DNA of 64,000 bases from Gemmatimonadota bacterium. Lineage in GTDB: Bacteria; Gemmatimonadota; Gemmatimonadetes; Gemmatimonadales; Gemmatimonadaceae. The notes below the pieces were generated by a model. That model was not told the origin of the DNA. It worked only from the letters and a program-made list of their open reading frames with translations, and searched no databases. The position numbers were made by a program, and so were the translations under genes. The stretch's first letter is position 1, and each line of letters begins with the position of its first letter. The stretch covers positions 118,406 to 182,405 of the forward strand of contig PLCA01000016.1 in the NCBI GenBank assembly GCA_003134685.1. The letters are read 5' to 3'. Below are positions 1-64,000 of the stretch, one piece after another.

Positions 1-704
1 AGCGCGAACCGGATGGGCGTGAGCGGATTCTTGATCTCGTGCGCCACTCTGCGCGCGCTTTCCCTGAATGCGTGGAGCCGTTCCGCCTCGACCGCCTGCC
101 GGCGACCGTGCTCGAGCTCCGACACCATCTCACGCATGCTGCGTCGGAGTGTCTCGAATTCGGGCGCGCCGCGCACCCTGCTCGTCGTCACCTCAATGGT
201 CGTCCCGCCGTCGCCATTCTTGCGGGGACCGCTCGACACGATCGTACGCTCCGGAGGAGGAGGCAGCGACTCACCATGACCAATGAGCTCCGTCCAGCGC
301 ACCAGCTCGTCGAGGGGCCTGCTCAATTGGCGGCTGAGATGTCCTGCCACGCGCGATGCCGCTCCGGTCAGCACGAGCAGCGCGAGAATGCCCGCGATCG
401 CGATCACTCGAACCGTGCGCGCGGCCAGGAAGCTGTACCGGCGCGCCTGTTCCACCGAAGTCCTCAGCTCGCGCTCGTGAGCGTCGATCGCGCGGCGTTG
501 GGAGGGGGTTAGGGCTGATTGGCGAGCGGCTGCTATTGCCTTCTCGCCACTCGCCGCTAAGCTGTCCCAAGCCGGTCGTCCGGTGACGAACGGCAGGGCC
601 GTTCTGACCGTTCCGCCCCACAAAAGTGTGAGCACGAGGGCCGGGACAATGGCGAACAGCGACAGGATCAGGACCAGTCGCGTGCGGAAACGCAGTTGAT
701 TCAT
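1..704 (-). CDS. Sensor histidine kinase, N-terminal part (NtrY-like), cut by window edge
   Basis: The reading frame opens at ATG 704 and runs open to base 1, so only the first 234 or so residues are here. Residues 8-28 form a hydrophobic membrane helix; a periplasmic segment follows, then a second helix near residues 90-112 (VRVIAIAGILALLVLTGAAS) and a HAMP-like linker (LSRPLDELVRWTELIG). Near the truncated end sits the H-box RRVAHEIKNPLTPIRFA, whose His is the expected autophosphorylation site; the HEIKNPLTPI form is typical of NtrY-type kinases. The ATPase domain would lie left of the window. A perfect TATAAT box stands about 17 bases upstream of the start codon, giving a very short or absent leader. 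No partner regulator is visible in the window; the gene probably continues into one on the left. Confidence 0.88.
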   Translation of the reverse strand, partial: MNQLRFRTRLVLILSLFAIVPALVLTLLWGGTVRTALPFVTGRPAWDSLAASGEKAIAAARQSALTPSQRRAIDAHERELRTSVEQARRYSFLAARTVRVIAIAGILALLVLTGAASRVAGHLSRQLSRPLDELVRWTELIGHGESLPPPPERTIVSSGPRKNGDGGTTIEVTTSRVRGAPEFETLRRSMREMVSELEHGRRQAVEAERLHAFRESARRVAHEIKNPLTPIRFA

Positions 705-720
705 GGGGGATTGAGTATAA

Positions 721-726
721 ATTATA
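721..726 (-). promoter_or_regulatory. -10 box of the histidine kinase gene
   Basis: On the minus strand this reads TATAAT, 17 bases before the ATG at 704. Transcription starting about 7 bases downstream would give a leader of about 10 bases or less. I see no good -35 hexamer at the usual distance, so the assignment rests on the -10 alone. The region 705-898 between this gene and the next holds nothing else I recognise. Confidence 0.45.
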
Positions 727-898
727 CCCGTACGGCGCGACTTCGAGGATCCGGCGACCGGTCAACTGACGGTTGACTCGCTCGCATGGACCTGAAGACG
801 CACCGCCTGCGGCATCCGTCGCAGGATTGATACGGCGTGCAGCCGTCGCGGCAAATAATCGCGGGCACGCAGCCTCGCACAGGTAATTCCCAAAAAAA

Positions 899-2698
899 AT
901 GAGTTCTCGACCCCACCGGTCCGCGTCACCAGCCGCGCACCGCCATGTCGCCCCGGTACACCGAGGGCCGCAGGCAAACGCTCCCATACACCGCGGTCCG
1001 CAGGCAATGACTGCCTCCGCACAAGCAAGTCCGCACCACGCCCCCAACGCCGCACTGCTCATCGACTTCGACAACGTCACGATGGGCATCCGCTCCGAGC
1101 TTCAAACGGAGCTGAGAAATCTCCTCTCCTCCGACATCGTAAAAGGCAAAGTCTCGGTTCAGCGCGCCTACGCAGACTGGCGTCGCTATCCACAGTACAT
1201 CGTCCCGCTCGCGGAATCGTCCATTGATATGATCATGGCGACCGCGTACGGGTCCGCCAAGAAGAACGCGACCGACATTCGACTCGCCGTCGATGCCATG
1301 GAGCTGGTGTTCACCCGCCCCGAGATCGGCACGTTCATTCTCCTCTCGGGCGATTCCGATTTCGCCAGCCTCGTCACCAAGCTCAAGGAGTACGGCAAGT
1401 ACGTCATCGGAGTAGGCATCCGTGAATCCTCGAGCGACCTCCTCGTCATGAACTGCGACGAGTATTACAGCTACAACGCGCTCGCCGGCCTAGTCCGGAG
1501 CGGCGAAGAGGAAGTGGTGAAGAAGGACCCGTGGGAGCTCGTCACGGAAGCCATCGCCCAGATGAAGCGCAACGGCGACGTCATGCGCGCCGACCGCCTC
1601 AAGCAGGTGATGCAACAGATCGACAGCTCGTTCGACGAGAAGAACCTCGGCATGTCCAAGTTCTCGCGCTTCGTGACGGAGGCCGCGCACCGCGGCTTGC
1701 TCACTCTCACCAAGCTTGAAAATGGGCAGTTCGAGATCGCCCCCCCCGGTGCGGGCGTCGCCCGCGGACTACCCGCGGGTCAGGAGAGCACGCAGGCCAC
1801 TGTTCCGAGACTAGCAGGGTCAGCGGAGGGCGAGACGGTGGAGCGCCCGCGGCGCGGACGAAGAGGCGGCAGGGGCCGCGACCGCGACGTGCGCGGCCAG
1901 CGTTCGGCCGCTGCGGCACCGCAACCCTCTCCCACTGAAACAGATTCTTCGCCACAGCCCGAAGCGGCGCAGGTCGCGGCATCGGCTACGCCCGCCGCAG
2001 CCGCAGCTTCGGCTGACGGTATTGGATCGAGCGGAATTCGCCTGCGGCGTGAGGAGGCGTTCGACCTCGTTCGCCGCGCGGTTGGCGCCAATGGCGACGC
2101 TCCAGTTCGCGCCAGCCAGGTCCGCACCAGCGCGCGCCAGCTCCTCGGGCGTGACAGCGAAAGTCTCAGCGAGCGAAACTTCACCCGCATTCTGCAGGAC
2201 GCCCACGACGCGGACCTCATCGATCTCCGTCGGCGGGGAAGCGACTACGAGGTCGCTCCGGCGGCGCCTTCGACTTCCGTCAGCGACCAGCTCGCGGCCG
2301 CGGAACCGCCGAAGCCAACCGCTCCCGTGGTGCCGTCGACACCGACCGGCATGGGTAATCGCGGAGGCGGAAACGCTCGCGGACGGGGACGCGGACCGAT
2401 AGGTGCCCGTGTTGGCATCGTGCCGGCCGGCCTGCTCTCTGTCGGCGTGGTCGAGACGTCGAGACCTGCTCCCGAGCCGGTCTTTACCGAGTCCGTTCCC
2501 GATCTCCCTCTCACGGGCGAGGACGCTCTCTCTGATAGCGATCTGAGGCCCCGCAGCGGGCGGAAGCGCGCATCGGCCGACGACAAGAAGCCGCGCCGTC
2601 CACGCGCCAAGGCCGCGGCGACATCGGGTGAAGACGGCGAGAAGCCCGCGCCACGCCGCGCCGCCCGTAAGAGCAAGAGCAGAACGGCTAGCGAGTAG
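899..2698 (+). CDS. NYN-domain (LabA/DUF88) protein with two OST-HTH/LOTUS-like domains
   Basis: Residues about 50-185 form a NYN (PIN-like) domain: LLIDFDNV at the first acidic strand, then LAVDAMEL and LLSGDSDFASLVTKLKEYGK, which carry the conserved Asp residues expected for a metal-dependent ribonuclease fold. Residues about 212-282 (start PWELVTEAIAQMKRNGD) match the OST-HTH/LOTUS RNA-binding fold usually fused to bacterial NYN domains; a second similar segment lies near 382-452 (EEAFDLVRRAVGANGDAPVR). The two are joined by Ala/Pro/Arg-rich low-complexity linkers, and the C-terminus is a Lys/Arg-rich tail. The likely role is RNA binding or processing. The start is uncertain: ATG 1007 (residue 37) is an alternative, because the first 36 residues contain a short tandem repeat (HRGPQA twice) and look non-conserved. 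Confidence 0.85.
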   Translation: MSSRPHRSASPAAHRHVAPVHRGPQANAPIHRGPQAMTASAQASPHHAPNAALLIDFDNVTMGIRSELQTELRNLLSSDIVKGKVSVQRAYADWRRYPQYIVPLAESSIDMIMATAYGSAKKNATDIRLAVDAMELVFTRPEIGTFILLSGDSDFASLVTKLKEYGKYVIGVGIRESSSDLLVMNCDEYYSYNALAGLVRSGEEEVVKKDPWELVTEAIAQMKRNGDVMRADRLKQVMQQIDSSFDEKNLGMSKFSRFVTEAAHRGLLTLTKLENGQFEIAPPGAGVARGLPAGQESTQATVPRLAGSAEGETVERPRRGRRGGRGRDRDVRGQRSAAAAPQPSPTETDSSPQPEAAQVAASATPAAAAASADGIGSSGIRLRREEAFDLVRRAVGANGDAPVRASQVRTSARQLLGRDSESLSERNFTRILQDAHDADLIDLRRRGSDYEVAPAAPSTSVSDQLAAAEPPKPTAPVVPSTPTGMGNRGGGNARGRGRGPIGARVGIVPAGLLSVGVVETSRPAPEPVFTESVPDLPLTGEDALSDSDLRPRSGRKRASADDKKPRRPRAKAAATSGEDGEKPAPRRAARKSKSRTASE

Positions 2699-2700
2699 GT

Positions 2701-3369
2701 GTGAGCAGGCAAAAAATCTCGAGCCCAGAAGACTCGGCAGCGAGTCTTCTGGGCTCGAGGCCTCGCTCGCAGTTCCGTCGGGGCCGCATCCTCCCGCCGA
2801 GCTTCTACGAGCGCGAGACCGAGATCGTAGCGCGGGAGATGCTGGGCACCGTCCTCGAATGCGAGACGGAGAACGGCACGGCCAGCGGAATCATCGTCGA
2901 GACCGAAGCGTACCTCGGCGAGCATGACCTGGCTTGTCACGCCGCGGCCGGACGTACCGCGCGCACGGAGAACCTCTACGGCCCGCCCGGTATCGCGTAC
3001 GTCTATTTCATCTACGGGATGTACTGGTGCTTCAACGCGGTGACGCGCTCTGAAGGCTTGCCGAGCGCGGTGCTGGTTCGCGCGCTGGAGCCGCTCGACG
3101 GCATCGCGCTGATGCACAAGCGCCGTCCGCGCGTGACGCACACTTCCGATCTCACCAGTGGTCCGGGGAAGCTCTGTGCCGCTCTCGGTATCACGGGTGC
3201 GATGAACGGCAAGAGCCTGCGGAGGAAGCCGATCGTGATCCGCGAGGGCGAGACGGTTGCCGACGGCGATGTCGCGATTACGACGCGGATCGGTATTACT
3301 CGCTCGGCCGACTGGCCGCTACGCTGGATTGTAAGAGGGAATTCGTTCGTGTCGGGTAAGGGGCAGTAA
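2701..3369 (+). CDS. 3-methyladenine DNA glycosylase (AAG/MPG family)
   Basis: The protein (222 aa) removes alkylated purines from DNA in base-excision repair. The family core is clear: LPPSFYERETEIVAREMLG opens the domain, then VETEAYLGEHDLACHAAAGR, where Glu69 corresponds to the catalytic Glu of human AAG and Tyr71 to the intercalating Tyr, and YGPPGIAYVYFIYGMYWCFN. The C-terminal part (GPGKLCAALGI) is also typical. Length fits the bacterial family (about 190-220). GTG 2701 is the only in-frame start before the domain; it lies two bases after the stop of the NYN gene, so the two may be co-transcribed. The first 20 codons contain a perfect 19-bp palindrome, which is odd for the translated start of a gene. 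Confidence 0.92.
   Translation: MSRQKISSPEDSAASLLGSRPRSQFRRGRILPPSFYERETEIVAREMLGTVLECETENGTASGIIVETEAYLGEHDLACHAAAGRTARTENLYGPPGIAYVYFIYGMYWCFNAVTRSEGLPSAVLVRALEPLDGIALMHKRRPRVTHTSDLTSGPGKLCAALGITGAMNGKSLRRKPIVIREGETVADGDVAITTRIGITRSADWPLRWIVRGNSFVSGKGQ
2718..2759. repeat. Perfect 19-bp inverted repeat with 4-base loop
   Basis: Bases 2718-2736 and 2741-2759 are exact reverse complements around the loop GCAG. Six A residues sit just left (2711-2716), so on the minus strand this is a textbook intrinsic terminator (stem followed by TTTTTT); on the plus strand there is no T tract. It lies inside the first 20 codons of the glycosylase gene. It could stop antisense transcription from the right, or act as a stability or attenuation hairpin for the plus-strand transcript. 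Confidence 0.8.
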
Positions 3370-3397
3370 AAAAGAACGGCCCCCGAGGGGGCCGTTC
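3368..3397 (-). terminator. Intrinsic terminator of the gene at 3426-4070
   Basis: Stem 3374-3384 / 3387-3397 (GAACGGCCCCC paired with GGGGGCCGTTC), flanked on the left by AAAAAA, which gives a U tract on the minus-strand transcript. Confidence 0.85.
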
Positions 3398-3425
3398 GTC
3401 CAATCGCCAGGCGCGCCAAAAGCTG

Positions 3426-4070
3426 CTATTCCTGGTCGATGGAGCTTCCGACGTTGTAACGGACGCCGAACTCGAAGAACGAAAGCACGCTCCGGAACAG
3501 GAACGAGTTGTTGCTGGGGAGCATCGTTTCCTGCGCGAAGATCGCCGCGCGTTTGGTCTGAATCTGAATGCCCGCCAATCCCATCACCGCGCTGCGGCTG
3601 CGCTCGTTCTCGACCTGGTCCAAAAATGAGTTGGTCGGAAAAGTGTTCGCGCTGTCTACGAAGACCCGCGCATCGCCGAGTACGGCGATGGTGATGCCGA
3701 GACCAGCGTAAGGAGTGATTGCGCCAAAGTGCTTGGGAAAGGCGACAGCCGCGAGGGATATGCGTCGCATGTCATTCACGCGGATCGTGCGCTGGCCGGT
3801 GAGAGAGGTCGGATCCAGGAATTCGAGATCGCGCTCGAAAACAGACTGGTTAGCCGATACGTACAGGCCACCCTTTGTCCTCGTGATGAGCCAGTCGATG
3901 CCGAGATCGACCGTCGACGTGTTGCCATGGCCCGGCACGGCGAAGGTGTTGATTCCGGACTTGAATCCCCAGAACCACGAGTTGTCAAAGTTCCGCATCT
4001 GCGCGCTCGCGCTGGACGAAACGACAACCGCGGCAACCAGCGCAACGGCAACTGCTCTGAGCTTCTGCAT
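3426..4070 (-). CDS. Secreted outer-membrane beta-barrel-like protein
   Basis: The 214-aa product starts with a Sec signal peptide (MQKLRAVAVALVAAVVVSSS, cleavage after SASAQ). The mature part alternates polar and hydrophobic residues in short strands, with Gly/aromatic turns (WFWGFKSGINTFAVPG, PYAGLGITIAVLGDARVF) and ends in FFEFGVRYNVG, consistent with a small outer-membrane beta-barrel. I do not recognise the specific family. It stands alone between a terminator on its 3' side and the kbl gene, which is on the same strand 11 bases upstream of its start, so it may be read from the tdh-kbl operon. Confidence 0.7.
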   Translation of the reverse strand: MQKLRAVAVALVAAVVVSSSASAQMRNFDNSWFWGFKSGINTFAVPGHGNTSTVDLGIDWLITRTKGGLYVSANQSVFERDLEFLDPTSLTGQRTIRVNDMRRISLAAVAFPKHFGAITPYAGLGITIAVLGDARVFVDSANTFPTNSFLDQVENERSRSAVMGLAGIQIQTKRAAIFAQETMLPSNNSFLFRSVLSFFEFGVRYNVGSSIDQE

Positions 4071-4081
4071 TAAGGCGTCCT

Positions 4082-5287
4082 CTAGATTATGCCTAGCTTC
4101 GTCCCAACGGTCTTGAAGGCCGAAATGGCCTGGTCCAGATCGTCGCGTGAATGGGCAGCACTTAGCTGACAGCGCACACGCGCCTGCCCTTGGGGAACGA
4201 CCGGAAAGCCGAACCCTGTCACAAAGACGCCTTCATCCAGCAACATGTCACTCATCTTGATGGCCGTCGCCGTCTCCCCGACGATAATAGGGACGATCGG
4301 GGTCTCTCCAGGTAATGGTTTGAACCCCGCCTCGGAGATCGCGCCACGGAAGTAGCGGGTGTTGTCGTGCAGCTTCTTCACCAGCTCGGGATGGTGCTCC
4401 AGCTGCCTGATCGCCCCGAGCGCGCTGGCCGCCACCGTGGGTGGGAGCGCGTTGGAGAAGAGTTGAGGGCGTGACCGCTGGGTGAGCATGTCGCAGAGCG
4501 ACGCTGAACCCGCCACGAATCCGCCGGCCGCGCCACCCAGCGCCTTGCCCAGCGTCGACGTGATGATGTCGACTTCGCCCAGCACGCCGAAGTGTTCAGG
4601 CGTGCCCCGTCCGTTCGCTCCGAGCACGCCCGTCCCGTGCGAATCGTCAACGGCTACGATCGCGTCGTAGTCCTCCGCCAGCTGGAGAATCTCCGGAAGC
4701 TTGGCCATGCTCCCTTCCATAGAGAACACGCCGTCGGTCCAGATGATGCGCCGGCGCGCGCTCTTCGCGCTCTCGAGCTTCGACTTCAGGTCGTCGAGAT
4801 CAGAATGCTGATACACGGCGGTGGTGCACTTCGTGATCGCCTTGGCGAGCCTGATCGAGTCAATGATCGAGGCATGGTTGAGCGCGTCCGACACCACGAA
4901 GTCGTTTTGCTCGACGATCGTCGCCGTCAGTCCCTCGTTCGCGTTCCACGCCGAGACATAGCTGAGCGACGCCTCGGTGCCGACCAGATCGGCGATCGCG
5001 CGCTCCAGATCTCGGTGAATCGTGAACGTACCGCAAATGAATCGAACACTTCCCGTCCCGGCCCCGAACTTCTTCAAGCCATCGATTCCCGCCGCCACCA
5101 CCGCCGGATCGTTGGACAGGCCGAGGTAGTTGTTCGACGAAAGAATCACGACGTCTCCGCGCCCCTCCATCTGGACGCGCGCGCCCTGCGGTGACGACAG
5201 ATAGTTCAGCCGCTTGTAGACGCGCTCCTGCTTGAGCTTCTCGATTGCGGCCTTGAGCTCGGAATCGAAGTTCTTGTTCAACGCCAC
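4082..5287 (-). CDS. kbl: 2-amino-3-ketobutyrate CoA ligase (glycine C-acetyltransferase)
   Basis: PLP-dependent alpha-oxoamine synthase of 401 aa (family usually about 398) that cleaves 2-amino-3-ketobutyrate with CoA to glycine and acetyl-CoA. Visible signatures are SSNNYLGLSNDP near residue 50, the substrate/cofactor segment FICGTFTIHRDLE, the PLP aspartate in AVDDSHGTGVLG, and the Schiff-base Lys248 in STLGKALGG. I chose GTG 5287, with GAGG eight bases upstream; a longer open frame to 5467 would run back into tdh. It follows tdh by 32 bases on the same strand, forming the two-step threonine degradation operon. Confidence 0.96.
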   Translation of the reverse strand: MALNKNFDSELKAAIEKLKQERVYKRLNYLSSPQGARVQMEGRGDVVILSSNNYLGLSNDPAVVAAGIDGLKKFGAGTGSVRFICGTFTIHRDLERAIADLVGTEASLSYVSAWNANEGLTATIVEQNDFVVSDALNHASIIDSIRLAKAITKCTTAVYQHSDLDDLKSKLESAKSARRRIIWTDGVFSMEGSMAKLPEILQLAEDYDAIVAVDDSHGTGVLGANGRGTPEHFGVLGEVDIITSTLGKALGGAAGGFVAGSASLCDMLTQRSRPQLFSNALPPTVAASALGAIRQLEHHPELVKKLHDNTRYFRGAISEAGFKPLPGETPIVPIIVGETATAIKMSDMLLDEGVFVTGFGFPVVPQGQARVRCQLSAAHSRDDLDQAISAFKTVGTKLGII

Positions 5288-5319
5288 AGCATCCTCACGT
5301 GTGATGCGAAAGTTGTTTC

Positions 5320-6351
5320 TCAGGCGACTTCGAAGATGACTTTGCCGGCCTCGCCGGATTTGATCGCGGCGATTGCCGCGTCCGCCTCCGTGATCGGAAA
5401 GCGATGCGTGATGACCGGCGTAGGATCGAACTCTCCCGATTTGAGAAAGCGCGTCATCTGGTGCCACGTCTCGTACATCCGCCGGCCGACGACCCCGTAT
5501 ATCGTGAGACCCTTGAAGATCACTTCCGTCGCCAGGTCGAAGTCCACCTTCTTCGACGGAATCCCAAGCATCTGCACCCGTCCGCCTACCCGCACGAGAG
5601 CGAATGCCTGGTGAATCGCAGCCGGCACTCCCGACATCTCCAGCACCACGTCGGCGCCTAGCCCGTCAGTCGCGGCCCTCACGATCTTCTCGGCCTCCTC
5701 GGGATGCACGGCGTCGTTCGCGCCCATGTTCTTCGCCAGCGCGAGCCTCGTGTCGTTGACGTCGGTCGCGATGATCCGGGATGCGCCCGCCGCCCTGCAG
5801 ATGCCGACCGCGAAGATTCCGATCGGGCCGCAGCCGGTGACGAGCACGACCGCTCCGGGAATTTCCGCGGTGAGAACGGTGTGGAACGCGTTCCCCATTG
5901 GGTCATGGATTCCCCCGACGTCGTAGGAGATCTCGTCGGCCAGATGCCATACGTTCGTCGCGGGCATCGAGATGTACTCGGCGAAGCACCCGTCGCGATC
6001 GACGCCGATGATCTTGGTGAATGGACAGACGTGAGAGTTCCCGGTTCTGCATAGCAGGCAGCGTCCGTCGACAATGTGTCCCTCCGCCGTGACGCGGTCT
6101 CCTTCCTTCACGTCGGTGACCAGGCGGCCGACCTGGACCACATCACCCGCGAACTCGTGTCCGACGACGAACGGCGGTTTGCACCGCCCTTTCGCCCACG
6201 CGTCCCAGTCGTAGATGTGTACATCGGTGCCGCAAACTCCCGCGCGCCGCACACGAATGAGAACTTCGTCCTCACGGATCCTGGGCTCCGCGACATCCTT
6301 GAGCTTGAAACCCGGAGAGGCGGATTCCTTTACCAGCGCTTTCACGAGCAA
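5320..6351 (-). CDS. tdh: L-threonine 3-dehydrogenase
   Basis: Zinc-dependent medium-chain dehydrogenase (343 aa) oxidising L-threonine to 2-amino-3-ketobutyrate with NAD+. Catalytic zinc ligands are Cys40 (AGVCGTDVHIYDWD) and His65-Glu66 (VGHEFAGDV); the Rossmann motif is TGCGPIGIFAVGICRAAG followed by the acidic ATDVND that selects NAD. The structural-zinc lobe has Cys98, Cys101 and Cys109, but the position of the first Cys in the E. coli enzyme is Asp95 here. Upstream (6352-6634) no riboswitch is visible. The product feeds Kbl encoded immediately downstream. Confidence 0.96.
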   Translation of the reverse strand: MLVKALVKESASPGFKLKDVAEPRIREDEVLIRVRRAGVCGTDVHIYDWDAWAKGRCKPPFVVGHEFAGDVVQVGRLVTDVKEGDRVTAEGHIVDGRCLLCRTGNSHVCPFTKIIGVDRDGCFAEYISMPATNVWHLADEISYDVGGIHDPMGNAFHTVLTAEIPGAVVLVTGCGPIGIFAVGICRAAGASRIIATDVNDTRLALAKNMGANDAVHPEEAEKIVRAATDGLGADVVLEMSGVPAAIHQAFALVRVGGRVQMLGIPSKKVDFDLATEVIFKGLTIYGVVGRRMYETWHQMTRFLKSGEFDPTPVITHRFPITEADAAIAAIKSGEAGKVIFEVA

Positions 6352-6634
6352 CTACTCCGTTGAGAGTCGGGAAGTTTTCTTCGCACGCGGAAAGTCAAAC
6401 CTGCTTGCTGAGGACCGCTTTTGGAAGTGATGGCGCGATGGAGGAATCGGCGGTTCAACGGATTGCACGCACATCTCTTGCATTCTATATTCGCGACGAG
6501 TTGCTCATGCTGGTGTGAGTGCGACAGTCGCAGTCAGCTCCTTTTTAACTCGCGGCCGGTCAGGACGTGATGCAGGAAATCGCGGATTCCACCAGGGAGT
6601 CGGCGAGGATTCTACTTCATCGTGGAGAGACAAC

Positions 6635-6763
6635 ATGGCAGCAGCGAAGAAGAAGGCGCCGCGCAAAGGGAGCAAAGCGGCCCGTAGCGCTTCGGCGCGC
6701 AAGGGCGCTCGCACGCGCGCGCGGAAGAAGGCAGCCAAGGCGGCCGCGCGTAAGCGCAGGTAG
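6635..6763 (+). CDS. Small histone H1-like Lys/Ala/Arg-rich protein (42 aa)
   Basis: The peptide MAAAKKKAPRKGSKAARSAS and the rest of its sequence consist almost only of Ala, Lys, Arg, Ser, Gly and Thr, the composition of bacterial histone H1-like or HupB-tail-like proteins that bind DNA without a fixed fold. GGAGAG lies seven bases before ATG 6635, and a strong terminator follows 24 bases after the stop, so it looks like a single-gene transcript. Being this short and basic it cannot be assigned by domain; nucleoid or RNA binding is inferred from charge. A longer frame upstream to 6515 does not look coding. Confidence 0.75.
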   Translation: MAAAKKKAPRKGSKAARSASARKGARTRARKKAAKAAARKRR

Positions 6764-6786
6764 CTCTTTTCAAGATAAGTAAACGG

Positions 6787-6813
6787 AAAAGCCGGCGAGA
6801 TCGCCGGCTTTTC
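6787..6813. terminator. Bidirectional intrinsic terminator
   Basis: AAAAGCCGGCGA-GA-TCGCCGGCTTTT is symmetric with A and T tracts on both sides, placed between the convergent H1-like gene and the ATP-grasp gene, and should serve both. Confidence 0.9.
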
Positions 6814-6829
6814 TGCATTCTGCGCAACC

Positions 6830-7813
6830 CTACCTCGAGTAGCGTGCACTGGCTAACTCGACGATGCGAGCGATGAGCGCCGGATACTCGAGCCCCCCCT
6901 TCTGCGCCGCGGTCGCGAACTCGCTCTTCTGCTCGAGGTAGCAGTTGGGATTCGCCTCGATCACGTACACTTCCCCGGCGGCGGTGACCCGAAGATCGAT
7001 GCGCGCGTAATCGCGAAGGCGCAGGGCCTGGAAGGAATCGATCGCCACCTGTTGTATCTTCGCCGCGAGATCCTCCGATAGATCGGTCGGAAATACCGAC
7101 TTCGTTCCCTCGAACTGCGCGCCCTTCTCGTCGCCGTCGTCGCCCCACTTGGCTTCCCAGCTCGCAATCTTCGGCAACCCAGCCGGGAACTTCGAGAAGT
7201 CGAGCTCGATGATCGGGAGCGCCTCCACCTTGCTGTTGCCGATCACGCCGACATAGAACTCCCGCCCATCGATGAACTCCTCGACCAGCACCGGCGATTG
7301 ATACTCCTGCTGCGTGCTGCTGATCACATCGAGAAGCTCCTTCACATCGTTCACGATGGACTTCTGCGTGATCCCGAGCGACGCGTCCTCCTGCGGTGGC
7401 TTCACCAGCAGCGGAAATTTGATATCGCCTACCCAATCAGACTGCCCGCGGTACATGGTAGCAAACTTGGCACTGAGGATGCCATGAAATGCCAGTACCT
7501 TCTTGGTGAGTGTCTTGTCGCCCGCGAGAATGAGTCCGGCGGGACTCGAACCGGTGTATCTGAGGTCCAGCAGATTGAGCAGCGCCGCGACATTCGACTC
7601 GAGCGCGCTCTTGCCCCTGAATGATTCGGCGAGGTTGAACACGAGCTCCGGCTGCTCCCTCGTGAGCCCATCGATCAGCGGCTGCACGGCGTCATCGACC
7701 GCCAGTCGCCGGGTCGTGTGGCCGTTCGCCGCGAGCGCGGCGTCCAGCTGATCGAGCAGGGGATCGACGGGCGGTTCCAGCGCATCCTTGCTGTGAAGGA
7801 CCGTGATCTTCAC
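6830..7813 (-). CDS. D-alanine-D-alanine ligase-like ATP-grasp protein
   Basis: 327 aa with the Ddl/ATP-grasp layout: an N-terminal pre-ATP-grasp segment ending NLAESFRGKSALESNVAALL, GLILAGDKTLTKKVL at the domain entry, a nucleotide-binding lysine region (FPLLVKPPQEDASLGI), EEFIDGREFYVGVIG, and the metal-binding end ARIDLRVTAAGEVYVIEANP. These are the positions where D-Ala-D-Ala ligases bind ATP and Mg. Its start overlaps by four bases the stop of the metallopeptidase-like gene upstream, so both are one transcription unit. This is probably not the essential cell-wall ddl: the neighbour is not a mur gene and the sequence is a divergent relative. The true substrate may be another dipeptide or amino acid pair. 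Confidence 0.8.
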   Translation of the reverse strand: MKITVLHSKDALEPPVDPLLDQLDAALAANGHTTRRLAVDDAVQPLIDGLTREQPELVFNLAESFRGKSALESNVAALLNLLDLRYTGSSPAGLILAGDKTLTKKVLAFHGILSAKFATMYRGQSDWVGDIKFPLLVKPPQEDASLGITQKSIVNDVKELLDVISSTQQEYQSPVLVEEFIDGREFYVGVIGNSKVEALPIIELDFSKFPAGLPKIASWEAKWGDDGDEKGAQFEGTKSVFPTDLSEDLAAKIQQVAIDSFQALRLRDYARIDLRVTAAGEVYVIEANPNCYLEQKSEFATAAQKGGLEYPALIARIVELASARYSR

Positions 7814-8862
7814 GAGTCCCCAGCCGATTCGGTCCCGTCGATCGCGTTCGTGTGACGGTAGTTCATCATCACCGCGGTCCCGAACGCCGTGAGCTCTATC
7901 AGAGTTGCCGCCTCGAGTCCGCCCAGTCTGAGACCGAGCTGCCCTGCGCGCTCGGTGAGAAAATCCACAAACTGTCGCACGACCGACGCGTTCTCGCCGG
8001 TCCAGTACGAGATGCGCGTGACGATCTCACGCTTGTGCCGGGAGATGAAGTCCGCGGCCAGCGCCGCGCCGGGAGCGTGCTCCACGGTGACGAAGATCGT
8101 GCTCAGGTCTCCGTCGAAGATTCGCGGATCGCGAATGGGAATGTTCTCCTCATTCTCCTTGTAGTGCTCGGCGACGGTGTACTTCATTGCGGCAACGGGC
8201 AGATCATCCTCCGACGGTTCGGGAACTTCCGGGATCTGGTGCGCGATCTCCTTCATCACTCTGTCCATGTATTCGAGCTTCGCGAGCGCACCCCATCGCT
8301 CGTACACGTGGCGCCAGTCCAGTCCGGGCGTGAGCCACACGGCGAACGTCTCGGCGAAATCCTCGTCAGGATGCTTCTGCGCATACCAGCCGTGGATGTG
8401 CCGGACGAATTCGTGCGAGAAAGGATCGGCGCGGTATCGCTCACGGTACGGACGCGAGTACGGCCCAAACATCTTTCGCCAGTCGGGCCGATCGTAGAGA
8501 CGATAGGCATAATTGAACGCATGCCCAGCCTCGTGTCGCAGATAGCGCATCGATTCCTCGGCGTTCTCGACCGCCGAGGAATAATCCTCTTCGATCCTCG
8601 AGAGGCGCGCGTCCGCCAGATAGAATGGAACACCGATTAGGGGCGTTCCATCGGGACACCCCCACTGGTCGCTCAGATAGACCGGCGGCCGGAACTCGAG
8701 ACCCTTGGCGGTGATCTCCTCATAGAGCTGGCCGATCAGCTTCTCGAGCAGCGTTCCGCGTATCTCCAGACCAATGTCGGATATTCGCTGCGACAGAAGC
8801 GCGTGACGCTCGCCTTCCCAGTTGGGAGCAGACTGTTCCACGACGAGGACTCGGGCAAGCAC
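7810..8862 (-). CDS. Putative zinc metallopeptidase
   Basis: 350 aa without a signal peptide or membrane helix, so cytoplasmic. It has the HExxH motif in RYLRHEAGHAFNYAYRLYDR (two zinc His and the catalytic Glu) and, about 60 residues later, DEDFAETFAVWLTPG, where the Glu of AETFA is a good candidate for the third zinc ligand. This architecture matches a family usually annotated as putative zinc-binding metallopeptidase of unknown substrate. The C-terminal 100 residues are not recognisable. Translationally coupled (ATGA overlap) to the ATP-grasp ligase, which suggests a joint pathway making and cutting, or modifying, a peptide bond. Confidence 0.75.
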   Translation of the reverse strand: MLARVLVVEQSAPNWEGERHALLSQRISDIGLEIRGTLLEKLIGQLYEEITAKGLEFRPPVYLSDQWGCPDGTPLIGVPFYLADARLSRIEEDYSSAVENAEESMRYLRHEAGHAFNYAYRLYDRPDWRKMFGPYSRPYRERYRADPFSHEFVRHIHGWYAQKHPDEDFAETFAVWLTPGLDWRHVYERWGALAKLEYMDRVMKEIAHQIPEVPEPSEDDLPVAAMKYTVAEHYKENEENIPIRDPRIFDGDLSTIFVTVEHAPGAALAADFISRHKREIVTRISYWTGENASVVRQFVDFLTERAGQLGLRLGGLEAATLIELTAFGTAVMMNYRHTNAIDGTESAGDS

Positions 8863-8916
8863 CGTACCTTACTTGCCCCAGCAGGTAGTCTTCAGTCGCA
8901 GTTAGGTAGTGGATGC

Positions 8917-8945
8917 AAAAAGGCCCCGCTCGAACAGCGGGGCCT
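8917..8945 (-). terminator. Intrinsic terminator
   Basis: AGGCCCCGCT (8921-8930) pairs with AGCGGGGCCT (8936-8945) around a five-base loop; the A tract on the left makes it a minus-strand terminator, 55 bases after the stop of the small gene at 9000-9152. Confidence 0.85.
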
Positions 8946-8999
8946 GCTTCACTACTGAGTGGGCTGGGCCACCCACAACCTTATAGTATCACCGCCGAG

Positions 9000-9152
9000 C
9001 TACGCAGCGCGGGTCGCTGATTCTTTGACGGAATCGGGAACGGGTCCCCAGATATACGCCGAGAAAATCGGCGTGGGCTCCGTCTTGTCTCCCCTGGAGA
9101 TGATGATGCCGAGGGGCTCCGATGACGTTGTTTCCTTACGATCCTTCTTCAT
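9000..9152 (-). CDS. Small conserved-looking protein of unknown function (50 aa)
   Basis: ATG 9152 opens a 50-residue peptide beginning MKKDRKETTSSEPLGIIISR and containing IFSAYIWGPVPD. The composition is not that of random antisense (few Arg/Ser runs, a balanced hydrophobic core), and a dedicated strong terminator lies 55 bases beyond its stop. The ribosome site is weak (GTGAG about nine bases upstream). I do not recognise a domain. A longer frame to 9251 exists, but its extra 33 residues look non-coding. The neighbouring spacers 8946-8999 and 9153-9341 hold nothing else visible. Confidence 0.55.
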   Translation of the reverse strand: MKKDRKETTSSEPLGIIISRGDKTEPTPIFSAYIWGPVPDSVKESATRAA

Positions 9153-9341
9153 TCTGTTCTCACTTTTGATTGAGTGCCGCCTGTTGTTCGGCCCTATAGA
9201 AAGCATCGGACATGCCGCGCAGGACGCGGCACGCAAATCGTTGCCATTCAACGATTTCCAAGTAAGAGCTTATTTTGTGGGGAGCAAAGTGTCGCGAAAT
9301 GACACGCGGCGGGAGGACACCCGTGTCGTTACGACACCGGC

Positions 9342-10115
9342 TCAGCTGGCGATTTTTCTCGCGACGAAGCTCTTCGAAGAGCTGGAGTCGTCTTCGACCG
9401 AGATCGACCAACCCTTGTACTGGCGGCGAAGCTCGGCGACCGAGACTCCACGCTGGCCGCGAACGATCGTTCCGACCAGGTGAACGCCGCCGTCACGGGT
9501 GGCGCCCTGAAGGAGCTCGAACGCCCGTCCGCGCTCCTCGAGGGAAAGGCCGACGAATGCCGCCGGTGTGCACACGAGGGCGCCCAGTGGCACGTCGGGC
9601 GACCAGTCGGTGATGTCGGCGACGTAGCTCTGGATCCGGTCGCCGAGCCCGGCTGCGTGCGCGGCGTTCATTACACGCTCGAGCGGGATCACCTCGCGAT
9701 CGACCGCGGTAACATCGCAGCCGTGCGCGGCGAGATAGAGCGCCGTGCGATCGATCTCTCCACCGGCGACGAGCACTTTCGATTCAGCGGGAGGATGAAT
9801 CTCGCGCGCGAGCATTCCGTCCGCGGGGATTCCCCAGTGCTCGGGACGGCGATACTCCTCGAGCAGCTTGACGCGTTTTTTTCGCCAGGTGTTATAGGCC
9901 GGGATGCGCTGGCGCTTGCGGATAATGCGGTCGACTTCCGCCCAGAGCAGAATCTCGTCCATGACGAACTGATCGCCGGCTCGCAGCGCGGCTGCCGCTT
10001 CGTCGCCAATCTTCAGAATGGCGGAGCGTGACACGGACTCTTTGTAATTCTCAATCTCGTTCTCAACGTAGAGTTCGTACTCGTACTTGAGAGACCGAGG
10101 ACTCGGTTGCGACAT
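9342..10115 (-). CDS. SAM-dependent methyltransferase-like protein
   Basis: 257 aa. The first 110 residues are a charged, helical region (ENEIENYKESVSRSAILKIG; AYNTWRKKRVKLLEEYRRPE). After that comes a Rossmann-like segment: KVLVAGGEIDRTALYLAAHG resembles motif I and is followed by CDVTAVDREVIPLERVM with the acidic Asp that would bind the SAM ribose, then SYVADITDW and ALVCTPAAFVGL. The Gly-rich loop is not canonical (AGGEID), so catalysis is uncertain. No operon partner; the spacer to the small gene downstream is about 190 bases. Confidence 0.65.
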   Translation of the reverse strand: MSQPSPRSLKYEYELYVENEIENYKESVSRSAILKIGDEAAAALRAGDQFVMDEILLWAEVDRIIRKRQRIPAYNTWRKKRVKLLEEYRRPEHWGIPADGMLAREIHPPAESKVLVAGGEIDRTALYLAAHGCDVTAVDREVIPLERVMNAAHAAGLGDRIQSYVADITDWSPDVPLGALVCTPAAFVGLSLEERGRAFELLQGATRDGGVHLVGTIVRGQRGVSVAELRRQYKGWSISVEDDSSSSKSFVARKIAS

Positions 10116-10198
10116 GGAGTCGGACAGGGGGACAAGTGCAGAGCCAGGTGTTTAAGCTAGATCACAAGCCCCAAGTCGCAAGAGTCGATTCGCCGAGC

Positions 10199-12601
10199 TC
10201 AACCGTTGCTGCTATCTGGTGTGCCGGAGCTGTCGAGTACTTCCCGGACCTTCCGCGCCAGCGTGTCGGGAGAGAAAGGTTTCTGCAGATATGCGATTCC
10301 GGGCCTGAGGATTCCATGACGCACGATCGCGTCGTCGGTGTAGCCGGACATGTACAAAACCTTGGCGTCGGGGCGAAGCCTCGCGAATTGCTCGGTGAGC
10401 TCGCGCCCGCTCATCTCCGGCATCACGACGTCGGTAAGCAGCAGATGAATCGGCGACAGGCGCTTTGACGCAATGCTCAGCGCGTCCCTGCCGGTCGGCG
10501 CTTCGAGTACGGTGTAGCCAAGGCGCTCGAGAATCTGTCGCGCGGCTACGCGCACAGCTGCGGCATCTTCGGCGAGCAATATCGTCTCCGTGCCGACCTG
10601 CAGCTGGGCCAGCTCGGGTTGCCCATACTTTTCGGCGGCCTCGTCAACGAGCGGGAAGTAGATCCTGAACGTCGTACCATGACCGGGCTCGCTGAACACC
10701 CGGATGAACCCGCTCGACTGCTTGACGATTCCATAGGCCGTTGCGAGACCGAGTCCCGTTCCCTTGCCGACTTCTTTGGTGGTAAAGAAGGGCTCGAAGA
10801 TGCGAGCGAGCGTCTGCTCGTCCATTCCTGTGCCCGTATCGGTCACCGCAAGCATCGCGAACCGCCCTGGATTGGCTCGCCAGTGGTCCCTCGCGAACTC
10901 GGCATCCATCTTCACGCTGGCGGTCTCGAGAATGAGCTTGCCACCCTGGGGCATGGCGTCGCGCGAGTTGACCGCGAGATTCATGATCACCTGCTCGAGC
11001 TGACCCGGATCGATCATCACCGCCACCGGCTCGCTCGTCAGAGTCGTCACCACCTCGATATCATCTCCAATCAGCCGGTTCAGCATCTTCTGCGACAGCG
11101 AGACAATCTCGTTGAGATTCACGAGACGAGGCTCGATCACCTGTTGGCGGCTGAAGGCGAGAAGCTGGCGCGTCAATGAGGCCGCTGCGACGGCTGCTTT
11201 TCGAATTTGATCGAGGTCCTCGGCGCGCGGATCCTGTGGCGATACTCCCTCGAGCAGCATGTCGGTGTAACTCATGATCACCGTGAGGAGATTGTTGAAG
11301 TCGTGTGCGACGCCTCCGGCGAGGCGCCCGACCGCTTCCATCTTTTGCGCCTGGCGGAATTGGTCTTCGAGCGCGCGCTTCTCGGTCATATCCCGCAGCG
11401 CGGTGATTCGCCCTGGTCTGCCGGCGATCGTGTGTGTCTTCCCCGTGACTTCCAGCAGAATCTTCTTTCCGTCCTTGCGCCGTCCCACCACCTCGTAGGT
11501 TCCATCGACGCTGCTTGCGTAGCGCCGTTCGACCTCGGCGCGAGACTCCTCCGCGGCAAAGTCCGTGACGGGGCGACCGATCACTTCTTCCATTCGGTCG
11601 TACCCGAACATTTCGAGAAAACCGGGATTCACCTCCAGGAGGATGCCATCCTGGGCCACGTGAATCGCGTCGAATGACGCGAGCGCGAGCTTCCGAAATC
11701 GATCAGCACTCTCCTCGAGGGCAAGCTGCGCCTCGCGCGACTCGGTAATGTCGAGGGAAACGCCAGCGATGCGATACACTTCACCCTGCTCGTTGCGGAT
11801 GGGCACCGCATGCCCGAGCAGCCATCGCACGCTGCCGTTTGGCTGAACGACGCGGAAAACCACTTTGTCAGGTCGCTCGCCGCGCCGGATTCGGCCGAGG
11901 TGTTCTTGAAGCCGCGCCCGGTCCTCGCTGGGCAGCGGTTCCATAAAAGACTGGGGATCGTCATAGAGGCTCTGGCAGCTCCGGCCCCATACCTTTTCAT
12001 ACGCGGGATTGATATACAGCGTTTGTCTCAGGTGCGAGTCAATGACGAAGAACACCTCGTCGATGTTGTCCGCGAGCTGACTGAAGCGCTCTTCCCGGTG
12101 ACGCGCCTCCGTATCGTGCCGGTGCCGGCTCAGATCGACGTTCGTCTGTTCGAGCTTGCGGGTGAACGCGGCCTCCGCGTCCGCCAATCTCCGTCGTTCT
12201 GTTATATCACGGGTGACCTTTGCGAAGCCGACGAGGGTTCCATGTGCATCCCTCAGCGCGGTAATGACGACACTGGCCCACATGCGAGAGCCATCTTTTC
12301 GAACTCTCCAGCCTTCATCCTCGAACCGGCCCTGGCTCTTCGCGATCTCGAGCTCCGTCCACGGCTCGTGTCGCGCGATGTCTTCCTCGGAGTAGAATCT
12401 CGAGAAGTGCTGGCCGATGATTTCGTCGGGGCGATAACCCTTGATGCGCTCCGCACCCTTGTTCCAGCTGACCACGATGCCTTCGCGATCGAGCATGAAG
12501 ATCGCATGGTCCATTATTCCTTCGACCAGGATGCGATAGTGACCCTCGCTGGCGAGAAAGCTGCCGGGGACACTCTCTCCGGCGGGATCTTGTCCGCTCA
12601 T
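10199..12601 (-). CDS. Hybrid sensor histidine kinase: three PAS domains, HisKA, HATPase, receiver
   Basis: 800 aa, soluble. PAS1 about residues 20-138 (ends [11 protein letters not shown]), PAS2 about 172-290 (ends [12 protein letters not shown]), PAS3 about 298-412 (ends [12 protein letters not shown]). The H-box is [20 protein letters not shown] with phospho-acceptor His433. The N box is [10 protein letters not shown], and the G boxes are [10 protein letters not shown] and [13 protein letters not shown]. The C-terminal receiver has [13 protein letters not shown] and phospho-acceptor Asp724 in [12 protein letters not shown]. The [11 protein letters not shown] form is typical of large PAS hybrid kinases in soil bacteria. 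The next gene upstream on the same strand is a LuxR-type regulator (81 bases away), a plausible target. Confidence 0.95.
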
Positions 12602-12682
12602 GAGAACCGCCGGGGAAGATTCTCCGGCACCAAGATCATCTCGCCTGGCGCCGCAACAAATGCCCGCGTTGTTGTCCGGTCA

Positions 12683-13288
12683 TCAGGTGCTGCTCGAGCC
12701 CACCGCGAATGCGGCCGTGATCAACCCGACGCGGGCGGCGTAGCGGACGAGGCTTACCACATCGTGCATGCCGAGTCGCTTCATGACTTCACCGCGGTGA
12801 CTCTCGACCGTCTTCACGCTGAGCTTGAGCTCACTCGCGATGTCCCGCGTGCGGTGACCCTCGGCTACCATGCGCAGCACCTCGATCTGTCGGGGAGTGA
12901 GGCGGTGCAGCGGCTGCCGGATCGAGACCGCAGTCGAGATCGAGGTTGCGAGGCGATTCAGGTAGGGCTTGAGGATCACGTCCTCGGCGCCGGCGCGGAC
13001 GACCGCGACGGTGTGCTCGCCATTCATCGAATCGCTGACGACGATGAGAGGCGTGATGGGCCGCAGCCTCCGTAGGATCTGGAGGGCGGCACACACGCTG
13101 ACCTGCGCGGGGGAGTAGTCCCAGAGAACCACGTCAGGAGAGAATTCGCTCAGAGCCGCAGCGAAGTCGCTCTCGGAGCCGACGCGGCGGGTCACGGGGT
13201 CCAACCCCGCGCGGCTCAACTCCTGCTTTATCAGCTCTACATCTCGCTCGCTGTTTTCGAGCACCAGGACACGTAAAGACTTAGTCAT
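12683..13288 (-). CDS. NarL/FixJ-type response regulator
   Basis: 201 aa: receiver domain about residues 5-122 with phospho-acceptor Asp57 in PDVVLWDYSP and the conserved Lys in EDVILKPYL; LuxR-type HTH about 128-190 (LTPRQIEVLRMVAEGHRTRD, LSVKTVESHRGEVMKRLGMH). It is therefore a DNA-binding regulator of a two-component or phosphorelay pathway, most likely working with the hybrid kinase that follows on the same strand. The acidic pocket at the N-terminus reads VLENSERD instead of the usual DD pair, so phosphorylation may be weak. Its 5' side faces the divergently read MEDS regulator across an AT-rich dyad. Confidence 0.92.
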   Translation of the reverse strand: MTKSLRVLVLENSERDVELIKQELSRAGLDPVTRRVGSESDFAAALSEFSPDVVLWDYSPAQVSVCAALQILRRLRPITPLIVVSDSMNGEHTVAVVRAGAEDVILKPYLNRLATSISTAVSIRQPLHRLTPRQIEVLRMVAEGHRTRDIASELKLSVKTVESHRGEVMKRLGMHDVVSLVRYAARVGLITAAFAVGSSST

Positions 13289-13385
13289 ATTGGGTACACA
13301 CTTCGCACTTCGCTCACATCTCCGCCGGGCGTTTTCTCACGAGGAACGGTTTTTGGGGGGCCGTGTCGCGATTATTTCTGGAACT

Positions 13386-13440
13386 GACGTTGCTGACCCT
13401 TTCCTTTACTATACTTTGTTGTACTTTGTTGAGCAACGTC
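13386..13440. promoter_or_regulatory. AT-rich operator-like dyad in a divergent promoter region
   Basis: GACGTTGCT (13386-13394) and AGCAACGTC (13432-13440) are a perfect 9-bp inverted repeat. Between them TACTTTGTTG occurs twice in direct tandem (13412-13421, 13422-13431). The stretch is much richer in A/T than its surroundings and lies between the LuxR-type regulator (minus) and the MEDS regulator (plus). A binding site for either product is a reasonable inference. Confidence 0.5.
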
Positions 13441-13519
13441 TGTGCCCTGACCTACGGTAGAGGTTCGGCGATGGCGGGGTCCGGACAGAGAGCTTATCAC
13501 TACTCCGGCGAGGTGCCTA

Positions 13520-14305
13520 TTGGGTAAACACCTGAGGCCTCAGGAGATAGCCGATGCGAACGAGCTCCTCGATATCGGCCAAGCCGCCGCATTCCTCAAC
13601 GTCAGCCAAGCTTCGCTGAGGCGATGGACCAACTCGGGGCGGCTGGCCTGCATGCGCGTAGGACAGCGGCGCGAGCGGAGGTTCCGGCGCGCGGATCTCC
13701 TCGGATTCCTCGAGGGCCAGACGTCAGAGATTGCCCCATCAGTCCCGGGCGCCGTTGCGAACAAAGTCGCGGACCCGTCGAAGGGGCCGATCACGATCAC
13801 GCATGGGAGTCATCTCTGTGGGATTTACGCCAGCGATCTCGGCCGCCTCACCCTCGCTGTTCCCTTTCTGCTTCAGGGGTTGAACGAAGGGAGTGTGTGC
13901 TTTCTGGTCGGACTACTCCGCGCCCGCAACGATGTTCTCAGGAATCTGAAAAAGAAACGCCCCTCTCTTCAGGACGACATCAATGCAGGACGTTTGATAC
14001 ACTCGGAGTATCATCTCGGGCCACGAGCACAAGTCAAATACTTTCGCGCGCTGCTCGACAAAAAGGTTGCCGAGGGCGTCCAATCCTTTCGCATCATCGG
14101 TGATCTGTGGGGCATGCGCTCGAAGGCTACGGAGGAATCGATGCTGCAGTACGAAGCGGACTACGACCGTCTCATCGCTCGAGAGTATCCGGTCGTGACG
14201 CTCTGCGCGTACGACGCGCGGAAATTCTCCGGAGTGGAGGTCCTGAATGCTCTCAAGGGTCACCGCGACACCTTTCGATATCCGCTCGAGAGAGCGCTCG
14301 CATAG
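13520..14305 (+). CDS. HTH (MerR/excisionase-type) plus MEDS sensory domain regulator (DcmR-like)
   Basis: 261 aa. Residues about 15-66 form a MerR/excisionase-like winged helix (LLDIGQAAAFLNVSQASLRR, SGRLACMRVGQRRERRF). Residues about 93-258 match the MEDS (methanogen/methylotroph DcmR sensory) domain: HGSHLCGIYASDLGRL, VPFLLQGLNEGSVCFL, FRIIGDLWGM, EYPVVTLCAYDARKFSG. The same layout is seen in DcmR, the regulator of dichloromethane dehalogenase, but no such enzyme is nearby, so the ligand is unknown. The start is TTG 13520, with GAGGTG six to seven bases upstream. A decayed copy of its own C-terminal end lies just downstream. Confidence 0.85.
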   Translation: MGKHLRPQEIADANELLDIGQAAAFLNVSQASLRRWTNSGRLACMRVGQRRERRFRRADLLGFLEGQTSEIAPSVPGAVANKVADPSKGPITITHGSHLCGIYASDLGRLTLAVPFLLQGLNEGSVCFLVGLLRARNDVLRNLKKKRPSLQDDINAGRLIHSEYHLGPRAQVKYFRALLDKKVAEGVQSFRIIGDLWGMRSKATEESMLQYEADYDRLIAREYPVVTLCAYDARKFSGVEVLNALKGHRDTFRYPLERALA

Positions 14306-14321
14306 CCGGAGTTTCCTGATC

Positions 14322-14429
14322 GTAGCTCGTCGAGCCTGGTCTTTGCTATGTGCTGGTCTTTCCTTCGATGCGCTCAAGGACCACAATGACGCGTACGAGT
14401 TGCCAATGGGAAGATCGCTCGCTCGATGA
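14322..14429 (+). pseudogene. Remnant of a MEDS-domain C-terminus
   Basis: In one frame this stretch translates to a peptide ending FDALKDHNDAYELPMGRSLA and a stop, closely like the end of the upstream gene (LNALKGHRDTFRYPLERALA). ALK, H, D, P, R and LA are at equal spacing. It has no start and only about 35 recognisable residues, so it looks like the tail of a second, tandemly duplicated MEDS gene whose front was lost. Confidence 0.4.
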
Positions 14430-14445
14430 GCTGACAGCGGATTAA

Positions 14446-15231
14446 ATGCCGGAGCTTCCTGAAGTTGAGAGAGCAGCGCGGCAGCTCAAGCGCGCCGCTC
14501 TCGGAAAATCGATTGCGTCCGTAAGGGCGATCCATCCGGCTCTCAAGCGGAAGCTATCGCCGGCGCAGTCGCGCGCCGCCATGGGAAAGCGGATCGAGGG
14601 CATTGAGCGACGCGGAAAGCACCAGCTCATTCACCTTGACAGCGGTGACACGCTCGTCGTCCACTTCCGCATGAACGGCGATTGGGAGGTCGGCACAACC
14701 GCTGACGCCCTCGACCGCTTCGCTCGCGCCGTGCTCGAGCTCGCCGACGGCACCCGGATCTCGGTCGTCGATCGCCGCGCTCTCTCCTCGATCACGCTCG
14801 ACAAGAAGGGCATGTCATCGCTCCCGAAGCTCGGACGGGAGGCCAGTGATCCGTCGCTCGACGCTGAATACCTGCGGTCAGCTCTCGCGCGAAAGAAGAT
14901 CGCCATCAAGCCCGCCCTCATGGATCAGTCCGTCGTCGCCGGGCTCGGCAACATCTACGCTGCCGAAGCGCTGTGGGAGGCGGGGATGGATCCACGCAAG
15001 CCCGCGGCGAAAGTGAGTCGGGCCAAGTTGGCGACGCTCGTCGATGCGATCAGGCTGGTATTGAGCCCGAAGAAGCGGCTCCCGGGGCGGTACACCGACA
15101 AACGAGGCGCCAGCCGGTTCGCCGTGTACGATCGCGAGGGCAAGATATGCCGGCGCTGTGGGAGCACGATCAAGCGAATCACTCAGGCAGCGCGGTCCAC
15201 GTACTTCTGCCCGTCATGCCAGCGGGAGTGA
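14446..15231 (+). CDS. mutM: Formamidopyrimidine-DNA glycosylase
   Basis: 261 aa Fpg/Nei enzyme that excises 8-oxoguanine and FaPy lesions and nicks the DNA. It begins MPELPEVERAARQL, giving the catalytic N-terminal Pro and Glu. HFRMNGDW is the substrate-binding segment, DQSVVAGLGNIYAAEALW the helix-two-turn-helix, and the C-terminus is a zinc finger with CRRCG and CPSC, preceded by GRYTDKRGASRFAVYDREG. Length is normal (about 270). It starts 16 bases after the MEDS remnant and converges with the RlmI-like gene. Confidence 0.96.
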   Translation: MPELPEVERAARQLKRAALGKSIASVRAIHPALKRKLSPAQSRAAMGKRIEGIERRGKHQLIHLDSGDTLVVHFRMNGDWEVGTTADALDRFARAVLELADGTRISVVDRRALSSITLDKKGMSSLPKLGREASDPSLDAEYLRSALARKKIAIKPALMDQSVVAGLGNIYAAEALWEAGMDPRKPAAKVSRAKLATLVDAIRLVLSPKKRLPGRYTDKRGASRFAVYDREGKICRRCGSTIKRITQAARSTYFCPSCQRE

Positions 15232-15234
15232 CCG

Positions 15235-16398
15235 TCAGTCCATTGCTTCGAGCAGCGCCCCCTTGATGTACCCCGTTTCCGGGATCGTCAGCACCTCGGG
15301 ATGGTCCAACGGCTGCCCCGTGAGCGCGCGGATCGCGACGCGGCGTCCGCTGTCCGCCGCCGCCTCGTGCAGCATCTCCAGAAAGAGCGGTTTGGTCAGA
15401 TGAAAGCTGCAGCTCGCCGTGTACAGGAGTCCGCCCGGCGCGAGCAGGCGTAGCGCGCGAAGATTGATGTCCTTGTATCCGCGCATTGCTCCCGGCAGGG
15501 CGGAGCGTGTCTTTGCGAAAGCCGGAGGATCGAGGACGATCGTATCGTAAGTGATTCCTTCGCGCTCCTTCTCCCGCAGATAGTCGAACGCGTTCGCTTC
15601 CACGAACGAGATGTTGTCGAGTGAATTGAGCGTCGCGTTCTCGGCGGCTCTCATAAGGGCAGGCCCTGATGCATCCAATGCGGTAACGTGCGTTGCCTTC
15701 TTCGCCAGATGCAGGGCGAACGAGCCGTGGTAGCTGAAACAGTCGAGCGCTCTCCCTCGCGCCACGATTCCGACAAGGTGCCTGTTTTCCCTCTGGTCGA
15801 GGAACGCGCCCGTCTTCTGTCCTGTCCAGGGCGCCGCCAGAAACCTGATTCCGTACTCGTGCACCTCGATCTCGCGCGGGACCTCGCCATGCAGAACGAC
15901 TGTCTCCCGCGGCAAGCCTTCCTTCGCGCGGAGCGGCACGTCGTTACGCGCGAGAATTCCCGCAGGCTCGGCCAGCGAGCGCAGCGAAGTCAATATCTCC
16001 TCTCTGAACCGCTCCAGTCCCGCGCTCATGAACTGCACGACCAGCCAATCGTCGTAGCGGTCGCAGACGAGAGACGGACATCCGTCCGCCTCGCCATGCA
16101 CTAGGCGGAACGCGTTGGTGTGATCCTCGAGGGGCACTCGCCGCGCAATCGCCGAGGCGATACGCTCGTCCCACCACGCCTGGTCGATCACCGCGTCGGG
16201 ATCGGCATCGAGCAGCCTCAAAGAGATCTCGGACAGCGGACTCCAGAGCGCCCAGCCGCGCGGCTTGCCGCGATTGTCGTGCACCAGAACGGCGCCGGCA
16301 TCCATCATTGGGCGTTCCGTGACGTCCGTGCGATATATCCAGGGATGCCCACCCAGCCACCTGCGGGCTCCCTTGAGGTTCACGCGGGCCACAGTCAT
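15235..16398 (-). CDS. RlmI-like 23S rRNA (cytosine-C5) methyltransferase
   Basis: 387 aa: N-terminal PUA-like domain (ARRWLGGHPWIYRTDVTERP), an EEHEE-like middle domain, and a Rossmann methyltransferase C-terminus with VARGRALDCFSYHGSFALHL (motif I), NAFDYLREKE, LDPPAFAKTR (motif IV) and YTASCSFHLT carrying the likely nucleophilic Cys. This matches the RlmI/RlmK-type family that methylates C5 of a 23S rRNA cytosine. I start at ATG 16398 because it gives the expected PUA start (MTVARVNLKG); a longer frame to 16509 would overlap the divergent HD-GYP gene. The 3' end is four bases from mutM. Confidence 0.9.
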   Translation of the reverse strand: MTVARVNLKGARRWLGGHPWIYRTDVTERPMMDAGAVLVHDNRGKPRGWALWSPLSEISLRLLDADPDAVIDQAWWDERIASAIARRVPLEDHTNAFRLVHGEADGCPSLVCDRYDDWLVVQFMSAGLERFREEILTSLRSLAEPAGILARNDVPLRAKEGLPRETVVLHGEVPREIEVHEYGIRFLAAPWTGQKTGAFLDQRENRHLVGIVARGRALDCFSYHGSFALHLAKKATHVTALDASGPALMRAAENATLNSLDNISFVEANAFDYLREKEREGITYDTIVLDPPAFAKTRSALPGAMRGYKDINLRALRLLAPGGLLYTASCSFHLTKPLFLEMLHEAAADSGRRVAIRALTGQPLDHPEVLTIPETGYIKGALLEAMD

Positions 16399-16466
16399 GC
16401 GTGAAACTAACGGCAGCCGAAGTTCCGGGAACGCCACCAGTCCCCGCCGCGCATCGTTGAGTACGT

Positions 16467-17285
16467 ATGCTTCTTGCGAAGCCAGTGCGCATGAAGGGCA
16501 TCCTCCCACTCTCGGTCGGCGCGGCTACAACCGGGCTGCTCTACCGCGAGCACAGGATGCGCACGAAGGCCGAGCGACTGAGCGCGGCAACGCTGGAGAC
16601 GCTGCTCAACGCGATCGATGCCAACGACGCCCAAACCGGCGGCCACGTCCGACGGGTCGCCACATACGCGCTCATACTTGGCGAAGCGGCCGGACTGGAC
16701 GAGCACACACTGCATACCGTCGAGCGGGTCGCGCTTTTCCACGACATCGGCAAGCTTCATGAAGCGCTCACGGACATCTTCCACGATCCGTCCAAGCTCA
16801 CTCCGGAGGAACGACGCGCGGTGAGAACACACCCACAGCGCGGCGCCGAGGTGCTCGAGCCGCTGAGCGCGTTTTATCCCGAGCTTGGGAAGGGCGTCCT
16901 CGCGCACCACGAGCGCTGGGATGGCAACGGCTATCCGCGCGGGCTCAGGGGAAAGCGAATTCCGTTACAGGCCCGCGTCGTCACGATCGCCGACAGCTTC
17001 GACGCGATCACACACCAGCGCCGCTACAGTCACGCGCGCAGCTTCAGCGCCGCGACGCGCGCGATCGCCGAAGGGAGGGGGACGCAATTCGATCCCGAGC
17101 TGGTCGATCTGTTTCTGAGTCCTCCCGTGCTGGCAAGAATCGAGAAGGCGATGCGCCACGCCCACATGCCGCGGAAGAAGGGGCCGGGGAACCGGAGGCG
17201 CGGAGAGACTCAGCCCGCGCCCGACATCACTTTCCGATGGAGTTCGCGATCGCGCGGGTCGCCGTCTCCGGATCGTCAGCTTTGA
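16467..17285 (+). CDS. HD-GYP domain protein (probable c-di-GMP phosphodiesterase)
   Basis: 272 aa. A short N-terminal hydrophobic stretch is followed by the HD-GYP domain (about residues 40-225): HVRRVATYALILGEAAGL, FHDIGKLHEALTD (the HD pair), RTHPQRGAEVLEPL, and the diagnostic HHERWDGNGYPRGLRGKRIP. All metal ligands and the GYP motif are intact, so activity on c-di-GMP is expected. The C-terminal tail is basic and low in complexity. ATG 16491 is an alternative start. Its last 59 bases overlap the end of thiE on the other strand, so the tail may be a product of 3' extension. Confidence 0.92.
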   Translation: MLLAKPVRMKGILPLSVGAATTGLLYREHRMRTKAERLSAATLETLLNAIDANDAQTGGHVRRVATYALILGEAAGLDEHTLHTVERVALFHDIGKLHEALTDIFHDPSKLTPEERRAVRTHPQRGAEVLEPLSAFYPELGKGVLAHHERWDGNGYPRGLRGKRIPLQARVVTIADSFDAITHQRRYSHARSFSAATRAIAEGRGTQFDPELVDLFLSPPVLARIEKAMRHAHMPRKKGPGNRRRGETQPAPDITFRWSSRSRGSPSPDRQL

Positions 17286-17841
17286 ATATCGCGTTGATGA
17301 CCGCGACACCCGCCGCGCCAGCGACAGTGATCTGAAGCGCGCGGTCGGCGGTTATCCCGCCCACTGCCAGCGCGGGATGCGCCACGAGTGCCGCGAGTCG
17401 CTTGAATCCCTCGACGCCAATCGCGGAGCCGGCATCGCTCTTCGAATCCGAGCCGTATACGGGTCCAATGCCGACGTAGTCGGCGTCTTTCGCGTTCGCC
17501 AGCTCGGCGTCACTCCCGAGTGACGCGCCGACTATGAAATCCGCCGGAACAAATCTGCGGATCGCCGCGACAGGAAGATCCGCCTCGCCCACGTGAACTC
17601 CCGCCGCGCCGGCGGCGAGGGCGATGTCGGCGCGGTCGTTGACGATGACCGGCACGCATACTTTGCTCATGATCGCCCGGGTGATCTCAACCACCTCGCG
17701 CGATGTCGCGCTCTTGAGCCTCACCTGGACGCTCGTGGCCCCGCCCCGAACCGCTGCCGCCACCCGATCCACCAGCGTCGCGCGCCGATCCTCGGCGTCG
17801 TCCGTTATGGCGACGAGACGCAGGATCTTCGGATCGAGCAT
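17227..17841 (-). CDS. thiE: Thiamine-phosphate synthase
   Basis: 204 aa TIM-barrel of the ThiE/TenI family, coupling HMP-PP and thiazole phosphate to thiamine monophosphate. Signatures: LRLVAITDD start, GATSVQVRLKS (the usual QLR is QVR), VIVNDRADIALAAGAAGVHV, DYVGIGPVYGSDSK and ALAVGGITADRAL. Length is slightly short but complete. No TPP riboswitch is visible upstream, and no other thi gene is nearby; MltG lies upstream with only seven bases between. Confidence 0.88.
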   Translation of the reverse strand: MLDPKILRLVAITDDAEDRRATLVDRVAAAVRGGATSVQVRLKSATSREVVEITRAIMSKVCVPVIVNDRADIALAAGAAGVHVGEADLPVAAIRRFVPADFIVGASLGSDAELANAKDADYVGIGPVYGSDSKSDAGSAIGVEGFKRLAALVAHPALAVGGITADRALQITVAGAAGVAVINAIFKADDPETATRAIANSIGK

Positions 17842-17848
17842 CTAGGCG

Positions 17849-19063
17849 CTAGCGACTCGCGCTTGTCGTCCCGCTGGAGGCGCGCTTTCTCGTGCTCGAC
17901 GCATGACTGGTCGCCTTCTTCGCGGTCGGCTTTGCGGTCGTGCCGCTGGCCTTGGAAGTCGTTTTGCTCACCGTCTTCGCCGGCGTCTTGCTCGTTGAGC
18001 GCGAAGAAGTCTTGCCCGATCGGCTGGCCGCGCTCGGGCTATTTGATCCAGTGGAGGCCATCGCCAGCATCCGTGGCGCCGGCTTCTTCTTCACGGGCGT
18101 CGCGGCGCGTATCTGCTTGATGGCAGTCGTGTGCTCATCGAGCGTCATACGGAATTCGTGGTGACCATCCTTGCTCGCGACGAAGTACAAATAGGGGACG
18201 TTCGCCGGATTCGCCGCCGCCGCGAGGCTCGCCGAGCCCGGGGACGCAACCGGTCCCGGCGGAAGACCCTTGTGTATGTAAGTGTTGTACGGCGACGCGA
18301 CTTCCAGATCCTTGTACAGCACTCGCCCGACGTGATGTCCGAGCGCGTATTGAATCGTTGGATCGGCCTGGAGGAGCATCCCTCTGCGCAGGCGATTGTA
18401 GTAGACCGCCGCGATGACCGGGCGCTCCTCAGGTAGCCGGGCTTCTCTCTCGACGATAGATGCCATCGTCACGAGATCGTTGCGATTGATCTTGAGATCT
18501 ACGAGGCTCGAATCCCAATCCGGTTTCCAGCGGCGCTCGAACGAGTAGACCATCTCGCGCACGGCCTGACGCGCTGTGGTCCCGACCGGGAAAGCGTAGG
18601 TATCGGGAAAGACGTACCCCTCGAGAGTTGGATTGGGGATATCGAGTCTGGCGAGCAGCGCGGTATCGCGGACGGCCGCTTCGACCGAATCCGTGGGCAC
18701 CTTGAGCGTGCGCGCCAGCAGAGGCGTGATCTGCGCGAGCGTGTATCCCTCGGGTATCGTGATCGTGTTGACGAGCCCGCGCCCGCCGTTGAGCGCGCTG
18801 ACGATGTCCTTCCAGGGCGTCCCGTGCTTGAGCAGGTACGTGCCGGGCTTGATGTTGCGATCGCCGCCGGTGAGACGGCCGTAGACGCGGAACATCCTCG
18901 GCGAACCGACAACGCCATTGCGCGCCAGCGAGTCTGCCGCCTGCGCGAAGCTGGCTCCGCGGGGAACGATCACGCGTGTCGGCGCTCCGTGCGGCTGACC
19001 CCCGCACGCAGCCGCAAACACGCACGCCACGACGAGCGTGGAGCGCGAATCAGCTCTGAACAT
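17849..19063 (-). CDS. mltG: Endolytic murein transglycosylase MltG with basic Ser/Thr/Lys tail
   Basis: 404 aa. The protein starts with a lipoprotein-type leader (VVACVFAAACGG, lipid Cys20) in place of the usual single transmembrane helix. The LysM-like part (RVIVPRGASFAQAADSLARN) is followed by the YceG domain: TITIPEGYTLAQITPLLA, GYVFPDTYAFPVG, catalytic Glu205 in MASIVEREARLPEERP, YYNRLRRGMLLQADPTIQYA and SPYNTYIHKGLPPGPV. It cleaves nascent glycan strands in the inner membrane. The last 80 residues are an unusual Ser/Thr/Lys/Ala-rich tail. Start ATG 19063 overlaps ruvX by 14 bases; mltG next to ruvX is a common arrangement. Confidence 0.93.
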   Translation of the reverse strand: MFRADSRSTLVVACVFAAACGGQPHGAPTRVIVPRGASFAQAADSLARNGVVGSPRMFRVYGRLTGGDRNIKPGTYLLKHGTPWKDIVSALNGGRGLVNTITIPEGYTLAQITPLLARTLKVPTDSVEAAVRDTALLARLDIPNPTLEGYVFPDTYAFPVGTTARQAVREMVYSFERRWKPDWDSSLVDLKINRNDLVTMASIVEREARLPEERPVIAAVYYNRLRRGMLLQADPTIQYALGHHVGRVLYKDLEVASPYNTYIHKGLPPGPVASPGSASLAAAANPANVPYLYFVASKDGHHEFRMTLDEHTTAIKQIRAATPVKKKPAPRMLAMASTGSNSPSAASRSGKTSSRSTSKTPAKTVSKTTSKASGTTAKPTAKKATSHASSTRKRASSGTTSASR

Positions 19064-19478
19064 TGAGCGCCTGCTGAAGCAGAATCGCCGCCGCGAGCGA
19101 GTCAACGTCGCCCTTTCTGCCGCGGGTGGATTCTCCCATCTCTTTGACTGTACGCAATGCGGCCGCCGTGGTAAACCGTTCATCTAAGAAACGAACGGGC
19201 ATGCCAGTACGTTTCGCGATTTCGGCCCCCAAAGCACGAATTTCTTCGGTCCAGCCCGTCTCGTTGCCCTCTCCGTCGAGTGGAAGGCCTATTAGGTACC
19301 CCAGAGCGCCCAACTCCGTAGCGCGCGCGACAATTTTTGTGATGGGGGGTCTTTTGCCTTCCCGTCGCTCGATGAACCCCGCCGGCGAGGCGATCATGCC
19401 CAGAGGATCGCTGATTGCGAGGCCAATCCTCTTCCGGCCGTAGTCCACCGCGAGAAATCGAGCGAGCCCGGCGTTCAC
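19050..19478 (-). CDS. ruvX: Holliday junction resolvase-like protein RuvX/YqgF
   Basis: 142 aa RNase H-like fold: FLAVDYGRKRIGLAISDPLG holds the first catalytic Asp, LIGLPLDGEGNETGWTEEIR the middle strand, and RFLDERFTTAAALRTVKEMG plus KGDVDSLAAAILLQ the remaining acidic residues. Besides a nuclease, the family acts in 16S rRNA 5'-end processing. It lies six bases downstream of rho and overlaps mltG, so rho-ruvX-mltG-thiE read as one operon. Confidence 0.95.
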   Translation of the reverse strand: MNAGLARFLAVDYGRKRIGLAISDPLGMIASPAGFIERREGKRPPITKIVARATELGALGYLIGLPLDGEGNETGWTEEIRALGAEIAKRTGMPVRFLDERFTTAAALRTVKEMGESTRGRKGDVDSLAAAILLQQALNVQS

Positions 19479-19484
19479 TCAGGT

Positions 19485-20738
19485 CTACCCCTGCGCCATC
19501 TGGGTGAAGAATTCCTTGTTGTTCTTCGACTTCGCCATCTGCCGCAGCAGGAACTCGATCGCCTCGGCTTCTGGCATGTCGGCGAGGAATTGCCGGAGCA
19601 GGATCGAGCGATTGATCTCTTCCTGAGTGAGCAGAAGCTCTTCTTTCCGCGTGCCCGACCGGAAGATGTCAATGGCTGGGTAGACGCGGCGATCTGCAAT
19701 TTTGCGATCCAGGACGAGCTCCATGTTGCCGGTGCCCTTGAACTCCTCGAAGATCACGTCGTCCATGCGGGAGCCAGTCTCGGTGAGAGCGGTCGCGATG
19801 ATCGTCAGCGAACCCCCGCCCTCGATGTTGCGCGCCGAGCCGAAGAACCGTTTCGGCTTGTGGAGCGCGCTGGCATCGACGCCGCCGGAGAGAATCTTTC
19901 CCGATTGGGGCGCGACCGTGTTGTGCGCGCGCGCAAAACGCGTCAGCGAATCGAGCAGAATCACCACGTCCTTGCCATGCTCGACGAGCCGCTTCGCCTT
20001 TTCGAGCACCATGTCCGAGACCTGCACGTGCCGCGCTGCTCCCTCGTCGAATGTGGAGCTCACGACTTCCGCGCGCGTGGTGCTCGCGATCATCTCAGTC
20101 ACTTCCTCCGGCCGCTCGTCGATCAGCAGCACGATGATCGTGACTTCCGGATGATTCTCGGCGATGGCGTTCGCCATCTTGTGCAGCAGGATCGTCTTTC
20201 CCGCGCGCGGCGGGGAGACGATGATTCCGCGCTGCCCCTTTCCGATCGGCGCCATGAGGTCCATGACGCGCATGCTGAGATCGCCATCCTTCGTCTCGAG
20301 GCGAAGTCTCTCGTCAGGATATTGCGGACGCAGGTTGTCGAACGGAACGCGATCCTTCGCCTTCTCGGGATCTTCGGCGTTGACGCTCTCGACCTTGAGC
20401 AGCGCGAGGTACCGCTCCCACGGCTTGGGCGGCCGCACTTGCCCCCGGATGTCATCTCCCGTCCTCAAGCCGAACCGCTTTATCTGGGACGGTGAGACGT
20501 AGATGTCGTCCGGACCCGGCAGGTAGCTCCAGTCCTGGCTCCGCAGAAATCCATAGCCCTCGGGCAGGATCTCGAGTACGCCATCGCCGTGCAGCATGAC
20601 GTCCGTATCGAGCAGATTCTGCTCGATCTGGAAGATGAGATCCTGCTTCCGGAGACCCGACGAGCCGTCAATCTTGAGCCCGTCGGCCATCTCCTGGAGC
20701 TCGGTCACGGATTTTCGCTTTAACTCGGCGATATCCAC
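19485..20738 (-). CDS. rho: Transcription termination factor Rho
   Basis: 417 aa hexameric RNA helicase. The N-terminal Rho-N SAP-like part ([18 protein letters not shown]) leads to the cold-shock RNA-binding domain ([39 protein letters not shown]), then the RecA-type motor: Walker [15 protein letters not shown] with Lys181, Walker [15 protein letters not shown], and the Q and R loops. The GTG start gives a sequence matching the family start. The 166-base leader back to the MCE gene is purine-rich (GGAAAAGAACGCGGGATGGG and beyond) and without an obvious hairpin; Rho leaders are often autoregulated, but I see no direct evidence here. Confidence 0.98.
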
Positions 20739-20904
20739 GCTATGGGGAGAGAAATGAGGTAGGAGCTTGCTGGGAACCCGAGCCCGAGGGAGCTCGGAAA
20801 AGAACGCGGGATGGGAGCGGAGCTGCGAGCGGGGAAGGAAGGGGGTAGCGCGTCACTGCGCGCGCTTCACCTCGAAGCTAACGGTGACGAAAAATGCGGT
20901 CAAG

Positions 20905-21855
20905 TCAGAATCTGATGTAGCGTAGCGGATGGCTCTTGACGTCCTTGATGAGCGAGGCCAACAGGGCATGGGTGCGGTCCAGCTGTCGGGTGAGAACACT
21001 GTCCGAATGGGCGGCGGCGATCGCGCTCACGGGATTCGAAAGCAGGCCGCGCACTGTATCGACTTCCGCGAGGACGTGACTGGCGTTCGCGACGAGGGTG
21101 GTGTCGCGCCTGAAGCGACCGATGTTTCCCTTGTTCGACGACATCAGAGCTCGAATGGAATCGGCCGCCGCCATCGCGTGTGATGCCCGCGCCCGGAGGT
21201 CGGCGCGCATCGAGCGGGCGATGGTGCCGTTTTTCCCCGTTGCTCTCGCGCCCAGGCTCGACATGCCGGCGCCCACATCCGGCAAATCGGGAAGCCCGCT
21301 CGCGCGATAATTCCCGAACGTGCCGACTGGCCGGCCGAGGTTGTCGGCCAGCTTCTTCGTGGCGGCGCCGAGCGCGGCGAATTCGGGTCCGATGGTTCCC
21401 ACGTCTTCGCTGAGATCCGCCACCTGCGCTCTCGGCCGTGCGTAAATCGTGTCACCATCGTGAAGGGGACGCCCGGCCGTGGTCCCGGGCGAGATGGACA
21501 CGACGAGAGTTCCAATCAGGCTCCCGCCCGGCTTGATCTGCGCGTATGAATCCCGGCGCACGCTGGGAAGCGCCTCCGCGAGGAGCTCGGTCCTGATCAG
21601 AATCCGCTCCGATTCAGGCGCGGTAACCGGGCGGAAGGAAACCGCCCTCACGATTCCCTCCTTTTCCCCGGCGAGCCACACCTCGGTGCCGGAAAGGATG
21701 CCGGGTGCTTCGGCGGTCACGACGTAGAGGGTTACTTTCTTGCCGTGCAGACCGCCAACGCGCGCGAATAGCAGGACGGCGACGGTAAGCGCGGTGATCA
21801 CCGCCACCGCGATCATACCTCCCTTCAGCTCTCTCCAGTGAAGTTGGCGGGCCAT
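20905..21855 (-). CDS. MCE (MlaD-like) domain protein
   Basis: 316 aa: one N-terminal transmembrane helix (about residues 12-31), then an MCE domain about 38-120 (VTLYVVTAEAPGILSGTEVW, SYAQIKPGGSLIGTLVVSIS) and a long helical C-terminal part with alternating Ser/Ala/Asp, as in other MlaD proteins that form a hexameric ring tethered to the inner membrane. Such proteins usually work with an MlaE permease and an MlaF ATPase in phospholipid transport, but neither is beside it, so it is an orphan. Its promoter region is shared with pntAA (74 bases). Confidence 0.85.
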   Translation of the reverse strand: MARQLHWRELKGGMIAVAVITALTVAVLLFARVGGLHGKKVTLYVVTAEAPGILSGTEVWLAGEKEGIVRAVSFRPVTAPESERILIRTELLAEALPSVRRDSYAQIKPGGSLIGTLVVSISPGTTAGRPLHDGDTIYARPRAQVADLSEDVGTIGPEFAALGAATKKLADNLGRPVGTFGNYRASGLPDLPDVGAGMSSLGARATGKNGTIARSMRADLRARASHAMAAADSIRALMSSNKGNIGRFRRDTTLVANASHVLAEVDTVRGLLSNPVSAIAAAHSDSVLTRQLDRTHALLASLIKDVKSHPLRYIRF

Positions 21856-21929
21856 TGAGCGAATATAAACACGAGCTATCTTGACCGCTTATCTTATGGC
21901 GCATACATGACGGCCAATAACGCTTCGGC

Positions 21930-23117
21930 ATGCTGATAGGAGTCCCGCGAGAGATTGCGAGCGGCGAGAGGCGTGTCGCGCTCGTGCCGGAAGTCGTCCC
22001 GCCGCTCACGCGCGCCGGGCATCGCGTGGTTATCGAGCGCGACGCCGGGCTGCGAGCCGGTTTTATCGACGACGCTTATCGCGCCGTCGGCTGCGAAGTT
22101 GTCGACACGTCTGAGGAGATCTATTCGAAGGCGCAGATGGTTCTGAAAGTGCAGCGTCCCGGACGCGCGGAATCCAGCGGGCAGGCCGAGCTGGACATGC
22201 TCGCTGAAGGCACGGTTCTCATCGGCTTGTTCCAGCCGTCCGGCGATCCGGCGCTTTTTCAGCAGCTGGCCGACCGAAAGATCATCGCATGCAGCATGGA
22301 GCTGGTGCCGCGGACTACGCGCGCTCAGATGATGGATGCGCTGTCCTCGCAGAGCACCGTTGCCGGCTACAAGGCGGTGCTGCTCGCGGCTAACGCACTT
22401 CAGAAGTTCTTTCCCATGCTCATGACGGCGGCGGGCACCGTGCGTCCCGCGCGCGTGCTCGTCATCGGAGCCGGAGTCGCGGGACTGCAGGCGATCGCGA
22501 CAGCGCGCCGCATCGGAGCGGTCGTCGAGGCCTTCGATACGCGGCCCGTCGTCAAGGAGCAGGTACAGAGCCTCGGGGCGACCTTCGTCGAGCTCGACGT
22601 ACACCTTGAAGACGCGCAGGACTCGGGCGGTTACGCGCGCGAGCTGAGCGATCAGCACATTCGGCGCGAGAAGGAATTGATCCACAACCACGCGCTGCAG
22701 GCGGACGTGATCATCACCACCGCGCTGGTGCCGGGAAAGGCGGCGCCGGTGCTGGTGACCGCGGAGACAGTCAAGGCAATGCGGCCCGGCTCCGTGATCG
22801 TCGATCTCGCCGGCGAACAGGGTGGCAACTGCGAGCTGAGCGTGCCTGGGGAAACAGTCGTTAGGCACGATGTCACGATCATCGCGCCGCTCCATATCTC
22901 GAGCGAGCTCGCCTATCACGCGAGCCAGATGTACGCGAAGAACATCTCCGCGCTCGCGATTCTGCTCGCGCCGAAGGGCGAGCTCAATCTCAATTTCGGC
23001 GACGACATCATCGACGCCGTAGTCATTACCGCCAATGGCGAAATCCGGCACGAGCCGACGCGCCTGCGGCTTGGCCTGCCGTCTCTCAAACCATCCACTG
23101 TGGAGTCCGCCAAGTGA
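21930..23117 (+). CDS. pntAA: NAD(P) transhydrogenase subunit alpha, part 1 (dI)
   Basis: 395 aa NAD(H)-binding domain of the proton-translocating transhydrogenase. It begins MLIGVPREIASGERRVALVP, as all family members do, and has RVLVIGAGVAGLQAIATARR (nucleotide-binding loop), DTRPVVKEQVQSLGATFVEL and VITTALVPGKAAPVLVT. The membrane part is split off into the next gene, whose GTG start overlaps this stop by four bases. Split alpha subunits occur in Rhodospirillum and many non-enteric bacteria. A long antisense frame (21894-23051) is only a shadow. Confidence 0.96.
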   Translation: MLIGVPREIASGERRVALVPEVVPPLTRAGHRVVIERDAGLRAGFIDDAYRAVGCEVVDTSEEIYSKAQMVLKVQRPGRAESSGQAELDMLAEGTVLIGLFQPSGDPALFQQLADRKIIACSMELVPRTTRAQMMDALSSQSTVAGYKAVLLAANALQKFFPMLMTAAGTVRPARVLVIGAGVAGLQAIATARRIGAVVEAFDTRPVVKEQVQSLGATFVELDVHLEDAQDSGGYARELSDQHIRREKELIHNHALQADVIITTALVPGKAAPVLVTAETVKAMRPGSVIVDLAGEQGGNCELSVPGETVVRHDVTIIAPLHISSELAYHASQMYAKNISALAILLAPKGELNLNFGDDIIDAVVITANGEIRHEPTRLRLGLPSLKPSTVESAK

Positions 23118-23437
23118 GCCCGGAGCTGGTTCTCGGCATCTACGTCTTCATCATGGCGATCTTCGTCGGCTTCGAGGTGATCAGTCGCGTCCCCTCGGTG
23201 CTGCACACGCCCCTCATGTCGGGGACGAACGCGATCCACGGAATCGTGGTGCTCGGCGCGTTCCTCGTTGCCGGCTCCGCGGACACGCCGCTTCTTCACG
23301 CGCTGGGGTTCGTCGCCGTCGTGTTCGGGGCCGCGAACGTCTTTGGCGGGTTTTTCGTGACCGACCGGATGCTCGAGATGTTCAAGAAGCGCGAGACCGT
23401 CGCGCCGAAGGCCGAGGCCGAGAAAAAGAATGCTTGA
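23114..23437 (+). CDS. pntAB: NAD(P) transhydrogenase subunit alpha, part 2 (membrane)
   Basis: 107 aa with three hydrophobic segments (ELVLGIYVFIMAIFVGFEVI, AIHGIVVLGAFLVAG, ALGFVAVVFGAANVFGGFF) and the diagnostic PSVLHTPLMSGTNAIHGIVV segment. It forms part of the proton channel together with PntB. It is translationally coupled to both neighbours (overlaps of 4 and 8 bases). Confidence 0.96.
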   Translation: MSPELVLGIYVFIMAIFVGFEVISRVPSVLHTPLMSGTNAIHGIVVLGAFLVAGSADTPLLHALGFVAVVFGAANVFGGFFVTDRMLEMFKKRETVAPKAEAEKKNA

Positions 23438-24830
23438 TTTCCGCGAATCGGTGATAGCTCTCAGCTACATCGTCGCCGCGGTTTTTTTCATTTTCGGACT
23501 CAAGCACCTGAGCTCGCCGGCGACGGCGCGGGCCGGCAATCGCCTCGCCGCAATCGGAATGACGGTAGCGCTCGGCGTGACGCTGCTGGATCGCCAGATC
23601 GTGTCGTTCTGGACGATCGCGATCGGAACTCTGATTGGCGCGGCGATCGGCGTGTACTTCGCCAGGACCGTTCAGATGACCGCGATGCCGCAGATGGTCG
23701 CGCTCTTCAACGGCATGGGTGGGGGGACGGCGGCGCTGGTGTCGGTGGCGGAGTTCCTGCGGCTCACGCGAGCGGGCGATGCAATCGGATGGGGCGAGGG
23801 GACATCGATCGTGCTCGGCACCGCGATTGGCGCGATCTCGTTTACGGGGAGCATCGTCGCCTTTGGAAAGCTTCAGGAGATTCTTCCGGGTAGACCGCTC
23901 CAGTTTCCGCTTCAGCGTCTAATTAACGCGCTCATCCTGCTCTCCGTCCTTGGCCTCGGCGGGTTCGTCGTAGTCGGCGGAGGCAGCTCTCCCGCGCTCT
24001 GGATGCTCTTCGCGGCGGCGCTGGTGCTCGGCGCGATGTTCGTGCTCCCGATTGGCGGCGGCGACATGCCCGTCGTGATCTCGATCCTGAATTCGCTGAC
24101 CGGACTTGCCGCCGCGCTCACGGGATTCGTCCTGCACAATCAGATGCTGGTAGTGGCGGGAGTTCTCGTCGGGGCGTCCGGCACACTACTCACGCTGCTG
24201 ATGAGCAGGGCGATGAATCGATCTGTGGGCAACGTCCTGTTCGGCGCGTTCGGGGCGGCGGCAAGTGATCCCACGGCTGCCGCTAGCGTGGTTGGACGCA
24301 CGGTTCGTCAGACGACGGCAGAGGACACAGCGATTGCTCTCGCCTACGCCAGGAGCGTGGTGATCGTGCCGGGATACGGCCTCGCGGTCGCGGAAGCGCA
24401 GCACACGGTCAGGGAGCTCGCCACGGATCTGGAGAAACGCGGCGTCGATGTGAAGTACGCCATTCACCCGGTCGCGGGTCGCATGCCTGGGCACATGAAT
24501 GTGCTGCTGGCGGAGGCGAACGTGCCGTATGACCAGCTACTCGAGATGGATCAGGTCAACGGCGAATTCCCGCAGACGGATGTCGTACTCGTGGTGGGCG
24601 CGAACGATGTCGTGAACCCGGCTGCGCGCGACGATCCGTCGAGTCCGATTTACGGAATGCCGATTCTCGATGTAGATCGCGCCCGCAACATCATCATCCT
24701 CAAGCGCAGCATGGGACACGGCTTCGCGGGAATCGACAACGCGCTCTTCTATCACGAGAACGCGCGGATGTTGTTCGGGGACGCGCGTCAATCGCTCACT
24801 CAGATCGGTCAGGCACTAAAGAACGTCTGA
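23430..24830 (+). CDS. pntB: NAD(P) transhydrogenase subunit beta
   Basis: 466 aa: the first 280 residues are transmembrane helices (for example QMVALFNGMGGGTAALVS, VVISILNSLTGLAAALTGFV), and residues about 295-466 are the NADP(H)-binding domain with VVIVPGYGLAVAEAQHTV, HPVAGRMPGHMNVLLAEA, VLVVGANDVVNPAARDDP and IILKRSMGHGFAGIDNAL. The complex exchanges hydride between NADH and NADP+ driven by proton influx, supplying NADPH. The last 35 bases overlap the 3' end of the rhomboid gene on the other strand. Confidence 0.97.
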   Translation: MLDFRESVIALSYIVAAVFFIFGLKHLSSPATARAGNRLAAIGMTVALGVTLLDRQIVSFWTIAIGTLIGAAIGVYFARTVQMTAMPQMVALFNGMGGGTAALVSVAEFLRLTRAGDAIGWGEGTSIVLGTAIGAISFTGSIVAFGKLQEILPGRPLQFPLQRLINALILLSVLGLGGFVVVGGGSSPALWMLFAAALVLGAMFVLPIGGGDMPVVISILNSLTGLAAALTGFVLHNQMLVVAGVLVGASGTLLTLLMSRAMNRSVGNVLFGAFGAAASDPTAAASVVGRTVRQTTAEDTAIALAYARSVVIVPGYGLAVAEAQHTVRELATDLEKRGVDVKYAIHPVAGRMPGHMNVLLAEANVPYDQLLEMDQVNGEFPQTDVVLVVGANDVVNPAARDDPSSPIYGMPILDVDRARNIIILKRSMGHGFAGIDNALFYHENARMLFGDARQSLTQIGQALKNV

Positions 24831-25452
24831 ACGTTCGCGCGGCGAAAACGCCTCCGAGAAAACCGCCGATGTGCTCCTGCCAGCTGATGCCTGGGGCGCC
24901 CGGCATCATGCCAAAGACGAGGCCGCCCCACAATACTGTGACGACAATGCTGAGCAGGATGCTGCTGAAGCTGCGAGTGTACCATCCCGTGAGCATCAGA
25001 AATCCGAGATAGCCGAAGATCACGCCGCTGGCCCCGATGTGCACTGAGCCCGAGGCACCGAGCAGCCACGCGGCCAGGCCGGATCCGATCATTCCGGCCA
25101 CGGTCACCGGGATGAAGTGTCTTTTATCACGAAGCATCACCATCCACCCCAACGCGAGGAACGGGATACTGTTGGCGACGATGTGATTGAGGCTAGCGTG
25201 CAGGAACGGGGCGAACAGAATGCCGCGCAGACCAATCGTCGTACGGGGAATGACGCCCAGAACCAGGAGCGAGCCACCCAGGAGCGTGTTCACGACGAAG
25301 ACCGCCCAGAACACGGCGAGCGTGCCGCCCAAGACCACGGCCTGGGTTTTGAGAGTGCTCGTTATGCTACGCGCGCGATCGTCGACGATGACCCGCGATT
25401 TGGAGGGTCGCATATCCCGCTGAGGGGGACGTTCTGCCGACTGATTCGGCAT
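24796..25452 (-). CDS. Rhomboid-family intramembrane serine protease
   Basis: 218 aa with six hydrophobic segments after a charged 30-residue N-terminus. Catalytic residues are visible: HASLNHIVANSIPFLALG provides the conserved His/Asn region of helix 2, HIGASGVIFGYLGFLM has nucleophile Ser142 in GASG, and SWQEHIGGFLGGVFAAR has His194. The family cleaves membrane proteins within the bilayer; the substrate is unknown. It converges with pntB with a 35-base overlap, and its 5' side faces tRNA-Arg. Confidence 0.93.
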   Translation of the reverse strand: MPNQSAERPPQRDMRPSKSRVIVDDRARSITSTLKTQAVVLGGTLAVFWAVFVVNTLLGGSLLVLGVIPRTTIGLRGILFAPFLHASLNHIVANSIPFLALGWMVMLRDKRHFIPVTVAGMIGSGLAAWLLGASGSVHIGASGVIFGYLGFLMLTGWYTRSFSSILLSIVVTVLWGGLVFGMMPGAPGISWQEHIGGFLGGVFAARTFRRSLVPDRSE

Positions 25453-25488
25453 CGATGCAAAAGTCGCAGAGAAGAGGGTGGGATCAAA

Positions 25489-25562
25489 TGCGCGCGGCGG
25501 GACTCGAACCCACGACCTTCGGCTCCGGAGGCCGACGCTCTATCCAACTGAGCTACGCGCGC
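25489..25562 (-). tRNA. tRNA-Arg(CCG)
   Basis: A 74-nt cloverleaf on the minus strand: acceptor GCGCGCG/CGCGCGC, D arm GCTC-AGTTGGATA-GAGC, anticodon arm TCGGC-CTCCGGA-GCCGA with anticodon CCG, T arm GTGGG-TTCGAGT-CCCGC, discriminator A. No CCA is encoded. It decodes CGG. Confidence 0.96.
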
Positions 25563-25598
25563 AGTGTAACGACTGCCCAGAGGGATTAACTTCCTCCG

Positions 25599-27041
25599 AT
25601 GACACTTGCAAAACGAAAGATAACCGTCCTGCCAGGCGATGGAATCGGCCCGGAGGTCGTTGAATCAGCCCTCGAGATCATAAAGGCTACCGGTACCTCC
25701 GTCGAGTTCGAGAAATGTGAGGCGGGCGCGCGCGCATTCCAGAAGGGAGTCGTCACCGGAATCCCCAAGGAAACGATCGAGTCGATCGAGCGCACCCGCG
25801 TTGTGCTCAAGGGCCCCCTCGAGACCCCAATCGGCTATGGCAGCAGAAGCGCCAACGTCACCCTTCGCACCCTGTTCGAGACGTATGGCAACATCCGCCC
25901 GGTTCGCGAGCTGCCCGGGGTTCAAACGGCCTTCACCGGACGCAAGCTCGATATCGTGATCGTCCGCGAGAACATCGAGGATCTCTACGCCGGCATCGAG
26001 TACATGCAGACGCCGGGCGTGGCCGAGAGCCTCAAGTTGATCTCGCGCGAAGGCTGCGAGAAGATCGTCAAGCTCGCGTTCGCGTTCGCGATCGCCGAGG
26101 GACGCAAGCGCGTCCACTGCGCGACCAAGGCGAACATCATGAAGCTCACCGAAGGACTGCTCCAGCACACGTTCGAGGAGTTCGCTCCGAGGTATCCCGC
26201 CATCGAATCCAGGCACATCCTGATCGACAATTGCGCTCACCAGCTCGCCATGCGTCCAGAGCAGTTCGATGTCATCGTCACGACGAACATGAACGGCGAC
26301 ATTCTGAGCGATCTCACCTCAGGCCTCACCGGCGGGCTCGGCTTCGCACCCTCGGCGAACCTCGGCAACGACGTCTCCATCTACGAGGCAGTACACGGCT
26401 CCGCGCCTGATATCGCCGGAAAGAACAAGGCAAACCCGACCGCGCTCATCCTGAGCGCGGCGATGATGCTGCGCCAGATCGGCGAAGGCAAAGCGGCGAA
26501 CGATGTCGAGCAGGCAGTTCTCGTGACGCTGGAGAGTGGAATGCGCACCAGCGACATGATGGGCGCGGACAAGCCGGCGACGACGACGGAATTCACGCAG
26601 GCCGTGATCGCCAACCTCGGGAAGCGCTCGAAAGTCAGCCAGCCCAAGGAATACAAGAAGGTCGAGCTGCCCCCGCCGCAGCTCGGAGTCAACGTGGTCC
26701 CCGCAAAGAGCCGGCGCCTGACAGGGCTCGACATTTATATCGAGTCGGATCTCGATCCCGCAAAATTGGCGGAAGATCTGGAGAAGCTGACCCCGAGCTC
26801 GCCATTCAAGCTGCAAATGATCACGAATCGCGGCGCGATGGTCTTTCCGGCGAGCGGCCGCCGCGTATCGCTCGTCGATCACTTCCGGTGCAGGTTCGTG
26901 CTCAGAGAGACACGAGCGAATTTTGGAGACTCCGAGATTCTCTCGCTGCTCGGTACCGTCGGCGCACAGCACCGGTGGATGCACATCGAGAAGCTACAGG
27001 AATTCGACGGCGAGCCCGCATTCTCCAGGTCGCAGGTCTAG
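25599..27041 (+). CDS. icd: Isocitrate dehydrogenase with C-terminal extension
   Basis: 480 aa beta-decarboxylating dehydrogenase converting isocitrate to 2-oxoglutarate in the TCA cycle. It opens KITVLPGDGIGPEVVESALE; the substrate-binding RPVRELPGVQT and IVRENIEDLYAGIEY, TKANIMKLTEGL, and the metal-binding DILSDLTSGLTGGLGFAPSA and YEAVHGSAPDIAGKNKANPT segments are all present. About 145 residues beyond the catalytic domain form an extra C-terminal domain (GLDIYIESDLDPAKLAEDLE), as in the longer IDH type known from Thermus and Rickettsia. Whether it uses NAD or NADP I cannot tell from the sequence; the coenzyme is NADP in several relatives. The tRNA lies 36 bases upstream. Confidence 0.94.
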   Translation: MTLAKRKITVLPGDGIGPEVVESALEIIKATGTSVEFEKCEAGARAFQKGVVTGIPKETIESIERTRVVLKGPLETPIGYGSRSANVTLRTLFETYGNIRPVRELPGVQTAFTGRKLDIVIVRENIEDLYAGIEYMQTPGVAESLKLISREGCEKIVKLAFAFAIAEGRKRVHCATKANIMKLTEGLLQHTFEEFAPRYPAIESRHILIDNCAHQLAMRPEQFDVIVTTNMNGDILSDLTSGLTGGLGFAPSANLGNDVSIYEAVHGSAPDIAGKNKANPTALILSAAMMLRQIGEGKAANDVEQAVLVTLESGMRTSDMMGADKPATTTEFTQAVIANLGKRSKVSQPKEYKKVELPPPQLGVNVVPAKSRRLTGLDIYIESDLDPAKLAEDLEKLTPSSPFKLQMITNRGAMVFPASGRRVSLVDHFRCRFVLRETRANFGDSEILSLLGTVGAQHRWMHIEKLQEFDGEPAFSRSQV

Positions 27042-27070
27042 CGACTCGCATCCTTTCGTGTCTGAGCTCT

Positions 27071-27270
27071 GAAATGCAACTGAACGGGCGGGAGGCGTCA
27101 GTAGTAGGGGCACCAGTTTGTTAGTTCACTACGCCGGGACTTATCTCGGTAGAGTCACGACACAAGCAACTGCTTGTGCCCAGAATGCCACAGAGGCAAG
27201 TCCCGGCGTCGTGAACCAAACAACTGGCAGCTTACCTACTGGGGCCTCCCGCCCGTTCAGTTGCATTCTC
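27071..27270. repeat. 200-bp imperfect palindrome (MITE-like element or structured RNA)
   Basis: The outer arms 27073-27096 and 27244-27267 are perfectly complementary over 24 bp; a second perfect 12-bp arm (27131-27142 / 27198-27209) lies inside, and the 34-base stretches between them pair at 21 positions without gaps. The 55-base apical region contains a further hairpin (CACAAGCA/TGCTTGTG, 27161-27178). The whole spacer between icd and the amidase thus folds into one rod about 70 bp long. I see no terminal duplication and no second copy in the window. It may be a miniature inverted-repeat element, or a leader RNA of the amidase gene, whose start follows 33 bases later. Confidence 0.7.
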
Positions 27271-27302
27271 ACGAGAGCCATTCTCCTCAAGGATCCCTAA
27301 TC

Positions 27303-29066
27303 ATGGAAAAAGTCGATCGCCGTCACTTCATGGGCTACTTCGCGGGTGTCGGGCTCGGCTCGACGCTATTTCCGGGCGTGTTGTGGGCGAAGATCGCCGC
27401 CGGGGCGGACATCACCGTCGATACGATTGCCAGCGCGGAGGAAGTAGCGGGGATCCATTTCGATGCAGCCGAGCGCGAGCTGATGCTCGATGGCCTCAAG
27501 CAGCAGGAGCAGCGAATCGAGGCTCTGCACAAGGTCGCCCTTCCAAATTCGGTGAGCCCCGCCATCGTGTTCGATCCGTTGCCGCCGGGAAAGAAGATTT
27601 TGCCCGAAGCGCGCCGGCCGATGGTCAGAAGCAAGGTCGCCCACCGCGCCGTACCGGCTGACCTCGACGAGCTCGCGTTTCTCCCGGTGACAGAATTGTC
27701 GGAGCTGGTGCGTCGCAAGCGCGTCACATCCGTTCAGCTGACGCAGATGTACCTCGCGCGGCTGAAGAAATACGACCCGGTTCTCAAGTGTGTGATCACC
27801 CTTACGGATGACCGTGCGCTCAGGCAGGCCCATGCCGCCGACGCCGAGATTGCGCGCGGCAACTATCGCGGGCCGCTGCACGGGATTCCGTGGGGCGCGA
27901 AAGATCTTCTCGCCGTCCGCGGTTACAAGACGACATGGGGCGCCGGCCCGTTCAAGGAGCAGGTTATTGACGCCGACGCCACAGTCGTGCAGCGGCTCGA
28001 CGCAGCCGGCGCCGTGCTCGTCGCGAAGCTGACACTGGGCGAGCTCGCGCAGGGTGACATCTGGTTTGGTGCCACCACGAAAAATCCGTGGAAGGTGGAC
28101 CAGGGGTCGAGCGGATCGTCCGCCGGCCCCGCGTCAGCGACGGCCGCGGGCCTCGTCGGTTTCGCGATTGGAAGCGAGACGCTCGGATCGATCTCCTCGC
28201 CCGCGACGCGCTGCGGGACCACCGGGCTCCGGCCAACGTTCGGCCGGGTGCCGCGCACCGGCGCGATGGCCCTCTCGTGGACGATGGACAAGCTCGGTCC
28301 GCTCTGCCGGAGCGTTGAAGACTGCGCGATCGTGCTCGATGCCATCTACGGACCAGACGGTCAGGACAACAGCGTCATTGCGGCGGGATATCACTGGGAT
28401 GCACAGCTCTCGCCGAAGCAGCTCCGCGTCGGATACGTGAAGTCCGCGTTCGACACGCCGCTGACGGACCCGAGCGACGCCAAGCGGACGATGCACGCCA
28501 CAAAACAGTTCGACGACGCGGCGCTCGATGTGTTCAAGCGGCTGGGGATCAACCTTATTCCGGTCGATCTGCCCGATGTCCCTTACGACGCGATGCGCAT
28601 CATTCTGACTGCGGAAGCCGCCGCGGCGTTCGACGATCTCACGAGATCGAGTCGCGACAATGAGCTCGTACAGCAGGGGAAGTTCGATTGGCCGAACACC
28701 TTCCGGACGTCGCGCTTCATTCCCGCCGTCGATTATGTAAACGCCAATCGTCTGCGGTCGATCGCTATCCAGAAATGGGACGACCTCATGCGCACCGTCG
28801 ACGTGATCGTTACGCCTACCGGTGCTGCGAATCTCTCCCAGCTGGTCGCGACGAATCTCACCGGACATCCAGCCGTGATCCTTCCGAACGGATTCCGCGA
28901 CGATGGCACTCCCGTCTCACTGACTTTCCTGGGCGGACTGTTCGAGGAATCGAAGTTGCTGGCGGTGGCGCGGGCGTATCAGGAGGCGACCGGATTCCAT
29001 CTGAAGCATCCGGTCGTTCCGCTGACTCCGCCCGCCCCGCCTGCTGCACCTCCACCGGCGGCCTGA
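27303..29066 (+). CDS. Exported amidase-signature-family hydrolase
   Basis: 587 aa. A twin-arginine-like leader (VDRRHFMGYFAGVGLGSTLF) suggests export in a folded state. After a 120-residue pre-domain comes the amidase-signature core: Lys200 in LHGIPWGAKDLLAV, Ser272 in DQGSSGSSAGPASA and Ser296 in SETLGSISSPATRCG form the Lys-cisSer-Ser triad; GLRPTFGRVPRTGAM follows. The C-terminus ends in a Pro/Ala tail. The substrate could be an amide, a peptide or a small ester. Start ATG 27303 is preceded by AAGGATCC. The acetyltransferase follows immediately (GTG directly after its stop). Confidence 0.9.
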   Translation: MEKVDRRHFMGYFAGVGLGSTLFPGVLWAKIAAGADITVDTIASAEEVAGIHFDAAERELMLDGLKQQEQRIEALHKVALPNSVSPAIVFDPLPPGKKILPEARRPMVRSKVAHRAVPADLDELAFLPVTELSELVRRKRVTSVQLTQMYLARLKKYDPVLKCVITLTDDRALRQAHAADAEIARGNYRGPLHGIPWGAKDLLAVRGYKTTWGAGPFKEQVIDADATVVQRLDAAGAVLVAKLTLGELAQGDIWFGATTKNPWKVDQGSSGSSAGPASATAAGLVGFAIGSETLGSISSPATRCGTTGLRPTFGRVPRTGAMALSWTMDKLGPLCRSVEDCAIVLDAIYGPDGQDNSVIAAGYHWDAQLSPKQLRVGYVKSAFDTPLTDPSDAKRTMHATKQFDDAALDVFKRLGINLIPVDLPDVPYDAMRIILTAEAAAAFDDLTRSSRDNELVQQGKFDWPNTFRTSRFIPAVDYVNANRLRSIAIQKWDDLMRTVDVIVTPTGAANLSQLVATNLTGHPAVILPNGFRDDGTPVSLTFLGGLFEESKLLAVARAYQEATGFHLKHPVVPLTPPAPPAAPPPAA

Positions 29067-29693
29067 GTGAAGCGAGGCAGCCCCGCCCTCGAGCCGGTAG
29101 TCCTCGAAGGAAGCATCGTGCGTCTCGAGCCGATGACGCTCGAGCATCATGCGCGACTCACCGAGATCGGACTCGATCCCGAGATCTGGCGTCTCACGGT
29201 CGTCGCCATTCGAACTTCGGAAGAGATGCGCGGATACATGGAATCCGGGATTCAGCTGCAGAGTGAGGGTACGAGCCTGCCGTTCGTCACGATCGAGCGC
29301 TCCTCGGGTCGCGTCGTCGGCAGCACTCGCTTCGGCAACTACGATCCCGCAAATCGCCGCATCGAAATCGGCTGGACCTGGCTCGCGCGTCCGTGGCAGC
29401 GGACCGCGGTCAACACCGAAGCTAAGTATCTGATGCTGTCTCACGCATTCGAGAGGCTCGGCTGCGTCAGAGTCGAGTTCAAGACCGACGTGCTGAACTC
29501 GCCCTCACGCAAGGCAATGCTGCGCATCGGCGCGACAGAGGAGGGAGTTCTTCGCAAGCACACGCTGATGTGGACCGGGCGGTACCGGGACAGCATCTAC
29601 TACAGCATACTCGACGAAGAGTGGCCGCAGGTGAAAGAACAGCTCGAGAAAATGCTCGTGCGTCGTCAGGGTCCAGCCGCGGCACGCGATTGA
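29067..29693 (+). CDS. GNAT-family N-acetyltransferase (RimJ/RimL-like)
   Basis: 208 aa. LEGSIVRLEPMTLEHHARLT is the standard start of RimL-type enzymes; RVVGSTRFGNYDPANRRIEI leads to the acetyl-CoA segment GWTWLARPWQRTAVNTEAKY (in place of the typical Q/RxxGxG/A), and VEFKTDVLNSPSRKAMLRIG with RIGATEEGVLRKH closes the fold. It probably acetylates an N-terminal or small-molecule amine. GTG 29067 is directly adjacent to the amidase stop, so the pair is co-translated. Confidence 0.85.
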   Translation: MKRGSPALEPVVLEGSIVRLEPMTLEHHARLTEIGLDPEIWRLTVVAIRTSEEMRGYMESGIQLQSEGTSLPFVTIERSSGRVVGSTRFGNYDPANRRIEIGWTWLARPWQRTAVNTEAKYLMLSHAFERLGCVRVEFKTDVLNSPSRKAMLRIGATEEGVLRKHTLMWTGRYRDSIYYSILDEEWPQVKEQLEKMLVRRQGPAAARD

Positions 29694-29710
29694 GCTTTTC
29701 TATGAGGCGA

Positions 29711-30475
29711 TCACGGCGAGAACGAGAACTCGAGCTTCAAGTACGTCGCCGATTCCCGGCTCGCGTAGATGGGACCGCCGACCGACTTGTAGCCGATTGC
29801 GCCCGTGGTCCTGAAGTGGGGAGTCCACGAATATTCGAGAGTGGGCCCGGCCTGGAAGGAATTGCTCTTTCGCAAATCCTTGCCGCCACCCTGCCCAACG
29901 ACCTCGGCGCCAATGCGCGCCGGATGCCTGGCTGAGTGGCCGAACGGAACTGAGGCGCGCCCGCGCGCCCACACGTACTGGCTGCCGAAATTGTAGTTGG
30001 ACAGGAGCTGCGTGTGGAGCGGACGGGTGCCCGTTCCGCTGTGATATGCGCCAAAGCTCGCGGTCGCGCCGCTCGCGCCACCGCCTTCGGCTCCGGGCGC
30101 GCCGGGATCTTCGTTGTTGACGAATGCGTAGCCGGCACCGAATGAGACACCGCTCCTGCGGCCTGCGTATGCGAGTCCGAGCGTTGGCGACCACGCGCTC
30201 AGCGTTCTGTTCGAATTGGGTATCGTGGGGGAGAAAACATAGTCGAGGTAGTAGCCGTTGACGTTGAAGTATGGGGTCCAGCCCAGGCCACCCATGCCGA
30301 CATACATCCCGAGCAGATAGAAATCGCTATGGCGCGTATCGAGCTCGGTCGAGCCGTAGAACGATGGGTGAAAATCCGATACGGATCTCTGCGCCTCGGC
30401 CTTTTGGGCAAAGGTCGTGAGACCCACGATTGTTGCAAGCGCGATAAACGCATTCTGATGTGTTTTGAGTCTCAT
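29711..30475 (-). CDS. Secreted outer-membrane beta-barrel-like protein
   Basis: 254 aa with a signal peptide (FIALATIVGLTTFAQKAEAQ). The mature chain alternates short beta strands with Gly/Asn/Tyr-rich turns (YLLGMYVGMGGLGWTPYFNV, GLAYAGRRSGVSFGAGYAFV) and ends in YLKLEFSFSP with a C-terminal aromatic, as in outer-membrane barrels. A Gly/Ala loop (GAPGAEGGGASG) sits in the middle. No family recognised. It converges with the acetyltransferase, and its 5' side opens into the 376-base spacer before the cupin gene. Confidence 0.72.
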   Translation of the reverse strand: MRLKTHQNAFIALATIVGLTTFAQKAEAQRSVSDFHPSFYGSTELDTRHSDFYLLGMYVGMGGLGWTPYFNVNGYYLDYVFSPTIPNSNRTLSAWSPTLGLAYAGRRSGVSFGAGYAFVNNEDPGAPGAEGGGASGATASFGAYHSGTGTRPLHTQLLSNYNFGSQYVWARGRASVPFGHSARHPARIGAEVVGQGGGKDLRKSNSFQAGPTLEYSWTPHFRTTGAIGYKSVGGPIYASRESATYLKLEFSFSP

Positions 30476-30851
30476 TGTTCATCTCTCGGTTGTAGTCCCA
30501 TCGACTCATGACGCGCGGTCCGCGCGTGAATCCTCTAAGTAGGACGCGCGGCCGGAAACGCGGAAACTCAATTCCGGTACCGAGCCGAAGCGACGGCAGA
30601 GCTCTGGATGAAATGAGGCGTCCTGACTAACCCGGACAGCGCCCTCGAATCGACTCGGACCGACGCAAGCTCTCCAGCGAAGAGCTCGCCCATTCGGAAA
30701 GTATTTCGCTAGTTTTGGCGTGCGTCTTAATCGACGCGAAGCTGACCACAGGATCGCCGACGCGCGGTCCATCACCAACGAACGCCGCATCACGATTGCG
30801 CCGCCCGGTTGTCGGCGTGAACGGCGGATGGTTGACACGAAGGAGCCCTGA
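30476..30851. other. Spacer between divergent genes
   Basis: 376 bases between the beta-barrel gene (minus) and the cupin gene (plus). I find no convincing gene: the one longer minus-strand frame is Arg/Ser-rich and has no ribosome site. It should hold both promoters, and AAGGAG stands just before the cupin start. Confidence 0.5.
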
Positions 30852-31226
30852 ATGGCTGCAAAGAGCGAATGTACTTTCTACCGCTGGGACTCGATGAAGA
30901 AGGAGCGCGTCTCAGACATGCTCGAGCGCCGGCTGATCACGGGCGATCGCATGATGCTCGCGCAGGTGTATCTCAAGAAAGGGTGCATCGTGCCCAAGCA
31001 CTCGCACGATAATGAGCAGCTCACCTACATCCTCGAGGGCGCGCTGAGGTTCTGGATTGGCGACGACGGAGCCGAGGAGATTGTCGTTCGCGCCGGCGAA
31101 GTGTTGCTCATCCCTTCGCAGGTGCCGCACAAGGCTGAGGCGCTCGAGGAGACTCTCGACGTCGACATCTTCAGCCCCCCGCGTCAAGACTGGCTGGACA
31201 AGAAAGACGATTACCTGAGGCGCTAA
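30852..31226 (+). CDS. Single-domain cupin protein
   Basis: 124 aa. Cupin motif 1 is GCIVPKHSHDNEQLTYILEG (two His and a Glu as metal ligands); motif 2 is GEVLLIPSQVPHKAEALEET with the last His. The fold is a metal-binding beta barrel; substrate unknown. AAGGAG lies seven bases before the ATG. It is followed three bases after its stop by the SDR gene, so both probably belong to one small-molecule pathway. Confidence 0.87.
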   Translation: MAAKSECTFYRWDSMKKERVSDMLERRLITGDRMMLAQVYLKKGCIVPKHSHDNEQLTYILEGALRFWIGDDGAEEIVVRAGEVLLIPSQVPHKAEALEETLDVDIFSPPRQDWLDKKDDYLRR

Positions 31227-31229
31227 CCC

Positions 31230-32021
31230 TTGGACCTCGGTCTTCGCGGCAAGGTCGCGCTCGTATCGGCCAGCAGCAAAGGGCTCGGCCGCGCGATCGC
31301 CGAAGAGCTGGCGGCTGAAGGAGCGAATCTCGTCATCTGCTCGCGGGGCCCGGAGGCGCTGCGCCAGACCGCGGAATCGATCCGTAAGAGCTCGGGTGTC
31401 ACGGTCGTGGACGTCGCGGCCGATGTTTCCGAGCAATCGGGAATCGATCGCATCGTAAAAGCGGCGCTCGACAAATTCGGAAAGGTCGACATCCTCGTCA
31501 CAAACTCGGGGGGCCCGCCGAGCGGACCGTTCGAAAGCCTGACGCCAGAGATGTGGGACGCGGCCTCGCGACTGCTCCTCACGAGCGCGGTCGGACTCGC
31601 GCGCGCCATCCTGCCGGGAATGAAGGAGAGGCGGTGGGGACGGATTCTCAACGTGACCTCGATCGCGGTCAAGCAGCCGATCGAGGGACTGATGCTCTCG
31701 AACAGCCTGCGCGCGGCGGTCACCGGATTCGCGCGCACACTCGCAAATGAAGTAGCTCCGTTCAAGGTCACGGTGAACTGCATTTTGCCAGGCTACACTC
31801 GCACGGATCGTGTCGAGGAGCTGGCTCGTGCCGCCGGCGAAAGATCCGGCGCTTCAGCGAAGGACACCTTCGCTAAATGGGAAAAGGAGATTCCAATGGG
31901 CCGGCTCGGCGAGCCCCGCGAATTCGCCGCACTCGCCGCATTCCTGGTCTCGGAGCGCGCGAGCTACATCACCGGCAGCTCGATCGCGGTCGACGGAGGC
32001 TGGATCCGCTCTCTCGTGTAG
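31230..32021 (+). CDS. Short-chain dehydrogenase/reductase-like protein with altered active site
   Basis: 263 aa Rossmann protein. The nucleotide loop is VALVSASSKGLGRAIAEELA (TG replaced by SA), followed by VTNSGGPP in place of NNAG. The Ser in NVTSIAVKQP is present, but the usual YxxxK is replaced by MLSNSLRAAV, so the catalytic Tyr and Lys are missing. The C-terminus TGSSIAVDGGW is normal. This matches the ketoacyl-reductase-like SDR group known to deviate at both motifs; its reaction is unknown. Start TTG 31230, three bases after the cupin stop. Confidence 0.85.
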   Translation: MDLGLRGKVALVSASSKGLGRAIAEELAAEGANLVICSRGPEALRQTAESIRKSSGVTVVDVAADVSEQSGIDRIVKAALDKFGKVDILVTNSGGPPSGPFESLTPEMWDAASRLLLTSAVGLARAILPGMKERRWGRILNVTSIAVKQPIEGLMLSNSLRAAVTGFARTLANEVAPFKVTVNCILPGYTRTDRVEELARAAGERSGASAKDTFAKWEKEIPMGRLGEPREFAALAAFLVSERASYITGSSIAVDGGWIRSLV

Positions 32022-32198
32022 CGCGACGGAGAGACCGATCGGCCCAGCGTCCGCCCCGGCAGGCGGTCTTCAGTAAATCCAGAGAGCGAGTAAACGCTCG
32101 AGCAACTGGTGACATCTCTTTTGGAGACGATACAATGGAGATATCGCTTGTCACTGCATCCGGGCGCACTGCCCATGCAATCATATATTAGTCTCGCC

Positions 32199-32843
32199 AT
32201 GAGCCGCTTCGACAAAAAAGGGCGCAGCGACGCGGGTTCGCCTTCGAGCATGTCGTACCGCGATCGCGCGGCGTACGCCCGCGACGCGCAGCTGGCGTCG
32301 CTCGCTTCCTCCGGGGACGATTCCGCGTTCACGACTCTCGTCACGCGCTTTCAGCCGGCGGTGTTCCGATGGGCGCTGATGTTCTCGCACGATCCCGACG
32401 AGGCAGAGGACATCACCCAGGAAGTCTTCGTTCGGACGTACCGCGAGCTCGGTACGTATCGCTCCGACGGATCGCTCGAAGCGTGGCTGTACAGGATCAC
32501 GCGAAGAGCTGCGACTCAAATGCGGCGGACGCGGAAGCGTCGCGACCGCCTCGCGCTGTCGCCCGGCGCCGAACCCCCGCGCGACGTGTATACGACCGAC
32601 CCAGGCGGCCGCGTGGATCGCGAGCGGGCAGCCGGCGTGATTCACGAGCTCTTCTCCGAGCTCCCGCACCGGCAGCGGGAGATATTCGACCTGGTCGACC
32701 TCCAGGGATTTTCCCCGTCTGAAGCTGCCGAGCGGACCGGTATGAAGCCGGTCTCGGTGAGGGCCAATCTCTTCAAGGCGCGCAAGGCTATCCGAGAGGG
32801 CCTGCTCGCCACTCACCCGAGCTATCGAGAGCTGTCCCGATGA
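32199..32843 (+). CDS. ECF-type RNA polymerase sigma factor
   Basis: About 214 aa from ATG 32199 (upstream ATGs at 32175 and 32109 are in frame; none has a good ribosome site). Region 2 spans FTTLVTRFQPAVFRWALMFS with DEAEDITQEVFVRTYRELGT, and SLEAWLYRITRRAATQMRR; region 4 is SELPHRQREIFDLVDLQGFS and SEAAERTGMKPVSVRANLFK. Between them is a basic linker. It is translationally coupled by an ATGA overlap to the zinc-finger protein that follows, the classical sigma/anti-sigma arrangement. Confidence 0.93.
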   Translation: MSRFDKKGRSDAGSPSSMSYRDRAAYARDAQLASLASSGDDSAFTTLVTRFQPAVFRWALMFSHDPDEAEDITQEVFVRTYRELGTYRSDGSLEAWLYRITRRAATQMRRTRKRRDRLALSPGAEPPRDVYTTDPGGRVDRERAAGVIHELFSELPHRQREIFDLVDLQGFSPSEAAERTGMKPVSVRANLFKARKAIREGLLATHPSYRELSR

Positions 32844-33505
32844 CGTGCGACGAATGCCTATCAGAGCTCGCTACCGGCTCGCTGAGGGAGATGCCCTCCG
32901 ACTCCGCGGTGATGCTCCACTGCGCGACCTGTCCCGACTGTTCGCGGCTCACGACGCTTCTCCGCGACAGGGAATACAACGCCGCGAACGTGCTCAACAA
33001 CCTTCCGCCGATGAGCAATCCGATCACGGTGGCGGAGGCGTCCGTCCGCACGGCGCACCGCCGGCGCGTCGGTCGGGTGGTCGTGATGCTGAGCGGCGCC
33101 GCACTCGTTGTTACGATCTGGATCGCCGCGGCGACTACTATTATTCCTGCCCTCAACCACGCGGACGCGACCACGAGCTCGACTCTGCGCACCGAAACGA
33201 TTCCGCTTCGGTGCCTTTCGCCTCAGCAGGCGGCGGACATCATCAATCCATACGTCCGCTCGCGCGGCAGCACTTATTACGTTCCCACCTCGGGGATCTC
33301 CGCCATCACTGTGCGAGGCAACGCCTCGGAGGTTGCGAAGTCCAGAAATCTGATTGGGGAATTCGAGGAAGATCCGGGGGCCGCGTGTCGAAGCACTCCT
33401 GCGGCGATGGCGGAGATCGCTAGGAAGATGGCTGAAGACAAGAGCTCCAAGGACGCCGCACCGGTTATCGCTGGCCAGGCGACGACCGCCCCGAAGAAGA
33501 AATAG
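32840..33505 (+). CDS. Membrane-bound anti-sigma factor with secretin-N-like periplasmic domain
   Basis: 221 aa. The N-terminus has a zinc anti-sigma motif: Cys3/Cys6 and His27-x3-Cys31-x2-Cys34 (MLHCATCPDCSRL). A single transmembrane helix lies at about residues 80-98 (VVVMLSGAALVVTIWIAAAT). The outside part (residues 118-180) reads ETIPLRCLSPQQAADIINPY and ISAITVRGNASEVAKSRNLI, which resembles the short N0/N1 (Secretin_N) modules of secretins and related proteins. It presumably holds the ECF factor at the membrane until an envelope signal arrives. The tail is Lys/Ala-rich. Confidence 0.82.
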   Translation: MTCDECLSELATGSLREMPSDSAVMLHCATCPDCSRLTTLLRDREYNAANVLNNLPPMSNPITVAEASVRTAHRRRVGRVVVMLSGAALVVTIWIAAATTIIPALNHADATTSSTLRTETIPLRCLSPQQAADIINPYVRSRGSTYYVPTSGISAITVRGNASEVAKSRNLIGEFEEDPGAACRSTPAAMAEIARKMAEDKSSKDAAPVIAGQATTAPKKK

Positions 33506-33616
33506 CACCAGGACGATCTATCGGATCGCCGTCGCGACCCAACCCTTACAACCGTAGCGCTGTCTAAGTCTGGGCAACAGCGAGAAGAGTCACCCGCGCC
33601 TTCAACCCGTCTCCAC

Positions 33617-36352
33617 ATGATCATTCTACGTGCGTCCAGGTGCCTGGCTGCACTTTCGGTTCTCGCCGCCTCACACGCAGTCGCTGCGCAGAACCCCTCC
33701 TATCCCGGTCAGCCGCCGGGCCCGCCGACCGCTTCTCCGCCAACACCCGCCCCGGCCACCACCCTTCGTGTCATGCGCGCGACGCGCACTCCGAGCTCCA
33801 TCAACATCGACGGGAAATTGAACGAGCCTGCATGGGCGGCGGCGGTTCCTTCGGGCGATTTCACCCAGAGCTATCCCAAAGTGGGAGCCAAGCCCACCGA
33901 CCCAACCGAAGTGCGCGTGCTCTACGACGACGACGCTCTATACGTTGGCGTCCGAATGTTCGACGCGCGTCCCGATTCGATCGCCGCCCAGCTTGCTCGG
34001 CGCGACGCGTCCGGAATTTATTCGGATTGGCTGCACGTGATGGTCGACTCCTATCGCGACCGTCGGACATCGTTCCGGTTCTCGGTGAATCCGCGCGGCG
34101 TGCAGAAGGATGTTCTGGAGTTCGATGACATCGGGGGCGAAGACATCAACTGGGATGCGGTCTGGCAGGTTGCGACTACGGTCGATTCCCTGGGTTGGAC
34201 CGCCGAGTACAGGATACCGTTCTCGCAGCTGCGTTTTGGGGGAGTGCAGAAAGGTGGGGAGCACATCTGGGGCTTCCAGGTCATGCGCGACGTCGCGCGG
34301 CGGAACGAGCGCGACAGCTGGTCACCGTGGAAGCAGACCGATCCGGGTTTCGTTTCATTCGAGGGCGATCTCGCTGGAATCGTGGACATTCCTACTCCGC
34401 GCCGTCTCGAGGTGATGCCGTACGTGAGCGCCAAACTCACACGTGCGCCGGGTGATCCCGCAAATCCATTCTATCGAGCAAACGACACCAAGCCTTCCGT
34501 GGGAGCGGATTTCAAGTACGGACTTCCAAGCAGCCTCACTCTCACTGCCACCGTCAATCCGGACTTTGGGCAGGTGGAAGTCGATCCCGCGGTCGTGAAC
34601 CTCTCAGCGTATGAAACGTTTTTCCCCGAGAAACGCCCCTTCTTCGTCGAGGGAGCGAACATTTTCAACATCGGTACGATCAACGGCGGCCCATCATACG
34701 TCAATCAACAGATCTTCTACTCGCGGCGAATCGGACGGTCTCCGCAGCGATTCGCCGATGGCGTGTTCGTCGATACGCCCGACGCAACGACGATTCTGGG
34801 CGCCGGCAAAGTGACCGGCAAAGTGGGTGCGTGGACGGTGGGACTTCTCAACGCGCTTACCGGCGAGGAAAAAGCGCGAGTGATCGACGCGTCGAACGTA
34901 GAATCGACAACAGCGGTCGAGCCACTGACGAACTATTTCGTCGGCAGAGTCAGCCGCGACTTCCGCGGGGGAAACACCATCATCGGGCTCGGCGGCACTG
35001 CGGTGAATCGCGATCTGAGCGACACGGTGTTCAAGGATCTGCTGCGCGCGAACGCGGACGTCGGCAGCCTCGATTTCACGCATCGCTGGGCCAATCGGGA
35101 GTGGGCGCTGACGGGCGCACTGTCGAGATCGCTCATCGAGGGCTCGACAGCCGTGATACAAAGCGCGCAGCAGTCGAGCGCAAGGTATTACCAGCGTCCG
35201 GATGCAGACTACCTGAGCCTCGATCCCACCGCGAACTCGCTCTCGGGCTACTCGACCAAGCTGGGACTCAATAAATCAGGAACCTGGTCGTTCGCCGCGA
35301 CGGCGAAGGACATCAGCCCGGGATTCGAGGTGAACGATCTCGGATTCATGGGGCGCGTCGACTACCGCAACATCGGCGCGAGTGGATCGTACAACAACGT
35401 CGAGCCAGGGAAGCTGCTCAGAGGCTACAACCTGTATCTGGGGACGAATCACGCCTGGAATCACGGGGGCGACAAAATCTGGACGAGCATCTTCAACCAG
35501 ATGACCCTCAACCTGACGAATCTCTGGTCCATTTACAGCGGCGCCGAATACGATCCGAGCGCGATCGACGATCGTCTCACTCGAGGAGGGCCGCGCGGCC
35601 GTCAGCCGACGCAGTGGGGCGCCTGGACGGAGATCATCACCGACAAGCGGAAGGTCGTGTCGTACGATGTCTACGCAGATTACTACGGTGACGAAGCCAA
35701 AGGCTACGCCAAGGATGTGAACTTCGGCGTCGACATCCGGCCCAGCTCCTCAGTTCACGTAATCGTGACGCCTTCCCTGTCCCTCTATCACAACACCATC
35801 CAGTTCGTGCAGGGAACGGGCGACGCGCTGGCGACCAGTACTTACGGACGGCGCTACATTTTCAGCGACATCTTCCAGACGACGTTGTCGGCGACGACTC
35901 GCGTCGAGTGGACTCTGTCGCCTCTCCTCTCGTTCCAGCTCTACGCACAACCCTTTGCGTCCGCCGGCCGCTTCAAGGGATTCAAGGAGCTGGCGACGCC
36001 GGGAACGCAGCAGTACGCGGTCTACGGACGGGACAACGGCAGCACAATCACGCCAGTTCCCGATCCAATCACGGGAAAGATTGTATCCTATGTGGCGGAT
36101 CCGGACGGGCCCGGCGTCGCGCCCGCGTTTTCGATCGGCAATCCCGACTTCCGCACCCACTCGCTGCGGGGCAACGCGGTGGTGCGCTGGGAGTATCGTC
36201 CCGGCTCGGCTCTCTTCTTCGTGTGGCAGCAGCAGCGCGAGGACTTCCTGCCGTTCGAAGGTGACTTCCAGACTGGCCGGGAGGCGAAGGGAATCTTCGG
36301 TCGCCCGAGCAACGTCTTCCTCGTAAAGGCAACGTACTGGTTCGCCCGGTGA
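33617..36352 (+). CDS. DUF5916-type protein: CBM9-like domain plus outer-membrane beta-barrel
   Basis: 911 aa with a signal peptide (CLAALSVLAASHAVAAQ) and a Pro/Thr-rich linker. Residues about 55-250 resemble the carbohydrate-binding CBM9-like fold (SSINIDGKLNEPAWAAAVPS, VLYDDDALYVGVRMFDARPD, WTAEYRIPFSQLRFG). The rest matches the DUF5916 barrel: VNPDFGQVEVDPAVVNLSAY, ETFFPEKRPFFVEGANIF, and a C-terminal end in NVFLVKATYWFAR. Such proteins sit in the outer membrane; the substrate is unknown but is often linked with glycan or peptide uptake. The sigma/anti-sigma pair lies 111 bases upstream on the same strand and might control it. Confidence 0.88.
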   Translation: MIILRASRCLAALSVLAASHAVAAQNPSYPGQPPGPPTASPPTPAPATTLRVMRATRTPSSINIDGKLNEPAWAAAVPSGDFTQSYPKVGAKPTDPTEVRVLYDDDALYVGVRMFDARPDSIAAQLARRDASGIYSDWLHVMVDSYRDRRTSFRFSVNPRGVQKDVLEFDDIGGEDINWDAVWQVATTVDSLGWTAEYRIPFSQLRFGGVQKGGEHIWGFQVMRDVARRNERDSWSPWKQTDPGFVSFEGDLAGIVDIPTPRRLEVMPYVSAKLTRAPGDPANPFYRANDTKPSVGADFKYGLPSSLTLTATVNPDFGQVEVDPAVVNLSAYETFFPEKRPFFVEGANIFNIGTINGGPSYVNQQIFYSRRIGRSPQRFADGVFVDTPDATTILGAGKVTGKVGAWTVGLLNALTGEEKARVIDASNVESTTAVEPLTNYFVGRVSRDFRGGNTIIGLGGTAVNRDLSDTVFKDLLRANADVGSLDFTHRWANREWALTGALSRSLIEGSTAVIQSAQQSSARYYQRPDADYLSLDPTANSLSGYSTKLGLNKSGTWSFAATAKDISPGFEVNDLGFMGRVDYRNIGASGSYNNVEPGKLLRGYNLYLGTNHAWNHGGDKIWTSIFNQMTLNLTNLWSIYSGAEYDPSAIDDRLTRGGPRGRQPTQWGAWTEIITDKRKVVSYDVYADYYGDEAKGYAKDVNFGVDIRPSSSVHVIVTPSLSLYHNTIQFVQGTGDALATSTYGRRYIFSDIFQTTLSATTRVEWTLSPLLSFQLYAQPFASAGRFKGFKELATPGTQQYAVYGRDNGSTITPVPDPITGKIVSYVADPDGPGVAPAFSIGNPDFRTHSLRGNAVVRWEYRPGSALFFVWQQQREDFLPFEGDFQTGREAKGIFGRPSNVFLVKATYWFAR

Positions 36353-36697
36353 CGGGTAGAAGCCGTACCTGACCCGCGGCTGCGCCGCGTCGACATTGCG
36401 GAGATCGATACCGCGTTCTACGATCGCAGCTACACGATGAACACGATGGTGGATCTGACCTATGCCACGTCTGGCGACGGTAGCGCGACTTGGCGCTCGG
36501 TGCGCGTATCGAAGTCCAGCTTCGACCCTTCGGCGTTCGGCGTGCCGGACGGGTTGGGCGTCCGTCCGTTCATCGGCGACTACAGTGGAATCGTGTCGCT
36601 GGCGAGAACCGCCGGAATGACCTGGACCGGTGCCGGAAAAACGTTTGGAACTCTTCCGACGAATCTCGAGATTTTCTTCGCAAGCGTCACACCCTGA
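36353..36697 (+). pseudogene. 3' remnant of a sialidase/BNR-repeat-like gene
   Basis: An open frame of about 114 codons starts directly after the DUF5916 stop without a start or ribosome site. It reads like the C-terminus of an exo-sialidase/BNR-type secreted protein: AFYDRSYTMNTMVDLTYATS, GSATWRSVRVSKSSFDPSAF, VRPFIGDYSGIVSLARTAGM, PTNLEIFFASVTP. Asp-box-like GDGSATW and the RPFIGDY segment are the clues. An intrinsic terminator follows 43 bases after its stop. I read it as the end of a gene whose 5' part was lost when the DUF5916 gene came to lie here. Confidence 0.6.
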
Positions 36698-36740
36698 TTC
36701 GGTGAGCTCGTCGCGCGACTCCCGCGCGAAAGGTGAGGGA

Positions 36741-36774
36741 TCCCGGCGCCCCGAATGGCGCCGGGATTTTTCTT
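36741..36774 (+). terminator. Intrinsic terminator
   Basis: ATCCCGGCGCC pairs with GGCGCCGGGAT across the loop CCGAAT, followed by TTTTTC. It closes the DUF5916/sialidase-remnant transcript. Confidence 0.88.
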
Positions 36775-36841
36775 TGTGATTTCTACACGGCTGCCCATTG
36801 AATCGTCACATATATTTGTGATTAGTAAACCCGGAGCCACG

Positions 36842-37153
36842 ATGCCGATGGATGAAAAACCGAGCAAGAACGAAGACGAGTATTTCGGCAAGAAAAACCT
36901 CGAGATCATCCACGAGATGCGCGTGAAGCTGGACGCCGAGCGCAAGAAGGCCGAGCGCAAAGCGCACCACAACAAGTGCCCCCGCTGTGGTGCCGACCTC
37001 AAGGAGCAGCACGCCGAGCACGTGAGGATCGACGAATGTCCCGAGTGCGGCGGCATCTGGCTCGACAAAGGTGAGCTCGATCAGCTGCGGCGCGTCAACC
37101 GCTCGCGCGGAGTATCGGGAGGTGTGCTCGGCTCGCTGTTCCGGCGCGGTTGA
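36842..37153 (+). CDS. Zinc-ribbon (zf-TFIIB-like) protein
   Basis: 103 aa. A charged, helical N-terminal half (NLEIIHEMRVKLDAERKKAE) is followed by a zinc ribbon with CPRCGADL and CPECGGIWLDKGELDQLR, the typical zf-TFIIB signature (CxxC...CxECxGxWLDxGEL). A Gly/Arg tail (GVSGGVLGSLFRRG) ends it. GGAG lies eight bases before ATG 36842. The function of this family is unknown; nucleic-acid or protein binding is likely. Confidence 0.87.
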   Translation: MPMDEKPSKNEDEYFGKKNLEIIHEMRVKLDAERKKAERKAHHNKCPRCGADLKEQHAEHVRIDECPECGGIWLDKGELDQLRRVNRSRGVSGGVLGSLFRRG

Positions 37154-37195
37154 TGGATCGGCCGGCGGACGTTCGAATTATTCCCTGACAACGGC

Positions 37196-38770
37196 CTACC
37201 CGCAGCTCCGCGCGATACGCCTCGCCGCCGGGGAGTGGGGGAAGAGTGACAATGCCTGCTGGGCGTAACCGCGTGCGACCTGGCAGTGCCCACGACGCGA
37301 ATAAAGCTCCGCCACGCGAAGATTGATGCGGTAGCTCCCGGGATCCCACAGCGCGCCCGTTACCCAGCCAGCCGTATACGCCCCGCGACCAACCGCGGTC
37401 ATTGCCATGGTCTGCGTCACGCTTCGGGCGGTCGAAAGCAAAGACAACAAGAGCAGCGCCGTTGCCGCGAGTCCCAACGACTTGGAGGAGACCTTCACCT
37501 CACGCGCATTTCGACGAATTCCGCTCGTAGCGCCGAGGATGCTCCACACCATGAAGGAGGGAGCCGCGAGGACGAGCACCACGTCGAAAGCACTGACCAC
37601 CATCGTCGTCACGACCGTTCCAGCCAACACGCATTGGGCGAGTACGGCATCCGGGTCCGGCAGTTCGCTCCAGCACCTGAGCGCGCTGAAGAAAAGAATT
37701 ACAAACGCTCCCAACAACGCCACAGTGGGAATGAACCCGCGCTCGGACACGAATGCGACCCAGTCGCTGCTCGGCCAAGGGTTCGCCGTCATGCCGTCAT
37801 CGGCTAGCGACCGGTCATTCGAAGGGGCAAAGCGAACGTACTCCACCGGCCAGTTGCCGGGGCCGACTCCAAATACGGGATTGGACGTTGCCATACGCAA
37901 CGAGTTCTGGTACTGCGCCAGGCGCCCGCGCCCGCTTCCACTTTTATAGTCCACCATGCCGCGCGCCGAATCCAGATAGGGTGATTCGCTGTTCCAGTTG
38001 AGGGTATTCGGCAGCGCAATCGCCGCCATTCCCCCGATTGTCGCCGCGAGAGTTAGGCGCGCGAAGCGGCCACCGATCTTGCCGTCGCGCCAGTATTTCC
38101 TGGATGCGATCATCGGCACGAGAAGCACTATCCCGAAGGCGGCAACGGCGAGCCATGCTGCTCTCGATCGCGATAGCACCAGAGCCGCGCCCAGCACCGC
38201 GCCACCAAGCGAGCCGAGCAGAGCGCCAAATGGTCGCCGCGCGGTGACAGTGCACCAAACCAGCGACGGCAATCCAATCACGGCCATGTGCGCTACGAAA
38301 TTCCGGTTGCCGAGTGTGCCGCCCGGCGCCCGGTTGGCGCTGAAATATTCCATCTCGAGTCCGTATGCCTGCGCCAGCGAAAGCGCGGCCGCGCACACTG
38401 CCGCGATCGCCGCGGCCACAAGAATCGGTCGGTATGAGCCGCGCTCGGCCACAGAGCGCGCTCCCCAGAAGACGATTGCGCCGGAGATGCTTATGGCGAC
38501 GGAGCGCTGGGCTGCCCAGTGGTTGGTGGCGAAGATCGCCGAAGCGACGCTCCAGAGCAGGAAGAGCGCGAGCAGGCCATCTACGAGATCAAAGGAGAGC
38601 GACCGTCGCCGCGCCACGAGCATCAATGCGATGATCAGCGCAGCCACGTGCAGCACGAGCTCCTTCGGCACGAAGTACCGATCGAGCTCGAACACCTTGT
38701 ACGGGAGGGCGGCAATCACTGCCAGAACCAGCCCTGCCTGAATGAGCAGCCTGATCATGCGGTCCGTCAT
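37196..38770 (-). CDS. O-antigen ligase / pilin glycosyl-ligase-like membrane protein
   Basis: 524 aa with about ten transmembrane helices (for example LIQAGLVLAVIAALPYKVF and VLHVAALIIALMLVA). The Wzy_C-type core lies near residues 150-290: GGTLGNRNFVAHMAVIGLPS, LVLSRSRAAWLAVAAFGIVL, and a large periplasmic loop with NPVFGVGPGNWPVEYVRFAP. The C-terminal 70 residues form a TPR-like helical pair. Such proteins transfer lipid-linked glycans to lipid A or, in the TfpO/PglL group, to pilin. It lies downstream of a type IV pilin gene on the same strand, separated by a terminator. Confidence 0.82.
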   Translation of the reverse strand: MTDRMIRLLIQAGLVLAVIAALPYKVFELDRYFVPKELVLHVAALIIALMLVARRRSLSFDLVDGLLALFLLWSVASAIFATNHWAAQRSVAISISGAIVFWGARSVAERGSYRPILVAAAIAAVCAAALSLAQAYGLEMEYFSANRAPGGTLGNRNFVAHMAVIGLPSLVWCTVTARRPFGALLGSLGGAVLGAALVLSRSRAAWLAVAAFGIVLLVPMIASRKYWRDGKIGGRFARLTLAATIGGMAAIALPNTLNWNSESPYLDSARGMVDYKSGSGRGRLAQYQNSLRMATSNPVFGVGPGNWPVEYVRFAPSNDRSLADDGMTANPWPSSDWVAFVSERGFIPTVALLGAFVILFFSALRCWSELPDPDAVLAQCVLAGTVVTTMVVSAFDVVLVLAAPSFMVWSILGATSGIRRNAREVKVSSKSLGLAATALLLLSLLSTARSVTQTMAMTAVGRGAYTAGWVTGALWDPGSYRINLRVAELYSRRGHCQVARGYAQQALSLFPHSPAARRIARSCG

Positions 38771-38801
38771 CCGGGAAATATGCTTCCCTCAGGGAAATAT
38801 G

Positions 38802-38836
38802 AAAAAAGCCCCGCTCGGTTTGAGCGGGGCTTTTTT
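38802..38836. terminator. Bidirectional intrinsic terminator after the pilin gene
   Basis: AAAAAAGCCCCGCTC paired with GAGCGGGGCTTTTTT around GGTTT. It isolates the abundant pilin transcript from the ligase gene that follows. Confidence 0.92.
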
Positions 38837-38855
38837 CAGCATTCTCAGCACTTCA

Positions 38856-39224
38856 TCAGGTGCAGACGATCGCGCCAGTGGAGTTGTCGCAGGTCTTTGC
38901 GGACTGCGAGTGGGTCGCGGTGGCGGTCCAGCCCATTGGCGGACCAGCAACGATCACGGCGGTGATCGTCACATTCTGCGACGGGGTGAAGCCCTGGAGC
39001 GAGGCGGGGCTCGCCGCGACACCAGCGAAGTAGGCGCCGTTGTTGTCTGCAGCGTACTGCTCTTCATAGGTCGCCAGGTTGCGAAGATCCGACTTCATCG
39101 CCGCGACGTAAGCCTTGTCCTTCGTATTGGCGAATTTCGGGATCGCAATCGCGGCAAGAATGCCGATGATGACGACTACGATAAGAAGCTCAATAAGGGT
39201 GAAACCTTTCTTGTTGGTCTTCAT
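38856..39224 (-). CDS. Type IV major pilin-like protein, copy 1
   Basis: 122 aa. A short basic leader (MKTNKKG) ends at the prepilin-peptidase site Gly7/Phe8; the mature N-terminus FTLIELLIVVVIIGILAAIA carries Phe1 and Glu5. Then comes the standard helix IPKFANTKDKAYVAAMKSDL and a small C-terminal domain of about 60 residues closed by a Cys pair (TCDNSTGAIVCT). Mature length about 115 residues is short for a pilin and resembles pilins of Geobacter or Myxococcus relatives. AGGACC precedes the ATG by about 8 bases. Two paralogues occur at 49804 and 63392, but only this copy lacks the secreted partner gene. No pil assembly gene is in the window. Confidence 0.95.
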   Translation of the reverse strand: MKTNKKGFTLIELLIVVVIIGILAAIAIPKFANTKDKAYVAAMKSDLRNLATYEEQYAADNNGAYFAGVAASPASLQGFTPSQNVTITAVIVAGPPMGWTATATHSQSAKTCDNSTGAIVCT

Positions 39225-39736
39225 TTTGGAGGTCCTGTGATTTGGTTAATCGACGCGCACAGCCGATAGTTGCGTAGCACTGGAGTCAGGCTTCATCGGA
39301 AGGGTGGGTGCTCGAGGCCATCTCGGCACATCCTGGTGGCGTCGAACTGCGTCTTTTTCCTAGAGCATACGCTACACTGAAAAGACGCCGTATTCGTCCA
39401 GTCGGCAACACCATTTCAGCGCGCGGCGTCGCGATTTTCCGCCAAGAATTGTGCCTCCGGCCACGCGCGGGATCACGATGATCAAAATGTTACAGCGGCT
39501 GGTCAATTTTGTCCGGGGAACTACCGAAAAGGCGGCTACCGTCAGTGACGATTGCGGTTTGGTGAATTGGGCATGACGATTTCTTCAGACTTCGGTGTGA
39601 CGCCTTGACGTCATTTTTCCGGATTGGCTCGCGTAAACAACGGCCCACGATTCCGATACCTGACGTAGACAATGTGCGACGGCGCACGATTGTAGCGTTC
39701 TGACGTTTCCCGTCTGAACCCCAACTGCCCGTCAGC
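39225..39736. other. 512-base intergenic region upstream of the pilin and of the transposase-like gene
   Basis: The region holds no gene I can support. It is lower in G+C than its flanks. A hairpin GCGTCTTTT/AAAAGACGC lies around 39343-39382 and could be part of the pilin promoter or leader, since it precedes the pilin start by about 120 bases on the minus strand. Between two divergent genes, one of them IS110-like, it is also where any element end or guide-type RNA would be expected, but I can show none. Confidence 0.5.
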
Positions 39737-40618
39737 ATGGCAATCGCGCTCAACGAATTTCCCGCGACTCCTCACGAGACGTACGCTGGCTCGGATCTTC
39801 GACTCCTGTATCAGCTGTTCGAGGAAGCGCAGAGATCCCGCATCGCGCACGGCGAGCGACTGCGCGCGATCCTCCAGGGGAGATCCTTTCCCCGTCTAGT
39901 CGGCAGCATAGGAGACGCCGATCCCCTTCTAAAGGCGATCGGGCAAGGGGAGACAGCCGGAGCGCCCAGAATCCTGGAAAGAGCCTATTCACGCGCCGTC
40001 GACGACGAGGCATCCGCCGCGGCCGCGCTACGCGAAACCATCGAGCAGCATCCGGCCTGGCCATGGTTGTCGAACATCACGGGCATTGGGCATCTGCTCG
40101 CGGCCCGGCTGCTGTCCAGGCTCGATGTTACTCGCGCGGAAACACCATCCGCTTTCTGGGCGTACTGCGGGCTGGGAACGATACCGGGCGCTGCTTATCG
40201 GTGCGCGCGATGCAGGCTGGAACTTGCGTATCCTCTCGGCTATGAGGTTCCCGCGACGCATCGGGCGCTGGCTGGGAGGCGAGAATGTCCAGGCGAGCTC
40301 GAGGCGGTTGCCGACAATCAGGCGACGCGTGTCGCTCCACGGCGCGGCACTCTGGGAGGGCGAGCCGGCTATGACGCGCAGGCGCGCATATCGTGTTATC
40401 TGATTGGCTTGTCGATGCCCAGATGCAGGAGTGAGTACCGGTCGTTCTACGATTCGGCACGCGCGAAGCTCGCCGTTTCGCGACCGGGATGGACCCCGAA
40501 GCGCTGCCATCTCACGGCGCTTCGCAAGATGGAGAAGACGTTCCTGCGCGATTTCAGGCTTGCCTGGCGCTCCGCCGTCAACATGCCCGTGGTACCACCC
40601 TACTTTCCCCGGATGTGA
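39737..40618 (+). CDS. Stand-alone Transposase_20 (IS110/IS116/Piv-type) protein
   Basis: 293 aa. Residues 20-110 are helical (LLYQLFEEAQRSRIAHGERL); residues 112-148 carry the helix-hairpin-helix motif of the Transposase_20 domain (SNITGIGHLLAARLLSRLDV, SAFWAYCGLG). A Cys-containing insertion follows (CARCR at 156-160, Cys184). The end matches the rest of the domain (YDAQARISCYLIGLSMPRCR, SEYRSFYDSARAKLA). The N-terminal RuvC-like DEDD domain of IS110 transposases and of the pilin invertase Piv is missing, as far as I can see. No terminal repeats or insertion-site duplication are obvious. It may be a domesticated or partner protein rather than an active element. Confidence 0.75.
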   Translation: MAIALNEFPATPHETYAGSDLRLLYQLFEEAQRSRIAHGERLRAILQGRSFPRLVGSIGDADPLLKAIGQGETAGAPRILERAYSRAVDDEASAAAALRETIEQHPAWPWLSNITGIGHLLAARLLSRLDVTRAETPSAFWAYCGLGTIPGAAYRCARCRLELAYPLGYEVPATHRALAGRRECPGELEAVADNQATRVAPRRGTLGGRAGYDAQARISCYLIGLSMPRCRSEYRSFYDSARAKLAVSRPGWTPKRCHLTALRKMEKTFLRDFRLAWRSAVNMPVVPPYFPRM

Positions 40619-40640
40619 AAACCCAAAGTGTGCGTTTGAG

Positions 40641-40706
40641 CCGTGCTAACCGATGCCTATGTCTGCGAGTCACCCAATCAACCTGAGCGAAAATCGGTTA
40701 GCACGG
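40641..40706. repeat. 14-bp inverted repeat with 38-base loop
   Basis: CCGTGCTAACCGAT (40641-40654) and ATCGGTTAGCACGG (40693-40706) are perfectly complementary. It lies between the convergent Transposase_20 gene and the response regulator gene. There is no T tract, so it may be a rho-independent stop of a weak kind, an element end or a protein-binding site. Confidence 0.6.
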
Positions 40707-40722
40707 CCGCGCACGCGGACCG

Positions 40723-41472
40723 TTATCTCTGAAAACGGTAGCCCGCTTTCCGCACGGTGATGAGGTGGCGAGGCTGCGCGGGGTCAGGCTCCAGTTTGTT
40801 CCGGAGCCTGGCGACGTGCTGATCCACGGTGCGTGAGGTTACGCCAAGACTGTAGCGCCAAACCTGCCGCATGAGTGTTTCGCGGGAGACGATGCCCCCG
40901 CCGGACTCGATGAGAAACGACAGGAAGTCGAACTCCATCGGGCTCAAGTCGACCTGCTTTCCTCCGCGCAGGACCGTTCTCGTTTTCAGATCCACGACGA
41001 CGTCGCTGAATCGGTGCAGCGAGACTCGCGCGGCGACGTCGCCCGCTAATCCTCTCGCGGCAGGCGCCAGGCGTCGTATGATCGCCTCCACACGTGCCAG
41101 AAATTCGAGCACGCCAATCGGCTTGACGACGTAATCGTCGGCTCCTATGCGGAACCCCTGTACCTTGTCCACTTCCTGGTCGCGCGCGGAGAGAATGAGC
41201 ACCGCCGCGGCTCCGCCGTGCGCGCGGTAGCGTCGAAGCACCTCGAAGCCATTCAAACCCGGGAGCATCAGGTCGAGCACGATCAGATCGGGGTTGTTCT
41301 GGCTCAGCCAGGCGAGGCCCTCGTTCCCGTCGGTGACGCACTCGACCTTGTAGCCCTCGACCTCGAGACTGGTTCGAAGACCGAGCGCAAGCGTCTCGTT
41401 ATCCTCGAGAATCAGAATTGAGCGGTCGACCGCGACATCGCTGGTTCCGGGTGGCTGCCAGGCGTTCGTCAT
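40723..41472 (-). CDS. OmpR-family response regulator
   Basis: 249 aa. The receiver (about 17-130) has the acidic pair in ILILEDNETLALGL, phospho-acceptor Asp67 in DLIVLDLMLPGLNGF and Lys in ADDYVVKPIG. The winged-helix domain (about 150-247) ends with SRTVDQHVARLRNKLEPDP and HLITVRKAGYRFQR. The N-terminal 16 residues are an extra tail. It overlaps the histidine kinase gene by four bases (ATGA), so both form a two-component system; the target genes are not evident, though SusC starts just upstream in the opposite direction. Confidence 0.95.
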   Translation of the reverse strand: MTNAWQPPGTSDVAVDRSILILEDNETLALGLRTSLEVEGYKVECVTDGNEGLAWLSQNNPDLIVLDLMLPGLNGFEVLRRYRAHGGAAAVLILSARDQEVDKVQGFRIGADDYVVKPIGVLEFLARVEAIIRRLAPAARGLAGDVAARVSLHRFSDVVVDLKTRTVLRGGKQVDLSPMEFDFLSFLIESGGGIVSRETLMRQVWRYSLGVTSRTVDQHVARLRNKLEPDPAQPRHLITVRKAGYRFQR

Positions 41473-43214
41473 GACGCCCCGCCGTTCCCATTGCTGTGAA
41501 GCGCGAGGGTGAAGCGAGTCCCTCCGCCGGGCGTCTCCGAAAGATCCGCCTTGGCGTCCATTGCGGTCGCCAGATCGCGGACGATCGAAAGCCCGAGGCC
41601 CGCGCCGCCGGTGCTGTCGTCCAGTGTGCCCCCCACCCGGAAGAATGGCTTCCAGACGTTGTCTCGCTCCGATGCGGCGATTCCCGGGCCGCAGTCATCG
41701 ACCCAGAGCCGAACGATTTTCCCCTCGCTGCGCACGCCGATCGTGATTGTCTGTCCGGTCGGTCCGTACTTCGCAGCGTTGTCCAGGACGTTGATGAGAA
41801 TCTGGCGAACCGCGCCCGGATCACCGCGCGCGATCGAAGGTTCCGCAACGTCGAGCTCGATGCGCATCTTGCGCGCCTCCGCCAGCGGGGTGAAAAAGTC
41901 TGCCGCCGTTTGCACCACGCTCGCGACATCCACCGGGCCGGACGTGAGCTTCATCTCAGGCTTGGCCGCCGCCAGTACGGAATTGGACAGCGCGATCAAT
42001 CGGTGTGTTTCCCTTTCTATGATCTCGAGCGATCGCTCGCGCTCCGCATCCGTTCGCGTGCGACCGAGTCGGAGCAGCTGGACGAAGATCAGGATCTGCT
42101 GCAGCGGCGTGCGGAGCTCGTGTGATACGTTCGCCAGAAACCGTTCTCGCGAGTTGACCAGGCGAATCTCGCTGCGCAGTGACGCAAACCCCGCAATGGC
42201 GAGCACGATGCTTCCCGCGAGCAGGAGCAGGGACGCCGGGAGGCGCGATTCGGGAATTCCGCCGGCAACGAGGAACCGGGCCACATCCGGACGAAGTGAG
42301 ACCAGGAAAGTTGTGCCTCCTACGAATTGCAACGGAGCTACGCCGTAGAAATTGGAGGACCGCGCGCCACCCTTGGGCGCCTGGTAAATAGTTCTATGCG
42401 CCTCGTCGGTGATGGTCAGTGTCAGCAACGACTCGGCGGGCATACCGGCAGGCCATTTGCCGCCCATCATCATCCCCGATCCGGCGTCGGCCACTCGATG
42501 CGCACTATCCGCGGCCGATCGAGCCGTGTCTTCGACGTAGCCGGGCACCATCGGCGGCAACACTTTCACGACCCGATACATGAGGGAGTAGTCCGCGGTA
42601 TCGCGCACTCCATAGCAGGAGCGATAGCCGTAGACCGCAAGGACCGTCTTGGCGGAATCGACCGCTGCCGAGTAGGCGATGGTTTCTCGTCCCCCCGGAG
42701 GGTCGACGAAGAGATAGGCGAAGCCTGAGTTCTTCACCCATGGTCGATTTGCGAGGCTCGGAATGGAGTCTCGAATGATCTTCTCGATCGCCGGCGCGGG
42801 GCGTGTTCCAGCGTAGGTGATCGCGCGCGAGGGCAGGTCAAGGCGGAATCGGTAGATCGGAAACTTCTCGCGCGGACCGCAACGCTCCATGGTATCGGGG
42901 ATGGCGGCCAGAACTGTCACCGGCGGCAGCGCGCTACGCACCCACGGATCGCCCGGATGTATGGGGTCGAACGCCCTGGACCGCTCCCGGGCGAACAGAT
43001 AGGCGCGAGTCGTATAGAGGTAGCTCGCGAACATCGCGTAATCCCTGACGGTGCGCTCCGCGGCGGCCCTGCGCTCCCGCGTGTTGCGCATCGACTCCCG
43101 AACGGCGAGAGCGGATACGACGACAACGCCGAGAAGCGCGGCGCCAAGCAGCAGTGGCCGGGCTCCGTAGGCTCGCATGTGACTCGAGATAGACATCGTA
43201 TTGGACGGGTGCAC
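41469..43214 (-). CDS. Membrane sensor histidine kinase
   Basis: 581 aa. One membrane helix near residues 18-38 and a second near 326-346 (PASLLLLAGSIVLAIAGFAS) enclose a periplasmic sensor of about 285 residues with MMMGGKWPAG and several Tyr/Pro loops; no known sensor family. The kinase core has the H-box FLANVSHELRTPLQQILIFV with His365, N box INVLDNAAKYGPTG, and G boxes VDDCGPGIAASE and TGGAGLGLSIVRDLA. No HAMP domain is obvious. It pairs with the OmpR-type regulator by translational coupling. A spacer of 282 bases to the SusC gene holds both promoters. Confidence 0.94.
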   Translation of the reverse strand: MHPSNTMSISSHMRAYGARPLLLGAALLGVVVVSALAVRESMRNTRERRAAAERTVRDYAMFASYLYTTRAYLFARERSRAFDPIHPGDPWVRSALPPVTVLAAIPDTMERCGPREKFPIYRFRLDLPSRAITYAGTRPAPAIEKIIRDSIPSLANRPWVKNSGFAYLFVDPPGGRETIAYSAAVDSAKTVLAVYGYRSCYGVRDTADYSLMYRVVKVLPPMVPGYVEDTARSAADSAHRVADAGSGMMMGGKWPAGMPAESLLTLTITDEAHRTIYQAPKGGARSSNFYGVAPLQFVGGTTFLVSLRPDVARFLVAGGIPESRLPASLLLLAGSIVLAIAGFASLRSEIRLVNSRERFLANVSHELRTPLQQILIFVQLLRLGRTRTDAERERSLEIIERETHRLIALSNSVLAAAKPEMKLTSGPVDVASVVQTAADFFTPLAEARKMRIELDVAEPSIARGDPGAVRQILINVLDNAAKYGPTGQTITIGVRSEGKIVRLWVDDCGPGIAASERDNVWKPFFRVGGTLDDSTGGAGLGLSIVRDLATAMDAKADLSETPGGGTRFTLALHSNGNGGAS

Positions 43215-43496
43215 CAGCGGAATACTATACGCCGCCCGCCACGGTTCCGCGCCGTGGGCGATGTATGCGAATTGTAAACATTGCCACGAAGCAGCCGCGA
43301 TTGCGCCCTCAGCGCCCTAACGAGCGAACGAACCGGCCGCTGTCGTCTCGCCGCGCCGGTCGCCGCCCGCGCTCCCACAATATGTATACAAATTCGCTAC
43401 AAATCCTTCACACCTTCGGCACCGCAAACTCTCTTTCACGCATCTGCTCTCACTCTCACATTGCGGAGACACACCATCCAAGGAGAGTCGAGCTGT

Positions 43497-46400
43497 ATGA
43501 GAAAACTACTCTTGTCAGCCATCACCGCATGCCTGTTGACGGCATCGACAGCGTTCGCCCAGAGTGGAACGACTGTGACAGGCCGGGTAACGAGCGATGC
43601 GGGCGTGCCCCTCGGGGGCGCGAGCGTGTTCATCCCCGGGATGAATCTCGGCACGCAAACCAACGACGACGGTAGCTACACGTTCGTCGTTCCCGCCGGC
43701 AGGGCGACCGGCGCGACATCGACGCTCACGGCGCGCGTCATTGGGTATACGGCCCGTTCGGTGCCAATCACTCTGACAGTGGGCTCCACTGTCAATCAGA
43801 ACTTCAGTCTCGCCATCAACCCATTCCGCCTCGGCGAAGTGGTGGTGACGGGCGCGGGAATGTCGACCACCCGCGAAAAGCTCGGAGTCACGATCAACTC
43901 TGTCGACAGCTCTCTGATTCGGCGCGCGGCGGAACCGCAAAACATCATTTCGGCTCTGGCTGGAAAAGCTCCGAATGTCGTGGTTCGCACGCAGTCGGGT
44001 GAGCCGGGCGCGGGCGCGTCAGTGTTGATTCGCGGCGCCGCATCGCTCACCGGTACCAACCAGCCGCTCTTCGTCGTCGACGGACAGCCGATCGACAACC
44101 AGACTGTCTCCACAGCGTTCCTCGCCGTGAATGGAGGATCGCTCGGGGATCGCCAGGGAGGAACCGCGACGCCAAACCGCGCCGCCGATATCAATCCGTC
44201 CGACATCGAGGCAATCGAGATCCTCAAGGGCTCGGCCGCATCCGCGATCTACGGAGCGCGCGCCGCAAACGGGGTGGTCCTGATCACCACCAAGCGTGGT
44301 CACTCCGGTCCGACGCGGACCAGTGTCTCGTCACAGGTAAACTTCGACAATGCGCGGCTGGTGGACTTCCTCCAGCACGACTATGCGCAGGGCTCGCTTG
44401 ACAGAGCGGTGCCAGTTCCGGACGCTGCAGCGACGTGCGGCAGCACGCCGGACTGTGCTCCTACCGCGGGTAGAACGTCCTGGGGTGCCAAGCTGCCGGC
44501 GGGAACTCCAACCTTCGACCACATGAACGAGTTGTTCCGAACTGGCACGACCGCTGACAACAACATTCAGGTCTCCGGCGGCAACGACCGTACGAGCTTC
44601 TATTCGTCGATCGGTCTAACCAACCAGCTCGGTGTGGTGAAAGGGCCGAACAACAAGTACAACAGGGCAAGCTTCCGTCTGAAAGGCTCGCAGGAGGTGG
44701 GCAGTAAAATCACCCTCAGCGGGAACTTCAACTACGTGGATTCGCGCGGAAACTTCGTGCAGCATGGCAACGACGTTTCCGGCCTGCTCCTCGGCGCGCT
44801 GCGTACTCCGCCCGCCTTCGACAATCTGCAATACCTGACGGACCGGGGGCTCCAGCGCCCCTACAGGTTCCCGAATCCGACCAGTGTCGAGGCATTCGGA
44901 TGCTGCGCGTATTACGACAACCCGTTCTTCGTCATCAACAGCCCCGGCAACCGCAGTGAGCTGGGTCGCACGATCTCAAACTTCAATGCCGACTGGCGCC
45001 CACTCACGTGGCTGAGCGTGAAGGAGACGCTAGGCGGCGATTACTACAGTGACTCGCGTCTGCAGGCGCTTCCACTTACGTCCGCCAACGATGCGGCCGG
45101 CAGTGTCATTCGCGCCGAGCAGACGAACCTCGTGATCGATCACAACCTGATCGCGTCGGCAACCGGCTCGCGCGGCGAGAATCTGAACGGCACGCTCACC
45201 GTCGGTCAGAATCTCAACTCACGACGTTATCGCTCGCTCTCGGCGCAGGGAGAAGGACTTATCGCGCCCGTTCCACTGGCGATCGAGAACACGGTCTCGC
45301 AGACGGGACTCGAGTTCAAGTCGCTGCGCCATATCGAGAGCTACTTCGGGCAGGGCGAGCTGAATCTGTACAACCAGCTCTATCTGAGCGGGGGCGTGCG
45401 CAATGACGGCTTCTCCACCTTCGGCACTTCGCAGCGCCGGCACAATTTCTACAAGGCCTCCGCGGCCTGGACTCTGTCCAACCTTTTACACGGCGGAGAC
45501 CAGACCGGTTTGTTGAGCTTTGCCAAGCTTCGCGCCGCTTACGGCGAGACGGGCCGCGAGCCCGACGTCTACGCGGCACTGAACGCGTTGAGCACCATAA
45601 CTCAATTCGGCTCGGGTTACGGCGACGCGCTCAAGAGCTCGATCGGTGGAGTCCCGGGCATCACGAGCAGCACCCGGTTCGGGAATCCGGCGCTTCGTCC
45701 CGAGTTGCAACGCGAAGTCGAGTTCGGTGGGGATTTCGGATTCCTGAATCAGAAGGTCGATCTCTCCATCGTCGGCTACAACAAGAAATCGAGCGATGTA
45801 ATTCTGCCGATCACGGTCAACTCCGGATCGACCGGATTCCTGAGCGCGTTCAAGAACACGGGAGCGCTGACCAACAAGGGCCTCGAGCTCACGCTCAACG
45901 CCCGGCCGTTCACCAGCCAGAATCTGGCGTGGGAAGTCGGTGTGCAGTACGGTCGCAATAAGGGCAATGTCACCGATCTGGGCGGCGCGCAGATCTTCGA
46001 CCTCCTGGAAGGGTTCGGGGCGAGCTCCGCTGAGGGAGCAGATGCCCTCGGCTACGCTCCAGGCGTCATCATAGGCACGGCCTTCGTCCACTGCGGACGC
46101 GGCACCCAGAGCCCTGTTCCGGGAATCGCCGGAGGAACGGTCGCGCAGGACATCGATGCGCTTTGCGCAGCGACGCCCGGCGGCTACAAGAAAGACGCGC
46201 TCTTCCTCGCGCCCAACGGGTTGCCAATCACCGATCCTCAGGTTCGCGTGCTCGGCGATCCGCATCCCCGGTACACCATGTCGTACACCAGCTCACTCAA
46301 GATCAGGAACAGAGTGACGCTGTCCGGGCTGCTCGATGTCAGGAAGGGCGGTGACGTCTACGACGGCACTCGTGGGGCGCTGTACGTCTTCGGCACCCAC

Positions 46401-46838
46401 ATCGATACCGATCGACGCAGTACGCAGGGACAGTACGGCGTGAACTACGATACAAAAACTTATCCCAATGTGGCCGGTCCGGGCGCGGGAGTCGTAGGGC
46501 TCAAGACGCCCCAGGACTGGGAGAACTGGATGAGCATCGTCGGCACGGGTGGCGGCTTCTCCGGACCCTCCGAGCAATTCATGGAGGATGGGGGATTCGT
46601 GAAGCTTCGCGAGATCTCGCTCACGTTCAGTCTCGATCAGGCCTTTGTAAAAAATCTGACGGGATTCAGCTCGTTGGACTTCCGGGTCTCGGGTCGCAAC
46701 CTCAAGACCTGGACGAACTACCGCGGAGTGGATCCTGAAGTCAACAACGCGGGATCGGAATATCTGACGCAGGGACTCGACTGGTTCGCCAATCCGCAGA
46801 CGAGATCGTTCGTGATCTCGTTCAGCCTCAACCGGTAA
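43497..46838 (+). CDS. SusC/RagA-type TonB-linked outer-membrane receptor
   Basis: 1113 aa. Signal peptide (LLLSAITACLLTASTAFAQS); an N-terminal carboxypeptidase-regulatory-like domain (VTGRVTSDAGVPLGGASVFI); TonB box and plug (FRLGEVVVTGAGMSTTREKL, GAGASVLIRGAASLTGTNQP, SDIEAIEILKGSAASAIYGA, RAANGVVLITTKRG); then a 22-strand barrel ending FVISFSLNR. It imports a bulky substrate (glycan or peptide oligomer) with the SusD lipoprotein encoded 17 bases downstream. AAGGAGAG precedes ATG 43497; an upstream in-frame extension to 43281 looks non-coding. No degradative enzyme flanks the pair, so the substrate stays open. Confidence 0.95.
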   Translation: MRKLLLSAITACLLTASTAFAQSGTTVTGRVTSDAGVPLGGASVFIPGMNLGTQTNDDGSYTFVVPAGRATGATSTLTARVIGYTARSVPITLTVGSTVNQNFSLAINPFRLGEVVVTGAGMSTTREKLGVTINSVDSSLIRRAAEPQNIISALAGKAPNVVVRTQSGEPGAGASVLIRGAASLTGTNQPLFVVDGQPIDNQTVSTAFLAVNGGSLGDRQGGTATPNRAADINPSDIEAIEILKGSAASAIYGARAANGVVLITTKRGHSGPTRTSVSSQVNFDNARLVDFLQHDYAQGSLDRAVPVPDAAATCGSTPDCAPTAGRTSWGAKLPAGTPTFDHMNELFRTGTTADNNIQVSGGNDRTSFYSSIGLTNQLGVVKGPNNKYNRASFRLKGSQEVGSKITLSGNFNYVDSRGNFVQHGNDVSGLLLGALRTPPAFDNLQYLTDRGLQRPYRFPNPTSVEAFGCCAYYDNPFFVINSPGNRSELGRTISNFNADWRPLTWLSVKETLGGDYYSDSRLQALPLTSANDAAGSVIRAEQTNLVIDHNLIASATGSRGENLNGTLTVGQNLNSRRYRSLSAQGEGLIAPVPLAIENTVSQTGLEFKSLRHIESYFGQGELNLYNQLYLSGGVRNDGFSTFGTSQRRHNFYKASAAWTLSNLLHGGDQTGLLSFAKLRAAYGETGREPDVYAALNALSTITQFGSGYGDALKSSIGGVPGITSSTRFGNPALRPELQREVEFGGDFGFLNQKVDLSIVGYNKKSSDVILPITVNSGSTGFLSAFKNTGALTNKGLELTLNARPFTSQNLAWEVGVQYGRNKGNVTDLGGAQIFDLLEGFGASSAEGADALGYAPGVIIGTAFVHCGRGTQSPVPGIAGGTVAQDIDALCAATPGGYKKDALFLAPNGLPITDPQVRVLGDPHPRYTMSYTSSLKIRNRVTLSGLLDVRKGGDVYDGTRGALYVFGTHIDTDRRSTQGQYGVNYDTKTYPNVAGPGAGVVGLKTPQDWENWMSIVGTGGGFSGPSEQFMEDGGFVKLREISLTFSLDQAFVKNLTGFSSLDFRVSGRNLKTWTNYRGVDPEVNNAGSEYLTQGLDWFANPQTRSFVISFSLNR

Positions 46839-46855
46839 TGCCAAGGAGAATTGCA

Positions 46856-48199
46856 GTGATAAAACTTCGATATCTCGTCACGCTTGCCGCCGCGTTGATG
46901 GCGACGAGCTGCAAGAGTGACTTTCTCACTGGTGGCGAGCTAAGTACGGATCCAAACCGTCCGAGCGCCGCCACCGCCAACCAGCTGTTCGCCGGAGCGG
47001 AGGCCGGAATCTGGGCACTCCTCGGCAGCGATCCGGCGCGGGTCACGGGTATGTGGTCGCGCCAGTTCGCGGGCGGACAGAATCAGTATCAGAGCATTTA
47101 CAACTACGTGTACGACGAAGGCGTTCAGAGCGGATTCAACTCCGGGCTATATGCGGCCGGCGGTCTCATCGACATCGTCCACGCCCAGCAAATCGCGAAG
47201 GATGAAAAGAACTTCGCGCTGCTGGGAATCACGCAGGTGCAGGAGGCAATAACGATGGGCACGGGCGCGGACCTGTTCGGCAACCTTGTCTACTCGCAGG
47301 CGTTGTCGGGCGTGGCCAACCCGAAGCTGGATGATCAGCTCGCGGTCTACGACTCGGTGCAGAAGGTTCTGACGGCCGCCATCGCCAACATGGCGACGAC
47401 GGATGCCACGAACTCTCCGCCGAGTGCGGCGGACCTCGTGTACTTCGGCGACACCAACCTGTGGACGGCGCTCGCGCACACGCTCAAGGCGCGCTTCTAC
47501 ATGCACACCGCGGAACAGCGCCCGGCCGCATATGCACAGGCGCTGACCGAGGCGCGCCTCGGAATTTCCTCCGATGGCGGCAACTATTTCGGCGCGTTCA
47601 CATCGAACGCCGCCGAGCAGAATTTCTACTTTCAGTTCGAAATACCGGCGGGGCGCGCGGGGTATCTCATCGCCGATCCGCAGTTCGTTGCCCTGCTCGG
47701 GAGCAGGGGCGATCCCCGTCGCGCGGAATATTTCAACGCGGCAGGGACGAGGCTCAGCGCGGCTCGTCTGGCCCCGGATTTCCAGCAGCCGTTCGTCACG
47801 TATGACGAGAACACCCTCATCTGGGCCGAGGCTGCATATAGAACGGGCGATCAGGTCACGGCGCTCGCGAAGCTCAATGAGGAGCGCGCGAATCACGGCC
47901 TGACGGCGGACGCCGTTGCCGGCCAGCCGCTGTTGAACGAGATCCTGGTCGAGAAGTACATCGCTGATTTCCAGCTCGGTCACGAGGCGTGGAACGATTT
48001 CAAGCGCGCGTGCACGCCGAACTTTGCGCCTACTCAGGCGGGCCAGAAGATGCCCGGTCGGATGTACTACGATCCGAACGAGCGTCTGACGAACACCAAC
48101 ATTCCGCCCGCGGGGCAAGGGTTCAACGGGTCGAGAAATCCGGACGATCCGCCAAACGCAGTGTCCGACGGGACGGGCCAGGCCTGTCTGGCTGGGTAG
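46856..48199 (+). CDS. SusD/RagB-type surface lipoprotein
   Basis: 447 aa from GTG 46856, with AAGGAG at the right distance. Lipobox LMATSCKS, then the SusD/RagB helical solenoid: SDFLTGGELSTDPNRP, LLGITQVQEAITMGTGADLF, GDTNLWTALAHTLKARFYMH, and the C-terminal EILVEKYIADFQLGHEAWND with RMYYDPNERLTNTNIPPAGQ. It is the lid of the SusC transporter. A short Cys pair at the C-terminus (RACTPNFAP, GQACLAG) may form a disulfide. Confidence 0.94.
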   Translation: MIKLRYLVTLAAALMATSCKSDFLTGGELSTDPNRPSAATANQLFAGAEAGIWALLGSDPARVTGMWSRQFAGGQNQYQSIYNYVYDEGVQSGFNSGLYAAGGLIDIVHAQQIAKDEKNFALLGITQVQEAITMGTGADLFGNLVYSQALSGVANPKLDDQLAVYDSVQKVLTAAIANMATTDATNSPPSAADLVYFGDTNLWTALAHTLKARFYMHTAEQRPAAYAQALTEARLGISSDGGNYFGAFTSNAAEQNFYFQFEIPAGRAGYLIADPQFVALLGSRGDPRRAEYFNAAGTRLSAARLAPDFQQPFVTYDENTLIWAEAAYRTGDQVTALAKLNEERANHGLTADAVAGQPLLNEILVEKYIADFQLGHEAWNDFKRACTPNFAPTQAGQKMPGRMYYDPNERLTNTNIPPAGQGFNGSRNPDDPPNAVSDGTGQACLAG

Positions 48200-48293
48200 C
48201 TGTCGGCACGCAGGATCGAAGGCATGACTCTGGGTCCGGTTCGCCGTCGAGGCGGGCCGGACTCAGACACATCTACTGTGGAGGAATGGGCGA

Positions 48294-48740
48294 ATGCAAA
48301 GACGATTGGTCGGAGTGATAGTGGCGGGCAATATCCTGTGCGGCGCCTGCGCGACGTACACCTCGATCGCTCCTTCGCTCGCGCCGACGAGCGGCACTGT
48401 TCGATTGTCGATGAACGATGCGGGGCGCTCGGAAACCCTGGGGCCCCTCGGCGCGCAGGTGACGACTGTGGAAGGCGAAGTCCGCTCCATCAGCGATTCG
48501 GCGGTGACGATCGCCGTCAGTGAAGTGAGTCGTGTCTCTTCGGACGTGGAGCCTTATCACGGGGAGGCGGTGACGATTCCCTCGCGCTACATCGGAGCGA
48601 TCGAGCGGAAGCGCGTGCAGGTTGCGCGCTCCCTGCTGATTGCGGGAGCGATCCTCGGGGGTGCGATCTGGATAGGGACGCAGGGCCATGGTGACGTGGC
48701 GTCCCGAGTTCCTGGCGGACCCCCGATCGGCGGCCAGTAG
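48294..48740 (+). CDS. Hypothetical lipoprotein or membrane-anchored protein
   Basis: 148 aa. The leader VGVIVAGNILCGACATYTSI contains a lipobox (LCGAC). The middle part is a beta-rich segment (GTVRLSMNDAGRSETLGPLG, GEVRSISDSAVTIAVSEVSR), and near residues 108-128 there is a second hydrophobic stretch (QVARSLLIAGAILGGAIWIG). It resembles small secreted proteins common in these genomes that carry a beta domain for binding or scaffolding. It follows SusD by 94 bases and may be read from the same promoter. Function unknown. Confidence 0.68.
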   Translation: MQRRLVGVIVAGNILCGACATYTSIAPSLAPTSGTVRLSMNDAGRSETLGPLGAQVTTVEGEVRSISDSAVTIAVSEVSRVSSDVEPYHGEAVTIPSRYIGAIERKRVQVARSLLIAGAILGGAIWIGTQGHGDVASRVPGGPPIGGQ

Positions 48741-48764
48741 CCCAATCCGCCTTCCGCCGGGGCC

Positions 48765-48803
48765 AAAAAAAAAGCCTTTGCAACGGAACACCGCTGCAAA
48801 GGC
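48765..48803 (-). terminator. Intrinsic terminator of tRNA-Pro
   Basis: GCCTTTGCA (48774-48782) pairs with TGCAAAGGC (48795-48803), followed on the minus strand by nine T. It lies 13 bases past the 3' end of the tRNA. Confidence 0.88.
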
Positions 48804-48816
48804 TCTCACTTTTCAG

Positions 48817-48890
48817 TCGGGGCGACTGGATTTGAACCAGCGACCTCCTGCTCCCGAAGCAGGCGCGCTACCGGGCTACGCTACGCCCCG
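48817..48890 (-). tRNA. tRNA-Pro(CGG)
   Basis: 74 nt on the minus strand: acceptor CGGGGCG/CGCCCCG, anticodon arm CCTGC-TTCGGGA-GCAGG with anticodon CGG, T arm with TTCAAAT loop, discriminator A; no encoded CCA. It decodes CCG. Its own terminator follows. Confidence 0.95.
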
Positions 48891-49210
48891 AATACGACTA
48901 AACACCCCTCGACTTGAGGGACGCTGACACATGTTAACACGCACGGGCGCTCGACGGGAGCCCGGGAATTCGAGCGTGTGGCAGTGTGCAACAGCTCTCG
49001 CAATTCGCCACAAACAGGGCAATAAGCGCATATTTGTGATATATCTAAGTGTCGATTCGACAAACACTTAGCTACGTCGTTCGGCCCCAAAATGTTGGGT
49101 TTTTTTGCGTTGCTTGGGTGATACTCATTGCGTCTTATCTATAGAAAAAGACAGCCTGTACACTTTCAACCGCTGGCTGCCGGACACACAGTAAACCTTG
49201 GAGCAATTCG
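48891..49210. other. 320-base spacer before the second pilin module
   Basis: No gene found. It contains a small perfect hairpin CTAAGTGT/ACACTTAG around 49045-49071, a T7 run near 49099, and a TCTATAG box followed by AAAAAGAC near 49137-49151 that may be part of the promoter of the gene starting at 49211. The stretch CTATAGAAAAAGAC resembles CTAGGAAAAAGAC found upstream of the first pilin. Confidence 0.45.
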
Positions 49211-49750
49211 ATGAGCGCGACCCGTTATCTTCTGGCCGCGATGGTGCTTGGATCAGCCATCAGCGCAACCCAGGCAAATGCGCAGTGCAGCGGCAACGCT
49301 GGTGGATGTCTTACCATCAACACCGCCTCCGCGACCGTGAATGCGCTGGTCAAGCTCGGTATGAGCTCGCCCACAAGCACCTTGAGCTCACCAACAGCTG
49401 ACCAGGTCGAAATCGGCGCGTTACTCGCCGACGCAGGCCCGACCTTCACGATTAAGGCGAATCGCAGTTGGACGCTGAACATTCGCACCTCGAACGCAGC
49501 GACCTGGACCTATGTCGGATTGCTTGGCGGCGTCAAGCCGATCAGCGATCTGACTTGGTCGAACGCGTCAGCTGGAACCTACGTCGGCATCGCCAACACG
49601 GATGCGCTGTTCCTTTCCGGAGCATCTGCTTCCAACGGGACCGCGGCGCAGGTTTTTTTCAAGACCGTGTGGGCGGCGGGTTTCACCCAGCCCAGCAACG
49701 CACCAGGTGTCTATAGCCTGCCAATTGTGTTCTCACTCTCGGCGCCGTAA
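49211..49750 (+). CDS. Secreted pilin-partner protein, copy A
   Basis: 179 aa with a signal peptide (MSATRYLLAAMVLGSAISAT, cleaved after ANAQ). The mature chain starts with a Cys pair (CSGNAGGC) and then has a beta-rich core: NTASATVNALVKLGMSSPTS, SSPTADQVEIGALLADAGPT, FTIKANRSWTLNIRTSNAAT, ending GVYSLPIVFSLSAP. The alternating strands and the absence of other motifs suggest a single beta-sandwich, somewhat like spore-coat/fimbrial subunit domains, but I cannot assign a family. It lies 53 bases before a type IV pilin, and an evident paralogue stands in the same position before the third pilin. The ATG is preceded by TTGGAGCAATTCG, a good ribosome site. Confidence 0.85.
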   Translation: MSATRYLLAAMVLGSAISATQANAQCSGNAGGCLTINTASATVNALVKLGMSSPTSTLSSPTADQVEIGALLADAGPTFTIKANRSWTLNIRTSNAATWTYVGLLGGVKPISDLTWSNASAGTYVGIANTDALFLSGASASNGTAAQVFFKTVWAAGFTQPSNAPGVYSLPIVFSLSAP

Positions 49751-49803
49751 CTCACGACGCTGCTCAATAAACCAACCGCTTCCTTTCGAGGATTATCAAT
49801 ATC

Positions 49804-50169
49804 ATGCGCAGCAAAAAGGGTTTTACACTTATCGAGCTTCTGATCGTAGTTGTCATCATCGGCATTCTTGCCGCGATTGCGATTCCTAAGTTCGCGAATA
49901 CGAAGGACAAGGCGTATGTGGCAGCGATGAAGTCTGACCTGCGCAACATGGCGACCTACGAAGAGCAGTACGCCGCGGACAACAACGGCGCGTACTTCGG
50001 TGGAACCGCGACTTCGGCAGTGCCCCTTCAGGGCTTCAGCCCGTCGCAGAACGTGACCGTCGTCATCGTGAACGCAGTTGGCCCGCCGGCTTCGTGGAGC
50101 GGAACCGCTACGCACTCACAGTCAGCGAAGACCTGCACCATGGTCAACGGCGTGATCGCCTGCGTCTAA
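49804..50169 (+). CDS. Type IV major pilin-like protein, copy 2
   Basis: 121 aa prepilin, leader MRSKKG and mature FTLIELLIVVVIIGILAAIA. The N-terminal 70 residues are nearly identical to copy 1; the globular part differs mainly in PLQGFSPSQNVTVVIVNAVG and ends with the Cys pair TCTMVNGVIAC. It is co-directional with the secreted partner upstream (53 bases) and closed by a strong terminator, so the two form a bicistronic unit. Confidence 0.95.
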   Translation: MRSKKGFTLIELLIVVVIIGILAAIAIPKFANTKDKAYVAAMKSDLRNMATYEEQYAADNNGAYFGGTATSAVPLQGFSPSQNVTVVIVNAVGPPASWSGTATHSQSAKTCTMVNGVIACV

Positions 50170-50183
50170 GCTGCAATCGCATG

Positions 50184-50222
50184 AAAAAAGCGGGGACGGC
50201 CTCAAGCCGTCCCCGCTTTCTT
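50184..50222 (+). terminator. Intrinsic terminator of pilin module 2
   Basis: AAGCGGGGACGGC and GCCGTCCCCGCTT form a 13-bp stem around CTCAA, with T residues after it (TTTCTTTTG). Confidence 0.9.
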
Positions 50223-50283
50223 TTGTCCGGAAGATCCTCCGGGTTCTACACAGCCAATCCCGACCAGCTGCACTCCCGGTCCA

Positions 50284-52827
50284 TCATTTCTTTGGATCGA
50301 GGATGTCTCCTATCTCGTGATCCGCTGCCTCGAGATGCAGGCGCGTCTCCCGATCCGATACCCTCGGCACCGCTCGGCGGACGTCGGCGCGCAGCGATAC
50401 GAGCTCTCCCCTCAGCTCACTCCTCGCATCTTCGAGCAGCGGCGCTGGCGGGGTGAATCCGGGGAACTGTGGACCCGGCGTCGCCACCACTGTGGGAGGG
50501 TTCAGCTTCGCGTTGACCTGGGAGAGAAACTGATTCTGGAGCGTCCGCCGGTAGGGATCGATCGAAACACCGGACTGCGTGAGCTCGGTCCACACGCCCC
50601 GCCTGAGATCGCTCAGCATCGATGCCAGTGAGTAGGCATCAACTCTGTTACTGGCGAGCGCTTCGTTTTCGATCAGCCGGTTAAGCCTGCCATCGTTGAG
50701 AAGGCTCGTGAGCACGCGGCCCTGCGCGTTCGTGATGCGTGTGATCATTCCTCCCGCCTCAATGCGCCGAGCGATGGCCGGCTGAATCAGGTACGAGGGA
50801 GTCTGGAAGACGTTCTCGTTGATGAAGCGCATGGCTTCCTGCTGCCGCGCCCGGGAGAGCGGGGTGTATACGGCGCCTGGCTGGCTGCCCGACTTGTACT
50901 GCACCGATTCGCCGCCGACGACGGTCGCGACGTGACCGGCTTCCGTCGCCCATTGCCCGACTGTCCGGTCGTAGATCTCTCTCAGGTCGTCGTTGTCTTC
51001 GCCGGGCCTGGTCGCCGCGGATGATATGTAGGTCACAACGCGCCGGAGATTCTTGAACCCGAGTCCCGTCGACTTCACCGGATCGGCATCGCCGACCGCC
51101 TCGTTGAGGGTGCCGTATCCTCCTTCGTTGTTCTCGGAGAAACGGTACCACGGAACGGTGTCCTGCACCCGCGCCCACTGGTCGAGCGTCGGGCGCTCCT
51201 CGTCGGAGGAATGCGCTCCGGAAATCGGTGTGTATCCCCATGAGATCGCGAATTTGTCGTAGGGACCAATGCTGGGGATGATGTCGGCGATCGCGATGTT
51301 GTCCTCCGGTTGCGCGACGTAGTTGAAGCGCGAATAGTCCATGATCGAAGGCGCGTGTCCCATCCGGTGCACCCAACTCGCGCTCCGGACGCTGTCCGCC
51401 GGATACGTCGAGCTACCGATCTGATCGTGACGAAGTCCGAGCGTGTGTCCGATCTCGTGCGCGACGACGAACTCGAGCAGTCTTCCCATCAGCGAGTCCG
51501 GGAACGGCAGCGTGCGCGCACGCTGGTCGAGCGGGGAAGCCTGCGTGAAGTACCAGTCGCGCTGGAGATTGAGAACGTTGTGAAACATGCGGACCGATCC
51601 ATTCAGGATTTCGCCCGTTCGCGGGTCGCTTACGTGCGGACCCTGGGCGTTTTCGATCGTCGAAGGGAGCCAGCGGATCACGGTGTGGCGAATATCTTCC
51701 GCCGACCAATCTGGATCGTTGGCCGGAGGATCCATCGCGATGATTGCATTCTTGAATCCGGCAGCCTCGAACGCCGGTTGCCAGTCGAGAATGGCTTTCC
51801 TGATCCATGGCTTCCACTGCTCGGGAGTGGCCGGATCGACGTAGTAGACAATCGGCTTGACTGGTTCCGACAGCGCTGCGCTCGGATCTTTCTTCTCCAA
51901 TCGGTAACGGGAGATGTAGGAGCGTTCAGCCGACCGTTGTTCCATAGTCCCGAAATCGACCTGTGCGATTGAGAAGTATCCAACCCGCTCGTCCCAACGC
52001 CTGGGAACCATCGGCTTCTCGGGAAGGCGAACCAGACTCCAGTGGGCGAGCACGCTCTGGGCAGCCTGTGGGCCCTGGCCCTGACCGCCACCGCCACCTC
52101 CACCTCCACCGCCGGGTGTGGGGCTCGGAGTACCTGTCTGCGTCGCTTCAACCTCGACGTTGTCGGGGAACGCGAGCGCGTTCTCGACGAATGAGCGGCG
52201 CTCATCGAGCGTTCCACGGATTGCCGCGAACTCCGGAACGTTCGTGGTATAGAGTCGAGTTACATCGACGACGGCAGCGCTGTCGGGTCCATAGGCCTCG
52301 ACGTTGAGCACCGCGATGACCGGCGGATAATTGGCCGCCTGAACGGCGCGGTACACTGGATTGGTGCTGTCGGCGACGATCGCGAAGGACGGAGATCTGA
52401 GAATGATCCGGTTCCCGCTTCGATCCCATCTCAGGGTCCGTTCCGCGAACTGGTCGCCGCCATAGTTGCCGAACTGGCCGCCGGGCAGGCGGGGATTTGC
52501 GGCAGCCGCTCTCGTGAACCGCCCCACGAGGAGCATGTCCTTATTCAGCTCGTTCTTCGGAATCTCGAAATAGAGCTTGTCGTTCACTCTGTGGACGGCG
52601 AACATGCCGCGGCGTGTTTTCGCGTCGCGGGTGATCACACGGTTGTACGGGCGCGGCTGCGCGGGAGCATTTCCACCCGCGCGGCCAGAGTCACCCCCGG
52701 CCCTGGTGCTATCGCCTGACGGTCCTTGTCCGTTGCGCTGGGGAGTGGGGACGGTTTTGGGCTCGGGCGCTCGCGAGCAGGCGCCAACGAAGAGGAGTGC
52801 GGAGAGAGCGATGGTTTTGTTCAACAT
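50284..52827 (-). CDS. Zinc-dependent metalloprotease lipoprotein (DUF5117/DUF5118 type)
   Basis: 847 aa. Lipobox LLFVGACSR, then a Pro/Gly-rich linker, a DUF5118/5117-like region ([49 protein letters not shown]) and a metzincin-like catalytic domain: [20 protein letters not shown], with [10 protein letters not shown] as the Met-turn. A run of ten Gly (SPTPGGGG and beyond) interrupts the front half. The C-terminal 250 residues are helical. It is a cell-surface protease of unknown substrate, common in Bacteroidota and Gemmatimonadota. Confidence 0.92.
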
Positions 52828-52925
52828 GGTTCGCCAGAGAGGGGCTGGATGGGTGATAGCGAACGGGCGATAGGAATCGCCGTCCGCGTGAACTCGGCTG
52901 ATGATTGTCTTTCGCGCTGACCCGG

Positions 52926-54746
52926 CTAAGTGTTGGGCTTCTTGTCGCCCGCCGCGCGCCCCGGCTGCATCCGATACCCCGTATAGAGAAATACCGCGCC
53001 GCAGACGAGGAATAGCAGAACGCGCCAGATGGTCTCGACGCTCGAGAGGTCGACGAAAAGCAGCCGGCCCACGACGATGACCATCGTAGCACCTCCGAGA
53101 TACTTGAGAAGCGAATGAGTCGCTTCACGCCGGCTCAGAATGAGCAGCCCCGCGCCGAGAGCAGCGTAGCTGGCCGTCACCAATGGCGCCCAAACGGGGT
53201 CCAGTGTGCGCCAGAGAATCAGCAGCACAGTGAAATAGCCCGCCGCCGCGAGCACCATGCCCTGGATCTCGTCGCCCCGCTCAGCGACCAGTCGTCGGGC
53301 GATGAACGCTGCCGCTCCGAGCGCGACTATCTCCGAAGCCACCCACCGCAGATGGACGAGACCGGTCTCATCGAATGAGAGCTCGTGACCGGCGATTGCG
53401 AATATCACCAGACCGATCGTCAGCTTGGCGAGAACGCGCGGACCGACGAATCGACGCGGGACGCCATTGATGGCGAGCGCTGCCAGCATTGCGGTGGCGG
53501 GAAGGCTTTCCGGAGTCGGCACGATGCGCCCGACACCGATCAGCGTCCACAGCATGGCCGCGGTGACTTCGACGTGAGCGATCTCCGCATCCGTGTTTGA
53601 CTCACGCGTGAAGAGCGCCAGAGCGCCGGCTCCCAGCAGCACGAGCACGACTCCGGAGAATTCATCAGGCACTCGCGGCCAGACCTGGCCGAGAAAACCG
53701 ATTGCCAGTACCGGGCTTAACAGCGTCAGAAACCAGACTATCAGGCTGTCCGGCGAGCTCTTACCGCCGCCGAGCGTTTTCGAGAGAGAATCGATGGCTT
53801 CCATCAGCCCTTCGACGCCACTCGTCGCCGGAGCCGCGGTGTAGCGGGGCGAGCCGAGCGCAAGCAACTGGCGGCGGAGCATTGGAGCACGTGTAAAGAC
53901 AGCACCAGCAACGAACACGAGAATTGATATCGCAACAGAGCCAAGTCTCTCGGAGCCGAACGCAATTGGAGATGTCTGCATCGCGACTATCCACCAAAAC
54001 GCGATGAACGTGATCCACACGATCGAATGCCAGCCGCGCATTACGTAGATGATCAATCCAATCGCCGCGACCGCGCCGAGATAGAGGGATAGCTCTGTCA
54101 CTGACTGAGCGGGCGCGGGGAGTATGAATGGAGTCGCGAATCCAGTCGCCACGGCCACGATCGCGAAGATTTCGCGGCGCTCCTGAACCGCGATCCAGGT
54201 GGAAACGATTCCGAGCACGAAGAAAGCAAGTCTCGCGGCGAACATCGGGATGAGCTGGTACCAGACGGACGCGGCGTAGGCCGTCACGTACCAGATCGCG
54301 AGCCCGCCTCCGAACAGAAGTTCGCGAAACCCAAGATCTGAATCACCAGCAGATCCTGCTTGCGGGCGAACGCGAATCGCGGCGCCGAAGAGAGAAGCGC
54401 CAACCACCAGTCCGGCGAATACGCGTATGGGTGGCGTTATCCAGCCGTGATCGATCGCGTAGCCGTAAAGCAGCAGGATGGCGAGAACTACAAAGCCGAT
54501 CCCAACGCGGCTCAGCCACCATTCGGGGCTACGCGAAGTGAACCACGACAGCGGGTCGCTGGTTTTACCCGACGCGTTCTGCCGTTGGCGCGGCGCGATT
54601 GGCGGGTTGACGGACGATGAGGCTCGGGATGATGCCGCTGGCCTTCGCTCGGCCATCAACGCGTCGAGCGAGCGCTGGAGAACAACGATCGCCGTCTCGA
54701 TCTTCGCCAATCGCGCGTCGAATTCAGAGTCTCTGGACGAGTCCAT
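52926..54746 (-). CDS. DUF2339 multi-spanning membrane protein
   Basis: 606 aa from ATG 54746. A short coiled-coil N-terminus ([20 protein letters not shown]) and a Ser/Pro linker lead to [20 protein letters not shown], then about twenty transmembrane helices. This is the DUF2339 layout; function unknown, suggested in cell-envelope upkeep. A longer frame to 54860 adds 38 residues that look non-coding. It is divergent from the methyltransferase-like gene (90 bases apart). Confidence 0.85.
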
Positions 54747-54835
54747 GGACCTCCGTGAGCCACTAACGTGATCGGCGATTGAGCGCGTGTCCAGATCGCG
54801 TCGCCGATCCGCGTCGCGCTTGGTAGGTTCTCTCA

Positions 54836-55316
54836 ATGACAGCTCGAGCTCCGCTCTCAAATCCCGGTGTACGCTTTCCTCCTCCGTTCATTTTTCTCGG
54901 CGGGTTCCTCGCTGGCTGGGCAGTCGATCGGTGGGTGCGAGGACTTCCATTGTCGAGCGGTGGCGTAGCGCTCGAGCGGGTTGGATTCGGCATCGTGGGG
55001 GTGGGCGTTGCGCTCGCTGTCTGGGGAATCGTCACCTTTCGCCGGGCGGGCACGGCAGTGATTCCGCACCAGGCTGCGAGCCAGCTCGTGATGACGGGTC
55101 CATACCGCTTCACGCGAAACCCGATGTACGTGGGTCTCACGATCCAATACATCGGTGGCGCTGCCGTCATCAATTCCGCCTGGCCGCTGATCCCGCTCCC
55201 GCTTGTTCTAGTCGTGCTCGTGCGCCGGGTAGTGTCGCGTGAAAGAGCAGTACCTAAGCGATGCATTCGGGGACCAATTCGCCGCGTATCGTTCGCGCGT
55301 GCGGCGTTGGTTGTAG
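54836..55316 (+). pseudogene. Isoprenylcysteine/phospholipid methyltransferase-like gene with a +1 frameshift
   Basis: The N-terminal 135 residues match the ICMT/PEMT family: three hydrophobic helices and the motif GPYRFTRNPMYVGLTIQYIG that binds SAM. At GAAAGAG (55241-55247) one A too many shifts the frame; removing it continues the family pattern as EEQYLSDAFGDQFAAYRSRV then RRWL and a stop at 55316, giving a normal 159-aa protein. As it stands the frame runs on to 55393 with non-homologous residues. It is either a real recent inactivation or an assembly error; the homopolymer AAA makes both possible. Confidence 0.8.
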
Positions 55317-55352
55317 GGGTTGCGGCACGTCTCCCTGTTGCCGGGATGGGTC

Positions 55353-55389
55353 AAAAAAAAAAGCGAGACAGCCTAACTGGTTGTCTCGC
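55353..55389 (-). terminator. Intrinsic terminator on the flank of the tRNA-Arg fragment
   Basis: GCGAGACA (55363-55370) pairs with TGTCTCGC (55382-55389), with ten A on the left, that is ten U on the minus-strand transcript. It is placed where the original tRNA-Arg gene would have had its terminator. Confidence 0.87.
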
Positions 55390-55403
55390 CTAAAGCTTTG
55401 TAA

Positions 55404-55447
55404 CGCGCCCGGAGGGACTCGAACCCCCAACCTTCTGATCCGTAGTC
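55404..55447 (-). other. 3' half of tRNA-Arg(ACG): attachment-site remnant
   Basis: On the minus strand these 44 bases read from G30 of a tRNA-Arg(ACG) (GACTACGGATCAGAAGG, T arm GGGGG-TTCGAGT-CCCTC, acceptor 3' strand CGGGCGC, discriminator G). The 5' half is missing: the sequence right of 55447 shows no D arm or acceptor 5' strand. A tRNA 3' end cut in the anticodon stem is the hallmark of integration by a tyrosine recombinase. The intact tRNA-Arg gene would lie to the right, outside or further along the inserted DNA. Confidence 0.85.
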
Positions 55448-55612
55448 TGGCTTATGGGAGATCACTTTACAACATAAAGTCGTGTTTCATAGGGGAAAAG
55501 GGCGTCGGCGTCCTATTTTCCAGCTAATCAAGCAGCACTTTGTAGCGAGAAACTCACACGGAAACTCACACGCCCATTTGGGCTGATCTCTCCTTAGAGA
55601 CAGCGACGCTAC
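55448..55612. other. Spacer next to the tRNA-Arg half, with a 12-bp tandem repeat
   Basis: GAAACTCACACG occurs twice in tandem (55549-55572). No gene is visible. The region is lower in G+C than the core of the window. Confidence 0.5.
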
Positions 55613-55996
55613 TCAGCGAACCCGGACGGTGTCCTCAACAGGAAGCATTTCGGGTCCACCCGCACCCGTGTGTCGAAACACGATGATCGCATTGCCTCCC
55701 GTCGTGGCGTTGAATCGAAACTGCTGCTTCGGGCCAGCCGGTGCGTTAGGACCGACTATCGAAACGTCGAGAAATTGCACCGCCCCGGACGACACCGTTG
55801 GGGGGCTGGCGAATTCCCCTGGGCCAATTGTCTGAAGCGTCACGGCAAATTCTGACCCTGCGGGCACAGTGAAACTCTGACTGTTGCTTCCCTTAATGTC
55901 TATCATGGCAACCGAAAAAGGATTCTTTCCCCCGCAGCTAACAGTTGTGAAAAGCAGCGCAGCCGTACAGGTGAGGTAGGACAAAGTAGGGCTCAC
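55613..55996 (-). CDS. Hypothetical lipoprotein
   Basis: 127 aa: LTCTAALLFTTVSCGGKNPF gives a lipobox at Cys21. The mature part is a small beta-rich domain (SFTVPAGSEFAVTLQTIGPG, QQFRFNATTGGNAIIVFRHT) of the kind seen in chagasin-like or immunoglobulin-like inhibitors, but I do not claim a family. It is a single gene just inside the tRNA-Arg junction. Confidence 0.65.
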   Translation of the reverse strand: MSPTLSYLTCTAALLFTTVSCGGKNPFSVAMIDIKGSNSQSFTVPAGSEFAVTLQTIGPGEFASPPTVSSGAVQFLDVSIVGPNAPAGPKQQFRFNATTGGNAIIVFRHTGAGGPEMLPVEDTVRVR

Positions 55997-56289
55997 AGGC
56001 GTCTCCGGTGGAAGTTCGGATAGAGGGTAATGGCAATTGGTTTTTCACCTGCATAGGCCGCGCCTTTACGGAACCCGCTGGAACGGGGGTCGGCATCCGA
56101 TTCTCAATCGATCTAGGTTGAATTAGGAATAGGCATGCGGGTACTGTCCGACTAAAGGGGACACCACAGGCATGCGAATCGAGGTCATTCGAGGCTGTGT
56201 CAGTCGCTATCTTTGTCGCAGAAAGGCGGTTTCCCGGTGGCACATTCATTCTGAAACCGCCGTGCTCATCGCGTCACCCGGGAGGTTCT

Positions 56290-56736
56290 ATGCGCCAGAT
56301 TTGTCGGGCCGTAATGCTGATGTTGCTGGTCGTCTCGTGCGAGTCCACTGGACCGTTGTTTTCTCCAGAGGTGCGACTTGCCGTGCAGCAGGCGCAGTGG
56401 CGACAGCAAGGAATTCACGACTACAATTTCGACTACGCCTTTTCCGGCGCGTGGGTGGCGCCTCCGCCAGTCCGAATAGTGGTGATCGCCGACACCGTGC
56501 GGAGCGCCACAGTGATCGCTACCGGCGCCCAAAGGCCGATCGCGGGAATGCCTACGATCGATAGCGTCTTCGCTATTGTCGGGCAGTCAATTCATTCTGT
56601 AATGGGGCAGCCGGTCATCGAATACGACTCGAAGCTGGGTTATCCCACTTCGATCAACACCGTCTCCTCATTACCGCCCGATGCCGGCTTCGTCATCTCG
56701 GTTCGCAATCTGTTGCAGGTGGCGCTCATTCAGTAA
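56290..56736 (+). CDS. DUF6174-like lipoprotein
   Basis: 148 aa. Lipobox MLLVVSCES, then QAQWRQQGIHDYNFDYAFSG and VRIVVIADTVRSATVIATGA, with YDSKLGYPTSINTVSSLPPD near the end. That pattern (a helix WRxxxxxxYxF then paired strands, YDxxxGYPxxI) fits DUF6174. The role is unknown; the family is small, extracytoplasmic and often found in accessory regions. GGGAGG lies six bases before the ATG. Confidence 0.75.
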   Translation: MRQICRAVMLMLLVVSCESTGPLFSPEVRLAVQQAQWRQQGIHDYNFDYAFSGAWVAPPPVRIVVIADTVRSATVIATGAQRPIAGMPTIDSVFAIVGQSIHSVMGQPVIEYDSKLGYPTSINTVSSLPPDAGFVISVRNLLQVALIQ

Positions 56737-56836
56737 TTGTGCAGGGACAAACGCACGATTCAGCGCGATCGCTCGTTTGGGGTCAAGGGAGATCGATCGA
56801 GCGATGCTTCGCATGCCGGGGCCGCATTCTATCGGA

Positions 56837-57169
56837 ATGATATCGGCTCCGCGCATCCCTGATCGCCAGACGATTGCATCAGCTTCTAAATTTCTTGACG
56901 TGCCTACCGACGCTGAGCGCTTCCGCTTCATCGCGAAGTTTCGCCTGCACGTCTCCTTCCACGATGACCACGTTACCCTCATGTGGCAGGAGAAGGTTCA
57001 GCACCGGGAAACGAGTCCGCCGTATTACCCCGTCGCTGGTGGCTTGACCCTGGCCGATGCAACGGACGCGGCCATCGCTCGCTACGGTCGCAACCACGGG
57101 GTCACGACGCCCGAGGTCCCGGAACGGACTGGCGTGCAGTGGTTGCAGATACGTGGCTGGGTCAGCTAG
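56837..57169 (+). CDS. Hypothetical protein (110 aa), possible
   Basis: From ATG 56837 an open frame gives a protein with FRFIAKFRLHVSFHDDHVTL and AIARYGRNHGVTTPEVPERT. Third-position G/C is high, as in the other real genes, and there is no better frame here. No domain known, no clear ribosome site. It may be a real small gene or a fragment. Confidence 0.4.
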   Translation: MISAPRIPDRQTIASASKFLDVPTDAERFRFIAKFRLHVSFHDDHVTLMWQEKVQHRETSPPYYPVAGGLTLADATDAAIARYGRNHGVTTPEVPERTGVQWLQIRGWVS

Positions 57170-57197
57170 CCAGAGCGTTGCTCGGAGGTGAGCAGCC

Positions 57198-57647
57198 TCA
57201 CATCAATATTTCAGAAAAGCCGCGGAGGACTCTTTCTATTCTCCACTTGCCGTTTCGACGAACAAGGAGAATGTGCTCGCCGTAGGCGATAGCTTGTCGT
57301 CCGCCGCCAGGATAAATGCGCTGCATTGTTGCGATCGCGCTATCGCCCATCAACTTGTTGACACGCACGCTCAGTTCGGATCGCTGGCATTGGGCTATGT
57401 CGGACGGACAAACGAACGGTTTCCCGATGGGGACAATTTTATAACGAGTGTCCCGCCTTAGGCTCTTGAAGACACTTGCCGTGAGTTCGTCAGCGAAGAC
57501 TAAATACTCTGGTTGGTGGCTCTGGTCGAAAGGTTCTTGAGTAAAAAGGGCGACCAGCGGCGCTAGCACTGCCGCATCGGGCGAGCTGTGGAAGCAGCTG
57601 GCCAAAGTGAACAAAAGCAGTGACGCCTTCGATCGAGTCATACGCAT
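57198..57647 (-). CDS. Hypothetical lipoprotein
   Basis: 149 aa, leader SLLLFTLASCFHSSPDAAVL with lipobox Cys18. The rest reads HQPEYLVFADELTASVFKSL, RYKIVPIGKPFVCPSDIAQC and HILLVRRNGKWRIERVLRGF; the last part is like the final strands of NTF2/SnoaL-like or DUF domains. No firm family. It lies alone on the minus strand. Confidence 0.62.
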   Translation of the reverse strand: MRMTRSKASLLLFTLASCFHSSPDAAVLAPLVALFTQEPFDQSHQPEYLVFADELTASVFKSLRRDTRYKIVPIGKPFVCPSDIAQCQRSELSVRVNKLMGDSAIATMQRIYPGGGRQAIAYGEHILLVRRNGKWRIERVLRGFSEILM

Positions 57648-57743
57648 GCCGCCCGACTAACGCCCGCGCTCACTTGGTTGGACGGGATGGAATATCACGC
57701 GCTAGGCCTTATCTATTTCCTCGACAATGAGCCTTAGAGCCCA

Positions 57744-58562
57744 CTAATGAAAGTGGACTCCGTGACCGAGGATCACAATAAAAAGGATCGACGTGGCACC
57801 GGCGAGGGCGATGACGGGCCAGCTGCGCGCTATCGGTTCTGGGTCGGTTGGCGGTGCGTTGGCTGCCGGCGTCGGAGCGCCCCGCAACATTTGCGGTCCC
57901 CAGGCCAATCCCGAAGTTCCACCGAGTGATGCCGCGGCTCCCGAGATCGCGACAAGGGCGAGGCCCGCTGGATTGAGAAATCCGGCTAGCAGTGACAGCG
58001 CGCAGCCCGCGAGGTACGACACCGTCGCCAGTCCCAGCGCTCGCCGATAACGCTCCGGTCGTGCTTCACCAATCAACGGGCCCAGCGCATTGAACAGATA
58101 AACGGTGGTCACGAAGTAGAGTGCGGCCCCACCGACCGCGAGAATTGCGCGCCAGAGCCAGGACGGCTCGAGACCGTCAATCACCACTGTCCAGTCGCCG
58201 ATTCCACCGACTCCGGAGAAGAGAAAGTAGCCCGTCCCCACCATGAGATTCACGGCAGCGAAGAGCCAGGCCGAGAAACGCCAGAGCTGCGATGAAGTGC
58301 GCGGTGCCTTGCGGTAAAGAGCGAGTGCGCCCAATCCGAAGATCAGGTTTGCGATCGTGCCACCGGCGGCGACAATTTTTTCAGCGACAGCCCCGAGTCC
58401 GTGGACGTCGCAGTCGAAATCCATCGACGAGAGCTCGCGCGGGATTCCATCGACGAGAAGGCATGCGCCGCCGTGCCCGATTCCTTCATGGACGATGCTC
58501 CCTAACGCGTATGTGAGCGCCGCCACACTTGACACGGTGAGCAGATCGTTCCTGGTAGTCAT
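57744..58562 (-). CDS. Integral membrane protein of unknown function
   Basis: 272 aa with about seven hydrophobic segments. Near the N-terminus stands SIVHEGIGHGGACLLVDGIP; the spacing (HExxxH) is not that of a classical M50 protease HExxH, although the context resembles the first helix of M50-like membrane proteins. Other segments: GTIANLIFGLGALALYRKAP, VNLMVGTGYFLFSGVGGIGD, LALVAISGAAASLGGTSGLA. I do not assign a function; a divergent member of the M50-like group is one option. The C-terminus is a single helix. Confidence 0.68.
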   Translation of the reverse strand: MTTRNDLLTVSSVAALTYALGSIVHEGIGHGGACLLVDGIPRELSSMDFDCDVHGLGAVAEKIVAAGGTIANLIFGLGALALYRKAPRTSSQLWRFSAWLFAAVNLMVGTGYFLFSGVGGIGDWTVVIDGLEPSWLWRAILAVGGAALYFVTTVYLFNALGPLIGEARPERYRRALGLATVSYLAGCALSLLAGFLNPAGLALVAISGAAASLGGTSGLAWGPQMLRGAPTPAANAPPTDPEPIARSWPVIALAGATSILFIVILGHGVHFH

Positions 58563-58816
58563 TATCTAATCAGAAGCTAAATACGTACGCGATGTTGACG
58601 ACCTAATCAAGCGTGTATCGTCCGTATAGTAATGCCTTCAAACTGCATCGATGGACAACGCCAGGACGCGTGCCCGCTGCTGCGATTCCGCGTAACCCGG
58701 TGATTAACAGCTATCCGGTCGCGAAGGATAAGGCGTGAGCGCAAAAGCTGGCTTGGCATATGCTGGCAAAAAGTTGATCTCTTCACCATAACTGAAACCC
58801 AATCCCGGAGGTCTTC

Positions 58817-59266
58817 ATGCGTTTGTCCTGTCAAAAAGCCTTTCTCGTTCTCCTCGTCTCGACGATCGGGTGTCACAACACCACCGCCCCGGAAAGGATA
58901 TCCGCGGGCTTCGTGCTCCAGAGCTTCAATGGGCAGCTCTTGCCGGCAGTCCTGTTTTCCGATGCCACGAGGACCCTCACAGTTGTCTCGTCAATCCTGA
59001 CTTTGACCATGGATGGGCATGCGTTCATCGGTGAATCGTACAGGCAGGATTCTCAAGGCATTGTCACCCAGCCAACCTTTGTTGCGACATTGGACTATCG
59101 ACTCCATGGCGATCAGATAGAGATTGGGTCGTTCACGCCGTGCCCACCCAACGCCCTCTGCGCCGCAAATGCTACGGGAACCCTCGCGAATGGAACATTG
59201 ACTCTCAACAATCCTCTCCCGGCGCCGAACAAGATCTACTTTTACCGAACCGGTCCACTACTCTGA
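58817..59266 (+). CDS. Hypothetical lipoprotein
   Basis: 149 aa, leader CQKAFLVLLVSTIGCHNTTA with lipobox Cys at about 19. The mature chain is beta-rich (GFVLQSFNGQLLPAVLFSDA, ATLDYRLHGDQIEIGSFTPC), with a Cys pair CPPNALC, and ends NKIYFYRTGPLL. Ribosome site GGAGG nine bases before the ATG. No family recognised; similar short lipoproteins lie on both sides. Confidence 0.68.
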   Translation: MRLSCQKAFLVLLVSTIGCHNTTAPERISAGFVLQSFNGQLLPAVLFSDATRTLTVVSSILTLTMDGHAFIGESYRQDSQGIVTQPTFVATLDYRLHGDQIEIGSFTPCPPNALCAANATGTLANGTLTLNNPLPAPNKIYFYRTGPLL

Positions 59267-59464
59267 TCGACAAATAGTTTTCAGGCTTCACTGGCGCTCA
59301 CATCCCAAGCCAGCCGCCAGTGAAGCCGGCTTACACCCTATCAATACATCGAGTGTGCGTTACCATATTCGGCCTTCACCTAGCGCCATCTAGCGCGGAA
59401 ATGGGGGCAGTATGGGAAACAGCTATGGGATTGGGAGGCGGGCTAACTTGTTGTCATTATTGAA

Positions 59465-59508
59465 TGGGCCTGGGTAGAGTTGAACTACCGACCTCACGCT
59501 TATCAGGC
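59465..59508 (-). other. 3' half of tRNA-Ile(GAU): second attachment-site remnant
   Basis: On the minus strand the 44 bases read from G30 of tRNA-Ile: GCCTGATAAGCGTGAGG (anticodon GAU), then the T arm with TTCAACT loop and acceptor CAGGCCC with discriminator A. The bases right of 59508 do not continue the tRNA. It is truncated at the same tRNA position as the Arg half at 55404, and has the same orientation. Confidence 0.83.
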
Positions 59509-59779
59509 AGCTTCATACGAACATGAAATAGGCTCAGAAGTTCCTACTCGCCTGCCTTCCACGAACAGCCTGCTCAGCATCTCGCGCATTTAAGAACATC
59601 TTGCGCATTTCCGCGAACATTTTGCGTATACGAATGGACACCACAACGGACACCAGGGCGCCCTACGCGAAGATTCGCAATAGGTCGTGGTCCGCCAGTG
59701 ACCGACCTGAGCCACAGAGTGGGATCGCGAGGCAGGTTTTGCGTCAGTGAAGAAAACCGCGCGCGTGATCGTCGGCTAC
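59509..59779. other. Spacer with short tandem repeats beside the tRNA-Ile half
   Basis: Three related units occur at 59578, 59597 and 59618 (CATCTCGCGCATTT, CATCTTGCGCATTT, CATTTTGCGTAT) spaced 19 and 21 bases, and GGACACCA occurs twice near 59637-59660. On the minus strand a frame reads MFAEMRKMFLNARDAEQAVR and ends just before the tRNA half; it may be the last bit of a lost gene. The stretch 59267-59464 on the other side holds nothing I recognise. Confidence 0.4.
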
Positions 59780-60628
59780 CTAGAACGGCGAGACGATATC
59801 CATCAGTGCCACTTTCTTGTAGCCGGCGGGGATCGAGAAGAGCGATTCTGGTACGACTCTCTTTTCGTAGTTCAGAGTTTCGAGTGACATATGCTGCGTA
59901 CGGGCGCCGGCCGCGGTCGTAGCCGTGGTTGCAGTGACCGTCTTCAACGTCGTTCCACACTTCGCCAACCGCTTGGCCACCTTGGCTGTCTGCTCGGCCA
60001 TGGCTTCCGCTCCGGGAATCGTGCGAGTCATGGAGCGGAGGCGGGCCGAAGTCGATTTCGTTCGTACCGAATCGCGCTCCGTGGAATCCGATGCCAGGTC
60101 CGGCGCGACATACAGATCTGTTGTCACCGCCGTTGCCCGGACGCTTGTGTCGCCGAACATGGTCATCGTCATGCGCGATGTGGAATGCGTGCGAAAATGA
60201 AGAGTCTTGTGCCCGGCGATGGTCGGGCCGGGTCCAATGCTGTCTATCGTTGCACTGTCGCCTGTTGGTTCGAATTTCATCGCCACGCCAGCGATTCCCG
60301 CGCTCGACATAATCGAAGATTGTTTCATCTCAGCGTAAATCTTTCTTGCGGAATCCATGAAAATTATGGTCATGTCGCTGTCACCCGTCATCATCAACTC
60401 TGTCAGCCCGGGTCGAAAGACCGGTGAGGCCGCGGCAGTCGAGCTGATATAGTCCACGCGAACCCTCTCCTTGGACGTGACAGTGCGTGAGAGGATCGTG
60501 TCGGACTTTCCGGCTACTGCTTCCATTATCGTGCGCTGATCAACGACGACAGCTTTCGTTTGGGCAGCGGCAGCGGCGGCAAAGCTGGTTACAGCAATCG
60601 GACATATCAGGGCACGCATCGTCAACAT
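59780..60628 (-). CDS. Secreted protein, DUF4412-like
   Basis: About 282 aa from ATG 60628 (GGAG eight bases before). Signal peptide MRALICPIAVTSFAAAAAAQ after a short leader; then SDTILSRTVTSKERVRVDYI, LMMTGDSDMTIIFMDSARKI and GHKTLHFRTHSTSRMTMTMF, a pattern (beta strands with conserved MDSxxKxY) like DUF4412 proteins of unknown function exported to the periplasm. The C-terminus VVPESLFSIPAGYKKVAL supports this. Divergent from the beta-helix gene. Confidence 0.68.
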   Translation of the reverse strand: MLTMRALICPIAVTSFAAAAAAQTKAVVVDQRTIMEAVAGKSDTILSRTVTSKERVRVDYISSTAAASPVFRPGLTELMMTGDSDMTIIFMDSARKIYAEMKQSSIMSSAGIAGVAMKFEPTGDSATIDSIGPGPTIAGHKTLHFRTHSTSRMTMTMFGDTSVRATAVTTDLYVAPDLASDSTERDSVRTKSTSARLRSMTRTIPGAEAMAEQTAKVAKRLAKCGTTLKTVTATTATTAAGARTQHMSLETLNYEKRVVPESLFSIPAGYKKVALMDIVSPF

Positions 60629-60704
60629 CCGGTAACTCCAAACAGGGGTTGTCATCTCAATCTATGCTCCGCGGTTCACTCACGCTGTCGCCGACCGTCT
60701 TGTA

Positions 60705-62429
60705 ATGATCGATCAGGGGCAGCAGGACCAACTCGACCGATCAGTACGACTCTCCGAGTCCTTCGACCCCGCGCTTTACAACTTGATTCTAAGCGAGCTT
60801 ACAGCGGGTAAAGTGGTAACTGGGACAGGCGGTGGACTCACGATGTCCACGATCTCAACTGCCGCCGCTGTGGCGTTGCCAGGTGCAGGTCGAACCGTGC
60901 CGACGCTTTCAGCCTACCTCGCCAACAACGCCGTCCTGAATCTCAAGGACTTCGGTGGAGTCGTAGATGGAGCCACAGACGACACGGCCGCACTTCTCGC
61001 GACAGTGGCCGCGGCTCCTGCCGGCGGCTCTACTATCCTCATTCCGGGCTTCGCTAAAATCTCGGGAACCATCACGATCAATACGCCCGACGTGACGGTG
61101 ATAGGCCCGGGGACTTCGGGCGGAATAATTCCGGCCAATGCGACCTTTAACCCGTTCACGCTTGGCCCTCTGGCTCACCGCTGCAAGTTCCTGAACATGT
61201 GGATCAAAGGAGCAGCCGTTGACGCTACCACCATTCAGTTCGGGATCTACACGAATGCCTTGGCAGCACCCGACGATGTAGAAATCGCGGGCTGCTTCTT
61301 CGGGAATCCTCTAATCGGTGGCGTGAACTCGCTTAACTCAGCCATCAAGATCGACGGTGGCAACGGGTGGAACGTCCACCACTGCAAGGCCAAATATCTC
61401 TGGGGCACGATTTCAAATACCGGCTATGGGATTCTCGCCGGGACAACCAACAAACTGCACGCGCACGACAACGAATTCCTGGGTACCACAGGCCGCGGTC
61501 GGCACGCTGTCTATCTCTCGGGCGGTTGTACGTATTGCGATGTCCACGACAATCATGCTGAGAACCTGGCCGAAGACGGGTTCCCGATATTCTCAACAAG
61601 TATCCAGGCCGCGGGAATCGGGAACCACGTCCACAACAACGTGGCTATCAACTGCGGCCAGTTAACGGCCGGGAGTGCTGCCTTCTCGGTATCCGGGAAC
61701 TCGAGCCGGAACATCATCGAGAACAACCTGGCGGTCAACTTCCAAGGCAATGGCTATATCGTAGCGGCTTTGGGAGTGGCTGCGATTACAGACGGCAACA
61801 TCTTCCGTAACAACTGGTCCTATTTCTCCCAGTGGTACGGAATTCTGAACGAGGGTGCCCAGAACACCGACATCTTCGGCAACACCTTCGCTGAATCTTC
61901 ACGGAGTGGCAGCAACAACTACGCGGCGATAGCGGTTCGTCCGAGCGGAGCGGTGCCCAGTTCAGGTGTGACTGTTCGAGACAACAAGGGTACCGGGGTT
62001 CTTCTGAGAGCGGGCATGGATCTCACGGGTGCCGTTCTCGCTACCGGCCTTCGAGTGGATAACAACTATTTCCCCGATGGGGTCACGTCCAAGATCGATA
62101 ATCCCAACAACGTCTTGTTCTCCGGGCAGAACAACGACTTTGGCCTCCCTTCCTACTCGGGCAACCAGGGCGACGTGAGCGTAACACTTCGGGTCGGTCG
62201 GGACGCGGAAGTCGATCTCTTCGCTTCCAGCCTGACAGCGAATCGGACAGTAACGCTGGACACGGTGAGCGCGTACAGTGGGGCCAAGTTCCGGATCGTG
62301 AGGACGGGCCTCGGTGCGTTCACTCTCGACGTAGGCGGCCTCAAAACCATTCCGATCTCGACCGTGGCTTTCGTGGATGTGCAGTATGAGAGCGGTGCGT
62401 GGAAACTCAGCGGATACGGGACGCTATGA
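60705..62429 (+). CDS. Right-handed beta-helix protein, phage tailspike/pectate-lyase-like
   Basis: 574 aa without a signal peptide. Residues about 78-130 show the pectate-lyase-3 entry (LKDFGGVVDGATDDTAALLA, GGSTILIPGFAKISGTITIN), followed by short repeating coils rich in Asn and Gly (NGWNVHHCKAKYLWGTISNT, NKLHAHDNEFLGTTGRGRHA, NIFRNNWSYFSQWYGILNEG) over 300 residues. The C-terminal 100 residues are a separate beta domain ending VQYESGAWKLSGYGTL. The N-terminus (SVRLSESFDPALYNLILSEL) looks like a tail-attachment segment. It could be a prophage tailspike or depolymerase, but no other phage gene is nearby. No ribosome site is obvious before ATG 60705. Confidence 0.78.
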   Translation: MIDQGQQDQLDRSVRLSESFDPALYNLILSELTAGKVVTGTGGGLTMSTISTAAAVALPGAGRTVPTLSAYLANNAVLNLKDFGGVVDGATDDTAALLATVAAAPAGGSTILIPGFAKISGTITINTPDVTVIGPGTSGGIIPANATFNPFTLGPLAHRCKFLNMWIKGAAVDATTIQFGIYTNALAAPDDVEIAGCFFGNPLIGGVNSLNSAIKIDGGNGWNVHHCKAKYLWGTISNTGYGILAGTTNKLHAHDNEFLGTTGRGRHAVYLSGGCTYCDVHDNHAENLAEDGFPIFSTSIQAAGIGNHVHNNVAINCGQLTAGSAAFSVSGNSSRNIIENNLAVNFQGNGYIVAALGVAAITDGNIFRNNWSYFSQWYGILNEGAQNTDIFGNTFAESSRSGSNNYAAIAVRPSGAVPSSGVTVRDNKGTGVLLRAGMDLTGAVLATGLRVDNNYFPDGVTSKIDNPNNVLFSGQNNDFGLPSYSGNQGDVSVTLRVGRDAEVDLFASSLTANRTVTLDTVSAYSGAKFRIVRTGLGAFTLDVGGLKTIPISTVAFVDVQYESGAWKLSGYGTL

Positions 62430-62469
62430 CCGCGCGAATGGTTCGGAGTCCCTCACCGATAGAGGATGC

Positions 62470-62676
62470 TTACCCGCCAAGCTCTAGCGTTTCTGCCATT
62501 TTTGTTAGGGCCGCCATCACCCCGCGTACTCCGATTGGATTGGTAGGATGCTCCAGATGGAACGAGTCCATGTCTGACTCAATTCCGTGTCGCTTAAACG
62601 CCTCCGAGATCGCAAGAGCGCGTCCGAGGGCCTTTCCCTGGTCTGTTTTGCGACACATTTGTGTGAATAATTTCAT
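62470..62676 (-). CDS. Small hypothetical protein (68 aa)
   Basis: The frame MKLFTQMCRKTDQGKALGRA continues AISEAFKRHGIESDMDSFHL and ends MAALTKMAETLELGG. Composition is protein-like, with an amphipathic helix at each end, and codons are less G/C-biased than the core genes. No clear ribosome site. Possibly a phage or accessory gene. Confidence 0.45.
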   Translation of the reverse strand: MKLFTQMCRKTDQGKALGRALAISEAFKRHGIESDMDSFHLEHPTNPIGVRGVMAALTKMAETLELGG

Positions 62677-62811
62677 GTTTTTAGGGGACTTTTGACACTG
62701 TAAATCGTCTTATTAACGGGGGCAGGGCTGTACGCAGGCCCGGACCAAATAGCCCGCTTTTCAGGCAGGGCGCGTTTCAAGGAAGCACAAACCTTTCATT
62801 GGGAATCCAAG

Positions 62812-63348
62812 ATGCGGTCGACCTATTCATTTGCAGCCGTATTGCTCGGAACTCTGATTAGCGCAGGTCAAGTCGGTGCTCAGTGCAGCGGCAACGCGGG
62901 CACTTGCAATACGACGAATACGGCCTCCGTAACCGTTGGTGCGCTCGTCAAGCTTGGAATGAGCGCCAGCACGACTTCCCTCACATCGCCGACCGCGGAC
63001 CAGGTCGATATTGGCGCATTGGTGGCTGATGTTGGACCAACCTTCACCATAAAGGCAAACCGCAGCTGGACGATGAACATCAAGTCCGGCAATGCAGCCA
63101 ACTGGACGTACGTTGGATCGAACGCAGGCGTAAAGTCTATTGCTGATCTGACGTGGTCAAATGCTGTCGCGGGAACCTACGCCGCGCTCACTTCGAGCGA
63201 CGCCGTATTCACGAGCGGCGCAAGCGCATCAGGCGGAACAGCTGCATCGGCCTTTTTCAAGACGAATTATCCTGCCGGCTTCACGAACGCGGCGAATGCC
63301 CCAGGCACGTACAGTTTACCCGTTGTTTTCACTCTAACAGCGCCCTAA
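62812..63348 (+). CDS. Secreted pilin-partner protein, copy B
   Basis: 178 aa paralogue of the gene at 49211. Signal peptide (FAAVLLGTLISAGQVGAQ), Cys pair CSGNAGTC, then TVGALVKLGMSASTTSLTSP, TADQVDIGALVADVGPTFTI, KANRSWTMNIKSGNAANWTY and the end GTYSLPVVFTLTAP. Conserved blocks are spread over the whole length, so the whole domain was duplicated, with the next gene. It lies 43 bases before the third pilin. Confidence 0.85.
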   Translation: MRSTYSFAAVLLGTLISAGQVGAQCSGNAGTCNTTNTASVTVGALVKLGMSASTTSLTSPTADQVDIGALVADVGPTFTIKANRSWTMNIKSGNAANWTYVGSNAGVKSIADLTWSNAVAGTYAALTSSDAVFTSGASASGGTAASAFFKTNYPAGFTNAANAPGTYSLPVVFTLTAP

Positions 63349-63391
63349 CTGGTCTGATGGGTGCTGTCCAACCGCTTACGGAGACACAAAA

Positions 63392-63757
63392 ATGAGCAAT
63401 AAAAAGGGTTTTACACTTATCGAGCTTCTGATTGTAGTCGTCATCATCGGCATTCTAGCCGCAATCGCGATTCCTAAGTTTGCGAACACGAAGGACAAGG
63501 CGTATGTCGCAGCGATGAAGTCTGACATGCGTAATCTGGCCACCTACGAAGAGCAATACGCCGCTGACAACAACGGTGCCTACTTCGGTGGAACCGCGAC
63601 CACTGCGGCTCCTCTGCAGGGCTTCACGCCGTCGCAGAATGTGACGGTCATTGCAGTCAACATTGTCGGGCCGCCGCTTGCTTGGACCGCAACCGCGACC
63701 CACTCGCAGTCAGCAAAGGTCTGCTCGAATACGACCGGTGTGATCGTCTGCGTCTAA
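63392..63757 (+). CDS. Type IV major pilin-like protein, copy 3
   Basis: 121 aa prepilin with leader MSNKKG and mature FTLIELLIVVVIIGILAAIA; the globular part is PLQGFTPSQNVTVIAVNIVG and ends with Cys pair VCSNTTGVIVC. At base level it is closest to copy 2: the first 30 or so bases after the leader are the same. It forms a bicistronic unit with the partner upstream and is closed by a terminator. Confidence 0.95.
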   Translation: MSNKKGFTLIELLIVVVIIGILAAIAIPKFANTKDKAYVAAMKSDMRNLATYEEQYAADNNGAYFGGTATTAAPLQGFTPSQNVTVIAVNIVGPPLAWTATATHSQSAKVCSNTTGVIVCV

Positions 63758-63787
63758 AGAGAGGCGTTGGAGATTTGGGTTAGGATA

Positions 63788-63822
63788 GAAACGGGGGCGG
63801 TGTGGTGACGCCCCCGTTTTCT
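63788..63822 (+). terminator. Intrinsic terminator of pilin module 3
   Basis: AACGGGGGCG and CGCCCCCGTT form a 10-bp stem around GTGTGGTGA, followed by TTCT. The following 140 bases to the next start hold nothing recognised. Confidence 0.85.
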
Positions 63823-63962
63823 ATTGCCATCTCTTAGTCGCAGTTTCGGTGCGCAGGCCAGTCGCTTCTCCGGCGATAACTGATCCGTTGCAACCATCAT
63901 CATTGCCATTCCTGATTTGTCGTACCGTTCAAAACGTAAGGGTGACCATCAGGAGGAAGCGA

Positions 63963-64000
63963 ATGAAACTCACGTCTGAGACGCCGGTAGTAACTCGGCG
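63963..64000 (+). CDS. Start of an unidentified gene, cut by window edge
   Basis: ATG 63963 is preceded by a very strong ribosome site (AGGAGG, about six bases before). Only MKLTSETPVVTR is inside the window; nothing more can be said. Confidence 0.5.
   Translation, partial: MKLTSETPVVTR

Follow-up and report, generated by a model that had tools for sequence, protein, structure and literature searches.

The IVP gene is the one known from inserts (intervening sequences, IVSs) in bacterial 23S rRNA; IVSs that carry no ORF are known as well. A 23S rRNA IVS such as that of Coxiella burnetii is a stem-loop with inverted terminal repeats and an IVP/S23p ORF in the loop, and the accessible part of PMC4990558 describes tandem heptamers before the Coxiella ORF and cutting of such IVSs by RNase III. 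IVSs were discovered more than 25 years ago, yet both what they do and where they come from are still called unclear there, the hypotheses of origin on offer being a transposition remnant or a mobile element (PMC4990558, accessible part). The stem-loop with an IVP ORF is found in the coding relatives of the element described below, but not in the ORF-less copy that started this work. Unlike the 23S rRNA IVSs, these elements are intergenic, the present copy lying between icd and an amidase gene, and a single genome has many of them, along with scattered derivatives that lack the ORF. A match to LSU rRNA was found in none of the 60 IVP loci tested, and the IVP loci are therefore free-standing elements.

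Other described systems share some of these features. Like bacterial MITEs, the family is short, multicopy, dispersed and ORF-less, with conserved terminal inverted repeats; unlike them, it is palindromic almost throughout, and the coding copies that share its arms encode a four-helix bundle protein for which no enzymatic activity is known. As in REP/REPIN-RAYT systems, palindromes scattered between genes go together with a gene that has the same palindromes on either side, although REP/REPIN units measure 20-40 bp and the present ones about 195 bp. The REP/RAYT reading was rejected because no Y1 transposase (RAYT) was found in the genome concerned (98% complete); 3 of the 19 genus genomes have one. 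The Avd protein of diversity-generating retroelements belongs to the same broad protein superfamily as IVP, according to the accessible part of PMC10053308. A DGR/Avd partner was likewise rejected for this genome, which has no reverse transcriptase (3 of 19 in the genus do).

The palindrome (Table 1) lies in the window, by which we mean the whole stretch of 64,000 nucleotides that was analysed. It is real: it spans 27073-27267, about 195 bp, has arms of 78 nt that are 79% complementary around a spacer of 39 nt, and is by far the longest inverted repeat found within a 300 bp span in a scan of the 64-kb window. As RNA it folds at -134.3 kcal/mol, compared with a shuffle mean of -71.95 (z = -12.8; none of 200 shuffles as good), and Rfam gave no match for it. 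A sequence-only reading had described perfect outer and inner arms of 24 and 12 bp and a long stem with a small apical hairpin, all of which hold. It had also let the palindrome fill the entire intergenic space, which is too much, as it takes about 195 of the 261 bp, roughly three quarters, when the gap is counted to the ATG that most likely starts the amidase gene (preferred over the mechanical TTG at 27174). Two tRNA genes lie on the minus strand of the window, one just upstream of icd (25489-25562) and one at 48817-48890.

Table 1. Features of the icd-amidase region, in window positions.
Feature	Position	Strand	Partner	Remarks
icd, isocitrate dehydrogenase, upstream gene	25599..27041	+		PF00180 and PF18324
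Left arm	27073..27150	+		Terminal motif AATGCAACTGAAC; family consensus AACTGCAACTGAAC
Outer perfect 24-bp arm	27073..27096	+	27244-27267	Read directly from the sequence
Inner perfect 12-bp arm	27131..27142	+	27198-27209	Read directly from the sequence
Apex	27151..27189	+		Carries the small hairpin CACAAGC-AACT-GCTTGTG, 27161-27178
Right arm	27190..27267	+		Terminal motif GTTCAGTTGCATT; family consensus GTTCAGTTGCAGTT
Amidase, downstream gene	27303..29066	+		PF01425

The genome of the window (G000, Gemmatimonadaceae, 3.63 Mb, 98.4% complete) contains many such palindromes. A query of 220 bp around the palindrome gave 89 BLAST matches, a figure that counts both strands since the query is palindromic; sorting left 28 copies that are nearly complete (184-201 bp), besides coding copies and partial ones. 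The consensus termini are AACTGCAACTGAACGGGCGGGAGGC...GCCTCCCGCCCGTTCAGTTGCAGTT, and all 28 copies fold into a long hairpin. Among 61 genomes, the family is present in 9 of the 19 from the genus (own genome included) and in none of the 42 outside it. An apex motif, ACAAGCAACTGC, is common to 17 of the 28 ORF-less copies at no more than 3 mismatches, against 2 of 28 in a reversed control; judging from these sequences, most ORF-less copies thus look to have arisen by multiplication of the ORF-less form and not by separate deletions.

Occupancy of a given intergenic site differs between species. At the icd site, read by eye in the 19 genus genomes, a full palindrome is present in three (G000, G009 and G008), right-arm remnants in four, scraps in one and nothing in three, while seven have a different downstream gene and one ends at a contig edge. 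For nine other copies, the joined flanks were searched in four relatives (46 matches), and the 19 comparisons read by eye comprised three sites with the same family, six with a different-arm hairpin with related termini, six with remnants and four with no hairpin. These comparisons in relatives yielded no clean pre-insertion site with defined ends. Two further palindromes were noted in the same genome, L038:1035-1355 and L039:1006-1202; the former shares the termini AACTGCAAACTGAACGGG, differs in its inner arms (GGATCCGAGATCTG) and has a terminal 32-nt unit doubled on both sides. Nested or extended arms were seen in the flanks of L008, L012 and L015 and at the L007 site in G016 and G002 (L250, L252), where host flank or the ends of an older element prolong the inverted repeat outward, as if arms could grow by copying the opposite flank.

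A version of the palindrome with an IVP gene in its loop exists in the same genome. In L027:783-1390, arms of 78 nt, 88% complementary and 452 nt apart, enclose an ORF that matches PF05635 at E 1.1e-30 and TIGR02436 at E 4.7e-29, the closest solved structure being 2GSC (XCC0516, E 1.3e-11); L105 is a second coding copy. When seven coding loci were aligned to the ORF-less consensus, five matched it on both sides (L082, L105, L113, L096 and L094; two from G000, two from G017 and one from G005), and in all five the right-hand match begins 34-39 nt past the IVP domain; of the other two, L093 runs into a contig end and the match of L126 is weak. The ORF-less form is therefore the coding form minus the ORF core, its apex standing in place of some 450 nt of IVP ORF core in the coding copies. 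PF05635 is matched in 17 of the 19 genus genomes, with eight matches in G000. One genome, G002 (93% complete), has palindromes and no IVP/PF05635 match, so copies persist without IVP; they are either fossils, or the contig with the IVP gene is missing. A decaying coding copy was also observed, L106 (G000:C5:601122-601465), in which the IVP gene is frame-shifted and the hairpin, with arms of 100 nt, is still well formed.

The arrangement is common to IVP genes well beyond this genome. From 59 IVP loci found by tblastn in the genus, 54 had enough flank, and 46 of them reached an inverted-repeat score of at least 50, compared with 0 of 1000 random window positions and 1 of 169 shifted positions. 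The IVP gene was found in 105 of 200 genomes of the phylum, where 16 of a set of 28 loci scored at least 50, as did 37 of 80 named loci from Cyanobacteria, Bacteroidota, Acidobacteriota, Planctomycetota, Chloroflexota, candidate phyla and one archaeon, a biased and non-random set defined by one peptide pattern and the best 80 matches to one query. Long 'arms' of low identity (for example, L161, L151 and L146) resemble coding sequence, and L149 is an artefact; low-identity arms are dropped by a stricter cut that demands an identity of at least 0.75 as well as the score of at least 50. This cut was passed by 38 of 54 genus loci, 10 of 28 phylum loci and 27 of the 80 best matches from all phyla, against none of 189, 106 and 299 shifted positions, respectively. 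A further set, 14 of whose 30 loci overlap the 80-locus set, had 29 scored loci, of which 8 reached a score of at least 50 and 6 passed the strict cut, versus 2 and 1 of 116 controls. A flanking repeat scoring at least 50 is missing at 8 of the 54 genus loci and at 43 of the 80 best matches from all phyla; outside the genus, IVP loci without a clear repeat are many.

Single genomes have up to 15 PF05635 matches. A plasmid search at near-identity with one IVP locus found nothing, whereas a search at the protein level gave 34 records. The argument that an open frame spanning the element would prove its intergenic location was dropped, since the element may carry its own stops. Gene orientation was not used either: upstream and downstream genes are mostly co-directional in the set from all phyla (48:12 and 56:6) but not in the genus (21:18 and 11:29), and these counts depend on taking the longest ORF, a weak rule where DNA is GC-rich. 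On a Gracilibacteria contig, a match to 6S RNA lies beside an IVP element (L225:1177-1335).

Taken together, we consider that the palindrome is probably a non-autonomous, MITE-like, ORF-less derivative of free-standing hairpin elements that encode IVP. What the family is has good support; how it spreads, and that IVP drives the movement, we infer. IVP is under purifying selection, its divergence at codon positions 1, 2 and 3 being 0.28, 0.20 and 0.58 over 226 pairs. Identity of IVP is correlated with similarity of the arms (Mantel r = 0.46, reached in 0 of 2000 permutations), also within genomes (rho = 0.40, p = 9e-4, 66 pairs). At the level of sequence comparison, arm families thus track IVP lineages, a link that could be partly due to orthologous copies sharing both. 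In the proposed mechanism, IVP would recognise the palindrome of its own element in the form of a DNA hairpin and, aided by replication or repair enzymes of the host, bring about its copying into new, mostly intergenic sites. The ORF-less copies would be moved in trans, and each copy would afterwards drift, often being cut to one arm by deletion. If transcribed, the stem would give double-stranded RNA that RNase III could cut, as it does in 23S rRNA IVSs; at the icd-amidase site, though, such RNA would be incidental and would not explain why the structure exists.

The earlier suggestion that the palindrome may be a MITE is right in so far as it is a dispersed, multicopy, ORF-less palindrome whose arms recur in a coding version. 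A MITE in the classical sense, that is, an insertion sequence with an internal deletion, mobilised in trans by a transposase (DDE or another type) encoded elsewhere, with IVP as a passenger, seems rather unlikely. Such an origin would agree with a short palindrome that has conserved termini and an ORF-less form, and the search of the genome for transposases covered one family, Y1. However, flanking duplications do not exceed chance in the 28 copies (mean longest flank repeat 3.43 versus 3.34; 159 of 500 shuffles as high), the coding partner is not a transposase, and IVP is the sole gene seen between the arms and co-varies with the arm family.

The sequence-only reading also saw in the palindrome a transcript-level regulator or a source of double-stranded RNA, and took its G-U compatible mismatches to favour an RNA role. 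A hairpin in an icd-amidase transcript that controls stability, termination or RNase III cutting would suit the very stable fold, the position between two genes on the same strand and the cutting of 23S rRNA IVSs by RNase III; still, we regard it as quite improbable. RNA helices tolerate G-U pairs but not A-C, and the two kinds of mismatch are equally frequent, at 85:87 in the 28 ORF-less copies, with no strand bias, and at 149:158, 62:58 and 72:78 in the coding sets; a positive control on 13 tRNAs (5:2, with 17 cells 'other') has too few cases to carry weight. Since such parity is expected for any decaying copy, what it excludes is RNA selection on the copies now resident; it has no bearing on active sources. 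In 83 consensus-complementary pairs, changes are one-sided in 402 cells versus two-sided in 35. The paired cells of these 83 pairs number 1792 against a shuffle mean of 1775 (25 of 500 shuffles as high), a slight excess that comes mostly from three pairs where a copy group differs on both sides, and over all 98 arm pairs the shuffles gave no excess. The arms therefore drift without compensation after insertion, the very outcome that the sequence-only reading had named as speaking against it, and an RNA role of the window copy is unsupported. With the missing Rfam match and the uneven occupancy of the icd site adding to this, the RNA-regulator reading of the window copy was rejected. The pattern fits a structure made as a palindrome that has drifted since, as expected of palindromic source elements and their decaying dead copies.

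It is very improbable that the arms are kept alike by quasi-palindrome correction (template switching) and the family spread by recombination between shared termini instead of by IVP: mismatches are indeed strand-symmetric, different-arm hairpins share outer termini across species at several sites (6 of 19, by eye) and outer arms sometimes extend into host flank (the L007 site), but drift after insertion is mostly one-sided, so correction is weak, and it is left unexplained why a single protein family should go with these hairpins across phyla.

Outside the genus, the arms of IVP elements are often inverted arrays of 7-nt units. Seven was the best period in 12 of 19 arms from the phylum and 18 of 48 from all phyla, with none in either set of control stretches; among 49 genus arms it was best in three (and period 14 in four more), against one control stretch with period 7. 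Arms of the heptamer type also occur on named plasmids of Trichormus, Nostoc, Anabaena and Gemmatirosa kalamazoonensis (NZ_CP007129). The hit on the Gemmatirosa plasmid coincides in position with an IVP match in G033, a genome assigned to the family of the window's genome, in keeping with a host from the Gemmatimonadaceae. The heptamer repeats described for Xanthomonas, Nostoc and Beggiatoa resemble IVP arms in being intergenic 7-nt tandem arrays, and those of Xanthomonas also in often forming convergent inverted pairs, according to the accessible parts of PMC4692102 and PMC4679880. In two Xanthomonas genomes, arrays of the heptamer GGGAATC form 70 and 75 convergent inverted pairs (PMC4692102, accessible part), and it is possible that these are arms of IVP elements or of ORF-less derivatives. 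The terms four-helix bundle and S23 are absent from the accessible parts of both papers, and the link between heptamer arrays and IVP is a proposal made here.

IVP genes have been reported in cas loci (PMC3936711, accessible part). In Picosynechococcus, where the flanking repeat is weak (score 36), an IVP gene has cas10 on one side and a cmr3 gene on the other; in Anabaena sp. 90 its neighbours are cas6 and cas4. Heptamer-type inverted flanks were noted at the cas-operon loci L281 (NZ_CP016476.1, 1483-1839, cas10/cmr3) and L284 (NC_019429.1, 1483-1851, cas6/cas4). IVP as a 'cas-associated gene' may be merely the insertion of an element.

The window palindrome is ordinary as a decayed repeat copy, yet it leads to an unusual family of intergenic IVS-like hairpins with ORF-less offspring. 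These results suggest that the 23S rRNA inserts are only what shows of a family of mobile elements that is far larger and has mostly been overlooked. It is possible, and we propose it tentatively, that IVP genes define a widespread unrecognised class of bacterial mobile element in which IVP sits between inverted arms, often 7-nt arrays. Such an element would move as a DNA hairpin with neither transposase nor reverse transcriptase, spawn ORF-less palindromes, settle mainly between genes or within operons, those of cas included, and be seen as a 23S rRNA IVS only after landing in an rRNA loop. In the accessible text of the literature outside subscription journals and preprints, no paper was found that ties IVP genes to scattered palindromes or to inverted arrays of heptamers. 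Should the free-standing IVP hairpins be the population from which IVSs derive, the function and origin of the latter become testable, and genomes with up to 15 PF05635 matches, together with the dozens of ORF-less copies described here, provide the material. If true, this would account for the 'four helix bundle' genes found as orphans in cas operons, and it might also explain the inverted heptamer arrays of several phyla.

Follow-up and report, generated by a model that had tools for sequence, protein, structure and literature searches.

The window, a 64,000-nucleotide stretch of DNA (G000:C4:118406-182405) in a 3.63-Mb, 98%-complete Gemmatimonadaceae genome (G000), contains the 3' halves of two different tRNA genes. 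Both are 44 nt long and in the same orientation, with 4.0 kb between them. The tRNA-Ile(GAU) half (GCCTGATAAGCGTGAGGTCGGTAGTTCAACTCTACCCAGGCCCA) is identical to positions 30-73 of the sole full tRNA-Ile(GAU) found in the genome (C16:143365-143438), and the identity ends at G30. The tRNA-Arg(ACG) half (C4:173809-173852) likewise corresponds to positions 30-73 of a tRNA-Arg(ACG) gene (C4:185789-185862, minus strand), which lies intact 11,980 bp beyond it on the same contig and strand. A genome search found 13 further matches to the Ile half elsewhere. Chance can be excluded because exact Ile matches of 44-45 nt have an E value of about 1e-16 in this genome and because the 3' ends of both window halves coincide exactly with the tRNA 3' end. 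The first-pass annotation was thus right that two real tRNA remnants, equal in length, alike in orientation and derived from different tRNAs, lie here. The features are as follows.

55404..55447, minus strand: 3' half (positions 30-73) of tRNA-Arg(ACG), 44/44 identity; distal (attR) end of the Arg island, with an empty site in G002:C133
55448..55572, minus strand: Arg-type right arm; direct repeat GAAACTCACACG at 55549-55560 and 55561-55572
55404..64000, no strand: window part of the tRNA-Arg(ACG) island, which runs on to the intact tRNA-Arg at C4:185789 (window equivalent 67384)
56383..56736, plus strand: cargo gene, 117 aa, DUF6174 (Pfam PF19671, E=1e-14)
57744..58562, minus strand: cargo gene, 272 aa, between the Arg and Ile halves; no family in Pfam, NCBIfam, PHROGs or PADLOC
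59465..59508, minus strand: 3' half (positions 30-73) of tRNA-Ile(GAU), 44/44 identity; attR-like right junction of an Ile-type element
59509..59655, minus strand: type C right arm adjoining the Ile half; repeats, putative integrase arm-type sites
59780..60655, minus strand: cargo gene, 291 aa, inside the Ile junction; no family found
60705..62429, plus strand: cargo gene, 574 aa, right-handed beta-helix/NosD-like, with a weak phage-tail match too
63392..63757, plus strand: pilin-like gene (N_methyl motif), one of many copies in the genus

The tRNA-Arg(ACG) island

An empty site was sought by joining the G000 sequence up to tRNA-Arg position 29 to the sequence from the Arg half and searching relatives with the product. 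In G002:C133 the tRNA-Arg flanks are contiguous, and a single 811-position alignment spans the junction of the joined G000 flanks. The left flank and tRNA-Arg of G002 are 98% identical to those of G000, and G002 matches the window at about 90% identity over 9.6 kb. Because G002 holds both flanks side by side, C4:173809-185789 (11,980 bp) is an insertion in tRNA-Arg(ACG). Only 26-27 bp separate tRNA-Arg(ACG) from tRNA-Pro(CGG) in two other genera of the family; the interval is 18.5 kb in G000, where tRNA-Pro lies at window position 48816. Joins at repeats are possible in MAG assemblies, a caveat that applies to the reading of this island.

By the tests of the Islander program, the island has the expected boundaries (an intact tRNA and a same-orientation 3' fragment) and a length within the accepted 2-200 kb, and it fails for want of an integrase gene. 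No match to PF00589 or to the profile of the integrase family described below, intact or remnant, was found in C4:173809-185789, and the island ORFs scanned include no transfer gene. Of the T4SS and integrase that define an ICE, the window island has neither; in lacking integration and conjugation genes it corresponds to a CIME. Further cargo includes DUF6941 and a weak HicA match, and defence models found only helix-turn-helix matches on the island cargo.

A scan of the whole island for direct repeats of at least 9 bp with a period of 10-14 returned three pairs, two of them at predicted arm positions (-125/-113, and +72 from the tRNA end). The right arm has a 12-bp repeat of period 12 at -125/-113 from the Arg half, and the left arm has CAGCAATCAC twice at C4:185696, outside the window. 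The island therefore has cores and repeat pairs at both ends, but the left repeat CAGCAATCAC differs from the right repeat GTGTGAGTTTC, and the island may accordingly combine two separate events as a composite.

Two repeated sequences were seen in this part of the contig. The pilin-like (N_methyl) region at window positions 62812-63757 has 70-84% matches in at least seven other places in G000 and many in the genus, and is a member of a multi-copy pilin family. A stretch of ~178 bp outside the window (C4:187420-187597; L017:12421-12598) matches dozens of places, in G005, G011, G017 and G002; plus- and minus-strand matches are paired at the same spot, and the sequence is palindromic and MITE- or REP-like.

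Break points, arm repeats and the integrase family

A census of all tRNA halves in G000, which scored 40 of 74 candidates and may miss weak halves, recovered halves from seven tRNAs: Ile (about 11), Arg, Pro-TGG, Pro-GGG, Ser-GGA, Lys-TTT and Lys-CTT. Across 20 halves from these seven tRNAs, the first matching base is position 27 (three halves), 29 (six), 30 (three), 31 (two), 32 (one), 34 (two), 35 (one) or 36 (two). Every one falls in the anticodon stem-loop, as in the crossover of the anticodon-loop class of integration, and none is scattered beyond it. The first-pass annotation had stressed that the two window halves stop at the same base. Both do start at G30; the coincidence is not general, and that the two share this base is partly chance. 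A rule by which every half breaks exactly at G30 is rejected by the spread of starts over positions 27-36.

Tyrosine integrases that use the anticodon loop treat its 7 bp as the overlap region and the stem as core sites (PMC8371274), and the far end of the resulting island is marked by a displaced tDNA fragment (PMC4383910). Given this arrangement of loop and stem, a match would begin in the 5' strand of the stem, and the exact break base floats with chance matches and later mutation. The shared position is thus the outcome of known anticodon-loop integrases, and no new recombinase is needed.

The sequence beside the halves is also structured. Of 27 halves, 18 have a direct-repeat pair within the right-arm interval, compared with 40 of 3000 randomly chosen positions; the pairs lie mostly at -124 to -127 with a period of 12, and went undetected at the other nine halves. 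Judged from sequence, these pairs are best read as putative arm-type integrase sites. In the window, the type C arm has direct repeats GGACACCA at 59636-59643 and 59648-59655 (-147/-135 from G30) and a second pair, GCGCAARATGTTC, near 59594 and 59615. This module recurs, at about 89-93% identity, at C16:149067, C16:151025 and C15:25984-26152 and in G011, G005 and G020. Exact matches to one G000 arm module come from Gemmatimonadaceae MAGs, and arm patterns A, C and X have no exact match in viral contigs.

A five-member alignment (A1) was used to search 61 genomes for the integrase family, remnants included, and 52 cases had a usable C-terminus. In 42 of them a tRNA or tRNA 3' half lies 59-274 bp beyond the C-terminus on the opposite strand, most often at 103-128 bp. 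Thirteen isoacceptors, Ile and Arg included, adjoin the family in related genomes: Ile in nine cases, Pro-TGG in ten, four each for Pro-CGG, Pro-GGG, Ser-GGA and Arg, two each for Ala, Gln and Gly, and one for Lys. The two cases at 274 bp are less secure; in one of these, in G031, a tRNA-Pro is nearer than the tRNA-Arg counted. The suggestion that one class of recombinase uses the anticodon arms of different tRNAs is therefore borne out by most of the family.

In the integrase tree the split between an Ile/Ser and a Pro/Arg/Ala clade is fully supported; the two window halves, Ile and Arg, would accordingly stem from two branches of the family. Intact Ile elements are found in G063, where tRNA-Ile at 1404739 is followed by integrases ending at 1405543 and 1422801 and by Ile halves at 1422638, 1439570 and 1457425; the first element has an identical 12-bp repeat, TGGTGTCCGTTG, at both ends. 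G066 also has an intact PF00589 integrase between two Ile halves. No intact integrase of the Ile clade was found in G000, G005, G006, G011, G017 or G020. Relatives of the integrase in phage and plasmid records are weak (24-29% identity), so no phage or plasmid vehicle was identified.

Ile elements in tandem and inside other islands

Behind the real tRNA-Ile of G000, four Ile halves stand in tandem (C16:147825, 149067, 151025 and 159125), delimiting elements of 4.4, 1.2, 2.0 and 8.1 kb. Stacking, which the first-pass annotation had raised as a cassette-like mode, is thus directly visible, and several Ile elements are shorter than 2 kb. Their right arms are of three types: A (CTGTCGATT), B (CTGTCCGTT) and C (TGGTGTCC with GCGCAARATGTTC). 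Among the cargo of the C16 array and of the Ile elements on C15 are a beta-lactamase-fold protein, a subtilase, BlaI/BlaR1-like proteins, a TPR protein, a TonB-dependent receptor and sensor kinases. Some Ile halves have T-stems that differ from that of the local tRNA-Ile and agree with tRNA-Ile ends found in other lineages, which is what import of donor tRNA ends by the elements would produce; the divergent T-stem at C16:151025 (CGGAGG...CCTCC) is the same in halves of G063.

Several further sequences were observed in or near Ile arrays. A degenerate, inverted Ile-half-like sequence lies just upstream of the type B arm (C16:147640-147683, minus strand). A 3-kb segment of G063, a genome of another family (G063:C9:18237-21269), is 81% identical to C16:155847-158892 and is likely a case of horizontal transfer of Ile-array cargo. 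Related proteins of ~92 aa (WWWF...RYAPFEA) are encoded near Ile halves in three genomes (L087:3917-4195, L081:4461-4739 and L080:2159-2434); the one copy tested has no Pfam family.

One element of the C16 array, E2 (C16:147869-149110), consists of a 96-aa ORF, a type C arm and an Ile half, with no integrase. Its ORF, arm and half are 95-96% identical in G011 and G005, in differing array contexts, whereas the core DNA of these genomes is 77-83% identical to that of G000 over most compared regions. On this sequence evidence, E2 appears to have been transferred recently between species. Modules of types A and C also occur in another genus (G020) at 89-94% identity. In two other elements (C16:143439-147868 and C15:28510-33896) a cargo gene occupies the usual integrase position, and no integrase remnant was detected.

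Together with the lack of an intact Ile-clade integrase in the six genomes named above, these observations fit a reading in which the Ile elements are more than decayed islands and form a standing pool of small integrase-less cassettes, each with a tRNA core and one to three genes between two arms, that spread with a helper Ile integrase, much as integron cassettes depend on IntI. However, one Ile element does carry a C-terminal integrase remnant (C16:149228-149329), so decay does occur, and the left part of E2 is not common to the G011 and G005 copies, for which a larger moving unit or homologous recombination may apply. Neither a helper nor a circular form was seen in these draft genomes, in which integrases may also be missed. 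We regard such a pool as possible but somewhat doubtful. Mobilisation in trans of integrase-less elements is plausible. In the furthest-reaching form of this reading, which we hold to be equally doubtful, the Gemmatimonadales might maintain a pool of minimal cassettes, each made up of an arm repeat, a 3' tRNA half and between one and three genes of cargo, with no integrase. Given a passing helper anticodon-loop integrase, these would travel from species to species and become stacked or nested at tRNA cores, those on other mobile elements among them.

Ile halves also occur inside islands of other tRNAs. An Ile half at C12:283691 lies inside a tRNA-Pro(TGG) island. In G000:C15, G005:C210 and G006:C334 an A-like Ile right arm is joined at the Ile core to a common downstream sequence, and in G002:C198 a B-type Ile arm is joined at the core to the same sequence. 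The common part runs through GCCTGATAAGCGTGAGGTCGG (with single changes), CACTGCTCGCGAAAGGCAG... and a right arm (TTACCCGTTTCT twice) to the start of a Pro half. Different Ile ends at one core are the outcome expected of site-specific integration into a landing site on a Pro element, and these joins suggest how nesting may arise.

Other islands showed related features. The C12 island (G000:C12:273759-342710, ~69 kb) ends in tRNA-Pro(TGG) and a Pro half, contains an intact integrase and encodes a coupling protein and VirB4-, VirB6-, VirB8- and CagX/VirB9-like proteins; it is probably an ICE. G000:C15:16000-45000 (L012, L014) is an island graveyard: Ile halves pointing either way are clustered there with halves of Pro-GGG and Pro-TGG and with remnants of integrases, and no complete tRNA-Ile or tRNA-Pro was found in the vicinity. 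In G015 (C112:131671-131839) the TTACCCGTTTCT arm, elsewhere linked to Pro, is joined to an Arg(ACG) half and, from its sequence, would be an arm type with a changed tRNA target.

The Ile half of the window fits this nesting pattern. No left end of an Ile element was found between it and tRNA-Arg, nor any second Ile core in the Arg island, and because the left partner is missing we can only infer the entry route and the order of events. Of the two routes that the first-pass annotation considered necessary, nesting or cassette exchange, nesting is supported in kind by the different Ile ends at one Pro-element site and the absence of the Arg island from G002, and would extend to this copy. The half might instead have entered by chromosomal rearrangement or by homologous recombination between arrays. 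The missing left partner would agree with this, the arm modules, of which the genome has repeated copies, could recombine, and the mixture of Ile halves in both orientations with Pro halves on C15 suggests shuffling. The Ile-arm joins in Pro elements nonetheless fall exactly at the core, a signature of site-specific recombination, and we consider rearrangement rather unlikely.

The remaining alternatives fare far worse. Arrays of short elements with a common repeat and varied cargo recall an integron or super-integron whose attC sites resemble tRNA halves. Yet the family integrases score 20-33 bits against the integron integrase/XerA cut-off of 220, their neighbours are genuine tRNAs of 13 isoacceptors, and what recurs along the array downstream of the intact tRNA is the 3' end of a tRNA. 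An integrase-free array with junctions unlike any tRNA would have spoken for an integron, as would an IntI-type integrase accompanied by foldable attC sites; neither was seen among the arrays and integrases considered here, and we reject this highly improbable reading. That two duplicated tRNA genes decayed independently to coincident break points accounts for the existence of the fragments and nothing more, and is refuted, as the first-pass annotation expected, by the tRNA-Arg site empty in G002 and by the repeat geometry: 20 halves of seven tRNAs break at 27-36 with their 3' ends kept, many beside common arm modules, which leaves this idea next to no credibility. CRISPR spacers can also be tRNA fragments (PMC9897764), and such an origin was set aside because the halves carry arm modules.

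Origin of the halves and relation to known islands

We consider it very probable that both halves are attR-type scars of integrative elements moved by the PF00589 tyrosine-integrase family. In this scenario, an integrase of the family would catalyse recombination between the attP of an element and a tRNA gene, in the anticodon arm of the latter; the incoming element would bring a new tRNA 3' half, so that the gene remains intact, and the old half (from about position 30 to 73) would be displaced to the far end of the insert. The segment from window position 55404 to C4:185789 is such an element, or a composite, in tRNA-Arg(ACG), and we infer its recombinase from the family, there being no integrase gene within the island. 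The Ile half and its type C arm mark the right end of an Ile-type element inside this island, which may have integrated at an Ile core on the Arg element, as in the Pro elements, or arrived by rearrangement, its left end being later lost. Without an intact cognate integrase, the CIME-like Ile elements of G000 may now be fixed, or movable only if a helper integrase enters. In this Gemmatimonadaceae genome, islands lie behind and within one another, and the majority are without the enzyme for their movement, whether by loss or otherwise.

The preference of tRNA-targeting tyrosine integrases for particular sublocations has been reviewed (PMC8371274), and the finding is for the most part accounted for by what is already known of anticodon-loop tyrosine integrases, of tandem accretion and of CIME-like elements. 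Like the anticodon-loop islands in Islander, the window island has an intact tRNA at one end and a same-orientation 3' fragment at the other (PMC4383910), with the break in the anticodon stem-loop (PMC4383910, PMC8371274). In Islander islands the integrase normally adjoins the tRNA end, whereas neither the window island nor the Ile array of G000 has an intact one, and some elements here fall under the Islander minimum of 2 kb (PMC4383910). Islander rejects islands that lack an integrase or are shorter than 2 kb, and lists only four tandems of three or more among 3919 islands (PMC4383910); arrays of this sort would thus be passed over.

CIMEs (cis-mobilizable elements) also lack integration genes and occur in tandem with ICEs or IMEs, and they keep attL/attR-like ends (PMC5704250), which the ends of the elements here may resemble. 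They are described as decayed ICEs or IMEs (PMC5704250), whereas in some elements here a cargo gene takes the place of the integrase without any remnant of the latter, and, unlike CIMEs, the elements lie nested in islands of other tRNAs. The ssrA islands of Dehalococcoides are similarly arranged in tandem behind one RNA gene with a short direct repeat, and 15 are without an integration module; they involve serine recombinases and ssrA (PMC3146451), as against tyrosine integrases and many tRNAs here. In the additive flexible islands of Alteromonas (PMC4119200) and at tRNA-Lys in Methylophilaceae (PMC10872708), stacked cassettes likewise have a tRNA as their target, and repeated copies of its 3' end mark them. 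Arm sites, integrase-less units and nesting in islands of other tRNAs are features here that are not described for those islands in the parts of the two papers considered (PMC4119200, PMC10872708). The nested, integrase-less form seen in this clade was not found in the literature searched. What is unusual is the breadth of tRNAs that a single family uses, the large number of Ile elements without an integrase, and the presence of landing sites inside other mobile elements.

From the perspective of the family, one group of integrases has spread over at least 13 isoacceptors within one bacterial order while keeping its crossover position and arm geometry, and its integrase-less offspring pile up at tRNA-Ile and within other islands. 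The Ile cores nested in Pro elements make the landing of one element in another directly testable. A pool of minimal cassettes, if it exists, would amount to a cassette economy like that of integrons, with tRNA halves as its basis. Standard island finders, which require an integrase and at least 2 kb, would miss these arrays, and gene exchange may therefore be undercounted, above all in uncultured phyla.
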